64,000 bases of DNA. Origin: Flavobacteriaceae bacterium. Lineage in GTDB: Bacteria; Bacteroidota; Bacteroidia; Flavobacteriales; Flavobacteriaceae. The stretch lies in contig JAQXBT010000013.1 in assembly GCA_029252265.1 (NCBI GenBank), positions 1 through 64,000 of the forward strand, written 5' to 3'. The notes below the pieces were generated by a model. The model did not search any database. It saw nothing but the letters and a program-made list of their open reading frames with translations, and had not been told where the DNA came from. Made by a program: the position numbers and the translations under genes. Of this stretch, positions 1-64,000 are shown piece by piece (position 1 is the first letter of the stretch; every line of letters begins with the position of its first letter).

Positions 1-715
1 GGTTTAATTTAATTTGTGTGTGCGAGGCTTCAAAAATAGTTTTAGCAAAATCATACCAGCTAGCCACCCCTTCGTTGCTGTAATGATAAAGTCCAAAATT
101 AGTGTTTTTAGAACTTATAATTTTTAATATGACGTCTGCTAAATCGCCTGCATAAGTTGGTGTTCCTATTTGATCTGATACCACACTAATTTCATCACGT
201 GTCTCCGCCAATTTTAGCATCGTTTTCATAAAATTAGCACCATGCTCGGAATATAACCAAGACGTTCTAAGTATAAAATACGTTTCTAATGTTTGTTTAA
301 TTTCAATCTCCCCTTGAAGCTTTGACGCTCCATATACACTTATGGGTTTGGCGACATCTGTTTCGGTATAAGGTTCTTTTTTTTCACCATCAAACACAAA
401 ATCGGTCGAAATCTGAATTAAAATTGCGTCAAATTCGCTGCAAGCTATAGCTAAGTTTTTTGCGCCGTTTGCATTGATTTCAAAGGCTTTTTCGACGTCT
501 GACTCTGCTTTGTCAACAGCGGTATAAGCCGCACAGTTAATGCAGTAATCAATCTTTTTATTGGATTTAAAAAATGTGTTTACCTGATTTAAATCACAAA
601 TATCTAATTCTTTGTAATCTGTATAAATAAAATCTAAATCTTCATACTGCTTTGCAAGGTCTTTAATGCAACTTGCTAACTGTCCATTACTTCCGGTCAC
701 CAATACATTCCTCAT
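1..715 (-). CDS. rfbD: dTDP-4-dehydrorhamnose reductase, C-terminus cut by window edge
   Basis: This gene is absent from the ORF track because it runs off the left edge. Translating from the ATG at 715 gives MRNVLVTGSNGQLA, a Rossmann NAD(P)-binding start, then a YGASKLQGE segment carrying the SDR Tyr/Lys pair, then TSWLYSEHGANFMKTML, as in RmlD. About 238 codons are visible; the family is usually about 285 residues, so the last 45 or so are missing. It catalyses the final step of dTDP-L-rhamnose synthesis, reducing dTDP-4-keto-rhamnose. Its ATG overlaps the rfbC stop in an ATGA, which indicates translational coupling. It is the most distal visible gene of the rfb run. Confidence 0.93.
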   Translation of the reverse strand, partial: MRNVLVTGSNGQLASCIKDLAKQYEDLDFIYTDYKELDICDLNQVNTFFKSNKKIDYCINCAAYTAVDKAESDVEKAFEINANGAKNLAIACSEFDAILIQISTDFVFDGEKKEPYTETDVAKPISVYGASKLQGEIEIKQTLETYFILRTSWLYSEHGANFMKTMLKLAETRDEISVVSDQIGTPTYAGDLADVILKIISSKNTNFGLYHYSNEGVASWYDFAKTIFEASHTQIKLN

Positions 716-1257
716 ATAGATCTGTTTGAAAGTGTTGGCAATACTAAGTCTTTCTCTGAAACAATAAACTCATTGGCTGGTAGCCTCCAGTCGATCGCCA
801 AGGATGGATCATCATACCGAAGCCCTTGTTCTGACTCCTTGTTATAAAAATTATCACATTTGTAAGAAAAGATTGCGGTTTCGCTAAGGACTATAAACCC
901 ATGTGCAAATCCTCGTGGGACAAAAAGTTGTCTTTTGTTGTCTTCCGATAATTCAATTGAAAAATGCTTAGAAAATGTCGGAGACTCTTTTCTCATATCG
1001 ACGACCACGTCTAAGACCGTTCCTATGACGGCCCGCACCAGTTTAGCCTGAGCATATGCCCCTGTTTGAAAATGTAACCCTCTCAAAACACCTTTGGAAG
1101 AAAAGGATTCGTTGTCTTGAACAAAATCAACAGTCTTTCCAATTAATTCATTAAACTTGCTTTGATTGAAACTTTCGAAAAAGTAGCCTCTAGGATCTTT
1201 AAACACGTTGGATTCTATAATAAAACACCCTTTAAGTTTTGTTTCTTTGGCTGTCAT
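712..1257 (-). CDS. rfbC: dTDP-4-dehydrorhamnose 3,5-epimerase
   Basis: A 181-residue cupin enzyme, the usual length for RmlC. It epimerises C3 and C5 of dTDP-4-keto-6-deoxyglucose in the cytoplasm. Visible marks are GVLRGLHFQ with the catalytic His, KLVRAVIGTVLDVVVDMR on the cupin strands, FVPRGFAHGF, and the C-terminal YDDPSLAIDW. It lies one nucleotide after rfbA and overlaps rfbD by four bases, so the four rhamnose genes are almost certainly one transcript. Confidence 0.96.
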   Translation of the reverse strand: MTAKETKLKGCFIIESNVFKDPRGYFFESFNQSKFNELIGKTVDFVQDNESFSSKGVLRGLHFQTGAYAQAKLVRAVIGTVLDVVVDMRKESPTFSKHFSIELSEDNKRQLFVPRGFAHGFIVLSETAIFSYKCDNFYNKESEQGLRYDDPSLAIDWRLPANEFIVSEKDLVLPTLSNRSI

Positions 1258-1258
1258 T

Positions 1259-2122
1259 TTATTTATTTAATAGTTGCATTAAATTTTGACCGTATCCGCT
1301 TTTTAATAAGGGCTCCACTAATGCTTTCAGTTGGGTCTCGTTAATGAAGCCCATTTCAAAAGCAACCCCTTCAATAGCGCCTACTTTTAATCCTTGACGT
1401 TGCTCTATGACTTCCACAAATTGCGAAGCTTGCATTAACGATTGAAAGGTCCCCGTATCCAACCATGCGGTTCCTCGGTCTAAAATACTGACACTAAGGT
1501 TGCCTTGTTTGAGGTATTCTTTATTAACATCGGTTATTTCTAACTCGCCTCTGTGACTCGGTTTGATGTTTTTCGCAATTTCGACGACCGTATTATCATA
1601 AAAGTAAATCCCTGGAACGGCATAATTCGATTTTGGGTGTTCTGGTTTTTCTTCAATAGATATCGCTTTGCCATCTTCATTAAATTCAACAACTCCATAA
1701 CGTTCTGGGTCATTAACTCTATACGCATAAATAATGCCGCCTTCGGGGTTATTGTTAGCCTGCAAAAGTTTTTCTAAACCTGTCCCATAAAAAATATTAT
1801 CTCCTAAAATTAGAGCGACCTTATCATTTCCAATAAACTCTTCGCCAATTAAAAAGGCCTCTGCTAAACCATTTGGATGTTCTTGTACGGCATATTCAAA
1901 TGAACAACCGTATTTTTTACCATCTCCAAGTAAGTTTTGAAATAATGGCAAATCTTTGGGGGTTGAAATAATTAAGACCTCATTGATCCCAGCATACATT
2001 AATGTAGACAACGGATAATAGATCATTGGCTTATCGTAAATAGGCATGAGTTGCTTACTTACAGACAGTGTTAAAGGGTGAAGTCGTGTTCCAGATCCCC
2101 CTGCAAGAATTATTCCTTTCAT
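1259..2122 (-). CDS. rfbA: Glucose-1-phosphate thymidylyltransferase
   Basis: A 287-residue nucleotidyltransferase that makes dTDP-glucose from glucose-1-phosphate and dTTP. The N-terminal [11 protein letters not shown] is the nucleotide-binding signature; GDNIFYG carries the metal-binding Asp; [20 protein letters not shown] and [10 protein letters not shown] are typical RmlA sugar-binding segments. The length matches short RmlA enzymes. It directly abuts rfbB upstream and rfbC downstream, so it should be cotranscribed with them. Confidence 0.96.
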
Positions 2123-3172
2123 TTAACCTTTATTATATTGGTTATTATAATAGAACTGATACGCTCCGCTCGTCACATTTTTTAGCCAAACATCATTATT
2201 TAAATACCAGTCGATGGTAATAGCCAAACCTTCTTCAAAAGTAACGGTGGGCTCCCAACCTAATTCATTTTTTATCTTTGAAGCGTCAATAGCATAACGC
2301 AAATCATGCCCTGGACGGTCTTTTACGTAGCTAATTAGTTTTTCTGAATCGCCTTTCGGTCGACCGAGTTTTGCGTCCATTTGTTGACACAACACCCTTA
2401 CTAAATCTATATTTTTCCACTCGTTGAATCCACCGATATTGTAGGTTTCTTTATTTTTTCCTTTGTGAAACACTAAGTCAATAGCTATTGCATGGTCTTT
2501 GACATATAACCAATCCCTTGTGTAATCGCCGTTTCCATAGACTGGAAGTGGCTCATTGTTTATAATATTATTAATAAATAGCGGGATTAATTTCTCTGGA
2601 AATTGATTCTGCCCATAATTATTGGAGCAGTTTGTAATTACGTAGGGCATGTTGTATGTTTCTCCGTAAGATCTTACAATGTGATCTGAACTCGCTTTTG
2701 AAGCCGAATAAGGCGAGTTTGGGTCATAGGGAGTCGTTTCCGTAAACAGTCCAGTTTGTCCTAATGTTCCGTAAACTTCATCGGTGCTTACATGATAAAA
2801 TAATTTGTCCTGAAAATCACCTTGCCAAGTGTTTCTAAAGGCGTTTAACAGAATCGTCGTCCCAAGAATATTTGTTTTAATAAACGCTAAAGGATCTTTG
2901 ATGGACCGATCGACGTGAGACTCGGCCGCTAAATGGATAACGCTGTCAAACTTGTGTTTTTCAAACAGCTCGTTTATGAAGCTCTCGTCCGTAATATCCC
3001 CTTTAATGAAGGTGTAGTTTGACTTGGATTCAATCGTTTTTAAGTTCTCTAAATTGCCCGCATAGGTTAATGCGTCTAAATTATAAACGTGATACTGTGG
3101 ATACTTTTCTACAAATAAGGTTAGGACATGCGAGCCTATAAAGCCAGCTGCCCCCGTTATTAAAATAGTCAT
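2123..3172 (-). CDS. rfbB: dTDP-glucose 4,6-dehydratase
   Basis: A 349-residue extended SDR enzyme that converts dTDP-glucose to dTDP-4-keto-6-deoxyglucose. It shows the NAD-binding GAAGFIGSH at residues 7-15, the HVSTDEVYG motif with Thr/Asp/Glu catalytic residues, and YSASKASSDH with the Tyr/Lys pair. Its ATG overlaps the stop of the upstream Wzz-like gene in an ATGA, tying O-chain length control and rhamnose donor synthesis into one transcript. Confidence 0.96.
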   Translation of the reverse strand: MTILITGAAGFIGSHVLTLFVEKYPQYHVYNLDALTYAGNLENLKTIESKSNYTFIKGDITDESFINELFEKHKFDSVIHLAAESHVDRSIKDPLAFIKTNILGTTILLNAFRNTWQGDFQDKLFYHVSTDEVYGTLGQTGLFTETTPYDPNSPYSASKASSDHIVRSYGETYNMPYVITNCSNNYGQNQFPEKLIPLFINNIINNEPLPVYGNGDYTRDWLYVKDHAIAIDLVFHKGKNKETYNIGGFNEWKNIDLVRVLCQQMDAKLGRPKGDSEKLISYVKDRPGHDLRYAIDASKIKNELGWEPTVTFEEGLAITIDWYLNNDVWLKNVTSGAYQFYYNNQYNKG

Positions 3173-4242
3173 ACAGTCGTTTTATATTTTTCTAAAAATT
3201 TAAAAAATTCAAGTCCCAATAAAACAATGTAGGCAAGTAAAAACAAGACGATGGTATAATATAACTTAATATTAAGTTGTTTTCCAAAAAGGGTCTTGGT
3301 ATTGCTCGCAAACCCGGAGTCTTGCTTATTAGAAATGGTTTCAATGATAAATTGCTTATCCAGTAATTCTCTTTCTATTTCTACCAATTCACTCCTCAAC
3401 ACCAAATCACTTTGGTATAAATCGTATTCTTTGGTTTTATCGGTTTCGCCTGAGCCTTCAAAAGTGATGCCAATTTCAGAAGCTTTATCCGAACTCAGTC
3501 CTTGTTCTAAAACGCGTTTGTAAGTGCTTTGAAGCGAATCTGATTTAACCAGTGCTAATTCCAAACCTTCCTTGGTTTTGTTGAGACCTGCAATGTCTTT
3601 GTTCTGCTCGTTTATAAAAAAAGGATTGGAGTTAATGGACTCAACAATACTTTCAAAAACAGATTTAAAACTATTTCTTTGAGTCGAATTGATCTTTACT
3701 TGCTGATATTTGTGCGTGTAGTCTTCATTGTTTTGCAAGAAGTCTTCATACTCAATTTTGGTTGCAGCCAAGGAATCTAGTTTTTTAACGTAATCGTTAA
3801 ACGCCAAAAGTTTGTCGTTTTCACTCACCACTGGTTCTACTTGAAATGATATAATCGATTCAGCCTTCTCTTCCTCTAAATTTAAAACTGATCCTAGAGT
3901 TTGAAAATCCCCTTGTCTTACCAAATCGTTGTAGTAACTTACGGAGTTATATAGGTTTTCTCCTGTTGGATAATTTTGCACAACGGTCACCGAAGACTCA
4001 TATTTAGGTGCTGCCGATTTACTGTTTAACACCCCATAGACAAATCCCAAAATCGCCGCTAATGCAAGAATAATAAGTCTTTTTTTTACGAAAAAAACGA
4101 GCCATACAAATGCTAAGAAAATGCTCTTAAAAATGTTATATATAAAGTTAAAAAAACGATCAAAGGCATTTCCAATAAGCTTAAAAAGTTGTCCTAAATC
4201 AACTTCTTCTGAAGTGTTGGGTGTATTTGAATTTGTACTCAT
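3169..4242 (-). CDS. Wzz-type polysaccharide chain-length determinant-like membrane protein
   Basis: A 357-residue protein with the two-helix topology of Wzz/polysaccharide co-polymerases. A hydrophobic N-terminal stretch at about residues 40-75 (FKSIFLAFVWLVFFVKKRLIILALAAILGFVYGV) is followed by a long polar, coiled-coil-prone periplasmic part and a closing helix (YYTIVLFLLAYIVLLGLEFF) near residue 330. No kinase domain follows, so it is the membrane module only. Known family members set the chain length of O-antigen or exopolysaccharide. Position directly ahead of rfbBACD supports the same role here, but no polymerase or flippase is in the window. It starts 6 nt after the DUF6909-like gene. 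Confidence 0.75.
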   Translation of the reverse strand: MSTNSNTPNTSEEVDLGQLFKLIGNAFDRFFNFIYNIFKSIFLAFVWLVFFVKKRLIILALAAILGFVYGVLNSKSAAPKYESSVTVVQNYPTGENLYNSVSYYNDLVRQGDFQTLGSVLNLEEEKAESIISFQVEPVVSENDKLLAFNDYVKKLDSLAATKIEYEDFLQNNEDYTHKYQQVKINSTQRNSFKSVFESIVESINSNPFFINEQNKDIAGLNKTKEGLELALVKSDSLQSTYKRVLEQGLSSDKASEIGITFEGSGETDKTKEYDLYQSDLVLRSELVEIERELLDKQFIIETISNKQDSGFASNTKTLFGKQLNIKLYYTIVLFLLAYIVLLGLEFFKFLEKYKTTV

Positions 4243-4248
4243 AATCTA

Positions 4249-5934
4249 CTAATTAAAAATCTGTTGTAAAATTTGTTTGGTAATTAAATACGTTGGTTTG
4301 ACTCCACTTGATCCAAGCCCCCCAGAAGCCAATGTACTCCCTGTTTCGAGAGGGTTATCACTCGCATAATAAGCGTACCGTACTTTGACATTCGGGTTAA
4401 TACTGTGTCTTACCTTAGAGGCTGCTTGTATCGCTTTTTGATAATGAGCGCCCTCCATCTCCAGCCCAATAACATTCCAGGTGGAGTCGTGGAAAAACTT
4501 TAAAAGATCTTTATTTTGAAGAGATGTGCCCAAAACAGTCACCATCGTGCCTTCAAATGCTCTTAAATCTTTGGTATCAAAATCTTTAAGAGTTAACTCA
4601 TTTTTAAAAGGATAATTATCTGCGGTGCCTTCAAAGATATGAGCCGAGGGTATCATAATATCTCCTTTTGATCCTTCTAAAATCCCTGCCTTACCCATGA
4701 TAGAAATAGAATCTACGTTAAGGTGAATATTCCTATCAGCGGTTTTAAAAGGCTTTAACAGTTCATCAATCGTTTCATAGGCTTGCTCCCCAAAGGCGTA
4801 GTCCATTACAATAATAACGGGCGCATCTTTTGTGCTATCTAACTTGAATGATGTGTTTGAAAAATCGACCTTTGATGTATCAAATATTTGAACATCTATA
4901 TTGGTGCCTGAAGAGTCTTTTATGTCAATCATACCTTCTTGCAACGCTAATTGTTTCGTTTTGTTGCGAAGAGCTTGGTTTTCTTCTTTACTCAATTGCT
5001 CATACACCGTAAAAATATCATGTTTAGAACATAACGTTTTAAGGGCTTTGGGCGCATGAAGCGTATTCATTACACTGTGTAAGTTTGCCGAAATAATATG
5101 GATTGGACGATTGAGTAATTGGTGTTTCTGAAGCGTTTCTTTAATGGTGTTCGCCCAGACCTCTCCATGAATATGGTGTCCCAACCGCTCTCTAAGAACG
5201 GGACTAAAACTAATCGTTCTTTTAGAATTATCAACAATCTCTTCAATCGCACGCTTTCCGAGCCAATAAATGAGGTGTAAAAAATGGTCTGGTTGAGAAG
5301 GTGTCGAAAATTGATCGTAGACCTCTAAAATTTCTTCAAACGTTCGGCCTAAGATATTTCCGGTATGAGTAATGGCTAACTCACGTTCTTTTTGATTTAG
5401 TTTTTTCTTTGAAAGCACTGCCGTTTCCAGTTTAACCCAGTCTCTTGTGGTGGTTCCTTTGTCATCGATCACAACACGTTTTGCAATTTTATGAGACTCA
5501 ATAAACATAAATGTTAGATGCGTCAAGATATCATAAATCTCCGAACGTCCACGAGTGATCTCTATGTTCATTTGTTCAAAGTCGATACGGTAACAATCTC
5601 GTCGCCTTTTAGAAGGGATAATTACTTCAAAATGAGAATTACCAAATCCTTCAGCACTCGTTAAGTTGATTAAAATGCACTCTTCGATGCCCAGGGGCAG
5701 TCGGTCAACAACATAAAGCAACCCTTCTAATTCTGTCTTATCGCCTGCAATAGACCCATAGATTTCAGGTTGTAATTGAAGTAATGCTTGACGCAACGTT
5801 TCTCCAGAGACCCCCATTGGCTTATAGAACCCTCTGTTAAATAAGTGACGCATGGTCAAATACATGCGCTCAATCGCATGAGAGCTTTCTTGAGCCCTGG
5901 TGCGTATGATATTTTTAGTTTGATTTTGTTTCAT
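4249..5934 (-). CDS. DUF6909-like protein with nucleoside-phosphorylase-like C-terminal half
   Basis: A 561-residue cytoplasmic protein with no signal peptide or membrane segment. I recognise it only as a conserved Bacteroidota protein, probably DUF6909. The N-terminal 350 residues are mixed and helix-rich and match nothing I know. The C-terminal 190 residues carry an ordered set of motifs typical of the purine nucleoside phosphorylase/MTAN fold: GKAGILEGSKGD (compare the GvaG...vGD loop), a GTS segment, GLEMEGAHY with the paired acidic residues at 492-494, and YYASDNP with Asp at about 526. Function is not established; a nucleoside or nucleotide substrate is my inference. It sits 18 nt after the GH3 gene and 6 nt before the Wzz-like gene. 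Confidence 0.6.
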   Translation of the reverse strand: MKQNQTKNIIRTRAQESSHAIERMYLTMRHLFNRGFYKPMGVSGETLRQALLQLQPEIYGSIAGDKTELEGLLYVVDRLPLGIEECILINLTSAEGFGNSHFEVIIPSKRRRDCYRIDFEQMNIEITRGRSEIYDILTHLTFMFIESHKIAKRVVIDDKGTTTRDWVKLETAVLSKKKLNQKERELAITHTGNILGRTFEEILEVYDQFSTPSQPDHFLHLIYWLGKRAIEEIVDNSKRTISFSPVLRERLGHHIHGEVWANTIKETLQKHQLLNRPIHIISANLHSVMNTLHAPKALKTLCSKHDIFTVYEQLSKEENQALRNKTKQLALQEGMIDIKDSSGTNIDVQIFDTSKVDFSNTSFKLDSTKDAPVIIVMDYAFGEQAYETIDELLKPFKTADRNIHLNVDSISIMGKAGILEGSKGDIMIPSAHIFEGTADNYPFKNELTLKDFDTKDLRAFEGTMVTVLGTSLQNKDLLKFFHDSTWNVIGLEMEGAHYQKAIQAASKVRHSINPNVKVRYAYYASDNPLETGSTLASGGLGSSGVKPTYLITKQILQQIFN

Positions 5935-5952
5935 TGGTCGTACAAATATAAG

Positions 5953-7455
5953 CTAAATAGTCTGATTATTTTTAATCAGGGTGTCCGCTATTTTTCGATC
6001 GTTAGATAATCGCGGTGTTTTGTTCTGCCCGCCTAGTTTACCAATCGTCTTCATATAATTTTGAAAACCGTCTTTTTTAACCTGAGTGATTTTTAAAGGT
6101 TTTAAAACTTTTCCTTGAATCAGATCCAGATAATAACTATTTTGAAGCTGCAACGCTTGATCGATTTTAAGCTCAAAATTCTCAATATCTGATGGCGGGT
6201 TTTCAAACTCAACAAACCATTCGTGAAAGGGAAGCCCTTCTGATGGCGCGATCTGAGGTGCCACCGTAAATTCACTCACACTGATGTCCGTCGATTTCAG
6301 AGCGCTTAAAAGCGATTGCTCAACTTCCTTTGCAATTACATGTTCTCCAAAAGCAGAAATAAAATGTTTAATGCGACCACTAACAATCACCTTAAATGGC
6401 GCTAAGGAGGTAAACTGAATTGTATCCCCAATATTATAAGCCCAAAGACCCGCATTTGTTGAGATAATCATCACATAATTAACCCCTATCTTGACGTCTT
6501 TTAATGTCAACCGTTTGGGTATTGGATCAAAAAAAGTGTCTGCAACGATAAACTCATAAAACATTCCAGAGTCTAACTGAAGAAGCATTCCTTGGTCATT
6601 TTGTTGATCTTGAAATGCAAAAAAGCCTTCGCTGGCAGGGTAAAGCTCTACACTGTCCACTTTTCGACCTATTAAGGTTTCAAATTTGGATCGGTAGGGT
6701 TCATAATTAACGCCTCCAAAAATAAAAAGACTGAGATTTTTGAAAATATCTCCTACTTTTTGACCCTTTTCATCAATTAGTTTCTCAAAATACATTTGAA
6801 CCCAAGAAGGAATACCTGCAATTACAGACATGTCTTCACCAACGGTTTCTTGAACAATCGTATTGACTTTCGTTTCCCAGTCTTCAATACAGTTGGTTTT
6901 CCAAGAAGGAAGTCGGTTTTTTTGAAGGTATTTAGGGACATAATGTGCTACAATGCCTGATAACCGCCCCAGTTGAATGCCGTTTTTGGTGTCAAGAACA
7001 GGACTTCCTTGTAAGAAAATCATTTTTTTAGTAACGATCTGAGTATTTCCTGTTTGATGAATGTATAATAAAATAGCACTTTTAGCCGCTTCTATATGGC
7101 CCGGCATGCTTTCTTTGGTGATTGGAATGTATTTAGCGCCCGAAGTTGTTCCGGACGTTTTAGCAAAATATAGTGGTTTCCCCTTCCAAAGAATGTCTGA
7201 TTCCCCCGCCACAACCTTTTCTACGTAGGGTTTCAAGGCTTCATAATCACGTACTGGTACACGCTTGATAAAATCTTCATGAGTGTTGATGTTGGTGAAA
7301 TCATGCTCCTTTCCAAATTGCGTTGAGCGCGCTTCTGAAATCAAAGATTGAAACACTTTTTGCTGTGTTTCAATAGGGTTGGAGGCCCATTTATTAATTT
7401 TATTATACGTTTTGGCCGCGTATAATTTTGCGAAGAACGCTTTAAGTGATGGCAT
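5953..7455 (-). CDS. GH3 auxin-responsive-promoter-family acyl-adenylating enzyme
   Basis: A 500-residue member of the bacterial GH3 family, part of the ANL adenylating superfamily. FAKTSGTTSGAKYIPIT at about residues 105-121 is the Ser/Thr/Gly-rich ATP loop, and LYPASEGFFAF is the later nucleotide-binding motif. Plant GH3 enzymes conjugate amino acids to acyl acids; the substrate of the Bacteroidota branch is not known to me. It follows the M23 gene by 11 nt and precedes the DUF6909-like gene by 18 nt, so the three are probably cotranscribed with the rhamnose genes. Confidence 0.88.
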   Translation of the reverse strand: MPSLKAFFAKLYAAKTYNKINKWASNPIETQQKVFQSLISEARSTQFGKEHDFTNINTHEDFIKRVPVRDYEALKPYVEKVVAGESDILWKGKPLYFAKTSGTTSGAKYIPITKESMPGHIEAAKSAILLYIHQTGNTQIVTKKMIFLQGSPVLDTKNGIQLGRLSGIVAHYVPKYLQKNRLPSWKTNCIEDWETKVNTIVQETVGEDMSVIAGIPSWVQMYFEKLIDEKGQKVGDIFKNLSLFIFGGVNYEPYRSKFETLIGRKVDSVELYPASEGFFAFQDQQNDQGMLLQLDSGMFYEFIVADTFFDPIPKRLTLKDVKIGVNYVMIISTNAGLWAYNIGDTIQFTSLAPFKVIVSGRIKHFISAFGEHVIAKEVEQSLLSALKSTDISVSEFTVAPQIAPSEGLPFHEWFVEFENPPSDIENFELKIDQALQLQNSYYLDLIQGKVLKPLKITQVKKDGFQNYMKTIGKLGGQNKTPRLSNDRKIADTLIKNNQTI

Positions 7456-7466
7456 TTTGGTTGGCT

Positions 7467-8333
7467 TTAAAAATCAATAAAAGTTGAAGGGTTTAACGGA
7501 GTTCCATTATACCATAATTCAAAGTGTAAATGGGGACCTGTACTTAATTCCCCTGATGTACCAGAAACGGCAATGACCTCACGGGATTTCACAAAATCAC
7601 CTTGTGTTTTTGTAAGTGACGAATTGTGTTTGTAAACTGAAATTAATTCATCGCCATGATCAATAATAATGACGTATCCTGTATCTGAAGTCCAAGAAGA
7701 AAAAATCACTCGGCCATCCGCAGTGGCTTTTACAGGGGTGTTTTTAGGGACAATTATATCAACCGCAAAATGTGTTTCATTAGGATCAAATACAGCACTC
7801 AAAGAGCCATTAACTGGCGGAAAAAAAACAAAGTTTGTAATTGACGTTGCAGTATCAAACAAGTTGTATTTATCTTCATTGTTTATTTTTTCTCTTAAAA
7901 TTGAATCCGCCTGAGAAGGTTTTAAGTCCAAAATAGCGGCGTCTGATTGAGCAGCCTTATAAATAGAATCTTTATTAATCTCAACCGCACTAACTTCACC
8001 TCGCAAAACGCTTTTGACAGAATTAATATAAACATCGTTCCTATTAATTACGTTTAACAAAGAATCAGTTTTAAAATCAAGAGTCATTGCTTGCTTTTGA
8101 AGAGACGTAGATGAATAGCCGGGTATGTACTCTCGAAGCGGCGTAAAAGCAATAATAACAGAGGTGATCGCGACTAGAAAAACGGCCACTAAAAAACTTA
8201 TAACAAACACATTAAGACGAGTTAGCTTAACCGCTAATCGTTCTTCAAAAGTATCTTCATTTAAAACCACTAAGCGATACTTATGAAGAAGTTTTTTTTT
8301 GAATTTCTTTTTTTCTGAGTTTTTTCTACGCAT
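7467..8333 (-). CDS. Membrane-anchored M23 (LytM) family peptidase
   Basis: A 288-residue protein with a very basic cytoplasmic N-terminus, one transmembrane helix at about residues 46-68 (VFVISFLVAVFLVAITSVII), a coiled-coil-prone linker and a C-terminal LytM domain. The zinc site looks complete: HFAVDI (HxxxD) and GPHLHFELW (HxH). Active members cut peptide cross-links of peptidoglycan; anchored ones act in cell division and elongation. It is the first gene of the 8.3-to-0 kb minus-strand run and is divergent from tatA. A TAATTTTG box ends only 7 nt before the ATG. Confidence 0.93.
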   Translation of the reverse strand: MRRKNSEKKKFKKKLLHKYRLVVLNEDTFEERLAVKLTRLNVFVISFLVAVFLVAITSVIIAFTPLREYIPGYSSTSLQKQAMTLDFKTDSLLNVINRNDVYINSVKSVLRGEVSAVEINKDSIYKAAQSDAAILDLKPSQADSILREKINNEDKYNLFDTATSITNFVFFPPVNGSLSAVFDPNETHFAVDIIVPKNTPVKATADGRVIFSSWTSDTGYVIIIDHGDELISVYKHNSSLTKTQGDFVKSREVIAVSGTSGELSTGPHLHFELWYNGTPLNPSTFIDF

Positions 8334-8340
8334 TTCACTA

Positions 8341-8348
8341 CAAAATTA
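8341..8348 (-). promoter_or_regulatory. Bacteroidota -7 box (TAATTTTG) of the M23 gene
   Basis: On the minus strand TAATTTTG matches the TAnnTTTG consensus of Bacteroidota housekeeping sigma. It is so close to the ATG at 8333 that the transcript would have a leader of only a few bases. No clear -33 TTG is visible at 19-21 bp. Confidence 0.45.
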
Positions 8349-8422
8349 AATAAAAATTAAGCGATTCTTGTATTTATAATTGACTAAAGTTTGAAATACC
8401 TCTATATTTAAAGGATAATTAT

Positions 8423-8430
8423 TAACTTTG
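8423..8430 (+). promoter_or_regulatory. Bacteroidota -7 box (TAACTTTG) of tatA
   Basis: TAACTTTG matches TAnnTTTG and lies 20 nt before the tatA ATG, giving an expected leader of about 15 nt. The -33 element is not obvious. Confidence 0.5.
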
Positions 8431-8450
8431 TAGTCTAAATTTATAGCAAT

Positions 8451-8636
8451 ATGAACACGTATATGTTACCTCTAGTTATCGGAGCACCGCAAATTATTTT
8501 GATTGTGGTTGTGGTTCTTTTGTTGTTTGGCGGCAAAAAAATTCCTGAACTGATGAAAGGTTTAGGAGGTGGAATCAAAGAATTCAAAAAGGCCAGTCAA
8601 GAAGAAACAAAAGACGCTGAAGAAAAAAAAGACTAA
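8451..8636 (+). CDS. tatA: Sec-independent twin-arginine translocase subunit TatA/E
   Basis: A 61-residue protein with the TatA plan: one hydrophobic helix ([21 protein letters not shown]), a hinge, an amphipathic helix ([14 protein letters not shown]) and a charged acidic/basic tail. TatA oligomers form the pore through which folded Tat substrates cross the inner membrane. A second in-frame ATG lies four codons in (MLPLV), so the N-terminus could be shorter. It is monocistronic between a divergent M23 gene and a terminator. tatC is not in the window. Confidence 0.93.
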
Positions 8637-8638
8637 AT

Positions 8639-8661
8639 AAATCCCGGCTTAGCTGGGATTT
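8639..8661. terminator. Bidirectional hairpin between tatA and the DUF4837 gene
   Basis: AAATCCCGGC and GCTGGGATTT form a 10-bp stem (one G-T pair) with a TTA loop directly after the tatA stop. Its right end overlaps the stop codon of the convergent DUF4837 gene. On the minus strand a T-run from the tatA tail follows, so it can serve both genes. Confidence 0.7.
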
Positions 8662-9637
8662 ATTGTTTTATTCCGATCGATTGTATAATCGCTTCTAACT
8701 CAAAGACGTAATCGCGCTTTTGCACTGAGGGAGCAAACACAAAGCCTTCTGCAACTAAATAGCGATTATTTAGAGTGTCTTGTATCCAGTAATTGATGAA
8801 GGGTCCAGACATAAAAGCATCTTTTACTTGCCAAATACTTTTTGTTTCAAAACTGTTTAGGTTTGCAACTTTAGCCTTCCCAAAGAAAGCTGTATATGCA
8901 TTTTCAGTTGTCATATAACTTCCCTCTACGGGTCCTTCAATATATTGTTTCCCAATCGAGTCGCGTACTTTAATTACACGTTTTGCAAGCTCATCTTCTG
9001 TTAAACTTTTATCATAAGGAAGTGTATACAGCAATAAATTAACAGTCCCTGTTTTAATATCTCTTCGAATCCAGAAAAAATCATTTTCTTGTTTAGCAAT
9101 TCGATAAACAGACGGAAACTGAATATTTATCCCTAGTTGATTTGTGATCGATTCGGAATTAAATAATGCTTTTTTAGAGCGCCGCTGCTTTTCCTGAATC
9201 TCTTGTGCTTTAAAAGCTTTTTTTATTTTCGCCTGATTCGTATTAATCTGGTCAACAATCTCCTCATTTGTCATTCCATTAACAACAACCATTTTTTGAG
9301 GAGAAGCATACGGGTTTGTATAAAATTTTGTGGAAGGGGCGACTCCTTTCGTTATTTTTAAAACAAGTCGGGTATTTTTCACAAAGCCCGAAAAAACAGA
9401 GGATGGTATTTGGCGTAATGAAAATTGCGGCTCATCTTGAGGCAATCCGTATAAAGGAGCTCCAACAGTCGACCTTATGACTTCTCCTACAGATGAATCC
9501 CATAAGCTATTATCAATCACCACCGATAAGTCATTAATATTTCCAGACGATTGTGGTTTGTAAACTTTTTTTGAGTTTGTATCCTGACAAGCCACAAATA
9601 CTAGAAATAAACATAACGCTTTTATACAAAGTCTCAT
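8660..9637 (-). CDS. DUF4837 family lipoprotein
   Basis: A 325-residue predicted lipoprotein. The start MRLCIKALCLFLVFVACQDTNSK is a type II signal peptide with the Cys at about residue 17. The rest matches my memory of the Bacteroidota DUF4837 family, with FFWIRRDIKTGTVNLLLY and ENAYTAFFGKAKV-like segments; no catalytic motif is visible. Its function is unknown. It follows mltD by 11 nt on the same strand, and the same pairing in this phylum suggests an envelope role near the transglycosylase, but that is only context. Confidence 0.8.
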   Translation of the reverse strand: MRLCIKALCLFLVFVACQDTNSKKVYKPQSSGNINDLSVVIDNSLWDSSVGEVIRSTVGAPLYGLPQDEPQFSLRQIPSSVFSGFVKNTRLVLKITKGVAPSTKFYTNPYASPQKMVVVNGMTNEEIVDQINTNQAKIKKAFKAQEIQEKQRRSKKALFNSESITNQLGINIQFPSVYRIAKQENDFFWIRRDIKTGTVNLLLYTLPYDKSLTEDELAKRVIKVRDSIGKQYIEGPVEGSYMTTENAYTAFFGKAKVANLNSFETKSIWQVKDAFMSGPFINYWIQDTLNNRYLVAEGFVFAPSVQKRDYVFELEAIIQSIGIKQ

Positions 9638-9648
9638 TGAATCGTTTT

Positions 9649-11124
9649 TTAATTAGAAATAATCAACTTCATTCCGGGTTTTAAATAGTTGTCCCAAATA
9701 TCGTTCCATTCTTTAAGGTTTTGAATAGAAACTCCAGACAATTTATTTGAAATACTCCAGAGTGAATCTCCTACTTTCACCAAATATGTTAATTTATTGG
9801 GTTTGCTTTTGAGGGCTGTGGTGGTAGGTTTCGAAAAACGATGGGCTGTAGGGTTCCTCGAATAGATCGTCAATCGCTGCCCAATTTTTAAATCATTTGA
9901 TCGGAGTCCATTCCATTTTTTAATTTGACTAACTCTGACTTTAAAATTCCGTGCAATTTTCCCTAAAAAATCTCCAGATTTAACTTTATACCGTATTTTA
10001 GAATCAATCTCAAAAAATTGAGGTAATGGTTTCTCTCTCGCTTCATATTCAGCTTTAGAAAAAGCATAAATGTCTTGTTCATTTTGAACGAAATCTCCAA
10101 TTTTAGTGAGCGGAAGTCTAAGCGTGTATGTTTTATCTTTTAAAACGGGAATAATATCCAGTTTGTAAGCTGGATTTAAAAATTGAAGTGTTTCTATTTT
10201 AGTGTCTGTCAGCTCAGCAACATGGTCTAAAGAAATCATCTGCTTTACATGAATCGTATCCGTTGAAATAATTGGAAATTGATTTTTATCGACTTTAAAC
10301 CCGTGGGCATCGGCATATTCAAAAAGATACATTGTTGCTAAAAACGCAGGAAGATACCCTGCTGTTTCACTTGGTAAAAAAGAACGAATATTCCAGTAAT
10401 TTTGATACCCTCCCGAGCGACGAATCGCTTTGGTAACGTTTCCAGGGCCCGAATTATAGGCTGCTAAGGCAAGATCCCAATCTCCAAAAATCTTGTATAA
10501 TGAATCTAAATATTTTGCTGCAGCGTTAGTTGCTCTTAAGGGATCGCAGCGTTCATCCACGTAGCTGCTTACTTCAAGACCATACTGCTTGCCTGTCGCG
10601 AACATAAACTGCCAGAGTCCAGTAGCGCCAACGCGCGATTTGGCACACGGTTTTAATGCCGATTCAACCACCGCCAAATATTTAATTTCTAAAGGAAGGT
10701 TGTATTTGTCTAGAACTGCTTCAAACATTGGGAAATAATAATGACTCCGACTTATAAGCGTTTCGGTCGAGCGTTTTCGGTTTTTTAAATAGCTCTTTAT
10801 AACGCTTTCTAATGAGGGATTATACTCAATATTAAAGGGTGTTTTAGCATCTAAAATTGCCAATCGTTTTTTAAGCGTATCGGATGGGAGTTCTGGATAA
10901 TAAATTGCTTCGTATGACTGATTAGAAACCGCTTTACTAAGGGTGTCGTACAAGGAGTTTTTATACAACTCAGTTCGCCACTTTTTTTCAATTCCCTGAA
11001 CGTTTAGATTGGCCGGAATGGAGTCTAATGTTGGAGCGTTTACTACGGCCAAACTATCCATAGTCTGACTCTGTAACTGACCAAATGTTAAGACTACTAA
11101 AACCAAGAAACCTTTCATCATCAT
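9649..11124 (-). CDS. mltD: Membrane-bound lytic murein transglycosylase D (SLT plus two LysM)
   Basis: A 491-residue secreted enzyme. After a signal peptide (GFLVLVVLTFGQLQSQ) and a linker comes an SLT domain at about residues 140-290, with ESALKPCAKSRVGATGLWQFM containing the catalytic Glu, and AYNSGPGNV. Two LysM repeats follow at about 380-425 (YKVKSGDFLGKIARNF) and 445-490 (YLVKVGDSLWSISNKL), which bind glycan chains. The enzyme cleaves the MurNAc-GlcNAc bond with 1,6-anhydro product. Three ATG codons in a row (MMMK) make the exact start uncertain by two residues. It lies 51 nt downstream of pgk. Confidence 0.94.
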   Translation of the reverse strand: MMMKGFLVLVVLTFGQLQSQTMDSLAVVNAPTLDSIPANLNVQGIEKKWRTELYKNSLYDTLSKAVSNQSYEAIYYPELPSDTLKKRLAILDAKTPFNIEYNPSLESVIKSYLKNRKRSTETLISRSHYYFPMFEAVLDKYNLPLEIKYLAVVESALKPCAKSRVGATGLWQFMFATGKQYGLEVSSYVDERCDPLRATNAAAKYLDSLYKIFGDWDLALAAYNSGPGNVTKAIRRSGGYQNYWNIRSFLPSETAGYLPAFLATMYLFEYADAHGFKVDKNQFPIISTDTIHVKQMISLDHVAELTDTKIETLQFLNPAYKLDIIPVLKDKTYTLRLPLTKIGDFVQNEQDIYAFSKAEYEAREKPLPQFFEIDSKIRYKVKSGDFLGKIARNFKVRVSQIKKWNGLRSNDLKIGQRLTIYSRNPTAHRFSKPTTTALKSKPNKLTYLVKVGDSLWSISNKLSGVSIQNLKEWNDIWDNYLKPGMKLIISN

Positions 11125-11175
11125 TCTATAATATAACCATTATTATGAGGGCCTATTAGTACTAAAAAGTTCTTC

Positions 11176-12363
11176 TTATTCAGAGATTGCAGCAATCCCT
11201 GGAAGGGTTTTACCTTCTAAACTTTCTAGCATTGCGCCACCACCAGTACTCACATAACTCACTTTTCTCTGGAATCCAAATTGCTTCACCGCCGCTACCG
11301 AATCGCCTCCACCAACAAGTGAAAAAGCACCTTTTTTGGTCGCTTCTGCTATAGAGTTTCCTAAGGCAATCGTACCGCTAGAAAAGGTATCCATTTCAAA
11401 AACTCCTAAAGGGCCGTTCCATAAGATAGTTTTACATTGCTGAACGACGTCATGAAAGATTGCTTTTGATTTTGGTCCGCAATCTAAGCCTTGCCAGTTC
11501 TCAGGAATTTCCCTGACATCGACAACCTGTGTGTTTGCGTTATTACTAAAATCATCTGCCGCCAAAACATCAACTGGAATGTGAATTTGAACGTTTTTAG
11601 CTTTGGCTTTTTCAAGAATTTGAAGGGCTAGTTCCATCTTATCATCCTCACAAATAGAATCTCCTACATGACCGCCAAGCGCTTTTACAAATGTAAAAGT
11701 CATCCCACCACCAATAATCAAATGATCTACTTTGTCTAAAATATTATCAATAATCGTAATCTTAGAAGAGACTTTAGCACCCCCTAAAATTGCCAAAACT
11801 GGCTTTTCGCCTGTTTTCATGACCTTATCGATACTTTCAATTTCTTGAGCCAATAAACTTCCGAAACATTTATTTTCTGGAAAAAACTGAGCAATAATCG
11901 TTGTTGAGGCATGCGCTCTGTGAGCAGTCCCAAAAGCATCATTGATATAGAAATCTCCAAGTTTAGACAGGGCTTCTGCAAAACCTGTATCCCCTTTTGT
12001 TTCTTCTGAGTGGTATCTTAAATTTTCTAATAACAGAACCTGACCTGGTTGAAGATTTGCAGATGCAGCTTGTGCTTCTTCGCCAATACAATCACTAGAA
12101 AATAAAACTTCAACCCCTAAAATTGTTTCAAGTGTACTTACAATATGACGTAATGAAAATGCGGGCTCTTTCGCTTTTGGACGACCCAAATGAGACATTA
12201 AAATACAGCTTCCACCATCTTCTAAAACCTTTAAAATAGTTGGTTTAGCGGAGACCATTCGTGTGGAATCAGAGACTTCAAACAAATCGTTTAAAGGCAC
12301 ATTAAAATCAACTCGTATTAATGCCTTAGTGTTTTTAAAGTTTACGTTCTGTATTGTTTTCAT
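11176..12363 (-). CDS. pgk: Phosphoglycerate kinase
   Basis: A 395-residue glycolytic enzyme of normal length that moves phosphate between 1,3-bisphosphoglycerate and ADP. Visible marks are VDFNVPLN, SHLGRPK (substrate-binding Arg), NDAFGTAHRAHAST, GGAKVSSK and the C-terminal nucleotide-binding GGGDSVAAVKQFG. It heads the pgk-mltD-DUF4837 direction of transcription, with a TACCTTTG -7 box about 36 nt upstream. Confidence 0.98.
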   Translation of the reverse strand: MKTIQNVNFKNTKALIRVDFNVPLNDLFEVSDSTRMVSAKPTILKVLEDGGSCILMSHLGRPKAKEPAFSLRHIVSTLETILGVEVLFSSDCIGEEAQAASANLQPGQVLLLENLRYHSEETKGDTGFAEALSKLGDFYINDAFGTAHRAHASTTIIAQFFPENKCFGSLLAQEIESIDKVMKTGEKPVLAILGGAKVSSKITIIDNILDKVDHLIIGGGMTFTFVKALGGHVGDSICEDDKMELALQILEKAKAKNVQIHIPVDVLAADDFSNNANTQVVDVREIPENWQGLDCGPKSKAIFHDVVQQCKTILWNGPLGVFEMDTFSSGTIALGNSIAEATKKGAFSLVGGGDSVAAVKQFGFQRKVSYVSTGGGAMLESLEGKTLPGIAAISE

Positions 12364-12398
12364 TTCTTTGAAAAAATTTTGTTTAATTTATAAGATTT

Positions 12399-12406
12399 CA
12401 AAGGTA
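12399..12406 (-). promoter_or_regulatory. Bacteroidota -7 box (TACCTTTG) of pgk
   Basis: TACCTTTG on the minus strand, about 36 nt upstream of the pgk ATG, fits TAnnTTTG. The leader would be about 30 nt. No convincing -33 TTG was found at the expected distance. Confidence 0.45.
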
Positions 12407-12538
12407 AGTATTTCTTTTAGCCTATGAAATATCAGCATAAAAAAGTTATGTGAAAACTCAAGAAATGAGAAAAACATAATTTATTGTTTAGAAACGTTTA
12501 GCATGTGTAGATAATAAACAAGATTCAATTAAATCTTC

Positions 12539-12546
12539 TATCTTTG
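12539..12546 (+). promoter_or_regulatory. Bacteroidota -7 box (TATCTTTG) abutting the holB start
   Basis: TATCTTTG ends 4 nt before the holB ATG, so transcription should begin at or next to the start codon and give a leaderless or near-leaderless mRNA. The same octamer precedes gltX. No -33 TTG is evident. Confidence 0.45.
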
Positions 12547-12550
12547 TTTT

Positions 12551-13678
12551 ATGACTTTTGATGCTATTATAGGACAGTCTTTTTTAAAAACCCACTTGAA
12601 ACAGGGGGTGAGTTCTGGGCGAATTCCACATGCACAACTTTACGTTGGAAAACAAGGGGTGGGCGCACTACCGATGGCGATTGCTTATGCCGAATATTTA
12701 ATGACTCTCCAAGAAGGGGGCGTAAGAAAAATGAGCCCGCTAACACATCCAAACATCCACTTTGCATATCCTGTCACAACAAGCGACAAGGTTAGGTCCA
12801 AGCCTGTTTCTTCTAACTACCTGACTGAGTGGCGTTCATTTATCGAGTCAAACCCATATGGATCTATCAACGATTGGTATGACATGATTGGAGTCGGCAA
12901 TAAACAAGGTAATATTGGAGTCGATGAGGCAAATGATATTGTCTCTAAAATGTCCTTAAAGGCATTTAACGGAGGTTACAAAGTAATGATAGTGTGGATG
13001 GCGGAAAAAATGAATTCGATGTGTGCTAATAAACTTTTAAAGCTTATTGAAGAACCCGCAGATAAAACGGTATTTATCCTAGTGACAGAAGACGAAGAGC
13101 AATTGATTAGCACCATTCGATCACGATGCCAAACGATTCATTTAAACCCACTTTCTGAGGACGCTATAAAAAAAGTCCTTGTAAATAAACATGGTACCGA
13201 AGCTAGCTTAGCACAAAATATTGCTCACCAGGCAGAAGGGAGTTATAGTAGAGCGCTAGATCTATTAAGTCAAGAGCCTGAAGATCTTCAGTTTGAAACT
13301 TGGTTCATCACATGGGTTCGAACGGCGTTTCAAGCTAAAAGCAACAAACAATCCATTAATAGCTTAATGGCTTGGAGTGATGAAATCTCTAAAACCGGTC
13401 GAGAAATTCAAAAACAATTCTTGGACTATAGTTTACGGTTTTTCAGACAGGCGATGCTCTTTAATTATGACGCTAACTCCTTGGTTTTCATAAATTTAAG
13501 TGACAAAACCTTTAAGTTTGAAAACTTTGCTCCTTTCATTGATGCCTCAAATATTGTAGAAATTTCTAAAGAAATTGAACTTGCGGGTTACCACATTGAG
13601 CGCAATGCAAATGCGAAAATTGTGTTAACTGATTTATCTATAAAACTCACTCGTCTTTTACACCTTAAAAAAGCCTAA
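12551..13678 (+). CDS. holB: DNA polymerase III delta-prime subunit
   Basis: A 375-residue clamp-loader subunit. MTFDAIIGQ...GRIPHAQLYVGKQGVGALPMAIAYA is the Bacteroidota delta-prime start, where the P-loop is degenerate (no GKT), as expected for a subunit that does not hydrolyse ATP. Later KLLKLIEEPADKTVFILVTEDEEQLISTIRSRCQ contains the sensor-1/arginine-finger region (SRC motif). The C-terminal domain is helical. The gene is convergent with the OmpH-like gene, and the two stop codons interlock on a single CTAA. Confidence 0.95.
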   Translation: MTFDAIIGQSFLKTHLKQGVSSGRIPHAQLYVGKQGVGALPMAIAYAEYLMTLQEGGVRKMSPLTHPNIHFAYPVTTSDKVRSKPVSSNYLTEWRSFIESNPYGSINDWYDMIGVGNKQGNIGVDEANDIVSKMSLKAFNGGYKVMIVWMAEKMNSMCANKLLKLIEEPADKTVFILVTEDEEQLISTIRSRCQTIHLNPLSEDAIKKVLVNKHGTEASLAQNIAHQAEGSYSRALDLLSQEPEDLQFETWFITWVRTAFQAKSNKQSINSLMAWSDEISKTGREIQKQFLDYSLRFFRQAMLFNYDANSLVFINLSDKTFKFENFAPFIDASNIVEISKEIELAGYHIERNANAKIVLTDLSIKLTRLLHLKKA

Positions 13679-14187
13679 TTTTTAGTGTAGCTTTTATTTA
13701 GGTGTTCTAATATTTGTTGAGTTAAATCAGAAGTATCTTCTCCATATAATACACTTCCGGCTTCATTGCTTCCTAAGATGTAGTTATATCCGTTAGACTC
13801 TCCATAAGTTCTAACAAAGTCCTTTACTTTTGAAATAATAGAATCGTTAAGGGTTTGACTTTCTTGAGCAATTTGTTGTTGTTCAAATTGAACCCGTTGT
13901 GACAATAATTGTTCTTTTTGCTGAAGTTCTTGTGAAAGTTTCTGAATTGCAGGTTGAGACAATTTACGTGCTTTTAATTCCGCTTCTTTAATTTCTAACT
14001 CAAATGCAGACCTCAAACTGTCCGTTCGAATTTTGAATGCTTCTATCTTTATTTGGAGTTTTGCTTCAATATCGACACGTTCTTGATAATCATTAATAAG
14101 GACGACATTATCTACAAAGCCAATTTTTTGTTGTTGACAAGCTGTGAAAGTAAGAATCGTTAAAAATGTAAGTGCTAATTTTTTCAT
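13675..14187 (-). CDS. OmpH/Skp family periplasmic chaperone-like lipoprotein
   Basis: A 170-residue protein with a signal peptide (MKKLALTFLTILTFTAC) that looks like a lipoprotein signal, followed by KIGFVDNVVLINDYQE, the conserved OmpH start. A long charged coiled coil (about residues 40-130) and a C-terminal NYILGSNEAGSVLYG segment complete the Skp fold. Family members hold unfolded outer membrane proteins in the periplasm. The lipid anchor would differ from soluble Skp. It stands alone, upstream of a 225-bp spacer. Confidence 0.85.
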   Translation of the reverse strand: MKKLALTFLTILTFTACQQQKIGFVDNVVLINDYQERVDIEAKLQIKIEAFKIRTDSLRSAFELEIKEAELKARKLSQPAIQKLSQELQQKEQLLSQRVQFEQQQIAQESQTLNDSIISKVKDFVRTYGESNGYNYILGSNEAGSVLYGEDTSDLTQQILEHLNKSYTKN

Positions 14188-14268
14188 ATGAATGTAATTG
14201 GTTTAACGCTGTAAAAGTAGAAAAGTTATTTAAATATTCTAAAAATATAGTACCGGTTTTTAGATATA

Positions 14269-14313
14269 GTAAAAAACTATCACATTTGTTTTGTTTGATT
14301 GTAAAAAACTATC
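14269..14313. repeat. Short direct repeat GTAAAAAACTATC x2
   Basis: The 13-mer GTAAAAAACTATC occurs at 14269-14281 and 14301-14313, 32 bp apart, in the spacer between the methyltransferase and OmpH-like genes. It could be a paired binding site for a regulator or chance in AT-rich DNA. The same spacer has a weak AAACAC/GTGTTT hairpin near 14330-14350. Confidence 0.3.
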
Positions 14314-14412
14314 GCAAATAGCGGCCATAAAACACCCTTGTAAGTGTTTACAAAAAAGGCCTGTCAATTATAAGGAGCCAACGCTAAAACAGCCTCAGGA
14401 CGCCTTAAAACA

Positions 14413-15267
14413 CTAATTTTTGTTTTTCAAGACATATATCAGCGAAGAATACTCACCAGACTTTCGCGCTTTTAAGTTTGAGAGAAAACCAATCCGCAAA
14501 CTGCTCAACATCCGATGTGAGCCTGACTTTAATTTATTAGAAAGCAAACTAACATAATACGCATCCATCAAAAGTGGGTATGTCGATTCTAATTTCATTT
14601 GAATTTCAGAAAACACGTTAGTGATCGATTGCTGAGAAAAATGCCATAAATGTCTTGGCACATCATACGCTGCCCAATAGTCTCTAAAGAAAAACGCATC
14701 AAAACTTTTAAAATTTGGAACCGCTATAATAATACGTCCGTTTGGCTTAAGAAGTGTTTTAAACAACTTAAGATCGTTGTCAAGGTCGGGTAGGTGCTCT
14801 AGAACATGCCAAAGTGTTATGACATCGAACGAATGATGATCTAGATTTTGCAAGGTTTCAGAATCAAAAACAGTGTTCGGTTCTTTTGAGTTAGCAAGCG
14901 TTCTTGCTGACGCATTGGGCTCAATCCCTGTAACATCCCAGCCACTATTTTGGGCGGCTCTTGAAAAATATCCTGTGCCAGCTCCGACGTCCAAAAGAGT
15001 CCCTTCCTTGGGTTGAAATGGTTTTAAGAGTCGTAACTTTCGTTTCACAGTAGCATACCGAACAACATGATAAAGCACATCAAACAAAGAGCGACGCTGA
15101 TTAGTATGAGATATGTAATTTGTTTCTGGATAGTAGCTTGAAAGGGCAGAGGCTGTTGGTTTTGGGTGCGTGTAAAGCAACGCTCTCGAATCGTCATGGC
15201 GTAGCTCGAAAGCATCTCCACTAACGGCATGGTCTTTAAGTTTAAGATAGATTTGATCTGTTTTCAT
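14413..15267 (-). CDS. Class I SAM-dependent methyltransferase
   Basis: A 284-residue protein with a Rossmann-type methyltransferase core. LLDVGAGTGYFSRAA at about residue 90 is motif I for SAM binding; DVITLWHVLEHL is motif II/III of the UbiE/biotin-methylation-like class; PNGRIIIAVPNF follows. The N-terminal 70 residues resemble those of polysaccharide- or lipid-associated methyltransferases of Bacteroidota (SYYPETNYISHT). The substrate is not deducible. It is 29 nt downstream of mnmG, with a parS-type palindrome inside that gap. Confidence 0.85.
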   Translation of the reverse strand: MKTDQIYLKLKDHAVSGDAFELRHDDSRALLYTHPKPTASALSSYYPETNYISHTNQRRSLFDVLYHVVRYATVKRKLRLLKPFQPKEGTLLDVGAGTGYFSRAAQNSGWDVTGIEPNASARTLANSKEPNTVFDSETLQNLDHHSFDVITLWHVLEHLPDLDNDLKLFKTLLKPNGRIIIAVPNFKSFDAFFFRDYWAAYDVPRHLWHFSQQSITNVFSEIQMKLESTYPLLMDAYYVSLLSNKLKSGSHRMLSSLRIGFLSNLKARKSGEYSSLIYVLKNKN

Positions 15268-15269
15268 AA

Positions 15270-15285
15270 CGTTCCACGTGGAACA
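15270..15285. promoter_or_regulatory. parS-like ParB-binding palindrome, copy 1
   Basis: CGTTCCACGTGGAACA contains a perfect 14-bp palindrome GTTCCACGTGGAAC, matching the widely conserved parS core GTTnCACGTGnAAC; only the outermost left base departs from the 16-mer. It lies between mnmG and the methyltransferase gene, just upstream of the latter's start. parS sites bind ParB for chromosome segregation and usually sit near the replication origin. Confidence 0.85.
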
Positions 15286-15296
15286 ATTGCAGTTAA

Positions 15297-17168
15297 TTAA
15301 CGCCCCATGTACACCAATAAAACAGAGATATCATTGGGTGACACTCCGCTAATCCTAGAGGCTTGAGCAACAGTCACAGGCTGAACTTTTTTCAACTTTT
15401 CGCGTGCTTCATAACTCATGGATTTGATTTGAGAATAGTCATAACCAACTGGGATTTTAACATATTCTAATCGTGTTAATTTATCTGCATTGTTTTTTTC
15501 TTTAGCAATATAACCCGAATATTTAACCCGAATCTCCGTTTGTTCAATCACTTCATTATCTAAGTTGTGGTCGCGTATGTAAGTTTCTACGGGTTCAAAT
15601 TTACGAACATCTTCAATGCCAATGTTTGGCCTAGAAAATATTTTAAATAATTTATCAGACTGACGAATAGGCGATGATTGCTTATTCTCAAGGATAGGAT
15701 TTGCCTCTTCGGGTTTAATACTTTGAGCTCTAAAAAACGCGACAAAAGCTTCCGCTTTGGAAAGTTTTTCCTCCATCCTTCTTAATCGTTTTTCGCTTGA
15801 AATACCTAATTCAAACCCCTTCGGCGTCAAACGGATGTCTGCATTATCTTGCCTAAGAAGTGTTCTGTATTCTGCTCGTGATGTAAACATTCGGTAAGGC
15901 TCTTCCGTTCCCTTTGTAATTAAATCATCAATCAAAACTCCAATATAAGCTTCATCTCTTTTTAGTATGAAAGACTCCTTTTCTTGAACTTTAAGACTGG
16001 CATTGATTCCTGCCATTAAACCTTGTGAAGCAGCTTCTTCGTAGCCTGTGGTTCCGTTAATTTGACCTGCAAAATAAAGTCCATTGATAATCTTTGTTTC
16101 CAAAGAATGAGTCAGCTGAGTAGGAGGGAAGTAATCATATTCAATTGCATAACCTGGTCTAAAAAACTTGACGTTCTCAAAACCTTTGACCGCACTTAAA
16201 GCTTTAAATTGAACATCTTCAGGCAATGACGTAGAAAATCCATTAACGTAATATTCTACGGTATTCCAGCCTTCTGGTTCTACAAAAAGCTGATGGTTAT
16301 CCTTATTTGCAAAACGGTTAATTTTATCTTCAATAGAAGGACAGTAACGAGGGCCTAAACTTTGAATACGACCATTAAACATCGGAGAACGGTCAAAGCC
16401 TTCTCGCAGTAAATTATGCACATCTAAACTCGTATGTGCCATGTGACAAGAGCGCTGCGTTGTGAGTGGCTTGGTAACATCAGAATATGAAAATTTTTCT
16501 GGGACTGCATCCCCAGGTTGTTCTGACATTTTAGAAAAATCCAACGAACGACCGTCTACTCTAGGAGGAGTGCCTGTTTTCATTCGGCCAGAATCAAAAC
16601 CTAAATCGATAAGTTGCTCAGTAATGCCTGTGGCAGCCTTTTCGCCTGCACGACCACCACCAAAATTTTTATCACCTATATGAATCAGTCCATTTAAAAA
16701 AGTTCCATTTGTCAATACAACAGACTTGCCTCGTATCTCAAGACCGAGTGAGGTTCTAACACCCTTAACAACATCGCCTTCGACAACAAGACCAGTCACC
16801 ATTTCTTGATAAAAATCCAAATTTTTAGTTTGCTCTAACATTAGCCGCCAATCTTCTGCAAAACGCATGCGATCACTTTGTACGCGTGGACTCCACATTG
16901 CCGGTCCTTTAGATTTGTTAAGCATTTTGAATTGAATTGCGGAAGTGTCACTCACAATTCCACTATACCCTCCAAGGGCATCAATTTCGCGAACAATTTG
17001 CCCCTTAGCAATCCCACCCATCGCTGGGTTACAAGACATTTGAGCAATGTTTTGAAGGTTCATCGTTACAAGTAAAGTACTACTCCCCATGTTAGCGGCT
17101 GCTGCGGCAGCTTCGCTTCCAGCATGTCCGCCTCCAACTACAATTACATCGTAAATTTTATTAAACAT
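15297..17168 (-). CDS. mnmG: tRNA uridine-5-carboxymethylaminomethyl synthesis enzyme MnmG
   Basis: An FAD-dependent enzyme that, with MnmE, installs the 5-carboxymethylaminomethyl group on the wobble uridine of several tRNAs. IYDVIVVGGGHAGSEAA is the FAD-binding start, QMSCNPAMGGIAKG and the GTTGYEEAASQG motif are MnmG signatures, and the C-terminal helical domain is complete. The ORF track begins 11 codons earlier with MFHVEHLTTLV, but those codons are a parS palindrome; alignment to the family favours the ATG at 17168 (MFNKIYDVIVVGGG), giving 623 residues. It lies downstream of ybeY. Confidence 0.95.
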   Translation of the reverse strand: MFNKIYDVIVVGGGHAGSEAAAAAANMGSSTLLVTMNLQNIAQMSCNPAMGGIAKGQIVREIDALGGYSGIVSDTSAIQFKMLNKSKGPAMWSPRVQSDRMRFAEDWRLMLEQTKNLDFYQEMVTGLVVEGDVVKGVRTSLGLEIRGKSVVLTNGTFLNGLIHIGDKNFGGGRAGEKAATGITEQLIDLGFDSGRMKTGTPPRVDGRSLDFSKMSEQPGDAVPEKFSYSDVTKPLTTQRSCHMAHTSLDVHNLLREGFDRSPMFNGRIQSLGPRYCPSIEDKINRFANKDNHQLFVEPEGWNTVEYYVNGFSTSLPEDVQFKALSAVKGFENVKFFRPGYAIEYDYFPPTQLTHSLETKIINGLYFAGQINGTTGYEEAASQGLMAGINASLKVQEKESFILKRDEAYIGVLIDDLITKGTEEPYRMFTSRAEYRTLLRQDNADIRLTPKGFELGISSEKRLRRMEEKLSKAEAFVAFFRAQSIKPEEANPILENKQSSPIRQSDKLFKIFSRPNIGIEDVRKFEPVETYIRDHNLDNEVIEQTEIRVKYSGYIAKEKNNADKLTRLEYVKIPVGYDYSQIKSMSYEAREKLKKVQPVTVAQASRISGVSPNDISVLLVYMGR

Positions 17169-17184
17169 TACTAGCGTTGTTAAA

Positions 17185-17200
17185 TGTTCCACGTGGAACA
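17185..17200. promoter_or_regulatory. parS ParB-binding palindrome, copy 2 (perfect)
   Basis: TGTTCCACGTGGAACA is a perfect 16-bp palindrome that fits the bacterial parS consensus. It lies just upstream of the likely mnmG start. Because it reads MFHVE in both directions, it creates false N-termini for ORFs on both strands (the mnmG extension and the 17184..17381 plus-strand shadow). Confidence 0.92.
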
Positions 17201-17238
17201 AATCGTTTCAAGTTGCAAATATAAGGGTTTAAAAAAAA

Positions 17239-17652
17239 TTAAACGTTACGTTGCTGAAGATAGAAGTCTTCTTTTGTTCGCATCAATTTCGCATCGGACT
17301 TTTGTTTGTCTTTATAACCACAGTAATGCAAAATACCATGCGCCATTACCCTTGAAAGTTCTGAGTCAAAAGATTGGTTAAAGTCTGTAGCATTCTCACG
17401 AACGCGTTCAACAGAAATGAAGATCTCGCCATGGATCTCTTTTCCTACGGAGTAATCAAAACTGATGATATCCGTTAAAGTATCATGATTCAAAAACTCT
17501 ACGTTGAGATTGTGCAAAAAAGCATCGTCGCAAAATACAATTGAGACCTCACCTTCACTATAATTTTCTTGAGAAATGATGGCACTCAACCATGATGAAA
17601 CAGCAGGTTGGTTTGAAATTTTGAAAGGGGTTTCTGAGTGAAAACTAATCAT
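17239..17652 (-). CDS. ybeY: Endoribonuclease YbeY, rRNA maturation factor
   Basis: A 137-residue single-strand RNA nuclease involved in 16S rRNA 3' maturation and ribosome quality control. Signature is AHGILHYCGYKDK near the C-terminus, the HGxLHxxGYxD metal site; the third His of many homologues is replaced by Lys here, a variant I recall from other Bacteroidota. DIISFDYS and GEIFISVERVRENA are conserved strands. Its ATG overlaps the end of the DUF4175 gene by 8 bp, so it is translationally coupled to it. Confidence 0.93.
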   Translation of the reverse strand: MISFHSETPFKISNQPAVSSWLSAIISQENYSEGEVSIVFCDDAFLHNLNVEFLNHDTLTDIISFDYSVGKEIHGEIFISVERVRENATDFNQSFDSELSRVMAHGILHYCGYKDKQKSDAKLMRTKEDFYLQQRNV

Positions 17653-20600
17653 TTTTGTTATTAAAATATTCTTGCACTTTTTGCTTGAATTCCTGTCGCA
17701 AAGGTAAGCTTTGTCTGTTCAATATCTCTGTTGTATTAAAATATTGTTTAATCTTCTCAGAGTTGAGAGCTGGAGATTGAAAGCGATCTGCTTTGCTGGT
17801 GTCAGAAACACGCTTAGTGTCTTCGCCTTGTTGCAACGTTGCCTTTTCTAATTTCAACAACTGATGCTTAAGCGCCTTCATGTCTTGCAAAGATCTAGGT
17901 GTAACACCTTGATTTATAAGGTTTTGCTCAATTTTTTCCATAGACTTAAGAAGATTTTGAGCGCTTTGGCCAATTCCTTTTTTATCTAATAGGTCTTGCA
18001 GTGCGTTTCTTAATTCTTGTTGTTTTTTAAAAATCTCAAACAACTCTCCATTAACACCTTCAGAATCGCCGCCAAAACCACTTGGCTTGCCGCTTTTACC
18101 CTGACCTTCGCCTCTTGGAGAGCCATCTTCACTAGGTTTTGAACCAGAATCGCCTTCTTTGGCCGAATCCTTATTTGAGTCCCCTTCACCCTTATCAGAA
18201 CCTTCCTTTTCACCGTTTGGATCTTTCCCTTTTTGATTGAGCTGCTTTTCCATCTCTTTATTTAAATCCTCTTGACTCATGATAATATCCGGCAACTGCA
18301 TCTCGCCTTCACCTTCACCAGGCGAAAGCTGTAATTCCATTTGCATAGAATTTAGAGTATTACTCAACAAATCCGCTAATTGATTGGTCGAAGAAACTAC
18401 GAATTGTTGCGCCGAAACACCTTTTCGAACATCGTTTTCTGAAAGTAATTCTAAACTTTTATCAATATTAAAAAACACGTCTGTGATCTCAGAATTGACT
18501 TCCTCAGAAATCTTAGGTTGCCGCAACGAAAGTGCAAACAAACTATCATCCACGTGCTCGAAATGCTCTCTAAGGCTGCTTTGCTTCACCAGGCGTTGTG
18601 CATATTCGTTATTGTTAGAGGGCGATGTCTTGAAGCGATTCATTAGGGCTTCTTGATCAAAAGAAAACAAAAGTAAATTGTCTAAAATTTGACGCAACAT
18701 CTCAACATCTTCACTCATTTGCTCGGATGAACCACTGCCCATCTGACTCGACATTTTCTGACCCATTTGAAGCATCTTTTGTGCCGCCTTGTTTTGACTT
18801 TTTTGAGCCTTTGAAAGTTGACTATTTTTGTCTTGGGGGCTAGATAACATTTCTTTTTCGCCTAAGTCTTCACTGGCTTTTTCTTGATCTTTTTGAATCG
18901 ATTTTTCTAGATTAGGGTCATCGGGAAGCGATAGCGGTTTGGACAGCTCCTCATTATCTTTCTTCAAATCTTCTAATTGCTTTAGAAGATCCTTGAAATC
19001 ATCATTCAATTTATCTTGGGCCGATTTCGAATTTTTCTCCGAAGACTCTTTAGATAATTCAGATTGTGCTTCGGATAATTTATTTAAGGCTTCCTGGAGT
19101 TGCTCTGCTTTTTTGGTCACGTAATAGCGTTTCGTAAGCTCGAGCAATTGTTCTAAACTACGCTGTTTATTTTTATTTTGTTTGGCCATTTTTTCTAGTT
19201 TCTCGGCCAGTTGTTCCTTATTGATTTTGTCTGTAACTTTCTTGAGCTCTTCTAAAATTTTTTCATCCTTTTTAAGCCTTTCTTGCTGTGCGTCTAAACG
19301 TTTTTCTAGCTGTTCTTTGAAGGGGTCCTTTTCTTTGGATTTTTTAAACTGATTTAAATTCTCCTTCATTTTATTGTTGAATTTCTTCAACATTTGATCT
19401 TGCTTCTTCTGACGCTCCAAAAATGATTTTAATTTTTGTTGATCACTATAGTTCAATTGAGGTGCTTCTTTTTGATTTTGAGATAACTCCTTGAGCGCTT
19501 TGTCTTGTTTAGACAGAGTATTTAACGCTTTTTGAAATGCAGTTGATAATTCATTCTGTTCTTGAAGTTGAAGTTCTTCAAGCGTAGTGTCGCTTTTGGA
19601 ATTATAATTAAAAACACGACTCCTAACAGACTTATTTTGATGGAATGGGTCATTGTCAAAAACCTCGAAATAAAGGGCATAGGCAGTGTCCTCCATTAAT
19701 TCTAAATTAGATGGAAAAGCGTAGGTGAATTCTTGAAACGTTTGCGCATTAGCTGGCAGTAAAAATGATTTCAACTTAGTGGGCTCGTCAACTGGGTAAT
19801 AATGCAGCTTTAAGGAATTAATCCCATAATCATCAGAAATTTGACCGTAAAAATAAAGCGACTGCTGAAGGGTAGAGTCCTGTTTCATTTCAACTTTAAT
19901 CGTGGGAGATTGGTCTTTAATCGTTTGGATAGCAAATGCTAGATTTTCATAATTTTTAAGTTGAGCATTGCTGGTTTGAATCGTATAACTTAACGACTCA
20001 AACAGTTGTTTTTTGAATTGAAATTTTTGGTTGATGGATTCAAAAGAAAGCAACTTGTCTTTATAAGCAAAGACTACAGAATCCGTTGCCTTGGTGATTA
20101 ACTCCCACCTCAGCTTTGTGCCCTCTGGAATCGTAGCATTCCCATTGTTAGCGATTTTTTGATCGGTTTTACCCGTATATGATGGGTAGTCTAAATATAA
20201 ATCAAAACTAAGCAAGACCGGTGTGTTTACAACTTCTAAATGATACGGTTTTGAAGCAACGTCTCCAGCAATTAAGTTAAAGTCAACAGCGGCGTTTAAC
20301 TGCCGAAACTCATATTCAAAAACACCGAACTGCGTTTGATTTAATATATAAGACTCGTCGTTATAAACAATTTGAACTTCTTCAGGAACGACAGAACCCA
20401 CTGTTTTTACAACTAACGTAAAAGACGTGTTTTCAATGGCTTCAAGCGGGGTATTCATTACAAAAAATGCGAAAGGCGCAGGCGGATAATAGGTGATTTG
20501 ATAATTGACAACTCGTTTTAAACTGTCTGTGAACACCGCTTGTTTCCCTAATATAAAAAACATAAAAACAATAAGGATGGGGACTACCGCATACTTAAGA

Positions 20601-20974
20601 TATTTTAAATTATCCTTAAGGTTGACTGCACTCTTAAAAGGAACTAAACTCAGGTTTTTAGATTTCTGTTCGATGCTAGCTAAAAGAAACTCAGTGTGTT
20701 CAGACTGTTGTTTCAATTGAAGGACATTTAAAAGTTTGTCCTTAACTTCTGGAAAGTGTTCGCCAACAATCTTGGAGGCTGTTTCATTATTTATCCCTTC
20801 TTGAAGTTTAAAGTATTTTGCCAATGGCACAAAAATCAACCTATAAAAAAGAACGAGTTCAAAACCAATAACACACCAAAACAAGAGGGTTCTTCCAAAT
20901 GGATTTAACCAAAAAAAGTGCTCAATTATCAACGTAAACAACGCATAAAGCAAACCGATAGCAAAAAACAGCAA
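17645..20974 (-). CDS. DUF4175 family giant membrane-anchored coiled-coil protein
   Basis: An ORF of 1109 codons. Two hydrophobic segments lie near the N-terminus (LFFAIGLLYALFTLIIEHFF; LKYAVVPILIVFMFFILG), a beta-rich periplasmic part reaches about residue 460, then long Glu/Lys/Gln-rich coiled coils (470-760) and a Gly/Glu/Ser-rich stretch near 940-1000. The family is common in Bacteroidota; function unknown. The track start is a TTG, but coding continues upstream without a stop to about 21066 (DGFHNIEQKLEQFIRRYYISALLKG), the expected family N-terminus. No in-frame ATG exists there; CTG at 21055 behind AGAGGA or another rare start is possible. The missing start coincides with a duplication breakpoint. 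Confidence 0.85.
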   Translation of the reverse strand: MLFFAIGLLYALFTLIIEHFFWLNPFGRTLLFWCVIGFELVLFYRLIFVPLAKYFKLQEGINNETASKIVGEHFPEVKDKLLNVLQLKQQSEHTEFLLASIEQKSKNLSLVPFKSAVNLKDNLKYLKYAVVPILIVFMFFILGKQAVFTDSLKRVVNYQITYYPPAPFAFFVMNTPLEAIENTSFTLVVKTVGSVVPEEVQIVYNDESYILNQTQFGVFEYEFRQLNAAVDFNLIAGDVASKPYHLEVVNTPVLLSFDLYLDYPSYTGKTDQKIANNGNATIPEGTKLRWELITKATDSVVFAYKDKLLSFESINQKFQFKKQLFESLSYTIQTSNAQLKNYENLAFAIQTIKDQSPTIKVEMKQDSTLQQSLYFYGQISDDYGINSLKLHYYPVDEPTKLKSFLLPANAQTFQEFTYAFPSNLELMEDTAYALYFEVFDNDPFHQNKSVRSRVFNYNSKSDTTLEELQLQEQNELSTAFQKALNTLSKQDKALKELSQNQKEAPQLNYSDQQKLKSFLERQKKQDQMLKKFNNKMKENLNQFKKSKEKDPFKEQLEKRLDAQQERLKKDEKILEELKKVTDKINKEQLAEKLEKMAKQNKNKQRSLEQLLELTKRYYVTKKAEQLQEALNKLSEAQSELSKESSEKNSKSAQDKLNDDFKDLLKQLEDLKKDNEELSKPLSLPDDPNLEKSIQKDQEKASEDLGEKEMLSSPQDKNSQLSKAQKSQNKAAQKMLQMGQKMSSQMGSGSSEQMSEDVEMLRQILDNLLLFSFDQEALMNRFKTSPSNNNEYAQRLVKQSSLREHFEHVDDSLFALSLRQPKISEEVNSEITDVFFNIDKSLELLSENDVRKGVSAQQFVVSSTNQLADLLSNTLNSMQMELQLSPGEGEGEMQLPDIIMSQEDLNKEMEKQLNQKGKDPNGEKEGSDKGEGDSNKDSAKEGDSGSKPSEDGSPRGEGQGKSGKPSGFGGDSEGVNGELFEIFKKQQELRNALQDLLDKKGIGQSAQNLLKSMEKIEQNLINQGVTPRSLQDMKALKHQLLKLEKATLQQGEDTKRVSDTSKADRFQSPALNSEKIKQYFNTTEILNRQSLPLRQEFKQKVQEYFNNKND

Positions 20975-21018
20975 TAACCCTTTCAGTAAAGCGCTGATAT
21001 AATAGCGTCTGATAAATT

Positions 21019-21142
21019 GTTCTAATTTTTGCTCTATGTTGTGAAACCCGTCCAGTTGATCCTCTATTTAAAAAAATAAAATTACAATAATAATCCATAT
21101 TGATGATGGCTTTGCGATAATATGTGAAGAAAAACAAGGAAT
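21019..21142. repeat. Direct repeat block A, copy 1
   Basis: About 124 bp, roughly 93% identical by eye to 22171-22293 in the same orientation. It spans the first coding codons of the DUF4175 gene (GFHNIEQKLE) and its upstream DNA. Relative to copy 2 it has one extra base in the poly-A/T tract (TATTTAAAAAAA against TATTAAAAAAA), which shifts the upstream frame. Confidence 0.85.
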
Positions 21143-21240
21143 AGTCTCGAAGCAAAACTAATAAATGTGTGAAAAACCATCTAATGCCGAATACTAAATT
21201 GAATAAAATGAGCGAAAACCAAGGTTTTCTTAGGAATCCG

Positions 21241-21308
21241 CTGATTTTTTATATAAGTTTAACCTTGGTTTGACCCCAAGTCTAAATCTTCATAAGCAGC
21301 TTAACCGA
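21241..21308. repeat. Direct repeat block B, copy 1
   Basis: About 68 bp (CTGATTTTTTATATAAG ... TTAACCGA), about 87% identical by eye to 22367-22435. It is in the same order and orientation as block A, so both belong to one duplicated segment whose middle has diverged. Confidence 0.75.
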
Positions 21309-21436
21309 AATTTAAGATATTATTTTAATGTAAGAAGTGCCGCTAATTTATTAGTGGAAGTGAGCATAAGGTTTAAAAAAGCAGAGAGCATATAAACGCA
21401 TCATTAAGCTTGCATATGCTTATAACTATATTTAAA

Positions 21437-22147
21437 ATGAAAAATAACATCTTAATAATTTTCCTTGGAATTTCGCTAAGCTGCTTAGCGCAAGATTCTC
21501 GACTGTTTCAAAATACCTGGCATTTACACAACCTAATTATTAATTCTCAACATAATGTACCCCCAATTAACAATGAAATAAAGTCAATATCTTTAATTTT
21601 AAATGTAGACAACTCTTTATCAAGTAGTGTTTGCGAGAGCTTATCGAGTATAGTTGATTACGATGATGTGAATCAAACATTTATGTTAACGAGTTATGCT
21701 GTATCTCTAGGAGGTGGGTGCTATCTAACTAACGACAGACAATTTGAGTTTCTCTATTTACACTTTTACACCAATAATTTAAATAATCCTTTTGAATATT
21801 CAATTTTAAGTAATAGCGATGGCAGCAAGACTTTAACCGTTACTAATTCATCTGGAGATAAAGCGGTTTATAGTAGTGACGTATTATCCTTGAATGCGTA
21901 TTCAAAAAATTCATTTTCCGTGTACCCAAACCCTGTGAAAGATGACTTATATATTTCGAAAATTAGTGAATTAAACAGCTTTAATATCACAATTTTTAAT
22001 ATCAAAGGAAAACACGTTTTATCATTAAAGAGTTCTGATTTAAATGCTGAATCATTTAATGTAGAGAAATTGTCAAAGGGGTTATATTTTGTTTTGTTCG
22101 AAGATAAAAAAGGAAGATTTGCAATGAAAAAATTTATAAAAAAATAA
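21437..22147 (+). CDS. Secreted protein with type IX secretion (Por) C-terminal sorting domain
   Basis: About 236 residues from the ATG at 21437 (MKNNILIIFLGISLSCLAQ, a signal peptide); the track start nine codons earlier lacks support. The C-terminal 80 residues, FSVYPNPVKDDLYISK ... GLYFVLFEDKKGRFAMKKFIKK, are a T9SS type A sorting domain, so the protein is probably carried across the outer membrane and anchored or released. The middle part (LFQNTWHLHNLI...) is reminiscent of META or lipocalin-like folds but I cannot assign it. The gene lies between two copies of a direct repeat, on the opposite strand to the DUF4175 gene. Confidence 0.85.
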   Translation: MKNNILIIFLGISLSCLAQDSRLFQNTWHLHNLIINSQHNVPPINNEIKSISLILNVDNSLSSSVCESLSSIVDYDDVNQTFMLTSYAVSLGGGCYLTNDRQFEFLYLHFYTNNLNNPFEYSILSNSDGSKTLTVTNSSGDKAVYSSDVLSLNAYSKNSFSVYPNPVKDDLYISKISELNSFNITIFNIKGKHVLSLKSSDLNAESFNVEKLSKGLYFVLFEDKKGRFAMKKFIKK

Positions 22148-22170
22148 AGAATAATTGTGTCGGATGATGT

Positions 22171-22293
22171 GTTCTAATTTTTGCTCTATGTTGTGAAACC
22201 CGTTCAGTTGAAACTCTATTAAAAAAATAAAATTACAATAATAATCCATATTGATGGTGGCTTTGCGATAATATGTGAAGAAAAATAAGGAAT
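22171..22293. repeat. Direct repeat block A, copy 2
   Basis: The partner of 21019-21142, displaced by about 1.15 kb. On the minus strand it encodes FQLNGFHNIEQKLEHIIR in an open frame, a severed copy of the start of the DUF4175 gene; homology ends abruptly at about 22171. Confidence 0.85.
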
Positions 22294-22366
22294 GAATCAA
22301 AGACGCCATTGCAATGAGTGCTTGATTTAAGAAAAGAATGAAAAACTTCATTTTCTTTGGATACAG

Positions 22367-22435
22367 CTAATTTTTTATATAAGTTTAGCTTTGAATTTGA
22401 CCCAAGTCTAAATCTTCAATAAGCAATTTAACCGA
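22367..22435. repeat. Direct repeat block B, copy 2
   Basis: The partner of 21241-21308, displaced by about 1.13 kb, about nine differences in 69 bases by eye. Confidence 0.75.
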
Positions 22436-22604
22436 GGGCTAAACAGAACTGAGCTAAAAAACAACTCTTTTATTGATAGATTTTAGAAACTAGCATACTC
22501 CATCGCGAGTGTCTTTTGCTCATGCCCAGCAAAAAAATAAACGTAAAAAATAAATTCATGAATAAAATTATAAGAAGACGAAGGTTTGAAATTGGTTAAC
22601 GACA

Positions 22605-22628
22605 CAAGCGTGACGCTTGCGCAAGCGT
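22605..22628. repeat. Nested palindrome CAAGCG-TGA-CGCTTG-CG-CAAGCG
   Basis: ACGCTTGCGCAAGCGT at 22613-22628 is a perfect 16-bp palindrome. An extra CAAGCG arm 5' of it allows two alternative hairpins. Its GC-rich character contrasts with the surrounding AT-rich DNA 60 bp ahead of recQ. It may be a REP-like element, the scar of a mobile element or a protein site. Confidence 0.65.
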
Positions 22629-22687
22629 AGAGTTGCCCACCACTGCAGAAAACCCTGAGGAAGAAAAAAATGTAATAAAAGTAGAGA

Positions 22688-24481
22688 ATGGAAAAGAATC
22701 CACAAACACTATTGAATAATATATTTGGTTACGATAAATTTCGTCCTTTGCAACAAGAAATTATTGACCGCACTCTAGCTGGAAACGATAGTTTTGTACT
22801 GATGCCAACTGGTGGAGGAAAATCGATGTGTTTTCAGATTCCAGCCTTGTGTTTTGATGGAATTACAATTGTGGTTTCACCTCTTATTTCTTTAATGAAA
22901 GATCAGGTTCAGGCATTACAATCAAACGGAATAAAAGCAGATTTTTTTAATAGTTCAATTTCTCCACAAGAGGAAAATGACGTGATTGATCGAGCTACGA
23001 AAGGCGAAATTACGTTGCTATACTTATCGCCAGAGAAATTGATTTCGGTTAGTAACACTTGGTTGAAAAATTTGAACATAAAATTAGTAGCTATTGACGA
23101 AGCACATTGCGTAAGCATGTGGGGACACGATTTTAGACCAGAATATACTCAACTAAAAGTATTTAGAAATTCCTTGCCAGAAGTCCCGTTTATGGCTTTG
23201 ACAGCCACCGCAGATAAGTCTGCTAGAACGGATATTGAAGAACAATTGGGATTGAAAGACTCAAAGTTATTTATTTCTTCTTTTGATAGAAAAAACCTAA
23301 GTATTGAAGTAAGAGGGCAAGTTCCTAAAAAGAAAAAATTGCAAGAAATTGGGCGGTTTGTGGGTCGAAAAAAGGATGAAAGTGGAATCATTTATTGCCT
23401 AAGCAGAAAGAATACTGAGGAGGTAGCCGATTATTTGAAAGAGGATGGACATTCGGTAGCGTTTTATCATGCTGGAATGAATCCCGAGGAAAGAGAACGA
23501 GTGCAAACCGAATTTATACATGACGACACCAAAATAATTGTGGCGACGATTGCTTTTGGGATGGGAATTGACAAATCGAATGTGCGTTGGGTGATTCATT
23601 ATAATTTACCAAAAAACTTAGAGGGGTATTACCAGGAAATTGGAAGAGCTGGCCGTGACGGACTTCCTTCTGAAACAAGGTTGTATTATAACATGCGAGA
23701 TTTTGTGTTGTACAGTCAGTTTGCGGATGATGGTACAAATTCAACTATGCAAAAAGACAAATTGAGCCGAATGTTACAATTTGCTGAGGCAAAATCGTGT
23801 AGGAGAAAAATACTGCTTTCTTATTTTGGAGAACATTTAACCACCGGTTGCGGAAATTGTGATGTTTGTGACAACCCACCAAAGGACTTTGACGGAACTT
23901 TGTTGGCTCAGAAAGCGCTTTCTGGAATTGTTAGAATGAAAGAGAAGGAAGGAATAACGATGTTAATCAATGTATTGAGAGGCTCCAATAATGCGGAGGT
24001 AAATACGGCAGGTTATTTCCAACTCAAAACCTATGGGGTAGGGAGAGATATAAGTTTTTTTGATTGGCGAGATTACATCATTCAATTGGCAAATCAAGGA
24101 TTGATTGAGATTATGTATAGCGAAGGCTCTGCATTAAAGGTTTCACCAATTGGATGGAAAGTGCTAAAAGGAACACAGTCCATAAAGCTGACTTTACCAA
24201 TTCCTGCAAAAGAGAAAAGTAGGAGGAAGCCGAAGGTCATGAAAATGACAGACGAGAAACAAGTGAATACTGATTTATTAACTGAATTAAAAAAGTTGAG
24301 GTATTCCATTTCTCGCGAAAAAAGTGTCCCCGCTTACATTATTTTTAATGATAAATCCCTGAAAGCAATGGCGAGTGATTTACCTGTTACAAAAAATCAA
24401 TTTTTAGCAATTTCTGGAGTGGGAATGAACAAAATGGAACAGTACGGAGAGAAATTTATGGAGGTAATTAGGAAGTTTTAA
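22688..24481 (+). CDS. recQ: RecQ family ATP-dependent DNA helicase
   Basis: A 597-residue 3'-5' helicase. FVLMPTGGGKSMCFQIPAL is the Walker A motif, AIDEAHCVSMWGHDFRPEY carries the DEAH box and aromatic-rich loop, and IGRAGRDG is motif VI. A zinc-binding set follows (CRRKILLSYF ... GCGNCDVC), then a winged-helix RQC part and a C-terminal HRDC domain (VTKNQFLAISGVGMNKMEQYG). The domain set and length match E. coli RecQ. It is flanked on both sides by non-coding, rearranged DNA and stands alone. Confidence 0.95.
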   Translation: MEKNPQTLLNNIFGYDKFRPLQQEIIDRTLAGNDSFVLMPTGGGKSMCFQIPALCFDGITIVVSPLISLMKDQVQALQSNGIKADFFNSSISPQEENDVIDRATKGEITLLYLSPEKLISVSNTWLKNLNIKLVAIDEAHCVSMWGHDFRPEYTQLKVFRNSLPEVPFMALTATADKSARTDIEEQLGLKDSKLFISSFDRKNLSIEVRGQVPKKKKLQEIGRFVGRKKDESGIIYCLSRKNTEEVADYLKEDGHSVAFYHAGMNPEERERVQTEFIHDDTKIIVATIAFGMGIDKSNVRWVIHYNLPKNLEGYYQEIGRAGRDGLPSETRLYYNMRDFVLYSQFADDGTNSTMQKDKLSRMLQFAEAKSCRRKILLSYFGEHLTTGCGNCDVCDNPPKDFDGTLLAQKALSGIVRMKEKEGITMLINVLRGSNNAEVNTAGYFQLKTYGVGRDISFFDWRDYIIQLANQGLIEIMYSEGSALKVSPIGWKVLKGTQSIKLTLPIPAKEKSRRKPKVMKMTDEKQVNTDLLTELKKLRYSISREKSVPAYIIFNDKSLKAMASDLPVTKNQFLAISGVGMNKMEQYGEKFMEVIRKF

Positions 24482-24817
24482 ACTGTGTAAAAATAAAAGA
24501 CAGTCTTTTAAAAACTCATCAGGATGATGATACCGATTCTTCTGACAAGAACAATGAATCAAACTCTGGGGCATCTAAGTACATTACAAATGAATAGAAA
24601 TAACAAAATGCCAATTCCAAAAAAGCCTCTCACTTCCCAGAGCACGAAACAGCAAAAGACAGGGCACGCCACTATCACAAGTGTGTCTTCATTTTCATAA
24701 GGAAAACGCTCAGTTGCTCATCCCAACATCAATCCCATTTCACTTTCCTAAAAACACCGCCTATTTCTTTGGGGAATGCGTTCAGCAATTCTATCTTTGT
24801 GGCACTAATTAAACACA
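24482..24817. other. 336-bp spacer with a possible decayed reading frame and the gltX promoter
   Basis: From about 24488 to 24598 one plus frame stays open with hydrophilic, Asp/Ser/Asn-rich codons (HQDDDTDSSDKNNESNSG) ending at TAG, without a start codon; it looks like the tail of a lost gene. From 24600 to 24760 I see no gene. The end carries the gltX promoter. Confidence 0.4.
24769..24799 (+). promoter_or_regulatory. Bacteroidota promoter of gltX (TTTG -33, TATCTTTG -7)
   Basis: TTG at 24769-24771 and TATCTTTG at 24792-24799 are separated by 20 bp, the spacing expected for Bacteroidota sigma-ABfr-type promoters. The ATG lies 18 nt after the -7 box. Confidence 0.65.
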
Positions 24818-26335
24818 ATGAACACTCCTATTCGCGTACGATTTGCACCAAGCCCAACGGGACCACTCCATATTGGAGGGGTGCGAACCGCTCTTTTTAA
24901 TTATCTATTTGCAAAAAAACACGGGGGTACTTTTGTACTTCGCATCGAAGATACCGACCAAAAACGCTATGTTGAGGGCGCTGAAGATTATGTTGTAAAC
25001 GCACTAGACTGGTGTAATATTCCTTTCGATGAAGGCCCCGGTAAAGACGGTGGTTTTGGTCCTTACAAACAAAGTGAACGCAAGCATCTGTACAAGCAGT
25101 ATGTTGATTTACTTATAAAGAACAACAAAGCCTATTACGCCTTTGATACTGCTGAAGCCCTAGATGAAGAGCGTAAAAACCACGAAGCAAAAAGCAAAAC
25201 ATTTATCTACAATTGGCACAACAGAACAAAAGGTCGATTGGTTAATTCTTTGGTCTTATCGAAAGAAGAAGTAGCCGATAAAATAGCAAAAGGCGATGCG
25301 TATGTGATTCGTTTTTTAGCCCCACAAGATGAAACTCTTGCGCTAACCGACCTCATTCGAGGGAATATAAAAATTGACACTAACACCCTTGATGATAAAG
25401 TGTTGTTCAAGTCCGATGGCATGCCAACCTATCACTTGGCCAATGTTGTGGACGATTATTTAATGAAAATAACGCATGTCATTCGCGGAGAAGAATGGTT
25501 GCCGTCTTTGGCGTTACACCAATTACTTTACACTGCTTTTGGCTGGAAGGCGCCTGAATTTGCGCATTTACCCTTAATTTTAAAGCCAACAGGAAAAGGA
25601 AAATTAAGTAAACGTGACGGAGATAAACTAGGGTTTCCGGTGTTTCCATTAAACTGGGAAGACCCCGACTCTCAAAGTCTCTCAAAAGGCTATAAAGAAA
25701 GTGGCTACTTTTCAGGAGCGGTTATTAATTTCTTAGCGTTCTTAGGGTGGAACCCAGGAACAGAGCAAGAGATTTTCGATTTGGAAGAACTTGTGGACGT
25801 GTTTAATTTAAAAAACGTCAATAAAGCGGGCGCTCGATTTGACCCCGACAAAACGAAATGGTTCAATCACCAGTACATGCAAAAGGCGGATACTGAAACC
25901 TTGGCAGCAACATTTATAAGTGCGACTCCTGAAATTGCGTCTATGGACCCTGGCTATGTAGAGTTGGTCATAAAACACATTAAAGAGCGAGCAACGTTTC
26001 CTTCAGAATTTTGGGGATTAAGTCATTACTTTTTTAAAGCTCCTGAAAATTACGCAGAGGCAGCGCTTAAGAAGGCATGGAAGGAGCATTCTAAAGACCT
26101 AATGCTGCAATTGATTGCGCAGCTTGAAGCAGCCGATGACCGTTCTGTAGAAGCACTTCAAACGGCTATTAAAGGATGGATCACCGAAAACGAAATCGGT
26201 TTTGGGAAAATTATTATGCCTTTAAGAGTGGCGCTGGTTGGTGCGCTTGAAGGTGCAGACGTTTTTGATATCCTCTTTTTAATAGGAAAAGCCGAAGCAA
26301 TTCAGCGGATTCAATACCTAATAAACAGTCACTAA
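24818..26335 (+). CDS. gltX: Glutamyl-tRNA synthetase
   Basis: A 505-residue class I aminoacyl-tRNA synthetase charging tRNA-Glu. RFAPSPTGPLHIGGVRTALFNYLFAK holds the HIGH-type motif, GKLSKRDG the KMSKS-type motif, with LRIEDTDQKR between. A C-terminal helical anticodon-binding region (EALQTAIKGWITENEIGFGKIIMPLRVAL) is complete. The start is set by the Bacteroidota-like MNTPIRVRFAPSPTG and a well-placed promoter. Confidence 0.97.
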   Translation: MNTPIRVRFAPSPTGPLHIGGVRTALFNYLFAKKHGGTFVLRIEDTDQKRYVEGAEDYVVNALDWCNIPFDEGPGKDGGFGPYKQSERKHLYKQYVDLLIKNNKAYYAFDTAEALDEERKNHEAKSKTFIYNWHNRTKGRLVNSLVLSKEEVADKIAKGDAYVIRFLAPQDETLALTDLIRGNIKIDTNTLDDKVLFKSDGMPTYHLANVVDDYLMKITHVIRGEEWLPSLALHQLLYTAFGWKAPEFAHLPLILKPTGKGKLSKRDGDKLGFPVFPLNWEDPDSQSLSKGYKESGYFSGAVINFLAFLGWNPGTEQEIFDLEELVDVFNLKNVNKAGARFDPDKTKWFNHQYMQKADTETLAATFISATPEIASMDPGYVELVIKHIKERATFPSEFWGLSHYFFKAPENYAEAALKKAWKEHSKDLMLQLIAQLEAADDRSVEALQTAIKGWITENEIGFGKIIMPLRVALVGALEGADVFDILFLIGKAEAIQRIQYLINSH

Positions 26336-26365
26336 TTAATCTAAATGTAGTGTGAGAAATTTCAT

Positions 26366-26373
26366 TACTTTTG
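26366..26373 (+). promoter_or_regulatory. Bacteroidota -7 box (TACTTTTG) of lepA
   Basis: TACTTTTG fits TAnnTTTG and lies 35 nt upstream of the lepA ATG, in the short gltX-lepA gap. A -33 TTG is not clear. Confidence 0.4.
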
Positions 26374-26407
26374 CCGTTGCATACAACGCATCTTGAAATC
26401 AGAGTAA

Positions 26408-28204
26408 ATGAAGTATATTAGAAACTTTTGTATCATCGCACATATTGACCACGGTAAAAGTACTTTGGCAGACCGGTTATTGGATTTTACGGGCGCCGTT
26501 ACAGAGCGTGAAAAGCAAAGTCAACTCCTTGATAGTATGGATTTGGAACGGGAACGTGGAATTACCATCAAGTCGCATGCGATCCAAATGGAGTACACAC
26601 ACCAGGGTCAAGAGTATATTTTAAACTTAATTGACACGCCTGGTCATGTCGATTTTAGTTACGAAGTGTCTCGATCCATCGCCGCTTGTGAAGGCGCGCT
26701 ATTGATTGTGGACGCCGCACAGAGTATTCAAGCACAAACAATTTCGAATTTATACCTAGCACTCGAGAATGATTTAGAAATTATTCCCGTTTTAAATAAA
26801 GTTGATTTACCGAGCGCAAATCCAGAAGAAGTCACCGATGATATTGTAGAGCTACTTGGATGTGACCCCTCAGAAGTAATTCCTGCAAGTGCAAAAACTG
26901 GTATTGGAATTGAAGCGATTCTAACCGCTATTATAGAAAACGTTCCACCGCCAGAAGGCGATCCAGAAGCGCCTTTGCAAGCGCTTGTTTTTGATTCTGT
27001 TTACAACTCTTTTAGAGGGGTTGAAACCTATTTTAAAATCAAAAACGGAAGCATTAGAAAAAATCAACAAGTTAAATTTATAGCCACCGGAAAAACCTAT
27101 GGCGCAGATGAGGTAGGAACCCTCAACCTGACTCAAACCCCAAAAAAAGAAATAAAAACAGGCGATGTTGGCTACTTAATTACAGGCATAAAAGATGCGC
27201 GCGATGTCAAAGTAGGCGACACCATTACAGATGCAAATACTCCAACAAACGAAGCGGTTGAAGGGTTTGAAGACGTAAAACCAATGGTTTTTGCAGGACT
27301 TTACCCTGTAGACACTGAAGAATATGAAGAGCTGCGCGCTTCAATGGAAAAACTACAATTGAATGACGCTTCCTTAGTATTTCAAGCGGAAAGTTCTGCG
27401 GCCTTAGGGTTTGGATTTCGATGTGGGTTTTTAGGGATGTTGCACTTAGAAATCATACAAGAACGTTTAGAACGCGAGTTTAACATGACCGTAATAACAA
27501 CGGTTCCCAATGTGTCTTACCACGCTTTTACGCGTAAGGATCCAGATACGATTGTGACGTTGAACAACCCAACAGATTTGCCAGATCCCTCTGGATTGGA
27601 CCGTATTGAAGAGCCTTATATTAAAGCTTCCATCATTACGAAGTCTGACTTTGTTGGAAACGTCATGTCCTTGTGTATAGAAAAACGTGGGCAAATTACA
27701 AGTCAAAACTATTTAACTCCTGAGCGAGTAGAATTAACATTTGATATGCCGTTAGCAGAAATTGTATTTGACTTTTATGACCGATTAAAAACCGTATCTA
27801 AAGGCTATGCCTCGTTCGATTACTCACCAATTGGGATGCGTATTTCAAAATTAGTACGCGTCGATATATTACTGAACGGACAAACCGTCGATGCATTATC
27901 TGCGTTAATCCACGTGGGTAACTCAGTGAATATTGGTAAAAAAATGTGTGCCAAGCTAAAAGAACTGATCCCTCGTCAGCAATTTGATATTCCAATTCAG
28001 GCTGCTATTGGAGCGAAGATCATTTCCAGAGAAACTGTAAAAGCAGTCCGTAAGGATGTAACTGCCAAGTGTTATGGTGGCGATATTTCTAGAAAAAGAA
28101 AGCTTTTAGAAAATCAGAAAAAAGGTAAAAAACGAATGCGTCAGGTAGGAAGCGTTGAGATTCCTCAAGAGGCATTTATGGCTGTTTTGAAACTGAATGA
28201 TTAA
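26408..28204 (+). CDS. lepA: Elongation factor 4 (LepA), ribosome-associated GTPase
   Basis: A 598-residue translational GTPase. [15 protein letters not shown] is the G1 P-loop, RERGITIKS the switch I region, DTPGHVDF G3 and NKVDLP G4. The LepA-specific C-terminal domain is present with [21 protein letters not shown]. It associates with 70S ribosomes and influences elongation and initiation complexes under stress. Length is normal. Confidence 0.98.
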
Positions 28205-28274
28205 TCTGATTTCTGATTTTTATATTTTTGAAGAAAGTCTTATATTTCAGGATAATCTTTAAACAAAAAACTGA

Positions 28275-29123
28275 TTGAGTGCGATTGCTTACAAAACAAT
28301 TGGAATTGGGGTTACGTTTTCCCCAAACCTAGAGGCTAATATTAACGAAGCGGCTCGTTTAGCGCTGTTTTTTGAAGCCAAATTGGTCTTAATTCATGTT
28401 GGAGAACCCTCTGATAAAAAGTCAAATACATTTTTAAGTTTTTTAAATCCCTTTGAGTCTGAAGGCCTTGAGTTTGAGGTGATATTTCAATCTGGGGATC
28501 CCGTGGATGTTATACTAACCTCAACAGTAGAAAAAAATATAGATTTACTCATCATCGGAGCCCTTAAAAAGGAGAATTTTCTAAAATACTACTTGGGCTC
28601 TATTGCGCGAAAGATTACACGAAAAGCGAAGTGTTCTGTTTTGCTTTTGATTAACCCCTCTAAAGAGCGAGCGCCGTGTAACCACATTGTGGTCAATGGT
28701 TTAAAAGATCCAAAAACCGAAGAAACTGTTACAACCGCATTCTTTGTTGGTCATAAATTAGGTGCTAAAAAAATTACGGTCGTTGAAGAAGTTGATCAGG
28801 ACGAAGTGAGCGTCAAGGTTGACGATGACAAATCACTTAGGAGGTCTACAATTGTTAAAGAACGTTTACGATTGAGAGAAGAGACACGAGTTAAAAAAAT
28901 ATTAAAGACCATCCCCACAGATTACACTGAAGATATTGTAATTAAATCACAACCAATTTTTGGAAAACGCGGATATTCAATAGGGCATTATGCTCAAGTA
29001 GCACGTGCCGATTTATTAGTTATGAATGCACCGGCCAAGATGACCTTTTGGGACCGACTATTTCCTCATGATATCGAACATATTTTAACTGAATTACCAA
29101 CTGATGTATTAATTGTGCAATGA
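28275..29123 (+). CDS. Tandem universal stress protein (two UspA domains)
   Basis: A 282-residue protein with two UspA-like halves. The first (YKTIGIGVTFSPNLEANINEAARLALFFEAKLVLIHVGEP ... GSIARKITRKAKCSVLLL) is clear; the second (HIVVNGLKDPKTEETVTTAFFVGHKLGAKKITVVEE ... ELPTDVLIV) is more diverged. It starts with TTG; no upstream in-frame ATG was found, and the UspA fold needs these residues. Its stop overlaps the start of the sulP gene in ATGA, so a regulatory partnership with the transporter is likely. A TATTTTTG box lies at 28223-28230. Confidence 0.88.
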   Translation: MSAIAYKTIGIGVTFSPNLEANINEAARLALFFEAKLVLIHVGEPSDKKSNTFLSFLNPFESEGLEFEVIFQSGDPVDVILTSTVEKNIDLLIIGALKKENFLKYYLGSIARKITRKAKCSVLLLINPSKERAPCNHIVVNGLKDPKTEETVTTAFFVGHKLGAKKITVVEEVDQDEVSVKVDDDKSLRRSTIVKERLRLREETRVKKILKTIPTDYTEDIVIKSQPIFGKRGYSIGHYAQVARADLLVMNAPAKMTFWDRLFPHDIEHILTELPTDVLIVQ

Positions 29124-31315
29124 AAACAAAAGAATCTACATTTGTTGGGTTTGTGAAAGCATTACCTAAAAACATATTCTCTGGATTAGTGGTAAGTCTT
29201 ATTGCATTACCCTTAGGTTTAGGGTTGGCGATGGCAAGTGAGGCGCCCCCAATTGCAGGAGTGATCACAGCAATCGTTGGAGGTATTCTTGTCTCTATTT
29301 TAGGAGGAAGCTTTGTGACCATTTCAGGACCAGGAAATGGATTGGTTGGAGTGGTTTTAATTGCGATTACAACCCTAGGGCTTACCGCAACTTATGCTGC
29401 AATTATTTGCTCAGGAGTTTTGTTAGTGATTCTTGGGTTTTTAAGACTCGGCAAATTAGCTGACTATTTTCCTTCCTCAGCGATTCAAGGCATGTTGGCG
29501 GCGATTGGACTTATTATTTTAGGAAAGCAGTTTCATATCATGCTTGGAAATAAAATCGTTCAAGACAGTGGGATTGACTACTTGTTGGAAATCCCAAACA
29601 CACTCGTTACGGTTGCTAAATTTCGAGATGAGGGATTAATCTATGCCGCTATTGCCGGAGTGATAAGTTTGGCTATTATGGTCTTTTACTCGAAAGTACG
29701 GAACAAATATTTACAGCTAATTCCAGCGCCCATGTGGATTGTGATTGTTTCTGTCGGATTTAGTTACTACTATGAGTTGGTGCTAAAAATGCCCAATCCA
29801 ATATCGGGGGATTATATGATTCCAGCGATTCCAAATATTCAAGAGATCGTAACCGATATTCCGTCTCCTAACTTTGAGATGGTGGGAACACTTTCTTTTT
29901 GGTCGAGTGTCATCGCACTAACGTTAATTGCAAGTATTGAGTCGTTATTAAGCATTAAGGCTGTTGATAAATTAGACGTCTTCAAGCGACGGTCGAATGT
30001 AAATAAGGACATTAAAGCCCTTGGTTTGGCAACAATTTTTAGCGGATTTCTTGGTGGATTAAACGTAGTAACAGTCATCGCAAGAAGCTCCGTAAACGTT
30101 AATAATGGCGGTAGCAATCGGTCTTCAAATTTATTTCATGCACTATTTTTGATTATTTTTATTGTGCTTTTCAGTACAGAACTCACTCGCATTCCATTAT
30201 CTGCACTTATGGCAATTCTGGTTTATACGGGGTATAAACTGGCGTCACCCAATATTGTTCGTCAGATTTTCACCATTGGAAAAGAACAGCTTATTATATT
30301 CTTTGCAACCTTATTTGTAACCTTAAAAGTGGGATTGATCTCTGGGATTATTGCTGGACTAATTGCTACATTTATTATTCATGTTGTGATTACTAGAAGT
30401 ATTAGTTTGTTTATGAAAAACATCTTAAAACCGAATGTTTTAATGTTCAAAGAAGAAGATGGAAGCTATTTTTTGAGTGTAAAGCATTTTTGTAGTTTTT
30501 TAAACTTTAATATTCTGAAAAGTAGTCTTGAGGCAATTCCAGAAAAAAACGATGTGATTATCGATTTTTCTTTGTGCGGCTTTGTAGACCATTCGGTGAT
30601 GGAAAGTGTACATGATTATCAAGAGCTGTTTCATAAAAAAGGTGGTAATATTGGAGTGATTGGGTTGGATATCTTAGGAACAAAATCCGAACATCCTTTT
30701 GCGTTAAGACGCTTATTGCCACTTCAAAAAATTATACCAGACAATAAAACAAAACGTCAAAACAGTCTTGAGCTTGTTGCGAGTGATTTTGAATTATCCT
30801 ACAGCGCCGAGAAAACCACAAAAAGTGGATTTTTGGAGGACTTTATCTATTTTAAAACAAAAAAAATTAAGCATTTATTTAATCAACTATCCGTAAAAAA
30901 AGGACCCTATCGTTTATTTGACATCACCTATTCGGAAGGAGAGTTTATTGCCAAGGAAGTGGTCAGATCCACAATGCTGTATATTAAAACCTCAAAAGAT
31001 ATTCCGGTATTTACGCTAGACCGTGAAGGGTTGTTAGAACGATTTTACGCTTTGGCTGGATATAAAGATATCGCAATTGATAACCACTCAGACTTTTCAA
31101 AACGATTTTATTTAAGAGGTGAAAATGCTAAAGGGATTAAAACATTGTTCACAGATGAACTTGTCCGGTTTTTTGAAAGTAATGCCTACTATCATATAGA
31201 GTCCAGCAAAGACGGGTTGTTGATCTGTAGTAAAGAACGCGTGGCGAGTATTAAGGAAATCAAGGCGTTGCTAGATTTTGGCATCAGGCTAAATGCCATT
31301 ATAAACAAAGTTTAA
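29120..31315 (+). CDS. SulP family anion transporter with STAS and extra C-terminal domain
   Basis: A 731-residue inner-membrane transporter. Residues 15-435 are a SulP core with about 10-12 membrane segments (FSGLVVSLIALPLGLGLAMASEAPPIAG; SGPGNGLVGVV). A STAS-like domain (IDFSLCGFVDHSVMESVHDYQ) covers about 450-555. A further 175 residues follow that ordinary SulP proteins lack; the segment FSKRFYLRGENAKGIKTLFTDELVRFFES is reminiscent of DUF3137-like domains. Substrates could be bicarbonate, sulfate or another anion. It overlaps the Usp gene by 4 bp and precedes the MBL gene by 1 nt. Confidence 0.88.
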   Translation: MKTKESTFVGFVKALPKNIFSGLVVSLIALPLGLGLAMASEAPPIAGVITAIVGGILVSILGGSFVTISGPGNGLVGVVLIAITTLGLTATYAAIICSGVLLVILGFLRLGKLADYFPSSAIQGMLAAIGLIILGKQFHIMLGNKIVQDSGIDYLLEIPNTLVTVAKFRDEGLIYAAIAGVISLAIMVFYSKVRNKYLQLIPAPMWIVIVSVGFSYYYELVLKMPNPISGDYMIPAIPNIQEIVTDIPSPNFEMVGTLSFWSSVIALTLIASIESLLSIKAVDKLDVFKRRSNVNKDIKALGLATIFSGFLGGLNVVTVIARSSVNVNNGGSNRSSNLFHALFLIIFIVLFSTELTRIPLSALMAILVYTGYKLASPNIVRQIFTIGKEQLIIFFATLFVTLKVGLISGIIAGLIATFIIHVVITRSISLFMKNILKPNVLMFKEEDGSYFLSVKHFCSFLNFNILKSSLEAIPEKNDVIIDFSLCGFVDHSVMESVHDYQELFHKKGGNIGVIGLDILGTKSEHPFALRRLLPLQKIIPDNKTKRQNSLELVASDFELSYSAEKTTKSGFLEDFIYFKTKKIKHLFNQLSVKKGPYRLFDITYSEGEFIAKEVVRSTMLYIKTSKDIPVFTLDREGLLERFYALAGYKDIAIDNHSDFSKRFYLRGENAKGIKTLFTDELVRFFESNAYYHIESSKDGLLICSKERVASIKEIKALLDFGIRLNAIINKV

Positions 31316-31316
31316 A

Positions 31317-32174
31317 ATGAAATTATATCCTATAAATGTTGGTAATTTCAAATTAGATGGAGGTGCAATGTTTGGAGTTGTGCCAAAAACAATCTGGAAT
31401 AAAACAAATCCTGCCGACCAAAATAATAGGATTGATATTGCTTCACGATGCCTACTCATTGAAGATGGAGATCGTTTAATCCTTATTGATACCGGTATGG
31501 GAAACAAACAAAGTGATAAATTCTTTAGCTACTACAATCGCTGGGGAGGCCATTCTGTAGATGGAGCGCTCGCTTTGCATGGGTTTTCTAGAGCAGATGT
31601 CACAGATGTATTTCTGACCCATCTACATTTTGACCATTGCGGAGGTTCTGTACAATGGAATAACGATAAAACCGGTTATGAAATAGCGTTTAAAAACGCT
31701 ACGTTTTGGAGTAATAAAAACCACTGGAGGTGGGCCACTCAACCGAATACCCGAGAACAGGCTTCGTTTCTATCAGAAAACATTAAACCTATAGAGGCTT
31801 CTGGACAATTAAAACATGTATTAGTCCCAGAAAAAGATATTTTACATGGAACAGATTTGGGGTTTGATGTCTTTTTTGCAAATGGCCACACTGACAAGCA
31901 AATGATTCCAATGATTAAATATAAAGGGGAAACAATTTGTTTTATGGCCGATTTACTACCGACCGTTGGGCATCTATCGCTCCCATTTGTGATGGGGTAT
32001 GACACCAGACCGTTGTTGACCTTGGACGAAAAAGATCGTTTTTTAAAACTTGCTGCAGATCAAAATTATTTTTTACTTTTGGAGCATGATGCCTATAACG
32101 AACTCATTACTGTGAAACACACTGAAAAAGGGGTTCGACTGAACGAAGTTTACAAATTTAATACTGTATTTTAA
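31317..32174 (+). CDS. MBL-fold metallo-hydrolase
   Basis: A 285-residue metallo-beta-lactamase-fold protein. THLHFDHCGG is the HxHxDH metal motif at about residue 100; NGHTDKQMIP gives the next His, FMADLLPT an Asp and LLEHDAYN a C-terminal His, so the binuclear site looks intact. The overall pattern resembles quorum-quenching lactonases and related hydrolases, but the substrate cannot be read from sequence. It starts 1 nt after the sulP stop and ends 12 nt before the S8 protease gene. Confidence 0.9.
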   Translation: MKLYPINVGNFKLDGGAMFGVVPKTIWNKTNPADQNNRIDIASRCLLIEDGDRLILIDTGMGNKQSDKFFSYYNRWGGHSVDGALALHGFSRADVTDVFLTHLHFDHCGGSVQWNNDKTGYEIAFKNATFWSNKNHWRWATQPNTREQASFLSENIKPIEASGQLKHVLVPEKDILHGTDLGFDVFFANGHTDKQMIPMIKYKGETICFMADLLPTVGHLSLPFVMGYDTRPLLTLDEKDRFLKLAADQNYFLLLEHDAYNELITVKHTEKGVRLNEVYKFNTVF

Positions 32175-32186
32175 ACCCTACCTACT

Positions 32187-33797
32187 ATGAAAAATTTATT
32201 CACTAATATTTATTCAATCCAGTTATTGGCTTGTTTATTTATCTTAAATAGCTGTGGCTCGACGGCTACAATTATATCGACACCTGTAGAAAACATTGAT
32301 TTAGTTCCTCTTAAAACTGTCGATCTTACAGACAATGAAGAAAAAGAATGGAGTCATTTAGACCTCACAACCGACACCATCCCAGGGGTTAGTTTAAATA
32401 GAGCCTATAAAGAGTTGGTTAAATCAAAAAGTAAAACGATTATTGTGGCGGTGATTGATTCTGGAATTGATATTGGTCATGAGGATCTAAAAGGAAAAAT
32501 CTGGGTCAATAAAAATGAAATTCCGAATAATGGAAAAGACGATGACAACAATGGTTATATTGATGATATAAACGGATGGAATTTCCTCGGCGTTTCCAGC
32601 AATGAACAACTAGAGTATGTGCGATTAGTAGCGAGTGGAGACACCACTAATCCACGCTATACAGAAGCAACAGAATTTATAGCAAAAGAACGAGAGAAAA
32701 CGAGGCAATCAAAAGAGCAATATGAAGGAATTAAAGCCCAAGTCAAAACTTCTGATGCGGCAATCGCTGAGATTTTAAAAAAAGAAATATATACAAAAGA
32801 GGACGTTTCAAAAATAGAAACAACCGATCAGGAATTACTTAAACACGTGAGTGTAATCAAACAATCCTTTGGTTTTGGTTTTGATAGCATCGCAGATTTA
32901 CTGAAAGAATTGAATGCGGGACTCAAGTCCTTTAATGAACGTTTAGAATATAACCTAAATGTCGATTTTGATGGGCGAAAACTTGTAGGAGATAATCCCG
33001 ATGATTTTAAGGATCGTACGTATGGTGATAGTGATGTAAGAGCAAAAAATGGTCGGAGTCATGGAACCCATGTCTCAGGAATTATCGCTGCTAAGCGCAA
33101 TAATGGAATAGGCATGAATGGCGCTGCTGATAATGTAAAAATAATGGCTATCCGCAACACGCCTAACGGGGACGAGTATGATAAAGATGTTGCTTTGGCT
33201 GTTTATTATGCGGTTGATAATGGTGCTAAGGTCATTAACATGAGCTTTGGAAAACAGTTTTCACCTCATAGCGACTGGGTCAGAGATGCAATCAACTATG
33301 CCGCAGAAAAAGATGTTTTAATCGTAGCTGCTGCTGGAAATGATGGTGAAAACACAGATCAAGTTAATTACTTTCCAAATGACCAAATAGATAATGGCAC
33401 CGAAGTGTCTAATACGTTTCTAAAAGTGGGTGCAAACGAACCTAGATACGGTTCAACGTTAGTTGCTAGGTATTCAAATTATGGTAAAAACACCGTTGAT
33501 GTTTTTGCGCCAGGATCACAAATTTATTCGACCTATCCCAAAAACACCTACGAGTTTGCTCAAGGAACTTCAATGGCTTCGCCCTTAGTGGCAGGGATCG
33601 CCGCTTTGATTTTTTCGCAATATCCCAAGCTAAGTGCTGCACAGGTAAAACAAATACTAATGGAATCTGGGCTATCCATAAATAAAAAAGTTACCTTGGA
33701 AAACGGAGAGATCATATCGTTTTCTGAACTCTCTAAGTCTGGTAAAATAGTAAATGCTTATAATGCATTAATAATGGCATCCAAAATGTCTAAATAA
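32187..33797 (+). CDS. S8 (subtilisin-like) serine protease, predicted lipoprotein
   Basis: A 536-residue protease with a lipoprotein signal (LLACLFILNSCGS, Cys at 23). The catalytic triad is intact: Asp91 in AVIDSGIDIGHEDLKG, His292 in RSHGTHVSG and Ser462 in GTSMASPLVAG. About 200 residues separate Asp from His, far more than in subtilisin; the insertion is charged and helical (AKEREKTRQSKEQYEGIKAQ). This inserted subtype is common in Flavobacteriia. It probably acts on envelope or extracellular proteins. It is followed 11 nt later by the M1 peptidase gene. Confidence 0.93.
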   Translation: MKNLFTNIYSIQLLACLFILNSCGSTATIISTPVENIDLVPLKTVDLTDNEEKEWSHLDLTTDTIPGVSLNRAYKELVKSKSKTIIVAVIDSGIDIGHEDLKGKIWVNKNEIPNNGKDDDNNGYIDDINGWNFLGVSSNEQLEYVRLVASGDTTNPRYTEATEFIAKEREKTRQSKEQYEGIKAQVKTSDAAIAEILKKEIYTKEDVSKIETTDQELLKHVSVIKQSFGFGFDSIADLLKELNAGLKSFNERLEYNLNVDFDGRKLVGDNPDDFKDRTYGDSDVRAKNGRSHGTHVSGIIAAKRNNGIGMNGAADNVKIMAIRNTPNGDEYDKDVALAVYYAVDNGAKVINMSFGKQFSPHSDWVRDAINYAAEKDVLIVAAAGNDGENTDQVNYFPNDQIDNGTEVSNTFLKVGANEPRYGSTLVARYSNYGKNTVDVFAPGSQIYSTYPKNTYEFAQGTSMASPLVAGIAALIFSQYPKLSAAQVKQILMESGLSINKKVTLENGEIISFSELSKSGKIVNAYNALIMASKMSK

Positions 33798-33808
33798 CAA
33801 TTACAACT

Positions 33809-35635
33809 ATGAAATACGCTTCTTATTTACTTGTTTTTTTTATGGGAATGATGGCTGTATTTAGCCAAAACAATTTTGAGTATTGGCAACAACATGTGGA
33901 TTACGATATGGATGTTAAAATGTATGTAAACACTTTTAAGTATGGAGGAACACAGAAACTAATTTATACCAATAACTCACCAGATAGTTTGGATAAAGTA
34001 TTTTATCATTTATTTTATAATGCCTTCCAGCCTGGAAGCGAAATGGATGTGCGATCAATTACAATTTCGGACCCTGATTCTAGAGTAGATGATCGAATTA
34101 GTAAACTTAGTAAAGAGGATATCGGGTTTTTAAATGTAATACGTTTAACTCAAAACAACACACCTTTGACTTACGAGGTCGTTGGAACCGTGTTAGAAGT
34201 GCAATTAAACACACCAATAAAGTCAGGAGAAAAAGTTGTTTTTGATATGTTATTTGAGGGCCAAGTACCACCCGTAATTCGTCGAGCAGGAAAAAACAGT
34301 AAAGAAAATGTAGCGCTATCCATGGCGCAATGGTATCCCAAAATGGCAGAGTATGATTTTGAAGGCTGGCACGCTGATCCATATATTAGTAGAGAATTTC
34401 ATGGCGTATGGGGAGATTTTGAGGTCAAATTAACCATTGATAAGGACTATGTGGTTGGAGGAACAGGATACCTTCAAAACCCAACGGAGGTTGGGCACGG
34501 ATATGGAACCCAAGAAATAAAAAACGATTCTGATCTATTAACTTGGCATTTTGTGGCGCCAAATGTGCATGATTTCACCTGGGCTGCAGATCCTAACTTT
34601 ATTCATGATACCTTGCAAGTTCCCGAAGGTCCAATGTTACATTTCTTATATAAAAAATCCTTAAAAAGTAAATACAAAAAACGATGGAGAGACTTACAAG
34701 TCCCAACAAGTGAAATTTTTCAATACTACAGTAGCACCGTTGGAAAATACCCCTATGAACAATACTCCGTAATTCAGGGTGGCGATGGTGGTATGGAGTA
34801 TGGCATGTGTACCTTGATTACTGGAGAACGAAGTTTTGAAAGCTTGGTAGGGGTTACAGCGCATGAAATTGGACATACTTGGTTTCAGTTTTTAATGGCT
34901 TCAAACGAAAGTAAACACCCTTGGTTAGATGAGGGTTTTGCTGAATACACCTGTACGTTTATTGAAAACACCATATTTGATGTAAAACCAGTTCAACCTC
35001 TTAAACGTCATTACAATCGCTATTTGAAACTAGCCTTGAGTGGAAATGAACAACCAATGTCAACTCATGGAGACCGCTTTAAATACAATAGCTCATACAG
35101 TATTTCAACGTATAGCAAAGGAGCGTTAGTCTTAGCACAATTAAAGTATATAATTGGAGATATTGCGTTCAATAAAACCTTAAAAGATTACTTTAACAAC
35201 TGGGCGTTTAAACACCCAACCCCAAATGATTTTATACGCTGTGCCGAAAAAGCATCAGGCTTAGAGTTGGAATGGTTTTTGACTGATTGGACCCAAACCA
35301 CAAACACCATTGATTATGGCGTGAGAACCGTTGAAACCATAAACAGTAAAACTCAAATCACATTGGAACGGATTGGATTGATGCCGATGCCTGTTGAGGT
35401 CCAAATACAATATAAGGGGGGGAGAACAACCACTTATTATATTCCTTTACGGGAAATGCGGGGCGAAAAACCAGCAGAAGATGGGGTGGTTTTATTAAAA
35501 GATTGGACATGGGCCTATCCTGAATATCGTTTTGATATTGATATCGATCGATCCGAAATTGAATCCGTTACATTAGATGTGGATAACGAAGTTGCGGATG
35601 TGAATAAAGACAATAATAAGATAATCATATTATAA
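33809..35635 (+). CDS. M1 family zinc metallopeptidase (gluzincin aminopeptidase-like)
   Basis: A 608-residue secreted peptidase: signal peptide (YLLVFFMGMMAVFSQ), N-terminal beta domain, then the zinc site HEIGHTWF at His352/His356 with Glu375 in WLDEGFAEY, the 18-residue spacing of family M1. GGDGGMEYGM corresponds to the GAMEN-type substrate motif in altered form. The C-terminal helical domain is short compared with PepN. It lies 3 nt ahead of rnpA, in a run of surface proteases. Confidence 0.93.
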   Translation: MKYASYLLVFFMGMMAVFSQNNFEYWQQHVDYDMDVKMYVNTFKYGGTQKLIYTNNSPDSLDKVFYHLFYNAFQPGSEMDVRSITISDPDSRVDDRISKLSKEDIGFLNVIRLTQNNTPLTYEVVGTVLEVQLNTPIKSGEKVVFDMLFEGQVPPVIRRAGKNSKENVALSMAQWYPKMAEYDFEGWHADPYISREFHGVWGDFEVKLTIDKDYVVGGTGYLQNPTEVGHGYGTQEIKNDSDLLTWHFVAPNVHDFTWAADPNFIHDTLQVPEGPMLHFLYKKSLKSKYKKRWRDLQVPTSEIFQYYSSTVGKYPYEQYSVIQGGDGGMEYGMCTLITGERSFESLVGVTAHEIGHTWFQFLMASNESKHPWLDEGFAEYTCTFIENTIFDVKPVQPLKRHYNRYLKLALSGNEQPMSTHGDRFKYNSSYSISTYSKGALVLAQLKYIIGDIAFNKTLKDYFNNWAFKHPTPNDFIRCAEKASGLELEWFLTDWTQTTNTIDYGVRTVETINSKTQITLERIGLMPMPVEVQIQYKGGRTTTYYIPLREMRGEKPAEDGVVLLKDWTWAYPEYRFDIDIDRSEIESVTLDVDNEVADVNKDNNKIIIL

Positions 35636-35638
35636 GAT

Positions 35639-35992
35639 ATGGAACGTTTAAAAGGAAAAAAGCAGATTGAACAGTTATTCACGTCGGGTCATTCGGTGGG
35701 TGCGTTTCCTTTAAGACTAGTTTACTTAGAGTCTGATTCTACAAATAAAATAGGCGTTTCAGTTAGTAAAAAACACTTCAAAAATGCAGTTGACCGAAAC
35801 CGAATTAAGCGCCTTTTAAGAGTGGCTGTGAAAGGTTCGCTTACCGAAATTTTAGAGGGCTTAGACTTTAAATGCGTTGTAATGGTTTTATATGTTGGAA
35901 AAGAAATGCCAACAACCCCTGGCCTAAAACCACAATTTGAGTCCTTAATAAAACGTTTTAATAAAAAACAATCAAATGAAATTTCATCTTAA
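35639..35992 (+). CDS. rnpA: Ribonuclease P protein component
   Basis: A 117-residue basic protein that assists the RNase P RNA in trimming tRNA 5' ends. KKHFKNAVDRNRIKRLLR is the RNR signature. In most bacteria rnpA follows rpmH; here no rpmH is present and the gene is embedded between the M1 and S41 protease genes, overlapping the latter by 17 bp. That may tie its expression to the protease operon. Confidence 0.95.
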   Translation: MERLKGKKQIEQLFTSGHSVGAFPLRLVYLESDSTNKIGVSVSKKHFKNAVDRNRIKRLLRVAVKGSLTEILEGLDFKCVVMVLYVGKEMPTTPGLKPQFESLIKRFNKKQSNEISS

Positions 35993-37607
35993 CAAAAGAA
36001 GTCTTATTATTGGAGTGCTTGCTGTGATATTTTTATTTACAACTGCTTATAAAAATGATTATTTCGAAATTGCGAAACAGTTAGACATCTTCACAACGCT
36101 TTTTAAAGAAGTTAATATGAATTATGTTGACGAGACAAACCCTGCTAAGTTGATGCAGAAAAGTGTCAAACACATGCTAAAAGAGCTTGATCCCTACACC
36201 AGTTATATGAACGAGCAGGATGTTGAAAAAGCACGTATTTATCAATCGGGAGCTTATGTTGGAATCGGAGCAAGTATTAATTCTCAAAAAAATAAATTAG
36301 TCATTGTTGAAGTTTATAAAAACTTAGCAGCGGATAAAGCAGGAATGAAATCGGGAGACGAAATTATAAAAATTGAGGGGCTTGAAGTAAATACCTTAAA
36401 AGAAAGTGCGACCCAATTTTTGAACGGTAAAAAAAATACGACCGTCGCGTTGACGTACCGACGAAATGGGGAAGATAAAGAGATCGTAGTTACGAGAGGT
36501 GATATCACGCCAAAAGCGGTACCAGTCTCTAAATTGTTAGAAAACGGGGTGGGATATATCGCTTTGGATCGTTTTTCAAAAACAGCATCTTCTGAAGTTA
36601 AAAATGCTCTTAAATTGATGCTTATTGATGAAGCAAAAGGGATAATCTTAGATTTAAGAAACAACCCAGGAGGTCTACTTCACGAAGCCGTTAAAATAGT
36701 TAACCTTTTTGTTCCTAAAGGACAACTTGTTGTCTCTACGAAATCAAACATAGAAACCTATAACCAAACGTTTGTAACAAAAGACCAACCCTTAAGTTTA
36801 GACATTCCTTTGGTAGTTTTAATAAATCAAAAAAGTGCTTCAGCCAGTGAAATTGTAGCGGGAGCTCTTCAAGATTTAGACCGAGCTGTCATTGTTGGAA
36901 AAAGGAGTTTTGGAAAAGGACTGGTTCAGAAACCCACAAAACTTCCTTATGGATCACAATTAAAGGTAACAATATCACGTTACTACACGCCTTCTGGGCG
37001 CTGTATACAAGCACTGAACTACAGAGATAGAAAAGAAGATGGTTCAGCAGTTCGTTTTAAGGAAAATGAATACAAAGCATTTAAGACTAAGAATGGACGT
37101 ACGGTATACGATGGTGGCGGAATTAACCCCGACATAGTGATTGGGTCTGAGTTCTCCAACAAGTACATAGAAAGTGTCTTAAATGGCTCTATGGTGTTTG
37201 ATTATTCAAACGACTATTACTACAACAATACAGTTGATTCATTTGAAGAGTTTCGTTTAAGTACAAAAGATTTTGAGGAATTTAAACAACTGAGTCTTCG
37301 TGAGAAGTACAATGAGGACGATAAAATTCAAACAGAAATAAATCAATTAAAAAAAATAACGAACAAAGAGGGTTTTATAGAAATGGATGCTAGTTTTGAT
37401 ATTTTAAAGAAAGCATTACACCAATCAAAACTAAAACTAATCAACGAATTTAAATCTGAGATAATTTCAGTGTTGGAGGGTGAAATTATAAAACGTTATT
37501 TTTACCGTGAAGGAATGTACGCCTATTTTATTGCAACAAATGAGGACGTCTTTGAAGCACAAGAAATTTTAAATGACCAGAAGAAATATCAAAAAATATT
37601 AAAATAG
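35976..37607 (+). CDS. S41 C-terminal processing peptidase
   Basis: A 543-residue periplasmic protease with an N-terminal membrane or signal segment (SLIIGVLAVIFLFTTAY), a PDZ domain at about residues 90-165 (GIGASI...GDEIIKIEG) and the S41 catalytic core. The Ser/Lys dyad is visible as Ser289 (QKSASASEI) and Lys314 (GKRSFGKGLVQ), 25 residues apart as in Tsp. The C-terminal 130 residues are charged and helical. The start overlaps rnpA by 17 bp. Confidence 0.94.
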   Translation: MKFHLNKRSLIIGVLAVIFLFTTAYKNDYFEIAKQLDIFTTLFKEVNMNYVDETNPAKLMQKSVKHMLKELDPYTSYMNEQDVEKARIYQSGAYVGIGASINSQKNKLVIVEVYKNLAADKAGMKSGDEIIKIEGLEVNTLKESATQFLNGKKNTTVALTYRRNGEDKEIVVTRGDITPKAVPVSKLLENGVGYIALDRFSKTASSEVKNALKLMLIDEAKGIILDLRNNPGGLLHEAVKIVNLFVPKGQLVVSTKSNIETYNQTFVTKDQPLSLDIPLVVLINQKSASASEIVAGALQDLDRAVIVGKRSFGKGLVQKPTKLPYGSQLKVTISRYYTPSGRCIQALNYRDRKEDGSAVRFKENEYKAFKTKNGRTVYDGGGINPDIVIGSEFSNKYIESVLNGSMVFDYSNDYYYNNTVDSFEEFRLSTKDFEEFKQLSLREKYNEDDKIQTEINQLKKITNKEGFIEMDASFDILKKALHQSKLKLINEFKSEIISVLEGEIIKRYFYREGMYAYFIATNEDVFEAQEILNDQKKYQKILK

Positions 37608-37615
37608 GAAACACG

Positions 37616-38464
37616 ATGCGTAAAATTATTTTTTTATTCGTTTTATTAGTCAACACGCTACAAGCGCAGACCACTAATACGCATGTAGTCTATTTTGAAA
37701 CAGGAAAGTTTAATGTGACAGAAATAGAAGTCAATCGACTTGTATTATTTATACAAAGTTTAAAAGATATTGAAGTTGAGCGAATTTCAATTTATGGGTT
37801 TTGCGATGATCGTGGAACTGATTCTTATAATTTGAAACTCTCTCAAAATAGGGCCGATGCAATAAAAAAAATATTTTCTGGACTTGATATGGATGAAAAT
37901 CTCATAACCAACGTAGATGGAAAAGGAGAGGTTTTATTGCGTGTTATTTCATCTGATAACTTAAATATAATTCGTGGTCTGAATCGAAAAGTTGAAGTCC
38001 GTATTGACTTTAAAAAACCAATAATTCCAGCAGAGATTGAAACAGATGAAGTTGAAAAACAAACCGAAGATAATCAACTTATAAAAGAAAATATAGCCGT
38101 TGGTGATAAAATAATTTTGGATAATATTTTATTCAAAACAGGGTATAGTTATATTGAAGAAGAATCGGTTCTAGTTCTAGAAATGTTAGCGATAGCGTTA
38201 AGAGGAAGACCTGAACTTAACTTCACAATTGAGGGTCATATTTGTTGTACTAGAAACTCTAGAGATTCAATTGATAAAAGGACAGGTAAACGTAATTTAT
38301 CTTTAGCAAGAGCTCGGTTTATTTATGATTATTTAGTTGATAAAGGCATCAAGAGAAACCGAATGCGGTATGTAGGTTTGAAAAATAAATATCCTTTAGG
38401 AAAAGATCCGAAATTTGACAGGCGTGTAGAAATTAAGATCACCTATATATACAATAAAAACTAA
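37616..38464 (+). CDS. Secreted protein with two OmpA-like domains in tandem
   Basis: A 282-residue protein: signal peptide (IIFLFVLLVNTLQAQ), a first OmpA-like domain at about 25-140 (VVYFETGKFNVTEIEVNRL; GFCDDRGTDSYNLKLSQNRADAIK) and a second at about 165-280 (ILFKTGYSYIEEES; IEGHICC; NLSLARARFIYDYLVDKGI; DRRVEIKI). No beta-barrel domain is present. OmpA-like domains bind peptidoglycan; two in one protein could hold or cross-bridge the wall. Last gene of the long plus run. Its TAA interlocks with the TAG of the convergent GNAT gene on CTAA. Confidence 0.82.
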   Translation: MRKIIFLFVLLVNTLQAQTTNTHVVYFETGKFNVTEIEVNRLVLFIQSLKDIEVERISIYGFCDDRGTDSYNLKLSQNRADAIKKIFSGLDMDENLITNVDGKGEVLLRVISSDNLNIIRGLNRKVEVRIDFKKPIIPAEIETDEVEKQTEDNQLIKENIAVGDKIILDNILFKTGYSYIEEESVLVLEMLAIALRGRPELNFTIEGHICCTRNSRDSIDKRTGKRNLSLARARFIYDYLVDKGIKRNRMRYVGLKNKYPLGKDPKFDRRVEIKITYIYNKN

Positions 38465-38904
38465 CTTTTTAACATTCCTATATGGGGAATACCATCTTCT
38501 AAATAAGGCTCTCCTTGTGTATTAAACCCTAAATTGTTATAAAATTTTTCTAAATATTTCTGCGCCGAAATTTTAATTTCTGTAGTTTGATAGTTGTTTT
38601 TAATCGCTACTATGGAAGCCTCCATTATTTGTTGGCCATAATTTAAATGACGTTCCTTTAACGAAACAACAACCCTTCCAATGCTTGCTTCTTTAAAGTA
38701 ATCTCCACCCTTAAAAACACGTGTGTAAGCGATAATCTTATTATCTTTCTTGCCGATGATATGGAGTGCAGATTGATCTTTTGAATCGATATCTTGATAC
38801 ACACAATCTTGTTCTACTACAAAAACCTCACTTCTTAATTGTAATAAAAAATAAAGCTCCTCCAATGAAAGCTGTTCGAACGTTTTAATAGAAATATCTA
38901 GCAT
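38461..38904 (-). CDS. GNAT family N-acetyltransferase (ElaA-like)
   Basis: A 147-residue acetyltransferase. LRSEVFVVEQDCVYQDIDSKDQSALHI is the ElaA-type N-terminus, and IGRVVVSLKERHLNYGQQIMEASI contains the acetyl-CoA loop (usually R/Q-x-x-G-x-G/A; here in diverged form). The acceptor is unknown. It is followed on the same strand by nothing until the convergent OmpA gene, and lies 3 nt downstream of the CDF gene. Confidence 0.88.
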   Translation of the reverse strand: MLDISIKTFEQLSLEELYFLLQLRSEVFVVEQDCVYQDIDSKDQSALHIIGKKDNKIIAYTRVFKGGDYFKEASIGRVVVSLKERHLNYGQQIMEASIVAIKNNYQTTEIKISAQKYLEKFYNNLGFNTQGEPYLEDGIPHIGMLKS

Positions 38905-38907
38905 AAT

Positions 38908-39810
38908 TTAATCTTGAATAATAATCGCTTTAGAATCGGTTGTGCCGTATTCTGGCTGAATATTAAAATGGTTTATTTTGAATTTTTCGTAGAGGCTAGA
39001 TTCTAATAATTTAAGAATGATATTAAATTCCGAAAACTTTAAATCGTAGTTAAAATCAATATGGGCTTCTAAGTGTATTTCTGATTCATTTAATTGCCAA
39101 ATATGGATGTGATGAATATTATTTATTACTTCTATTTTTATAACCTCTTTTACCACATCCTCAATTCGTATTTCTTTAGGAGTAAACAACATAAGAATAT
39201 TAAAAGATTCTTTAAGTAAACTAAAACCGACGATGATAAGGTACACTGCAATAGCCACAGTTAGCGCAGCATCGACCCAAAAAACTTGATAGAACTTCAT
39301 TAGAAGGCCCCCTATCAAAACCGCAATACTTGCCAACATATCCGTTAATAGATGAATATAGGCAGACCTTATATTTATATTATTAGCACTGTCTTTTTTT
39401 AATAATAAAACACTTAATCCATTAAATAAAATTCCTAAAATAGATAACCATATAACTAATTCAGCTTCAATTTTTTGAGGATTAAAAAAGCGATTGACAG
39501 CTTCGAACACTAAATAAATAGCAATCACAATTAACGATGAAGCATTGATAAAAGCAGCTATAATTTCAGCGCGTTTATATCCAAAAGTTCGTGTATTGGT
39601 GGCTTTTTTTTTGGATAAAATAGACGCTATATAAGAAATAACAAGAGACAAAACGTCTGTTAAATTATGTAATGCATCACTTAACAAAGCGAGACTTCCT
39701 GAAAGAAATCCACCAATAATTTGAGCAATCGTAATCGTACTATTTAATAAAATAGATATTAAAAGATTTCTATCCTTATGATTAGCGGAATGATTATGAG
39801 AAAGACCCAT
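38908..39810 (-). CDS. Cation diffusion facilitator family metal exporter
   Basis: About 300 residues with six predicted membrane helices and a C-terminal cytoplasmic domain. The His-rich start (GLSHNHSANHKD), DALHNLTDVLSL in helix II and HLLTDMLAS in helix V give the metal-site pairs of Zn/Co/Cd exporters. The ORF track start (39867) adds 19 residues that overlap rpiB; the ATG at 39810 (MGLSHNH) fits the family better and leaves 7 nt after the rpiB stop. It exports divalent cations, probably zinc, by proton exchange. Confidence 0.92.
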   Translation of the reverse strand: MGLSHNHSANHKDRNLLISILLNSTITIAQIIGGFLSGSLALLSDALHNLTDVLSLVISYIASILSKKKATNTRTFGYKRAEIIAAFINASSLIVIAIYLVFEAVNRFFNPQKIEAELVIWLSILGILFNGLSVLLLKKDSANNINIRSAYIHLLTDMLASIAVLIGGLLMKFYQVFWVDAALTVAIAVYLIIVGFSLLKESFNILMLFTPKEIRIEDVVKEVIKIEVINNIHHIHIWQLNESEIHLEAHIDFNYDLKFSEFNIILKLLESSLYEKFKINHFNIQPEYGTTDSKAIIIQD

Positions 39811-39817
39811 TACAATA

Positions 39818-40249
39818 TTAACAAGGTTGAATTTTATTAATTCTATTTTGATGACGGCCGCCTTCAAATTCTGTATTTAAAAATGTTTCAACCATTTCTA
39901 AAACAGCGTCTATTTCGGTAAAACGAGCAGGTATACAAAGTATATTTGCGTTGTTATGTTGCCGTATTAACGACACAATTTCATTATTCCAACATATACC
40001 AGCTCTTATGCTTGAATATTTATTTGCGGTCATTGCAACACCATTAGCGCTACCACATATTAAAATTCCAAAGGTTGCTTTTTTACTTTCGACATCTTGA
40101 GCTACAGGATGTACAAAATCAGGATAATCGACACTCGAGTCAGAATCGGTTCCATAATTTACAACTTGAATATGTCTAGATTTTAAAAATTCTATAATTC
40201 TGAATTTATAATCTGTTCCTGCGTGATCGTTTCCGATAGATATGTTCAT
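39818..40249 (-). CDS. rpiB: Ribose-5-phosphate isomerase B
   Basis: A 143-residue RpiB/LacAB-type isomerase interconverting ribose-5-phosphate and ribulose-5-phosphate. ISIGNDHAGTDYK is the N-terminal phosphate and substrate motif; ILICGSANGVAMTANK carries the catalytic Cys in a slightly changed loop (usually CGTGxGxSxxANK); RAGICWN and HNNANILCIPAR follow. The enzyme belongs to the non-oxidative pentose phosphate pathway. It is the first gene of rpiB-CDF-GNAT and is divergent from rnr across the AT-rich spacer. Confidence 0.93.
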   Translation of the reverse strand: MNISIGNDHAGTDYKFRIIEFLKSRHIQVVNYGTDSDSSVDYPDFVHPVAQDVESKKATFGILICGSANGVAMTANKYSSIRAGICWNNEIVSLIRQHNNANILCIPARFTEIDAVLEMVETFLNTEFEGGRHQNRINKIQPC

Positions 40250-40794
40250 TTGTTAAAACTTAAATTATTAGTAAATTTACAAAAAAGAGTTTTATATAAT
40301 TTAAATTGTTAATAGCCTTTTTAATTAGTTGTTAATAATTAATGAACGAATATGAAAACTAAATTTTTTAATATCAATTAATTTTATCAACCAGCTATAT
40401 GAAATTATAAAACTAATTAAGTTATCTTTTTTAGTTGTTTACTTATGAATATTGAAAGGGTGCTTGTGAACAAAAAAAACTAAATTACTTATAAGCTATT
40501 CTATGTGAGTAGTGGTTATCAACAACGTATAATAGGTATAACTAAATAGTTATAAATCAAATAATTAAATAAATAATTAATTGTTAAGTAATTGTTTATA
40601 ATATGTATATAAGTGATAAAACTAATGAATACAATAAAACTTATAGTACCTATTCACAGACTATAATAAACACCATTAGTTTTTAAATAATTTAATAAAA
40701 AATTAATATGATTATATTAAATGTGGATAAAGTTAAAAAAGAGATGACTTTGAGTTGAATTAAAGTAGTAGCTTTGCTTAATCAGAAACCTTAA
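40250..40794. other. Very AT-rich intergenic region, candidate replication origin
   Basis: This is the longest gene-free, non-repeat stretch. A hand count over 40261-40740 gives 84 G+C in 480 (about 17%). It contains one perfect DnaA box TGTGGATAA (40722-40730, minus) and one-mismatch boxes TTATCAACA (40516-40524) and CTATTCACA (40650-40658), plus long A/T tracts suited to unwinding. It lies 23-25 kb from the parS pair. A single perfect 9-mer is expected by chance, and another occurs inside the M1 gene at 35578, so the call is tentative. Otherwise it may be only the double promoter region of rpiB and rnr. Confidence 0.35.
40769..40776 (+). promoter_or_regulatory. Bacteroidota -7 box (TAGCTTTG) of rnr
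   Basis: TAGCTTTG fits TAnnTTTG, 18 nt before the rnr ATG. A TTTG at 40749-40752 lies upstream but with only 16 bp spacing, shorter than usual. Confidence 0.45.
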
Positions 40795-42963
40795 ATGAAA
40801 CGAAAAAAGAATAACAAACAATCTATTCAAAATTATAGTCAAAGTATATTAACTATTCTTAAAGCAGATAGAAAAAAAACATTCAATCATAAGCAAATAG
40901 CAGCACAACTTGGTGTAAATGATGCGAGTAGCCGTAACCAGATCATAAAAAATCTTCACAAACTTGCGGGTAAAAAAGAAATAGAAGAAATAGAACGGGG
41001 TAAATTTCAAATTGTCACCTCAACAGAATACTATATAGGAATTGTAGATATGGCCTCTAGAGGCAATGCATATATTATATGTGATGATTTAGAAGATGAT
41101 GTTTTTATAGCAGCTAATAAGATGCAAAAAGCACTTCATGGGGACACCGTTGAATTATATGTTTATAACCGAAAAAAGAATGGAAAAAAAGAAGGAGAAA
41201 TAACTCAAATAATAAAAAGATCTAGAACTGACTATGTTGGAATCATACAATTAAATGAAAAGTTTGCATTTGTAGTACCAGATAGTAATAAAATGCCCGT
41301 CGATGTCTTTGTACCACTTTCTAAAACCTTAAAAGCTGAAGATGGTGATAAAGTATTGGTAAGTTTAGAAGAATGGCCCGATAAAGCAGATTGCCCAAAT
41401 GGAAAAATAATTAAAATATTAGGAAAACCAGGCGATCATAATACAGAAATTCATTCCATATTAGCTGAATATGGATTGCCGTATGAATTTCCAACAGAAG
41501 TTGAAACGTTTGCAAATAATATAGACACTTCTATCACAGAAGGTGAAATTTCTAAACGTCGCGACATGCGATCAACACTTACTTTTACAATAGATCCAAA
41601 GGATGCAAAAGATTTTGATGATGCCTTATCATTTAAACAACTTCCTAATGGCAACTTCGAAATAGGAATTCATATAGCCGATGTTTCTCATTACTTACAA
41701 GAGGGCACTGTTTTAGATGACGAAGCTTACGAACGAGCTACTTCTGTTTATTTAGTTGATAGAGTCGTTCCAATGCTTCCTGAAGTATTATCTAACAATG
41801 CGTGCTCTTTACGTCCAAACGAAGAAAAATATACGTTCTCTGCCGTTTTTGAAATTAATAATAAAGCACTTATAGAAAACCAATGGTTTGGAAGAACAGT
41901 TACCTATAGTGATGCTCGTTTTGCGTATGAGGAAGCACAGCATATTATAGAAACAGAAGCTTGTGAAATTCCAGAAGAAATTTCAATAACAGGTGAAGCA
42001 TATACTGCAGATACTTTAGTTAAAAAAGCTATCTTAAAATTAGATGAACTTGCGAAAATAATGCGCCAAAAACGTATGAAAGATGGCGCTATCTCTTTTG
42101 ATAAAGCTGAAGTTAAATTTAATCTTGACGAGACAAACAACCCTGTAGGCGTGTTTTTTAAAACATCTAAAGATGCAAATAAACTAATTGAAGAGTTTAT
42201 GCTATTAGCAAACAGAAAAGTATCTGAATTTATCGGAAAACAATCTCCACAAAAAACATTTATTTATAGAACTCATGATGAACCTGATGACCAAAAATTA
42301 GCCGGTCTTCAAAGAATTGTATCTCAATTTGGCCACCAACTAAATTTTAAAAATAGAGAAACTACCACACAATCTCTAAATACCCTTCTAAAAAATGTTA
42401 AAGGGACTAAAGAACAAAATTTAGTTGATACATTAACCATTCGTTGCATGAGTAAAGCAGCCTATTCTACTAAAAACATTGGCCATTACGGCCTTGCTTT
42501 TGACTATTACAGTCATTTTACATCGCCAATTAGAAGATATCCTGATGTTATGGCACATCGTTTCTTACAACATTATCTCGACGGAAATAAAACAACAAAC
42601 GAAGGGGTTTATGAAGAAAAGTGTAAACACGCTTCTAATATGGAATATCTTGCGACAAAAGCAGAACGCGATTCTATAAAATATATGCAAGTCAAGTACA
42701 TGCAAGACCATAAAGAAGATACTTTTTTAGGAGTTATTTCTGGAGTAACCGAATGGGGAATGTATGTAGAAATTATAGAAAACAAATGTGAGGGTATGAT
42801 AAGAATTAGAGATATTAAAGGCGATTTCTATAGGTTTGATGCTGAGGAATTTGCTTTAATAGGAGAAAAAACAAAAACAAAATACCAGTTAGGCGATGAA
42901 ATTGAGGTCCGCGTCAAACAAGCCGATTTGGTTAAAAAACACTTAGACTTTAGTTTAGCTTAA
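40795..42963 (+). CDS. rnr: Ribonuclease R
   Basis: A 722-residue RNase II-family 3'-5' exoribonuclease. A basic N-terminal winged-helix-like part precedes cold-shock domains, then the RNB catalytic domain with TIDPKDAKDFDDALSF (metal-binding Asp cluster) and HYGLAFDYYSHFTSPIRRYPDVMAHR, and a C-terminal S1 domain (FLGVISGVTEWGMYVEI). The basic tail found in E. coli RNase R is missing. It degrades structured RNA and takes part in rRNA quality control. Codon use is more AT-rich than in genes such as gltX. Confidence 0.97.
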   Translation: MKRKKNNKQSIQNYSQSILTILKADRKKTFNHKQIAAQLGVNDASSRNQIIKNLHKLAGKKEIEEIERGKFQIVTSTEYYIGIVDMASRGNAYIICDDLEDDVFIAANKMQKALHGDTVELYVYNRKKNGKKEGEITQIIKRSRTDYVGIIQLNEKFAFVVPDSNKMPVDVFVPLSKTLKAEDGDKVLVSLEEWPDKADCPNGKIIKILGKPGDHNTEIHSILAEYGLPYEFPTEVETFANNIDTSITEGEISKRRDMRSTLTFTIDPKDAKDFDDALSFKQLPNGNFEIGIHIADVSHYLQEGTVLDDEAYERATSVYLVDRVVPMLPEVLSNNACSLRPNEEKYTFSAVFEINNKALIENQWFGRTVTYSDARFAYEEAQHIIETEACEIPEEISITGEAYTADTLVKKAILKLDELAKIMRQKRMKDGAISFDKAEVKFNLDETNNPVGVFFKTSKDANKLIEEFMLLANRKVSEFIGKQSPQKTFIYRTHDEPDDQKLAGLQRIVSQFGHQLNFKNRETTTQSLNTLLKNVKGTKEQNLVDTLTIRCMSKAAYSTKNIGHYGLAFDYYSHFTSPIRRYPDVMAHRFLQHYLDGNKTTNEGVYEEKCKHASNMEYLATKAERDSIKYMQVKYMQDHKEDTFLGVISGVTEWGMYVEIIENKCEGMIRIRDIKGDFYRFDAEEFALIGEKTKTKYQLGDEIEVRVKQADLVKKHLDFSLA

Positions 42964-42984
42964 TTTTACTTAAATTTTTACACA

Positions 42985-43656
42985 ATGAAACCTTATACAC
43001 TATTACTCTTACTTTTTAATTTTTTAGTCTTTTCTCAAACCCCAATTAGTAAGTCATTAGGAGAGTTTTCTGAACTCAAAATCTATGATTTAATCAATAT
43101 AGAACTCATAGAGTCTACCGAAAACAAAATTGAAATAACAGGCGCTAATGCAACAGATGTAATTGTTATTCAAAAAAATGATATTCTTAGAATAAGAATG
43201 GCGCTTCATAAATCATTTAATGGAAGTAAAACATTTATAAAATTATTTTACACTAAAATTCACACCATCGATGTTAATGAAGGTGCTAAAGTCGTTTCAG
43301 AATCCACTTTTAAACAATATGAGTTAGAATTAAAAGCGCAAGAAGGTGGTACGATATCTGTTAAGACGGATACTAAAATATTAACGATTAAGAGTGTAAC
43401 AGGTGGAGTTATTGAAACAAGTGGTACTACAGAAGCACAAAACTTAAACATAAGAACTAGAGGTGCTTATAATGGATCACAATTAAAAGCTTTAAATTCT
43501 AAAATAAAAATTAAGGCTGGCGGGGATGTCGATGTTAATAGTTCTGATCTTATTGAAGTTAGAATTATTGCAGGTGGCAACTTAACTATTCATGGAACCA
43601 CAAAACACTTGAAGGAAACCAATAGGATTGGTGGAACTATTAGTTTTAAGGACTAA
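42985..43656 (+). CDS. Head-GIN (DUF2807) domain protein, secreted
   Basis: A 223-residue protein with a signal peptide (LLLLLFNFLVFSQ) and a repetitive beta-helix-like body of the putative auto-transporter adhesin head-GIN domain (FSELKIYDLINIELIES; IKIKAGGDVDVNSSDLIEVRIIAGGNLTI). The family is abundant in Bacteroidota and lies on the cell surface or in the periplasm; its role is unknown. It begins 21 nt after rnr and is probably cotranscribed with it. Confidence 0.85.
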   Translation: MKPYTLLLLLFNFLVFSQTPISKSLGEFSELKIYDLINIELIESTENKIEITGANATDVIVIQKNDILRIRMALHKSFNGSKTFIKLFYTKIHTIDVNEGAKVVSESTFKQYELELKAQEGGTISVKTDTKILTIKSVTGGVIETSGTTEAQNLNIRTRGAYNGSQLKALNSKIKIKAGGDVDVNSSDLIEVRIIAGGNLTIHGTTKHLKETNRIGGTISFKD

Positions 43657-43696
43657 TTATTATTTATTTTAAATTAATTAATTTTATAATACAATC

Positions 43697-44368
43697 ATGA
43701 TCGAAGATATTCAAGCTGCGATTCCTCTTGGCTTTTTTTTAGCTTTTATGATTGGTCCTGTTTTTTTTGTACTCATTGAAACAAGTATCACAAAAGGAAT
43801 TAGAGCTGCCATTGCTTTTGATGCGGGCGTTATTATTGCAGATGTTATTTTCATTGCAGTGGCATATTTTAGTAGCTTTCAACTATTAGAAAATTTAAGT
43901 AATCAACCAGGTTTGTATGTCTTTGGTGGAACCATCTTAGCGATCTACGGGTTAATCATTTTTATTAAAAAGCCCAACCTAAAAGAAATTAAAAATCAAT
44001 TTAATAATTCATTTAAAGCTAATTATATAGAGCTATTTATTAAAGGGTTTTTATTAAACTTTATAAATATTGGTGTTTTACTATTTTGGTTAGGAGTGGT
44101 CATTGTTACAGGACCAAATTTTGAGAACGACATCAATCGATTTGTGGTGTTTTTTGGAACATTAATGCTCGCTTATTTTATAACAGACTTAATTAAAATT
44201 GTGTTGGCAAAACAATTAAAGAAAAAATTAACCCCTGGAACTATTATAAAAACAAAGAAAATTCTTGGCGCACTTTTAATAATTTGTGGATTAACACTTA
44301 TAACGAAAGGATTTTTACCAAAGGATAAATTAAACCCTCAAACGATTATTGAAGAAATAAGAGAATAA
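43697..44368 (+). CDS. LysE family translocator
   Basis: A 223-residue inner-membrane protein with five or six hydrophobic segments. PLGFFLAFMIGPVFFVLIETSITKGIRAA is the LysE/RhtB start with the conserved GP motif, and FIKGFLLNFINIGVLLFWLG the second conserved helix pair. Relatives export amino acids or metal ions; the cargo is not predictable. It is followed by a strong hairpin and a convergent tRNA-Cys gene. Confidence 0.88.
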   Translation: MIEDIQAAIPLGFFLAFMIGPVFFVLIETSITKGIRAAIAFDAGVIIADVIFIAVAYFSSFQLLENLSNQPGLYVFGGTILAIYGLIIFIKKPNLKEIKNQFNNSFKANYIELFIKGFLLNFINIGVLLFWLGVVIVTGPNFENDINRFVVFFGTLMLAYFITDLIKIVLAKQLKKKLTPGTIIKTKKILGALLIICGLTLITKGFLPKDKLNPQTIIEEIRE

Positions 44369-44371
44369 AAA

Positions 44372-44396
44372 AAACCACATCAGGATGATGTGGTTT
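44372..44396. terminator. Hairpin terminator shared by lysE and tRNA-Cys
   Basis: AAACCACATC and GATGTGGTTT form a perfect 10-bp stem with an AGGAT loop. On the minus strand it is followed by a run of T, making it a canonical intrinsic terminator for the tRNA gene; on the plus strand it ends lysE. Confidence 0.85.
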
Positions 44397-44406
44397 AAGT
44401 AAGTTG

Positions 44407-44477
44407 AGGCGTCTAGCGGATTCGAACCGCTGTAGAAGGTTTTGCAGACCTCTGCCTAGCCACTCGGCCAAGACGCC
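44407..44477 (-). tRNA. tRNA-Cys (anticodon GCA)
   Basis: The minus strand folds as a cloverleaf: acceptor GGCGTCT/AGACGCC, D-loop GCCGAGTGGCTAGGC, anticodon arm GAGGT-CTGCAAA-ACCTT with anticodon GCA, and T-arm GCGGT-TCGAATC-CGCT. Length is 71 nt with discriminator T. CCA is not encoded, so it must be added after transcription. Confidence 0.96.
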
Positions 44478-44574
44478 AAAAACGAACGCAAATTTAAGCA
44501 AATTTAAACATTACACAAGATAAAATAAATATATCAGTAAAAACAAGATAACCTTTACAAAAGAAAAAAGAAAG

Positions 44575-45468
44575 TTGCAAGCCATTACAGTCATACATTT
44601 TATTGTGAATCCTATCTCTGGAAAAGGAAAAAATAGCCTAGACACCGCAATGGTCTTAAGGATCTTTAATACAAAGAGGTTCAAAGTACAAATCTCGGAA
44701 ACCCTTAAACCATCCCACGCCATTGAGCTTTCCTTAGAATCGATTAAAAAAGGAGTTGATATTATTGTCGCTTGTGGAGGTGACGGGACGATAAACGAAG
44801 TTGCAGGATGTTTAATAGGTACCAGTGTTAAACTTGGTATTATCAAATTTGGATCTGGAAACGGTTTAGCAACCACCCTTAATATACCCAAAAATAGTGA
44901 AGATGCCTTAAGAGTGATTAAACAAGGCATCACTACTAAAATTGATGCAGGCGAAATAAACAATCATTATTTTTTCAGCAACTCTGGAATTGGTTTCGAC
45001 GCCAACGTTATAAATAATTATTCAAACACAAAAAAAAGACAATTAGTCTCCTATTTGAAGGCATCACTTTCCACGTTTTTTTCTAAACCACCACCCCTTT
45101 CAGTCGAAATTGCTATTAACTCCGAACGTTTTTCGTTAAAACCCTTTATGGTATTTGTTTCAAATTCTAATGAGATGGGGTATGACATCTCGCTAACACC
45201 AAAAGCATCTATTCAAGATGGCATGCTTGATGTTATTATTGTGGAGACCCTCAACAAATTAGAAATTATTCATTTTGCTTTTTTACTACTAATAAAAAAA
45301 CCGCAAAAATTCAAAAAAGCACACTATTTTCTAACTAAGAACATAGAAATAACCAATCTTCTAAGTGGAAGCGTTTTAACCCAAATCGATGGAGAATCAA
45401 GGCAAATTGATTCCAACACACTTAAGATCAGTATTAAAAAAGAGGCACTTTCAGTTATTATTCCTTAG
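44575..45468 (+). CDS. Diacylglycerol kinase family lipid kinase (YegS/DgkB-like)
   Basis: A 297-residue lipid kinase. HFIVNPISGKGKN near the N-terminus and VACGGDGTINEVAGCL are the nucleotide-binding motifs of the DAGK catalytic fold; FGSGNGLATTLNIP is the third. It phosphorylates a lipid such as diacylglycerol. The start appears to be TTG (LQAITVIHFIVNP) behind an A/G-rich run (AAAGAAAAAAGAAAG); no better ATG lies upstream in frame. It is convergent with folB, stops 2 nt apart. Confidence 0.9.
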   Translation: MQAITVIHFIVNPISGKGKNSLDTAMVLRIFNTKRFKVQISETLKPSHAIELSLESIKKGVDIIVACGGDGTINEVAGCLIGTSVKLGIIKFGSGNGLATTLNIPKNSEDALRVIKQGITTKIDAGEINNHYFFSNSGIGFDANVINNYSNTKKRQLVSYLKASLSTFFSKPPPLSVEIAINSERFSLKPFMVFVSNSNEMGYDISLTPKASIQDGMLDVIIVETLNKLEIIHFAFLLLIKKPQKFKKAHYFLTKNIEITNLLSGSVLTQIDGESRQIDSNTLKISIKKEALSVIIP

Positions 45469-45470
45469 AG

Positions 45471-45830
45471 TTAAACCCGATTTTCGCTTAATACAATTGT
45501 TACTTTTTCGACATCTCCACCTAAAGGCGGATTAATTTTTGACACCGAAACAGTCGTGGCGGTTACCGTGGGGCATTTATCAAAGATTTGGAGGATGATT
45601 CGTTTTGCAACAGCCTCCAACAGCTTCGCTGGAACGCTCATCTCTTTAACCACAATCGCATTTAATGTGACATAGTCAACCGTATCGTTTAAAGCGTCTG
45701 TCATAGACGATTTTTCTAAATCAGCATTAACACTTACATCTACTCTGTAGTCACTCCCAATCGTTGTTTCCTCGCTCATACACCCATGATACGCATACAC
45801 CCGAATGTTTTCAACCTTAATTACTCCCAT
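45471..45830 (-). CDS. folB: Dihydroneopterin aldolase
   Basis: A 119-residue folate-pathway enzyme that splits dihydroneopterin to 6-hydroxymethyl-dihydropterin and glycolaldehyde. IRVYAYHGCMSEETTIGSDYRVDV is the N-terminal signature (Tyr-His-Gly with catalytic region), LLEAVAKRI contains the conserved Glu, and VSVSKINPP the C-terminal strand. It is divergent from glnS. Confidence 0.95.
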   Translation of the reverse strand: MGVIKVENIRVYAYHGCMSEETTIGSDYRVDVSVNADLEKSSMTDALNDTVDYVTLNAIVVKEMSVPAKLLEAVAKRIILQIFDKCPTVTATTVSVSKINPPLGGDVEKVTIVLSENRV

Positions 45831-45899
45831 TTTATAGTTTTTTATTTTGTTAAAAATAATAATTATACCGAAGATATATCTATAAACTTTTTATTTGAT

Positions 45900-45907
45900 T
45901 AATTTTG
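45900..45907 (+). promoter_or_regulatory. Bacteroidota -7 box (TAATTTTG) of glnS
   Basis: TAATTTTG matches TAnnTTTG and would place the transcript start near 45912, exactly where the ORF track proposes a GTG start. This supports the downstream ATG at 45939 as the real start. Confidence 0.5.
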
Positions 45908-45938
45908 CTACGTGTTTATTCAAGAAATACATAGCATT

Positions 45939-47972
45939 ATGTCAGATACCCACAAACCGCTCAACTTTTTAGAGCAAATAGTAGAAGAAGATTTAAAGAA
46001 CGGCTTGCCACAAAACAAACTCCGCTTTCGATTTCCCCCAGAACCGAATGGCTATCTCCATATTGGACATACAAAAGCGATTGGTATTAGTTTTGGTTTA
46101 GGTGAAACTTATAACGCACCAGTAAATTTGCGTTTTGATGATACGAACCCTACAAAGGAAGATCAGGAATATGTAGATGCAATCAAAGAAGACATCTCTT
46201 GGTTAGGATATCAATGGGACAAAGAACTATATTCCTCAGACTATTTTGAGCAATTATACATTTGGGCGTTAGAAATGATAAAAGACGGCAAAGCGTATGT
46301 AGACTCCCAATCAAGTGAAGCCATGGCTGTTCAAAAAGGAACGCCGACGCAACCGGGAGTAGATAGCCCATTTAGAAACCGATCTGTAGAAGAAAATTTA
46401 GCCCTTTTCAATCAAATGAAAAACGGCAAATTTAAGGCAGGTACACATGTTTTAAGAGCTAAAATAGACATGAAGCATGTGAATATGTTGATGCGCGACC
46501 CGTTAATGTATCGCATCTTACATGCGGACCACCACCGAACCGGATCGACCTGGTGTATTTATCCAATGTATGACTGGACTCATGGCGAGAGTGATTATTT
46601 AGAACAGGTCTCACACTCCTTATGTTCCTTAGAGTTTAAGCCCCACAGAGATTTATATGATTGGTTTAAAACCATTGTCTCTAAATATACAACGAAAGAA
46701 TCCCTACCCTTAATTCCAAAACAACGCGAATTTGCACGTCTAAACTTAAGCTATACCGTTATGAGTAAGCGAAAGTTATTAAAATTAGTGGAAGACAAAA
46801 TTGTGAGCGGCTGGGACGACCCTCGAATGCCAACAATTTCTGGACTTAGACGTCGAGGTTATACCCCTACTTCGATTCGCAAGTTTGTAGACACGGTTGG
46901 TGTCGCTAAGCGAGATAATATAATAGACGTCTCTCTTTTAGAGTTTTGTGTTCGAGAAGACCTCAACAAAAAAGCCGCCCGGATTATGGCTGTTTTAGAT
47001 CCTGTAAAACTTGTGGTTAAAAATTATCCAAAAGAAAAAGAGGAGTGGTTAGACGCTGAAAACAATCCAGAAGATGAAAGTAGCGGTTCGCGAACCGTTC
47101 CGTTTTCTAAAGACCTTTACATAGAACGCGATGATTTTAAAGAAGAAGCTAATAGTAAGTATTTTAGACTCTCACTCGGGAAAGAAGTACGACTCAAAAA
47201 TGCTTTTATTATCAAAGCAGAAAGTGTCGTTAAAGATGCTAGTGGGAAAATTTTAGAAATTCACTGTAGTTATGACCCAAAAAGTTTAAGCGGTAGCGGA
47301 ACTCCCGAAAGCCTTCGAAAAGTAAAGGGAACTTTGCATTGGGTTTCTAGAGCGCACGCCATTGAAGCAGAAGTTAGAGAATATGACCGCTTGTTTGTAC
47401 ACGCAGAACCGGACAATCAAACAGAAAACTTTTTGAAATTTGTAAATCCAAAATCATTAAATGTCAGAAAAGCGTTCATTGAGCCACACATTAAAAAGGC
47501 AAGTGTAGGTGAACAATTTCAATTTCAACGCATCGGATATTTCAATCTAGATAAAGATACAAGTGAGCACAACTTAGTGTTCAATAAAACAGTTGGATTA
47601 CGAGATACTTGGGTAAAACAAGCACCTAAACAAACGCTTAACCAGTCTAAATCAAGTGCATCACAACAATCTCAAAGAAAACCGATTGACGTTATTAAAC
47701 AACTTGGAAAAAAATACACGAACCTTCCTCAAGAAAAGCAGCTCAAAGTCAAAACGGAGATTCAAGCTTTAGCTAAAGACGTCTCTTATGAAGATTTAGA
47801 ACCGTTATTTAATACCGCCGCCAAAAAAGTGGGGACACGCATCGCTACCGTCATCACTCTAAATGAATTATTAAAAAACGGTTTAAAACGCAGCGAACAA
47901 ATCGATATTTTTGTAGCAACCGCTAAATCGGATGATCACCCTTTGTTAAACGAGGAAGCAAGCCGTATTTAA
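45939..47972 (+). CDS. glnS: Glutaminyl-tRNA synthetase with C-terminal extension
   Basis: A class I synthetase of about 677 residues from the ATG at 45939 (MSDTHKPLNFLEQIV); the track's GTG start nine codons upstream coincides with the promoter. FPPEPNGYLHIGHTKAI has the HIGH motif and VMSKRKLLKLV the KMSKS motif; the beta-barrel anticodon-binding part ends near GYFNLDKDTSEHNLVFNKTVGLRDTW. About 110 further residues follow, a Ser/Gln-rich linker and a helical block (KPIDVIKQLGKKYTNLPQEKQ...), not found in E. coli GlnRS. A YqeY/GatB-like tRNA-binding tail, as in Deinococcus GlnRS, is possible but I cannot confirm it. Confidence 0.95.
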   Translation: MSDTHKPLNFLEQIVEEDLKNGLPQNKLRFRFPPEPNGYLHIGHTKAIGISFGLGETYNAPVNLRFDDTNPTKEDQEYVDAIKEDISWLGYQWDKELYSSDYFEQLYIWALEMIKDGKAYVDSQSSEAMAVQKGTPTQPGVDSPFRNRSVEENLALFNQMKNGKFKAGTHVLRAKIDMKHVNMLMRDPLMYRILHADHHRTGSTWCIYPMYDWTHGESDYLEQVSHSLCSLEFKPHRDLYDWFKTIVSKYTTKESLPLIPKQREFARLNLSYTVMSKRKLLKLVEDKIVSGWDDPRMPTISGLRRRGYTPTSIRKFVDTVGVAKRDNIIDVSLLEFCVREDLNKKAARIMAVLDPVKLVVKNYPKEKEEWLDAENNPEDESSGSRTVPFSKDLYIERDDFKEEANSKYFRLSLGKEVRLKNAFIIKAESVVKDASGKILEIHCSYDPKSLSGSGTPESLRKVKGTLHWVSRAHAIEAEVREYDRLFVHAEPDNQTENFLKFVNPKSLNVRKAFIEPHIKKASVGEQFQFQRIGYFNLDKDTSEHNLVFNKTVGLRDTWVKQAPKQTLNQSKSSASQQSQRKPIDVIKQLGKKYTNLPQEKQLKVKTEIQALAKDVSYEDLEPLFNTAAKKVGTRIATVITLNELLKNGLKRSEQIDIFVATAKSDDHPLLNEEASRI

Positions 47973-47973
47973 G

Positions 47974-48897
47974 TTATTTTTTTAATTTTTTAGGACCGTT
48001 TTTCATCGCCTCTCCTATCTGATTACTTGCGGTAAAACTAGCCACCATGTCGTTTAGCATTGTACTGCCTGCCTGCGGTGAATTAGGCAATAGAATAAGA
48101 TTACTATTTGTTTCTTGCCCAATAGATTGAAGGGTATCGTAGTGTTGTGTTACTACAATTAATGCCGAAGCTTCTTGAGAGTTAATCCCCACCTTATTTA
48201 GCACCTCTACAGACTCTTCAAGGCCACGAGCAATTTCACGACGTTGATCGGCAATACCTTGCCCTTGTAGGCGTTTACTTTCTGCTTCAGCCTTCGCTTT
48301 TTCTACGATCAGAATTCGTGCGGCATCTCCTTCAAATTGTGCAGCAATTTTTTCGCGTTCAGAGGCATTAATTCGGTTCATTGCCTCTTTAACTTGGGCG
48401 TCTGGATCTATATCTGTTACCAAGGTTTTTATGATGTCATATCCATAATCCATCATGGCCTGGTTTAACTCCGACTTGACAGCAATAGCAATATCATCTT
48501 TTTTAACAAAAACATCATCAAGCTTCATTTTTGGAACTTCAGCTCGTACTACATCAAACACATACGAGGTGATCTGATCGTGAGGATAGTCTAACTTATA
48601 AAAGGCATCATACACCTTGTCTTTAATCACTTTAAATTGAACAGATACTTTTAAACGAACAAAAACATCATCCAGTGTTTTAGTTTCAATTAAGACATCT
48701 AACTGTTGGATTTTTAAACTTAAACGACCCGAAATACGATCGATTAAAGGAATTTTGAAATGAAGTCCAGACTGACGAATGCTTTGAAATTTTCCAAATC
48801 GCTCAACAATAGCGGCAGTTTGTTGCTTGACTGTAAAAAGTGCAGCAAAAATAATAATTAATCCAAAAATAATAAAGGGTATTAAAAAAAACGACAT
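47974..48897 (-). CDS. SPFH/band 7 (stomatin-like) membrane protein
   Basis: A 307-residue protein with an N-terminal membrane helix (FFLIPFIIFGLIIIFAALF) and a band-7 domain (TAAIVERFGKFQSIRQSGLHFKIPLIDR ... LKIQQLDVLIETKTLDDVFV), then a coiled coil (REKIAAQFEGDAARILIVEKAKAEAESKRLQGQGIADQRREIARGL) for oligomerisation. It resembles the paraslipin/QmcA group. Family members form membrane microdomain scaffolds and often guard proteases. No NfeD partner is adjacent. It converges with glnS, stops 1 nt apart. Confidence 0.92.
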   Translation of the reverse strand: MSFFLIPFIIFGLIIIFAALFTVKQQTAAIVERFGKFQSIRQSGLHFKIPLIDRISGRLSLKIQQLDVLIETKTLDDVFVRLKVSVQFKVIKDKVYDAFYKLDYPHDQITSYVFDVVRAEVPKMKLDDVFVKKDDIAIAVKSELNQAMMDYGYDIIKTLVTDIDPDAQVKEAMNRINASEREKIAAQFEGDAARILIVEKAKAEAESKRLQGQGIADQRREIARGLEESVEVLNKVGINSQEASALIVVTQHYDTLQSIGQETNSNLILLPNSPQAGSTMLNDMVASFTASNQIGEAMKNGPKKLKK

Positions 48898-48980
48898 AGT
48901 AACAAGGTTTAAATTAGAGTTAGATATTTGTAATTTAGTATTTTATATTGAAAAAACGAAACGAACCAGACAAAAAAATA

Positions 48981-49892
48981 TTAACGACTTAGTTTTAACG
49001 AAACCACAGAGTTTTCTTTCAGCGCATTCGCATTTGTGAAACGAATAACCGTTCCGTTGAGGTCTGCTTCAATCAAATAAAAAGCTCCCTTATAAAAATT
49101 ATGCATGACAACTGCTTTGAGCAAACCGTCTTCTGTTAAATTAATTTCATGCGCATAATAGTAGTGACCATCAATAACGCTGTATTCACTAAAAAAGGCA
49201 GCGACAAGCGGATGCCTCGGATTTAAGAAGATATTCCTAGGAGTATCTGTCATTAAAATAGTGCCGTTATGTAGTACCATCATTTGGTCTGCAAAAGACA
49301 GAACATCATCTTTGTCATGAGTTGCCAACACACAGGCGATGTTATTTGTTTTTAAATACGCAAATAAATTACGTCTCAAAGATTGTTTTTTGAAGTTATC
49401 GATATGGCTAAATGGTTCATCTAGAAGAATTATTTCAGGACGTCTTGCAATTGCTCGTGCTAAGGCCACACGTTGCTTTTGACCCCCGCTTAAGAATTGT
49501 ATTTTAGTGTTTTCAAAGCCTTCTAATTCTACAACCTCAATGAGCTCTTTAACGCGTGCTTTTTTTTCGTCGAGATAAAAATTAGAGAGATGATCTCCAA
49601 TGTTTTCGGAGACACTGGTGTAGGGCATCAAATCAAATTCTTGCGCCACATATTTCATAAAATCATGCCCCACAACAAGTTTGTTTTTTGGACCTAAAAT
49701 AGGTTGATCTTTCCAAGATATTGATCCGTTATCAACATCCATTTGTCCAAAAATTAGTTTTAGTAGTGTACTTTTTCCAGAACCACTTTCTCCAACAATC
49801 GCCAAACAATCGCCACTTTCAACGACGGCAGAAACTGCCTTTAAAACGGTGCGTTTGTTGTAATTAAAAGAAACATTTTTTATTAAAAGCAT
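48981..49892 (-). CDS. ABC transporter ATP-binding protein (orphan)
   Basis: A 303-residue ATPase: Walker A GESGSGKST, Q-loop YVAQEFDLMPY, signature LSGGQKQRVALARA, Walker B IILLDEPFSHID and the switch His in ATHDKDD. After about residue 220 a 75-residue beta-rich tail (IDGHYYYAHEINLTEDGLLKAVVMHN...) resembles a TOBE-like regulatory domain. No permease or binding protein is near, so partner and substrate are unknown. It lies 7 nt downstream of asd and is probably cotranscribed. Confidence 0.88.
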   Translation of the reverse strand: MLLIKNVSFNYNKRTVLKAVSAVVESGDCLAIVGESGSGKSTLLKLIFGQMDVDNGSISWKDQPILGPKNKLVVGHDFMKYVAQEFDLMPYTSVSENIGDHLSNFYLDEKKARVKELIEVVELEGFENTKIQFLSGGQKQRVALARAIARRPEIILLDEPFSHIDNFKKQSLRRNLFAYLKTNNIACVLATHDKDDVLSFADQMMVLHNGTILMTDTPRNIFLNPRHPLVAAFFSEYSVIDGHYYYAHEINLTEDGLLKAVVMHNFYKGAFYLIEADLNGTVIRFTNANALKENSVVSLKLSR

Positions 49893-49899
49893 CTATTGA

Positions 49900-50886
49900 C
49901 TACAAAATATTTGCAACCAGATATTCTGCAATTTGAATTGCATTGGTAGCCGCCCCTTTACGTAAGTTGTCAGAAACAATCCACATATTTAAAGTATTTG
50001 GTTGGGTTTCATCTCTTCGAATACGACCTACAAAAACATCATCTTTTCCATGCGCATAAATTGGCATTGGATAGGTGTTTGTATCGGTGTTGTCTTGGAC
50101 GGTGACTCCACCAAATTGACTTAATATAGTGCGGACTTCAGTGAGATCAAAATCGTTTTCAAATTGCACATTTACAGATTCAGAATGACCACCTGCAGTT
50201 GGAATTCTAACGGCAGTCGCGGTAATTGAAAATGAACGATCATTTAATATTTTTTGTGGCTCTCTTGCTAATTTCATTTCTTCTTTAGTGTACCCGTTTT
50301 CAAGGAACACATCACAATGTGGTAAGGCATTTCGGCCTATTGGGTAAGGGTAGGCCATTTCGCCTTTAACTCCATTAATTTCGTTTTCTAATTGTTGAAC
50401 TGCTTTGACACCAGTTCCAGAAACAGATTGATATGTTGAAATAACGACACGTTTCATTTTATATTTATCGTGTAATGGCGATAGCGCCATGACTAATTGA
50501 ATTGTGGAGCAGTTTGGATTGGCGATAATTTTATCATCAACCGTCAGTTCAGAAGCATTAATTTCAGGAACAATTAGCTTTTTTGTGGGATCCATTCGCC
50601 AGGCAGAAGAATTGTCAATCACAATTGTTCCAGCATCCGCAAATTTTGGAGCCCATTCAAGAGAGGTGTCTCCACCAGCGGAAAAAATAGCAATATCAGC
50701 TTTCATTTCGACTGCTTTGGCCAGGCCAACAATGGTATAATCAACCCCTTTATACGCCACTTTTTTACCCACACTTCGTTCTGAAGCAACAGGAATAAGT
50801 TCTGTGATTGGAAATTGACGCTCTTCGAGTAATTTTAACATGACGGTTCCAACCATTCCGGTAGCACCTACAACTGCAATTTTCAT
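49900..50886 (-). CDS. asd: Aspartate-semialdehyde dehydrogenase
   Basis: A 328-residue enzyme reducing aspartyl phosphate to aspartate semialdehyde, the branch point to lysine/diaminopimelate, threonine and methionine. VGATGMVGTVMLKLL is the NADP-binding site, NPNCSTIQL carries the catalytic Cys, and RIPTAGGHSESVNVQFE includes the substrate-binding Arg and acid/base His. Length is normal. Confidence 0.97.
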   Translation of the reverse strand: MKIAVVGATGMVGTVMLKLLEERQFPITELIPVASERSVGKKVAYKGVDYTIVGLAKAVEMKADIAIFSAGGDTSLEWAPKFADAGTIVIDNSSAWRMDPTKKLIVPEINASELTVDDKIIANPNCSTIQLVMALSPLHDKYKMKRVVISTYQSVSGTGVKAVQQLENEINGVKGEMAYPYPIGRNALPHCDVFLENGYTKEEMKLAREPQKILNDRSFSITATAVRIPTAGGHSESVNVQFENDFDLTEVRTILSQFGGVTVQDNTDTNTYPMPIYAHGKDDVFVGRIRRDETQPNTLNMWIVSDNLRKGAATNAIQIAEYLVANIL

Positions 50887-50953
50887 TTTTTTTATCTTTA
50901 ATTAAGCCTGTAAAATTAATAAATAAACTGAAAACAACCTCTGTAAAACAAAA

Positions 50954-50979
50954 AAAGACGAACCTCTTGGTTCGTCTTT
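50954..50979. terminator. Intrinsic terminator downstream of mscL
   Basis: AAAGACGAACC and GGTTCGTCTTT form an 11-bp perfect stem with a TCTT loop, between mscL and asd. On the minus strand a T-rich run follows, so it ends the mscL transcript and insulates asd. Confidence 0.88.
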
Positions 50980-50999
50980 ATGAATCTCACTAAAAAAGG

Positions 51000-51401
51000 C
51001 TATTTTTTTAGCAAATCCCTAATGTCTGATAATAGCTCGTTGTCTGACGGACCAGTAGGGGCTGCTACGACAACCTCTTCATCTTTTTTAAATTTGTTAA
51101 CTCCTTTTACAAGAATGAACATAAAGAAAGCAACAATAATAAAGTCAATTGTGTGAGTTAAAAACTGCCCCCACAACAACGCAGACTCCCCTTCTAAAAC
51201 ACCCTGAGCATTTATACTGCCATCTGATAAAATGTATTTTAAATTTTTTAGATCCGTTTTAAATACCAATCCAACAAGTGGCGAAATAATTCCTCCTGTA
51301 AAGCTAGTAACGACTTCTTTGAAAGCTGCGCCCATCACAAAGCCAACTGCAATATCGATGAGGCTGCCTTTCATGGCAAATTCTTTAAATTCTTTGAACA
51401 T
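51000..51401 (-). CDS. mscL: Large-conductance mechanosensitive channel
   Basis: A 133-residue channel with the N-terminal amphipathic helix (MFKEFKEFAMKGSLIDIAVGFVMGAAF) leading into TM1, a periplasmic loop, TM2 (FIIVAFFMFILVKGVNKF) and a charged C-terminal helix. It opens under osmotic downshock to release solutes. Monocistronic, ended by a strong terminator. Confidence 0.96.
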   Translation of the reverse strand: MFKEFKEFAMKGSLIDIAVGFVMGAAFKEVVTSFTGGIISPLVGLVFKTDLKNLKYILSDGSINAQGVLEGESALLWGQFLTHTIDFIIVAFFMFILVKGVNKFKKDEEVVVAAPTGPSDNELLSDIRDLLKK

Positions 51402-51479
51402 AATTAAGTAGGTTTTGAGTTAATAATCAAACTAAATTAATAAAAAAAAAGTTGTAAAAGAGTTTTTTTTGAGTTTTAA

Positions 51480-52589
51480 CTAAGTTGTTACGATCTTACG
51501 TTTTACTCGTTGTGAGATTCCTGTGATGAGTTCGTAAGAAATTGTACTGGCATTCGTGGCGGCTTTTTCTGCAGAATGGCTCGCATCAAAAAACACGACT
51601 TCATCCCCCTCTTTACAATCGATATTACTGACGTCGACCATAATCATATCCATACATACATTTCCTACAATAGGTGCTTTTTTTCCGTGAATCATTACAA
51701 ACCCAACGCCATTTCCAAAGTGACGTCCTATTCCGTCAGCATGACCAATAGGAAGTGTAGCGGTTTCAATATCAGAGATACTTTTAAAAGCCCGATTATA
51801 TCCAACACTTGCGCCTTTTTTTATTTGGTGAATTTGCGTAATAATAGATTTTAAGCAAGCGACAGGAATTAAGTTTTTAGTTTCTTTTTCAGAGTTTCCA
51901 AATCCATATAAACCAATTCCACATCGGACCATATCAAAATGAGCTTCTGGATAATTTAGCACTCCCGAAGTATTACACAAGTGTTTGATAATGGGATAGC
52001 CCAAGCCATTAATAAAGGTCTCGGAAAGCGATTTATAGAGATTAATTTGAGCAAGTGTAAACTCTTGTTCTTCAAAATCTTCACTTGCTGCTAAATGTGA
52101 AAACACAGATTTTACTTTTAGGGACGAAGATTCCTTTAAAGATTCTAAAACCAAACCAAGTTCTTCCGGTTCAAATCCTAAGCGATTCAAGCCGGTATTA
52201 AACTTTATATGTATTGGATAGTTGTTTTGATTTAGATTTTTTGCAACGCACTCAAATTCCTTTAATATTTTTAAGCTGTATATACTTGGCTCTAAACAGT
52301 GCTCAATTGCTAAGCCTAGATTTTTAACCAGGGGATGAAGCACTAAAATAGGTTTTGTGACTCCGGCTTTTCTAAGTGCAACGCCTTCAGCGACATAAGC
52401 AACTGCAAAATAGTCCACCCCAAGTTGTTGTAAATAATTAGAAACAACGTCTGCATCACTTCCGTATGCAAAAGCTTTAACGACTGCTAAAAAAAGGGTG
52501 TCAGTATTTAATTTTGCTTTTAAAACTTCAAAATTGTGTTTTAAAGCAGGGAGATTAATTTCTAAAGTTGTTTCGAACACTTTAGGCAT
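51480..52589 (-). CDS. alr: Alanine racemase
   Basis: A 369-residue fold-type III PLP enzyme that makes D-alanine for peptidoglycan. [12 protein letters not shown] holds the PLP Lys at about residue 39 (usually VKANAYGHG), RLGFEPEE and [10 protein letters not shown] are barrel motifs, VGYNRAF carries the second catalytic Tyr and [11 protein letters not shown] the C-terminal domain signature. It overlaps tdk by 8 bp, an uncommon pairing that suggests one transcript. Confidence 0.96.
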
Positions 52590-53223
52590 TTGATTTCTTT
52601 TTATTGACTTCTATTGGGCTAACCACATCCATATCACTCAATTTATCTTTGGTGATGGCCTTGTAATAGGCCGATCGACTAAGTGGCTCATACTCGTCGA
52701 CTTCTCCTAAAAGAACTAGGCTGTCATTTTTAGATTTTCGATGGCTGTATTGGGCTAAATTTCCTGTATGTGTACACACGGCGTGAACCTTGGTAACGTA
52801 TTCGGCGGTTGCCATTAGATTTGGCATGGGCCCAAAAGGATTCCCTTTAAAGTCCATATCAAGTCCTGCTACAATCACACGAACGCCTTTATTGGCGAGA
52901 TCATTACAAACATTTACAATCTCATCATCAAAAAACTGCGCCTCATCAATTCCAACAACCTCACATCCATCTGCTAAAAGAGGGATGTTAGAAGCGGACG
53001 GTACAGGAGTTGAGCGAATTTCGTTTGCATCATGAGAAACGACCATTTCGTCATCATACCGAACATCAATAGCAGGTTTAAAAATCTCTACTTTTTGTTT
53101 TGCAAATTGTGCACGTTTCAACCGTCGAATCAACTCTTCTGTTTTTCCAGAAAACATAGATCCGCAGATCACTTCGATCCAACCAAATTGTTCTTTAGGG
53201 TTTACTGTATTTTCGAGAAACAT
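52582..53223 (-). CDS. tdk: Thymidine kinase (type II)
   Basis: A 213-residue salvage enzyme. [22 protein letters not shown] is the P-loop, [14 protein letters not shown] the Walker B region with catalytic Glu, and [16 protein letters not shown] the lasso/zinc part. Only one Cys of the usual CxxC pair is present there, so zinc binding may be altered. It is the first gene of tdk-alr. Confidence 0.96.
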
Positions 53224-53381
53224 TTTGTAATTTTAACACCAAACGAAATTTATATTCGTTTTTTATAAAGGTCACGTAAATTTATTAAAAATCAAAAGTA
53301 TAAATTTAAAAGTTAAAAAAAGACATTATTATAAAGTTTGCAGTCGCCATTAAATGGACATCAATTAATTAACAATACACA

Positions 53382-54110
53382 ATGAAAAAGCAATTAGAGT
53401 CGGAATTAGTCAGTATCGCTCATAGAATTCTTAAACTTACAGGGAGAGAAGATCTTAATAAAATGCAAACCGAAATAGCGTTGCTTTATCAAAAAATAAC
53501 GGTTTTGAGGTTTTTAGAAAGTAATAATGACGGACAAATTCCAGAGACATCTGGAATGGATGCCTCTTTCTTTGATTCGCTTGACGGTGCTTTCAACAAT
53601 ACTGTGACGGACGCCGTAGAAGTGGAAGACAAAACGTTTGTAAATATAGACACCGAAGATACCGAGGCAATTATGGAACCTGCGATCGAAAAAATTAAAG
53701 ATATCGTCGCTCAAATGCCTGAAGAAACTTTAGAGGTTGACTCAATGCTAGCCGCGATAAACCCACCAACCGAAGCTATTGAACACGACCTAAATGAGCT
53801 TTCGCCAAGCTACGCTGAGCTTCCAATTTTTGAAGCAGTTCCGGAGTCTTCACAAACGTCTTTAAACGATCAGTTAAAAACACAAGGATTTCAAGTGGGA
53901 TTGAACGACCGTCTCGCCTTTGTGAAAAATTTATTCGAAAACAGTAATGAAGATTATGACCGTGTTTTATCACAACTGAGCACTTTAGGATCATTTGAAG
54001 AAGCAACGAATTTGTTAAATATGATTATTAAACCGGATTACAATAACTGGGAAGGCCAAGAGGATATTGAAACACGCTTTTTAGAAATTATAGAAAATAA
54101 ATTTAAGTAA
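53382..54110 (+). CDS. Conserved Bacteroidota protein of unknown function, acidic
   Basis: A 242-residue cytoplasmic protein without signal or membrane segment. The N-terminal 50 residues form a helix (SIAHRILKLTGREDLNKMQTEIALLYQKITVLRFLES), the middle 110 are acidic and probably disordered, and the C-terminal 65 (LNDRLAFVKNLFENSNEDYDRVLSQLSTLGSFEEATNLLNMIIKPDYNNWEG) are the part I recall as conserved across the phylum. Two structured ends joined by a loose linker suggest an adaptor, but no function is known. It is 66 nt upstream of gpsA. Confidence 0.8.
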   Translation: MKKQLESELVSIAHRILKLTGREDLNKMQTEIALLYQKITVLRFLESNNDGQIPETSGMDASFFDSLDGAFNNTVTDAVEVEDKTFVNIDTEDTEAIMEPAIEKIKDIVAQMPEETLEVDSMLAAINPPTEAIEHDLNELSPSYAELPIFEAVPESSQTSLNDQLKTQGFQVGLNDRLAFVKNLFENSNEDYDRVLSQLSTLGSFEEATNLLNMIIKPDYNNWEGQEDIETRFLEIIENKFK

Positions 54111-54148
54111 GCCGGATGGCTTCCACGTGATGAACGTATTATTTTCAG

Positions 54149-54156
54149 TACTTTTG
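54149..54156 (+). promoter_or_regulatory. Bacteroidota -7 box (TACTTTTG) of gpsA
   Basis: TACTTTTG fits TAnnTTTG and lies 20 nt before the gpsA ATG in the 66-bp gap. The -33 element is not clear. Confidence 0.4.
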
Positions 54157-54176
54157 AACCGCAAAACAAAATTTAA

Positions 54177-55178
54177 ATGTCTTCAGAGTTAAAATACGCA
54201 GTTTTTGGAAGTGGAAGTTGGGCAACAGCGATTGTTAAAATGCTTTGCGAAAATCGCGACCAGGTTGGTTGGTATGTTCGAAGCCCTCAAACGGTTGACT
54301 ATATTCTTTCTGAACAACACAACCCATCTTATTTAAGTGCTGTTGAATTTCAAGTGGATCAACTGTATTTAAACAGTGATATTAATAAAATAGCAGATTA
54401 CGCCGATGTGTTAATTTTTGCGATTCCATCTGCGTTTATAGAAACCGAACTCGATAAATTAAATATTGATATTTCTTCTAAAATAATTGTATCAGCAGTG
54501 AAGGGTATTATTCCTGTATCGGGTCTTTTAGTTGGGGAACATTTTCAACAAAAACATGCAGTTGACTTAAATAACGTGGTTGTTTTGGCGGGTCCCTGTC
54601 ATGCCGAAGAAGTCGCTTTAGAACGCCTATCGTACCTAACGTTTGCTTGTGCGGATCTTGATATCGCTAACGAAGTAGCAAATCAGTTTTCGAGTGATTA
54701 TATAAATACCAGAACAAATGATGATGTTGTGGGTGCCGAATATGCGGCTATGCTGAAAAATATTTATGCGATTGCTGCTGGAATGGCGCATGGTTTAGGC
54801 TATGGCGATAATTTTCAAAGTGTGTTGATGAGTAATGCAACTCGAGAGATGAAACGATTCATAAAAAAGGCTCACAAAATGAAACGAAATATTAACGAAA
54901 CCGTTTATCTTGGAGATTTATTGGTAACGTGTTATTCGTTGTTTTCTAGAAACCGAATGTTTGGAAATATGATTGGAAAGGGCTATACCGTTAAATCCGC
55001 TCAAATGGAAATGAGTATGATTGCCGAAGGTTATTACGCTACAAAAAGCGCTTATGAAATAAATCAAAGCAAGGAATCCCCTGCCCAAACTCCGATTATC
55101 GATACGGTTTATGAGGTCTTATACTTAAACAAAAACTCCAAAAAAGCGTTTAAGAAACTAACAGATAAATTAAGCTAG
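54177..55178 (+). CDS. gpsA: Glycerol-3-phosphate dehydrogenase (NAD(P)+)
   Basis: A 333-residue enzyme that makes sn-glycerol-3-phosphate from dihydroxyacetone phosphate for phospholipids. FGSGSWATAIVKML is the Rossmann motif, VLAGPCHAEEVA the substrate loop and AAMLKNIYAIAAGMAHGLGYGDN contains the catalytic Lys. It converges with the 131-residue unknown gene, stops 2 nt apart. Confidence 0.97.
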   Translation: MSSELKYAVFGSGSWATAIVKMLCENRDQVGWYVRSPQTVDYILSEQHNPSYLSAVEFQVDQLYLNSDINKIADYADVLIFAIPSAFIETELDKLNIDISSKIIVSAVKGIIPVSGLLVGEHFQQKHAVDLNNVVVLAGPCHAEEVALERLSYLTFACADLDIANEVANQFSSDYINTRTNDDVVGAEYAAMLKNIYAIAAGMAHGLGYGDNFQSVLMSNATREMKRFIKKAHKMKRNINETVYLGDLLVTCYSLFSRNRMFGNMIGKGYTVKSAQMEMSMIAEGYYATKSAYEINQSKESPAQTPIIDTVYEVLYLNKNSKKAFKKLTDKLS

Positions 55179-55180
55179 AC

Positions 55181-55576
55181 TTAAGATTTTAAAACGCCTT
55201 TTAAATTCATTAACGGAACCTCTTGAAGTGCTTTTTCGTTAATTGTATTTTTTCTGAATTCAAAAGATTTTTCAAACAGTTGATTACCGTCAAAAAAAGA
55301 GACATTAAAAAGATTGTTTATCGCCAAGACATCTTCTAATAGCATTTCGATTTTCGCATAGCTTTTAGCAGGTAGCGATTCTATTTTTTTTCGAAAGGTC
55401 GCTGTTTTTTTGTCTTCAGAATAGCCTTTTGTGACGATAATTACCATTTCCAAAGCGACGGGCTTATCGTTTATGATATACGCATTCCAGTCAAAGACTT
55501 TGTAGTCGTTATTGTACTCACGAACGACCGCAACGTGTACATTTTTAACTTCTGGAATAAGAATGTCTTTTTTCAA
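55181..55576 (-). CDS. Conserved hypothetical protein next to pheS
   Basis: A 131-residue soluble protein, no signal peptide. It is rich in beta strands (NVHVAVVREYNNDYKVFDWNAYIIND) with a C-terminal helix or tail (NEKALQEVPLMNLKGVLKS). I do not recognise a fold. It starts 11 nt after pheS on the same strand, so it is cotranscribed with it; no synthetase motif is visible. Confidence 0.75.
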   Translation of the reverse strand: MKKDILIPEVKNVHVAVVREYNNDYKVFDWNAYIINDKPVALEMVIIVTKGYSEDKKTATFRKKIESLPAKSYAKIEMLLEDVLAINNLFNVSFFDGNQLFEKSFEFRKNTINEKALQEVPLMNLKGVLKS

Positions 55577-55587
55577 AAAAAAGGGAT

Positions 55588-56607
55588 TTAAAGCGCACTT
55601 TTAAATTGTTCTAAAAAGCGCACATTGTTTTCACTTAACAATCGGATATCACTAATTTGGTGGAGGAGTAGCGCAATTCGATCAATCCCCATCCCAAAAG
55701 CAAAACCAGAGTATTCTTTAGAGTCAATGCCACAATTTTCAAGAACATTTGGATCGACCATCCCACAGCCCATAATTTCTAACCACCCCGTTCCTTTAGT
55801 CATTTTATAATCTGTTTCAGTTTCTAAACCCCAATAGACATCTACTTCGGCACTTGGCTCGGTAAAAGGGAAGTAAGATGGTCGAAGTCTAATTTTTGAC
55901 TTTCCAAAAAGCTCGGTAGTAAAGTACTGAAGTGTTTGTTTGAGGTCTGCAAAACTTACATTTTTATCAATATACAAGCCTTCTACTTGATGAAAAAAGC
56001 AATGAGAACGTCCCGAAATAGCTTCATTTCTATACACTCTGCCTGGCGAAATCGTTCGAATGGGAGGTTGGTTATTTTCCATATAACGCACTTGTACTGA
56101 ACTTGTGTGTGTTCGGAGTAAAATATCGGGATCTGTTTGTATGAAAAACGTGTCTTGCATATCTCTTGCCGGATGATGCTCAGGTAAGTTTAATGCGGTG
56201 AAATTATGCCAATCATCTTCAATTTCAGGCCCTTCACTAACGTTAAATCCGATTCTTGAAAAGATATCTGTAATTTGATTTTTAACTAAGGATATCGGGT
56301 GACGTGCGCCAACATTAAAAGGTTCTCCAGGTCTCGTCAAGTCACCAAAAATAGCGGAATCACTCGAAGTGTTTTCTAAGGATGCTTTTAAGGTATTTAC
56401 TTTCTCTTGAGCAACGCTCTTTAATTTATTGATGGCTTGTCCAAAGTCCTTTTTTTGCTCATTTGGAACCTCCTTAAATTGGGCAAATAAATCAGTTAAA
56501 AGCCCTTTTTTTCCAAGAAACTTAATTCGAAAAGCCTCTAGTTCTTCTAAGGACTGTGTCGAAAATGCTTCAGCTTCTTCTATAAGTTTATGGATGTTTT
56601 CTATCAT
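55588..56607 (-). CDS. pheS: Phenylalanyl-tRNA synthetase alpha subunit
   Basis: A 339-residue class II synthetase subunit. An N-terminal coiled coil (to about residue 85) precedes the catalytic domain with HNFTALNLPEHHPARDMQDTFF, motif 2 region (SPGRVYRNEAISGRSHCFFHQVEG) and motif 3 GFAFGMGIDRIALLLHQISDIR. The beta subunit gene pheT is not in the window, as is common in Bacteroidota. A TAAATTTG box lies about 20 nt upstream. Confidence 0.97.
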   Translation of the reverse strand: MIENIHKLIEEAEAFSTQSLEELEAFRIKFLGKKGLLTDLFAQFKEVPNEQKKDFGQAINKLKSVAQEKVNTLKASLENTSSDSAIFGDLTRPGEPFNVGARHPISLVKNQITDIFSRIGFNVSEGPEIEDDWHNFTALNLPEHHPARDMQDTFFIQTDPDILLRTHTSSVQVRYMENNQPPIRTISPGRVYRNEAISGRSHCFFHQVEGLYIDKNVSFADLKQTLQYFTTELFGKSKIRLRPSYFPFTEPSAEVDVYWGLETETDYKMTKGTGWLEIMGCGMVDPNVLENCGIDSKEYSGFAFGMGIDRIALLLHQISDIRLLSENNVRFLEQFKSAL

Positions 56608-56626
56608 GATAATATTAAATAAAGGC

Positions 56627-56634
56627 CAAATTTA
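56627..56634 (-). promoter_or_regulatory. Bacteroidota -7 box (TAAATTTG) of pheS
   Basis: TAAATTTG on the minus strand fits TAnnTTTG, about 19 nt upstream of the pheS ATG and just after the stop of the 118-residue gene. No -33 at the expected spacing. Confidence 0.35.
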
Positions 56635-56641
56635 AGAAAAC

Positions 56642-56998
56642 TTAGCTAATAAACTTCGCCTCAATAAAATAGTTTACAATGGCGTCTTTCATAAGAATGC
56701 TTTGCTCACCAGCTTTAAGATTTGGTAACGCCTCTTTAATGGTGTAATGTGGCCAACCTTGTTCATCGAAATAGTCAAATGCATAATAGCCATAGGGCTC
56801 TAAAAGCCGACATATTGCAATGTGCATAAGGTTGAGTTTTTCGTCTTTTTTAAAGGTTCTGTGTAGTTGCCCAAGCTCCTGTACGCCAATTAGATAGATG
56901 ATTCCATCTAGGTCTAAAGGGTCGCCATCAGCAAATTGAGCGGATAGTTTTTTGACTACTTCCTCCCATCGTTTTTTAAGTTCTTCGTCTCGAGCCAT
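56642..56998 (-). CDS. Conserved hypothetical protein, small soluble
   Basis: A 118-residue cytoplasmic protein, helical and charged at the start (ARDEELKKRWEEVVKKLSAQFADGDPLDLDGIIYLIGVQELGQ) and with an aromatic-rich middle (LLEPYGYYAFDYFDEQGWPHY). I recall homologues only in Bacteroidota. No catalytic motif is visible. It is upstream of pheS on the same strand, 34 nt apart. Confidence 0.78.
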   Translation of the reverse strand: MARDEELKKRWEEVVKKLSAQFADGDPLDLDGIIYLIGVQELGQLHRTFKKDEKLNLMHIAICRLLEPYGYYAFDYFDEQGWPHYTIKEALPNLKAGEQSILMKDAIVNYFIEAKFIS

Positions 56999-57101
56999 AA
57001 TTATTTCGTAAATTTAGGGTGTATTAAAATAGAAACGAAACATTTGTGTTGTTATGTTAGGATTCATTGTTAATTTTAAAAAATCAATTAAATAAAATAC
57101 C

Positions 57102-57635
57102 ATGGTGATCATTGATATTATTTTGGGCGCGCTTATTCTATACGGGTTAATAAAAGGGCTTTCTAAAGGTTTTTTTGTTGAAGTAACCTCCTTACTTGCA
57201 TTATTAGTAGGAGTGTATGGTGCTGTTCATTTTAGCAATTATGCGGCGGCGTTTTTATCAGAGCGTTTTGAGTGGGGTGAAAAAACAATCAACATCACTG
57301 CGTTTGCGATTACATTTGTAGTGATTGTATTGGTAATTTCCCTGGCGGGGAAAGCACTGACAAAGTTGGCCGATTTTGCCGCATTGGGTGTGCTCAATAA
57401 GTTGTTAGGTGGCCTCTTTGGAGGACTAAAAATTGCTTTAATTCTGAGCATCCTTTTGTTAATATTCAATACTTTAAATAAAACAATCTCATTTGTCTCC
57501 GATGAGGAGATCGAAGCGTCCGTACTTTATAAGCCCGTTAAATCCTTAGCTCCGATGATTTTTCCAAATTTCATAAATGAAGAAACACCACTAGAGCTTC
57601 CGAATATTCTTGATTCATCTGAAGGCACGGAGTGA
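57102..57635 (+). CDS. CvpA family membrane protein
   Basis: A 177-residue inner-membrane protein with four hydrophobic helices. The start IDIILGALILYGLIKGLSKGFFVEVTSLLALLVGVYGA and GVLNKLLGGLFGGLKIALILSILLLIF are the family's conserved segments. CvpA of E. coli is linked to colicin V production and envelope stress; the true activity is unclear. It is convergent with the second SulP gene. Confidence 0.88.
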   Translation: MVIIDIILGALILYGLIKGLSKGFFVEVTSLLALLVGVYGAVHFSNYAAAFLSERFEWGEKTINITAFAITFVVIVLVISLAGKALTKLADFAALGVLNKLLGGLFGGLKIALILSILLLIFNTLNKTISFVSDEEIEASVLYKPVKSLAPMIFPNFINEETPLELPNILDSSEGTE

Positions 57636-57642
57636 TTTATCG

Positions 57643-59484
57643 CTAAGACAACTCGTTAATACACGCTTCAAAACTATCATAAATGTGTGATTCCGGAATA
57701 AAATCTGGAATAATGTCAATTCGCTCCATCATGTAGCGTGGTTGTTTTAAGACGTTCACAAATAAAACCTCCACATTTCGTGTTTGTAACTCTTGAATCA
57801 TATCTTCCATGGCATATAACCCCGACTGATCCATATATTGCATGCGTTCTAAACGCAGAATCACGCTGGTAGCCGTCTCGGGAATTTGTTTATAGAGTTG
57901 CTGAAAGTCAGAAGTTGATCCAAAAAACAACGGCCCTTTAATATGTTTGATAAATACGGTTTCTTTTAAGTGTTCTGGAAAGTTTTTCTCATCGGGCCAC
58001 GATTTTTCTTTTAATGGTTTGACATCTGAATATTCGGTGGTAAGATCGCCTATTTTTTTCATAAACATCAGGCAGGAAATAATCAAACCAATTCCAACGG
58101 CAAATATTAAATCCCAAAAAGTAGATAACAATAAGACCATGAGCATTATTAAAACTTCAGAACTTAACTTAATGGGTCCAAACGAAATATCTCTAGGTAA
58201 GGCTGGTATTGCTTTAAGCCCTTTATAGTCCATCACTCCAATCCCAACGGTTATTAGAATCCCTGAAAGCACTGCTGTCGGTATTTTAGACGCCACAGGT
58301 CCTAATGCCAATAATACAAATAACAACATCACCCCGGCAATCATCCCAGAAAGTTTTGTTTTCCCACCAGAATTTATATTGACAACGGTTCTAATGGTTG
58401 CGCCAGCGCCTGGAATACCACCAAATATAGAGGCAATACTGTTTCCAATACCTTGCCCAATTAACTCTTTGTTTGGATTGTGCTTTGTTTTGGTCATATT
58501 ATCTGCCACAATACTTGTAAGAAGTGAATCAATAGCGCCTAATAATGCAAGGGTAAACCCAGTAAAAATATAAGGCGTAATCGTGGAGAGTTTAAAACTC
58601 GTAAAGATTGCTAACTGCGGAATGGGCAATCCGCTAGGAATTTCTTCGATGGGTTTATAATCTAAGCCAAATCCGATGGCGGCTCCAGACATTACTAGCA
58701 GAGCAACAAGCGTACTCGGTACCAACGTGGTGATGCGTTTAAATCCGTAAATAATAATAATGGTCCCCAATGCCAATAACAACTCTAGCCAATTGATGTT
58801 TTGCAAGGCTCTGGGCATTACTTTAAGCGCTCCAATCGTTCCAGAAGCGCTCTTGGTTGCCAATATTTCAGATTCTCTTTTTATGTCTTCTTGAGAGATC
58901 AACGAGGCTCGGTCGATTGTTTCTGTAAAATCTTCTAACACCAAGATGCCGTCACCTGCTTCGTCCCTTAAAATATTTTCAAGAATAACCTCTTCAGCTT
59001 GTGCTTTGAATTGATTGACATAGTCTGCATCTTCTTTAGGGTTGTACCCAAGAGAAGGTAAAATTTGAGTTAATAAAATAATGACTCCAATTGCTGTCAT
59101 AAATCCAGAGACCACGGGATACGGAATGTATTTAATGTATTTTCCTAAACCTAAAACACCTAACCCTACTTGAGAAAGCCCTGCGATCAAAAAGACCGTT
59201 AATATGGCGGGGAGCGCGATGTTAACATCGCCGTCATTGGCTGCAATAATTCCAGAAATTACCACCATACTCACCGCTGTCATTGGTGCAGTTGGACCAG
59301 ATATCTGAGTGTTGGTACCCCCAAAAAGGGCTGCGAAAAAACTAATAAATATAGCGCCATATAGACCTGCACTAGGGCCCAAACCAGATGAGACTCCAAA
59401 AGCCAAAGCTAAGGGCAAAGCGACGACGCCTGCGGTAATACCTCCAAAAGCATCCCCTTTAAAGTTTGAAAAAAATTGTTTCAT
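57643..59484 (-). CDS. SulP family anion transporter with STAS domain
   Basis: A 613-residue transporter. FSNFKGDAFGGITAGVVALPLALAFGVSSGLGPSAGLYGAI opens the SulP core; ISGPTAPMTAV is the substrate-site segment; about 12 membrane segments reach residue 480. A polar insertion of about 75 residues follows GYNPKEDADYVNQ (about 150-225). The C-terminal STAS domain has RLERMQYMDQSGLYAMEDMIQEL. Related proteins carry bicarbonate or sulfate. It lacks the extra C-terminal domain of the first SulP protein (29120-31315). Confidence 0.93.
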   Translation of the reverse strand: MKQFFSNFKGDAFGGITAGVVALPLALAFGVSSGLGPSAGLYGAIFISFFAALFGGTNTQISGPTAPMTAVSMVVISGIIAANDGDVNIALPAILTVFLIAGLSQVGLGVLGLGKYIKYIPYPVVSGFMTAIGVIILLTQILPSLGYNPKEDADYVNQFKAQAEEVILENILRDEAGDGILVLEDFTETIDRASLISQEDIKRESEILATKSASGTIGALKVMPRALQNINWLELLLALGTIIIIYGFKRITTLVPSTLVALLVMSGAAIGFGLDYKPIEEIPSGLPIPQLAIFTSFKLSTITPYIFTGFTLALLGAIDSLLTSIVADNMTKTKHNPNKELIGQGIGNSIASIFGGIPGAGATIRTVVNINSGGKTKLSGMIAGVMLLFVLLALGPVASKIPTAVLSGILITVGIGVMDYKGLKAIPALPRDISFGPIKLSSEVLIMLMVLLLSTFWDLIFAVGIGLIISCLMFMKKIGDLTTEYSDVKPLKEKSWPDEKNFPEHLKETVFIKHIKGPLFFGSTSDFQQLYKQIPETATSVILRLERMQYMDQSGLYAMEDMIQELQTRNVEVLFVNVLKQPRYMMERIDIIPDFIPESHIYDSFEACINELS

Positions 59485-59549
59485 TGAAATAAAATTTAGA
59501 TTTAAAATTTACAAAGAGAAATTCTTTGTTTATAAACTCGGGGTTTAAT

Positions 59550-59849
59550 CTAAATAAGCTCTGGAGGCGGTGAGGTGTTTTCTAAATGAATTTCGCTCAG
59601 AGTTTTATTGTGAAAGACAAATGATAACAACTGGTGCTTTATAAATAAACACGCATTGTGAGTATGTGTTTGGTCAAGAACAAACTCAATAAACTCCTTA
59701 ACATCCTCGATGTCTTTATTTTCATCTTCTAATGAAAACACAATAGTTGCTACCTCTTCATTTGAATTTAAGAACACAATTGTGGGCGCAACTAAAATGA
59801 ATAGAAAAAAAAAGGAAAGCAAGATTGCAAAATATGTTTTGATAGCCAT
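59550..59849 (-). CDS. Small exported or membrane-anchored hypothetical protein
   Basis: A 99-residue protein with a signal or membrane helix (TYFAILLSFFFLFILVAPTIVFL) and a short acidic then His-containing outer part (DQTHTHNACLFIKHQLL), ending in NTSPPPELI. I do not recognise it. It lies 65 nt upstream of the second SulP gene on the same strand and may be cotranscribed. Confidence 0.6.
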   Translation of the reverse strand: MAIKTYFAILLSFFFLFILVAPTIVFLNSNEEVATIVFSLEDENKDIEDVKEFIEFVLDQTHTHNACLFIKHQLLSFVFHNKTLSEIHLENTSPPPELI

Positions 59850-59915
59850 TTAGTTTAAGGAATCTTTGTAAATATAGGCTAAAAACTAAAAAATTAGCAC
59901 TATTTCACCAATAAA

Positions 59916-60662
59916 CTAAAGATTTCTTAATATAGAGCTGGAAACCCAGCCCGTTTCTCCATTGCGTAATTTTATTTTTGACCAGTCCAAATTATAGTTT
60001 TCTATGATTTGAACTTTTGTGCCCTCGTGAAGAGTAAACGATGTTTCTCCCCTAAGGTTTGGTTCGGCCTTCACTTCTGTTTGCTTTGCAAAAATAATCG
60101 CGGGACGCGAAGACTGATCTAGGCTGTCTTTTTTGAAAAGTAAGGCTAAAGAGCTAATTAAGAGGACTAAAACAAGGCTGCTAGAGACAAAAAACAGCCG
60201 CTTTTTTGATTCTGAACTTGAGAGATAGTAAGATAGGAATAATACCACAAAAAGAAATACTAACCCAACACACCTAACAGCCCATCCATCGACACTAAAG
60301 GAGTTGACGGTTTTATTTAAGAGTTTTGAAACCCCATTTTCTGGAACCTCTTGAATGGCATCAATGGTCATCTTTTGTGCAAAACTCAAATTGTTTAGAA
60401 CGTCTTTATCATTTGGAGCGAGTTGAAGCGCTTTTTCATAATAGAAGATACTCGGAGCGATTTCATTGAGTTTGTAGTGACAGTTTGCTAGGTTGTAATA
60501 CAGCGCTGCGGAATGCTGATTAGAGTCTAATATAGAGGTATATCGATCCATTGCCTCTTGATAGTAACCAGAATTATAAAGTTCATTTGCTTGCTCAAAC
60601 GGGGTTTTAGTTTGTGAAAAACCAACCAAACAAATCAACCAGAAAATAAGAAAATTTTTCAT
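59916..60662 (-). CDS. batE: BatE-like protein: TPR repeats, two membrane helices, SH3 domain
   Basis: A 248-residue protein with a signal peptide, TPR repeats at about 20-105 (ANELYNSGYYQEAMDRYTSIL; AALYYNLANCHYKLNEIAPSIFYYEKAL), two membrane helices at about 130-180, and a C-terminal bacterial SH3 domain (TEVKAEPNLRGETSFTLHEGTKVQIIENYNLDWSKIKLRNGETGWV). This matches the last Bat protein of the Bacteroides aerotolerance operon. It starts 4 nt after batD. Confidence 0.85.
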   Translation of the reverse strand: MKNFLIFWLICLVGFSQTKTPFEQANELYNSGYYQEAMDRYTSILDSNQHSAALYYNLANCHYKLNEIAPSIFYYEKALQLAPNDKDVLNNLSFAQKMTIDAIQEVPENGVSKLLNKTVNSFSVDGWAVRCVGLVFLFVVLFLSYYLSSSESKKRLFFVSSSLVLVLLISSLALLFKKDSLDQSSRPAIIFAKQTEVKAEPNLRGETSFTLHEGTKVQIIENYNLDWSKIKLRNGETGWVSSSILRNL

Positions 60663-60666
60663 TGTT

Positions 60667-62421
60667 TTAATTTAATTGTTTGTCTAAAGTGTTAATGACC
60701 TCTGCGGCTTTATCTAAATCATTTTGCATGTCAACGGCCGAAAGCGGGGTGTATCGCGCCAGTTCACAGGCTGTTAAAAGAGCGATGAAGCCCTCTAAAG
60801 TTGAGTTATTAACATTTTTATTTTTAAGGATTTCTTCAATTTTTTCTTTATTAAAGTCACTGGTTTCAATCCGTAATTTCGACTTTAAGTAATTATGTAG
60901 TGCACGCTCAAGAGCATTGTAAAACGGTTCTTTATCTCCTAATGATTTTTTAGCTTGACTTAAATATTTTCGCGCCAGGCGATTTGTTTTTCTGATTTTA
61001 TTTCCCGACACATCTAATGCTCTAAGGTTTTTATTTTTGACTAGAAGCATCAGAATAGGAATTAATAAAAAAGGACACAACAACACTAACCAGAACAGGG
61101 TAGAGTTAAAAAACGGCTTAGATTCAATCGGCTCGAACTCTGTTGTTGTTTTGAATGAACTAAATTGATTTAAATTTGGGGTAATTACATTTTCAGAAAT
61201 GGATCCAGAATTGCTATTTCTAGCTCCTAAAGGCCCCTCATTGACATCTATAACCAGGCGTTCTGAAGTTAAGGTTTTGTAGCGTTTTGTTTTTAGGTCA
61301 AAATAAGAAAAGGATATGTTTGGAATCGGATAATTCCCTTGGTAATTAGGGACGACCGTGTAGGTGTCACTAATGGTTCCACGCATTCCAGAAGTTCGAG
61401 TTACGACGTTTTCTGAGTGTTCGGGTTCATAAACTTCTAGCGCACTAGGCAAGACTAGTTTAGGCAGTTTAAACAGTTTTAAATTACCTTTTCCAGAAAC
61501 AATAACTTTTAATTCCAGCGCCTCGGTGGCCTTTAGCGTCTGTTTATTAGATTCGAGTTTAAGGTCAAAATCACCTACTGCCCCCGAAAAGTCAGTTGGT
61601 TTTCCGTTTTCAGGAAGTGGTTTCACGTTAATCGTGCGGTTCCCTGCCGAAACAGTCCGATTCACAGTACTGGTAAAGAGTCGTCCAAAAACATCACGCC
61701 TGTTAGAAGGAACTTCAACGGTCACGTCAAGGGATAAGGGTTCAATATTTAATTTACCGGTTTTTTGTGGATATAAAACGGTTTTTTTCAGTACAACATA
61801 AAGATAATCTTCGCCTTTATAAGTTCCTTGCTTTGTTTTATATTCTTTAACGTCTAGGTTTTGACTCCAGAAATCCCCATACCTAGGCTTATCAAGTTCT
61901 CTCCAATTTCGAATGCCTGTATTTTGAGCGACATAAAGCTTGTAAACCACCGTAATGGCTTCGTTTAAGTATGGATTTGAATTTGAAACTTCAGCGACTA
62001 GATGAATTGTTTGTGATGCCACATAATTAGGGTCGTTTGGGTTTTTAGGCTTATCTATCGCAGCTGTAACAGTTATGTTTATTGGAAGGGTCTTGTAGGT
62101 TTCTCCATTAATGTCAATGGAGGCTTGTCCAACAACAAACGTCCCTCGTTTTTTTGGTGCTAAAAAATAACTGTAACTTTTTGAAAACGATCGCACCCCA
62201 TTAACCCATGAATTATTAATAGATTGACTAGGACCGCCAACTACAGTAAAATTTTCAAAGTTTGGAGGTTCAAAATCATCACCGTCTTTGTTCATTGTAA
62301 AATCAACTCGAAGTCGCTCATTGATCCCTAGTTGTTTTTTACTCACTTTTGCAGTAAAAGATATCTGAGCAGAAACAAACCCTGAAATCAAAAACATATA
62401 TAAAAACATTTTTAGTTTCAT
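60667..62421 (-). CDS. batD: BatD family protein
   Basis: A 584-residue exported membrane protein: signal peptide (MFLYMFLISGFVSAQ), several beta-sandwich repeats starting ISFTAKVSKKQLGINERLRVDFTM, a membrane helix at about 435-455 (STLFWLVLLCPFLLIPILMLLV), and a helical cytoplasmic tail. BatD probably acts with the VWA proteins BatA/B in envelope maintenance and oxidative stress tolerance. It sits 3 nt after batC. Confidence 0.92.
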   Translation of the reverse strand: MKLKMFLYMFLISGFVSAQISFTAKVSKKQLGINERLRVDFTMNKDGDDFEPPNFENFTVVGGPSQSINNSWVNGVRSFSKSYSYFLAPKKRGTFVVGQASIDINGETYKTLPINITVTAAIDKPKNPNDPNYVASQTIHLVAEVSNSNPYLNEAITVVYKLYVAQNTGIRNWRELDKPRYGDFWSQNLDVKEYKTKQGTYKGEDYLYVVLKKTVLYPQKTGKLNIEPLSLDVTVEVPSNRRDVFGRLFTSTVNRTVSAGNRTINVKPLPENGKPTDFSGAVGDFDLKLESNKQTLKATEALELKVIVSGKGNLKLFKLPKLVLPSALEVYEPEHSENVVTRTSGMRGTISDTYTVVPNYQGNYPIPNISFSYFDLKTKRYKTLTSERLVIDVNEGPLGARNSNSGSISENVITPNLNQFSSFKTTTEFEPIESKPFFNSTLFWLVLLCPFLLIPILMLLVKNKNLRALDVSGNKIRKTNRLARKYLSQAKKSLGDKEPFYNALERALHNYLKSKLRIETSDFNKEKIEEILKNKNVNNSTLEGFIALLTACELARYTPLSAVDMQNDLDKAAEVINTLDKQLN

Positions 62422-62424
62422 TCT

Positions 62425-63309
62425 TTACCAGTCTTTTTCTGTTTTAATATTGACTCCTTTGGTTTTTGAGGCATTCATTTTTTCTTGCACCTTCTTTTCT
62501 TCATTACTCATGGCTTCAAGTAAGTTTTTTACTTGTTGAGGGGATAGTTTTCCTTGTTGAGGTTGAGGTTGTCCTTTATCGTTTTTTGGGTCCTTATTTT
62601 TCTGATCACCTTCCTCATCTTTAGGTTTTCCGTTTTCATCTTCCTTGTCATCGCCCTCTTTTTTATCTTCGTTTTCGTCGCCTTCGTCTTTGTTTTTTTC
62701 GTCTTTATCTTTAGTGTCGTCGCTGTCCTCTTTGTCGTCTTTATTTTCGTCCTGATCTTTATCTTGGTCTTCATCGTCTCCATCACCATCGCCGTCCCCT
62801 TGCTCTTTAGCACATTCTTGAGCGAGTGCTAAGTTATATCGACTTTCATTATCTGAAGGGATATTTCTAAGGGCATTTTTGTAAGCTGAAACGGCTTCCT
62901 TGCACCGTTTTTGTTGCATTAAAGTATTTCCAATGTTGTGATATGCCTTGTGTTTTTCAGTTTTAGAATCGCTGTTTGTTACCGCTTCTAAGTGCCGAGA
63001 CATTGCTTCATCATATAGCTCAGAGTTGTAGTAGGCATTTCCGAGGTTATACGACCCAGCAGCGTTGTTTTGTTTTGTTGAAACGCCTAAACGGTATTTT
63101 TTTTCAGCCTCTATAAAATCGGCATCCACTAGCGAATTTCCTTCAAATACATAATTATTGGATTCTGCTAACTGAGGATCAACTTCTTGTGCACCCCCAC
63201 TGAATGCGATCATCAACAGTACGGTCAGGCAACAATAAGCGCGTTCAAAAGTTGTCTTTAGCGTTCTTTCTACCCTTAGGTTGTGTCGTATGTTATTTAG
63301 GCCTGTCAT
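62425..63309 (-). CDS. batC: BatC-like TPR protein with very acidic tail
   Basis: A 294-residue exported protein. After a hydrophobic signal segment (CCLTVLLMIAFSGGAQ) come TPR-like repeats at about 50-165 (AAGSYNLGNAYYNSELYDEAMSRHLEAV; HKAYHNIGNTLMQQKRCKEAVSAYKNAL). Residues about 168-255 are almost only Asp, Glu and Lys with Gly/Asn, ending in GQPQPQQGKLSPQQVKNLLEAMSNEEKKVQEKM. The N-terminus may start at a later Met. It overlaps batB by 4 bp (ATGA). Confidence 0.88.
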   Translation of the reverse strand: MTGLNNIRHNLRVERTLKTTFERAYCCLTVLLMIAFSGGAQEVDPQLAESNNYVFEGNSLVDADFIEAEKKYRLGVSTKQNNAAGSYNLGNAYYNSELYDEAMSRHLEAVTNSDSKTEKHKAYHNIGNTLMQQKRCKEAVSAYKNALRNIPSDNESRYNLALAQECAKEQGDGDGDGDDEDQDKDQDENKDDKEDSDDTKDKDEKNKDEGDENEDKKEGDDKEDENGKPKDEEGDQKNKDPKNDKGQPQPQQGKLSPQQVKNLLEAMSNEEKKVQEKMNASKTKGVNIKTEKDW

Positions 63310-64000
63310 AAGTTTTCGTTAAATAGGTTTAGGCGTTTTAACCATCCAGTTTTTCGTTCTAAGAACAAAACATCCAAAATTAAAAAGAATAAGCCAATCC
63401 CCAAAAACCACTGAAATTGGTCCTTGTATTCTGCAAATTCCTTTGCTTCAAACTCTTTTTTGTCCATTGCATTTAAAATGTCTCTAATTTGTTCCACAAC
63501 AGCAGCGGTTGAGTTTCCGTAAATATACTCGCCATTTGCTTCCTTGGCAATCAACTGCAACATTTCTGCATTGAGCCTCGTGATCACGGTCTCATTGTTT
63601 TGATCTTTTTTGTAACTCATCACAACGCCATTTCTTTTTAGAGGTATAGGGCCTCCTTTTTCACTCCCCACCCCAATTGTGAAAATTTTTATACCTTCTT
63701 CAGAAGCAGCCTCTGCAACTTCAGTACTGAGATCGTTATGATCTTCTCCATCCGAAATTATAATCAAGACACGATTTGTTTGTTCTTCATCGTCGAAATA
63801 ATTTCGAGACAATTGGATGGCCTCATCAATTGCGGTTCCTTGTGAAGATAACATATTGGTATTCATGCTTTGCAAAAACATTTTTGCAGCAGCGTAATCT
63901 GTAGTAATCGGCAATTGAGGAAATGCTTTTCCTGCATACGCAATAATTCCAATCCGATCACTCGCTAAATTATTTATGATCTGAGTCACTAGTTGTTTGG
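63306..64000 (-). CDS. batB: BatB-like von Willebrand A domain protein, N-terminus cut by window edge
   Basis: The reading frame is open through the right edge (KQLVTQIINNLASDRIGIIAYAGKAF), so the GTG start of the track at 63989 is false and about 100 N-terminal residues, with membrane helices and the first half of the VWA domain including the MIDAS DxSxS, lie outside. Inside are VLIISDGEDHN (MIDAS Asp), IFTIGVGSEKGGPIP and a closing membrane helix (FLGIGLFFLILDVLFL). The order batB-C-D-E identifies the Bat operon; batA is expected just outside. Confidence 0.9.
   Translation of the reverse strand, partial: KQLVTQIINNLASDRIGIIAYAGKAFPQLPITTDYAAAKMFLQSMNTNMLSSQGTAIDEAIQLSRNYFDDEEQTNRVLIIISDGEDHNDLSTEVAEAASEEGIKIFTIGVGSEKGGPIPLKRNGVVMSYKKDQNNETVITRLNAEMLQLIAKEANGEYIYGNSTAAVVEQIRDILNAMDKKEFEAKEFAEYKDQFQWFLGIGLFFLILDVLFLERKTGWLKRLNLFNENL

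Follow-up and report, generated by a model that had tools for sequence, protein, structure and literature searches.

The DUF6909 protein of this Flavobacteriaceae bacterium is, on balance, probably a stand-in for AMP nucleosidase (AMN), which is the most likely single reading of the evidence presented here, and it is quite likely an active hydrolase acting on a purine nucleotide. It is encoded at positions 4249-5934 (reverse strand) of the window, the whole 64,000-nucleotide stretch of DNA that was analysed. The region is one 561-aa open reading frame, which is the whole protein, and it matches Pfam DUF6909 (PF21850) with E=1.3e-61 and 209 bits versus a gathering cut-off of 27. PF21850 is a known family without an assigned function in Pfam, and a literature search found no paper naming DUF6909. 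Searching NCBIfam with the protein returned no family at E<=10, so that the AMP nucleosidase models TIGR01717, NF006142, NF005500 and TIGR01721 are all without a match at that threshold. PF01048 stayed below its cut-off (12.3 versus 25.1 bits), and its sub-threshold match spans residues 404-446, in register with the GKAG...GD motif. A defence or viral link was also considered and rejected, as none was found: PADLOC gave no match and PHROGs nothing credible.

The protein is divided into two domains:

Positions 4252..5112, reverse strand: C-terminal NP-I (PNP/UDP phosphorylase superfamily) domain, residues 275-561, recognised by predicted fold and profiles
Positions 5125..5934, reverse strand: N-terminal domain, residues 1-270, with no detectable relative

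The fold of the C-terminal domain and its membership in the NP-I superfamily are near certain. The AlphaFold2 model, which was built with 64 homologues, has a mean pLDDT of 78, with values mostly of 80-95 over residues 260-561. Comparison of this model with the PDB by Foldseek yielded 156 matches at E<=0.001, the best 50 of which are NP-I enzymes in every case, with the AMP nucleosidases 7uwq, 2guw and 1t8s at the top (8e-7 to 4e-6). Uridine phosphorylases (3e-6), purine nucleoside phosphorylases (3e-6) and an MTA phosphorylase come next, and TMt among the matches reaches 0.66. In a viral fold search, the sole significant matches were two giant-virus nucleoside phosphorylases. The initial annotation had placed a phosphorylase-like domain in the C-terminal ~190 residues; the PNP fold that it proposed is present in the model, but the domain is larger, comprising ~285 residues with a start near residue 275 and a first strand at residues 278-283. 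Glu494 and Asp526 directly follow the successive strands 488-492 and 517-524 of one beta-alpha-beta unit and, in this model, stand where the topology of the PNP fold puts its catalytic Glu and Asp.

At the sequence level, the relationship to the phosphorylase superfamily that had been suspected is significant only by profile-profile comparison with a combined superfamily profile. The C-terminal profile of DUF6909 was compared by hhalign with one profile built from PNPH, DeoD, UP-like, MTAN and AMN sequences together. In the first run the score was 45.2, against 14.3 +/- 2.6 and at most 24.7 when columns were shuffled 200 times; with enlarged sets it was 51.1 versus 15.0 +/- 3.2 for 40 column shuffles, with a probability of 93% and a P of 3.4e-7. 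The superfamily-level score thus corresponds to z~11 over shuffles, whose maximum over both runs is 27. Single-subfamily profiles match DUF6909 poorly (z 3.0 for AMN by itself; P 0.0034 for short AMN), and because no single subfamily is matched strongly, DUF6909 is regarded as a deep branch. The profile aligner pairs Met493-Glu494 with the superfamily ME and Asp526 with the Asp of SD, and an independent MAFFT alignment agrees on the Glu and the Gly in all families tested and on the Asp in short AMN, DeoD and MTAN.

The residues expected to form the active site are constant among the homologues compared. A scan of GTDB genomes supplied 80 close relatives, draws across the phylum and the class added more distant sequences, and conservation was counted in 131 aligned homologues with identity down to 53%. 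The following segments are used below:

Positions 5074..5091, reverse strand: SANLHS (residues 282-287), the loop after the first strand, invariant in the 131 homologues
Positions 4684..4695, reverse strand: GKAG (414-417), a glycine loop; GK[AC]G is otherwise found only in Bacteroidota short AMN
Positions 4612..4632, reverse strand: EGTADNY (435-441), corresponding to EGTSxxY of short AMN
Positions 4513..4533, reverse strand: LGTSLQN (468-474), invariant from residue 469 on, at the position of AMN Arg381/Trp383, both absent here
Positions 4450..4458, reverse strand: Met493-Glu494-Gly495, the putative ribose-contacting Met-Glu; the Glu shares its column with the Glu of AMN, DeoD and MTAN
Positions 4348..4362, reverse strand: SDNPL (525-529) with the putative purine-contacting Asp526, in one column with the Asp of short AMN, DeoD and MTAN; SDxP[LM] is of AMN type

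All the motifs noted earlier (M413-GKAGILEG-SKGD425, LGTS at 468-471, GLEMEGAHY and YYASDNPL with Asp526) are in place, and Glu494 and Asp526, the conservation of which had been put forward as a check, are invariant in all 131 homologues. The same is true of M493-E494-G495, G469-T470-S471, S525-D526-N527-P528-L529 and G414-K415-A416-G417 (131/131), as well as of S282, N284, H286, D378, G382-E383-Q384, D425 and E435-G436. The spacing of 32 between Glu494 and Asp526 is as noted initially, and the profile alignment shows ~9 extra residues between them.

Several of these segments are of AMP nucleosidase type. GK[AC]G is found in 20 of 21 short AMN and in 131/131 DUF6909 sequences, EGT[SA]xxY in 20/21 and 128/131, and SDxP[LM] in 21/21 short AMN, 12/12 two-domain AMN and 131/131 DUF6909 sequences, while none of the three is found in 46 DeoD, MTAN, UP-like or PNPH sequences; the three motifs were picked after the alignment had been seen. 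In the Klebsiella Amn site, which includes Met404, Glu405, Asp428, Arg381, Trp383 and Lys436, the last three are phosphate/base residues, and Asn205 also has a described role (PMC9584410). In the alignment, Met404, Glu405 and Asp428 are kept in DUF6909 as Met493, Glu494 and Asp526, while Arg381, Trp383 and Lys436 have no counterpart, the aligned stretch being LGTSLQN / SDNPLETGST. Asn284 may correspond to AMN Asn205, a placement made by hand after the first strand and not by the profile aligner, and the equivalence of His254 to AMN His188/Tyr189 is only a guess. In a mixture-model tree that contains long branches, DUF6909 and AMN share a branch (95/97). From motifs, tree and the genome distribution described below, the closest relative of DUF6909 looks to be AMP nucleosidase and not MTAN; the MTAN likeness proposed initially holds in general terms, and its more specific form gives way to AMN. 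We infer that DUF6909 works like AMP nucleosidase, but do not place it within the AMP nucleosidase family, because the sequence models do not recognise it and three site residues are missing.

The distributions of DUF6909 and AMN among genomes exclude each other. DUF6909 was searched for by PF21850 and the short AMN of Bacteroidota, identified as NF005500, by a Pontibacter AMN protein at E<=1e-20. Among 297 Bacteroidota genomes, DUF6909 was found in 44, AMN in 120 and both in 0 (17.8 expected); among 395 genomes of the class, the corresponding numbers were 32, 261 and 0 (21.1 expected), with neither gene in 102. Both draws together gave AMN in 0/53 DUF6909 genomes. The hypergeometric probabilities of zero overlap, 1e-11 and 6e-17, take no account of shared descent and are not usable at face value, as the genomes counted are linked by phylogeny, with at least four families mixed. 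Since four families (f5, f8, f56 and f100) have some members with DUF6909 only and others with AMN only, the exclusion is not one lineage split. PNPH is present in 27 of 33 DUF6909 genomes and 24 of 25 AMN genomes, so the exclusion does not extend to NP-I enzymes at large, and as MTAN is rare in both classes (3/33 DUF6909 genomes and 1/25 AMN-only genomes), the exclusion is particular to AMN; for the same reason MTAN was rejected as the enzyme that DUF6909 replaced. The exclusion shows that one gene occurs in place of the other, which is not a demonstration that either acts on AMP in these organisms. A locus at which one of the two genes had been swapped for the other in place was looked for, and none was seen. 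Among the genomes listed in one draw, DUF6909 is present in 31/31 of the same family (Flavobacteriaceae level). The gene apt was rejected as a constant partner, for it is found in only 6/17 DUF6909 genomes, that of the window included. In family f23, AMN-like matches at 30-36% identity lie inside ~400-aa open frames, which suggests, from sequence, that distant Bacteroidota have a further long form of AMN.

DUF6909 might instead be an NP-I nucleosidase that acts on another purine compound, such as MTA/SAH, 5'-deoxyadenosine, adenosine or a modified nucleotide, with the exclusion of AMN reflecting lineage history or an indirect metabolic link. We consider this unlikely, although it is the most serious of the alternatives. 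It is consistent with the loss of AMN Arg381/Trp383/Lys436 and with the AU test, in which a grouping of MTAN with DUF6909 was not rejected (p 0.29). Moreover, MTA/SAH nucleosidase (NF004079) was found in just 4 of 58 sampled class genomes, so that the majority must have a different way of clearing MTA/SAH, and some enzyme is required for this cleavage. However, DUF6909 does not track the loss of MTAN, and neither the AMN-type motifs nor the complete lack of overlap with AMN in the four mixed families would be accounted for.

The N-terminal domain raises a second alternative. In the model it consists of helices, a four-stranded sheet (88-93, 103-105, 115-118 and 123-126), a long helix (130-153) and more helices, and residues 10-275 modelled alone reached a pTM of 0.77. 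Foldseek of this domain alone against the PDB gave no significant match (best E 0.8), which bears out the initial proposal of a fusion to a new domain: the N-terminal ~270 residues are without a significant match to any solved structure. The N-terminal domains of DUF6909 and AMN look alike in topology, each with a small sheet of four strands next to a long helix, and in an "ITR + long helix" motif, but we do not claim that they are homologous (hhalign P about 0.4; AMN at Foldseek rank 15, E 2.0). That a domain so large, strongly conserved and rich in invariant Arg (110, 112, 116 and 130), with no known fold, is joined to an NP-I domain whose RxW segment is rebuilt could mean that DUF6909 catalyses nothing and is a nucleotide sensor or pseudo-enzyme, whose NP-I domain binds a nucleotide and whose N-terminal domain passes the signal on. 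This is improbable, for the catalytic Met-Glu and Asp are invariant in 131 sequences and exclusion with an enzyme, AMN, would be hard to account for. A true, phosphorolytic phosphorylase is more improbable still despite the fold common to UP/PNP, because the phosphate-ligand motifs GDPxR and R-hG[ST]xG (Arg24/Arg87-type), found in all DeoD/UP-like sequences, occur in 0/131 DUF6909 and in no AMN, and DUF6909 genomes are already supplied with PNPH, DeoD or UP-like enzymes.

We therefore favor DUF6909 as the stand-in for AMP nucleosidase. The PNP fold and the invariant Glu494 and Asp526 support the earlier suggestion that this uncharacterised Bacteroidota family is a nucleoside- or nucleotide-binding enzyme or sensor. 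We propose that, within the NP-I (PNP/UDP phosphorylase) superfamily, DUF6909 is a divergent nucleotide N-glycosidase and that in Flavobacteriaceae, as in several further lineages of Bacteroidota, it may take over from AMP nucleosidase. It would hydrolyse AMP, or a close purine 5'-nucleotide, to the base and ribose 5-phosphate, hydrolysis being inferred in preference to phosphorolysis. Asp526 may protonate the purine N7, Met493/Glu494 may hold the ribose, the GKAG and EGTxxxY loops may form the lining on the ribose-phosphate side, and regulation of activity or assembly may fall to the new N-terminal domain. A bolder version, which we offer as tentative, is that DUF6909 is a regulated N-glycosidase of purine nucleotides that had gone unrecognised, that its N-terminal fold is its own and its phosphate pocket rebuilt, that it repeatedly replaced AMN in Bacteroidota and that it responds to another effector, or acts on another purine nucleotide, than Amn does.

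Neighboring genes provide no functional link. In Flavobacteriaceae, the order M23 peptidase - GH3 - DUF6909 - Wzz-like 357-aa protein - rmlB/A/C is conserved (3169-8333 of the window, reverse strand), and DUF6909 and GH3 adjoin a polysaccharide cluster. A link from this order was rejected, as GH3-DUF6909-Wzz-rml is conserved only in Flavobacteriaceae; outside them the neighbors are unrelated, and the DUF6909 gene therefore works alone. GH3-type acyl-adenylating enzymes are able to release AMP, which makes a link to DUF6909 through this AMP possible but weak. Other NP-I proteins were seen in related genomes. A 462-aa protein of a relative (L168:70-1455, reverse strand) has a weak PNP_UDP_1 match at residues 182-386 (31.6 bits) behind ~180 unassigned residues and is another fused NP-I protein, by Pfam unrelated to DUF6909. 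A uridine-phosphorylase-like family of ~290 aa (L161-L164) is common in Flavobacteriaceae and scores 91 bits versus the uridine phosphorylase cut-off of 280.

With this assignment, an unnamed Flavobacteriaceae protein becomes a testable enzyme, and replacement of AMN by DUF6909 would account for the apparent absence of AMP nucleosidase in these bacteria. The NP-I superfamily gains a deep branch whose extra domain is new and of regulatory type, and the clean either/or pattern of DUF6909 and AMN makes the functional claim checkable.

Among known systems, MTAN shares with DUF6909 the NP-I domain with the ME pair and Asp and is a hydrolase, but it is without SDxPL, GK[AC]G, EGTxxxY and a large extra domain, and its Glu-Asp spacing is 23. 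The two-domain AMN, E. coli/Klebsiella Amn (TIGR01717; PDB 1t8s and 7uwq), is the top Foldseek match of the full DUF6909 model and, like DUF6909, has a C-terminal NP-I domain with an extra N-terminal domain, SDxPL and the ME pair; it differs in having GHCGG where DUF6909 has GKAG and in the Arg381/Trp383/Lys436 that DUF6909 is missing. Its N-terminal model PF10423 (AMNp_N) was above cut-off in 0/396 Bacteroidota genomes. The short AMN of Bacteroidota (NF005500 / TIGR01721, ~256 aa) has no N-terminal domain, keeps the NRRVWEH segment (AMN DDRNWE) that DUF6909 is without and has a Glu-Asp spacing of 23 versus 32, with whole-protein similarity under normal sequence detection. Nevertheless, both have the NP-I domain, the ME pair, GK[AC]G, EGTSxxY and SDxP[LM], both are without the phosphorylase Arg motifs, and their genome distributions are complementary.
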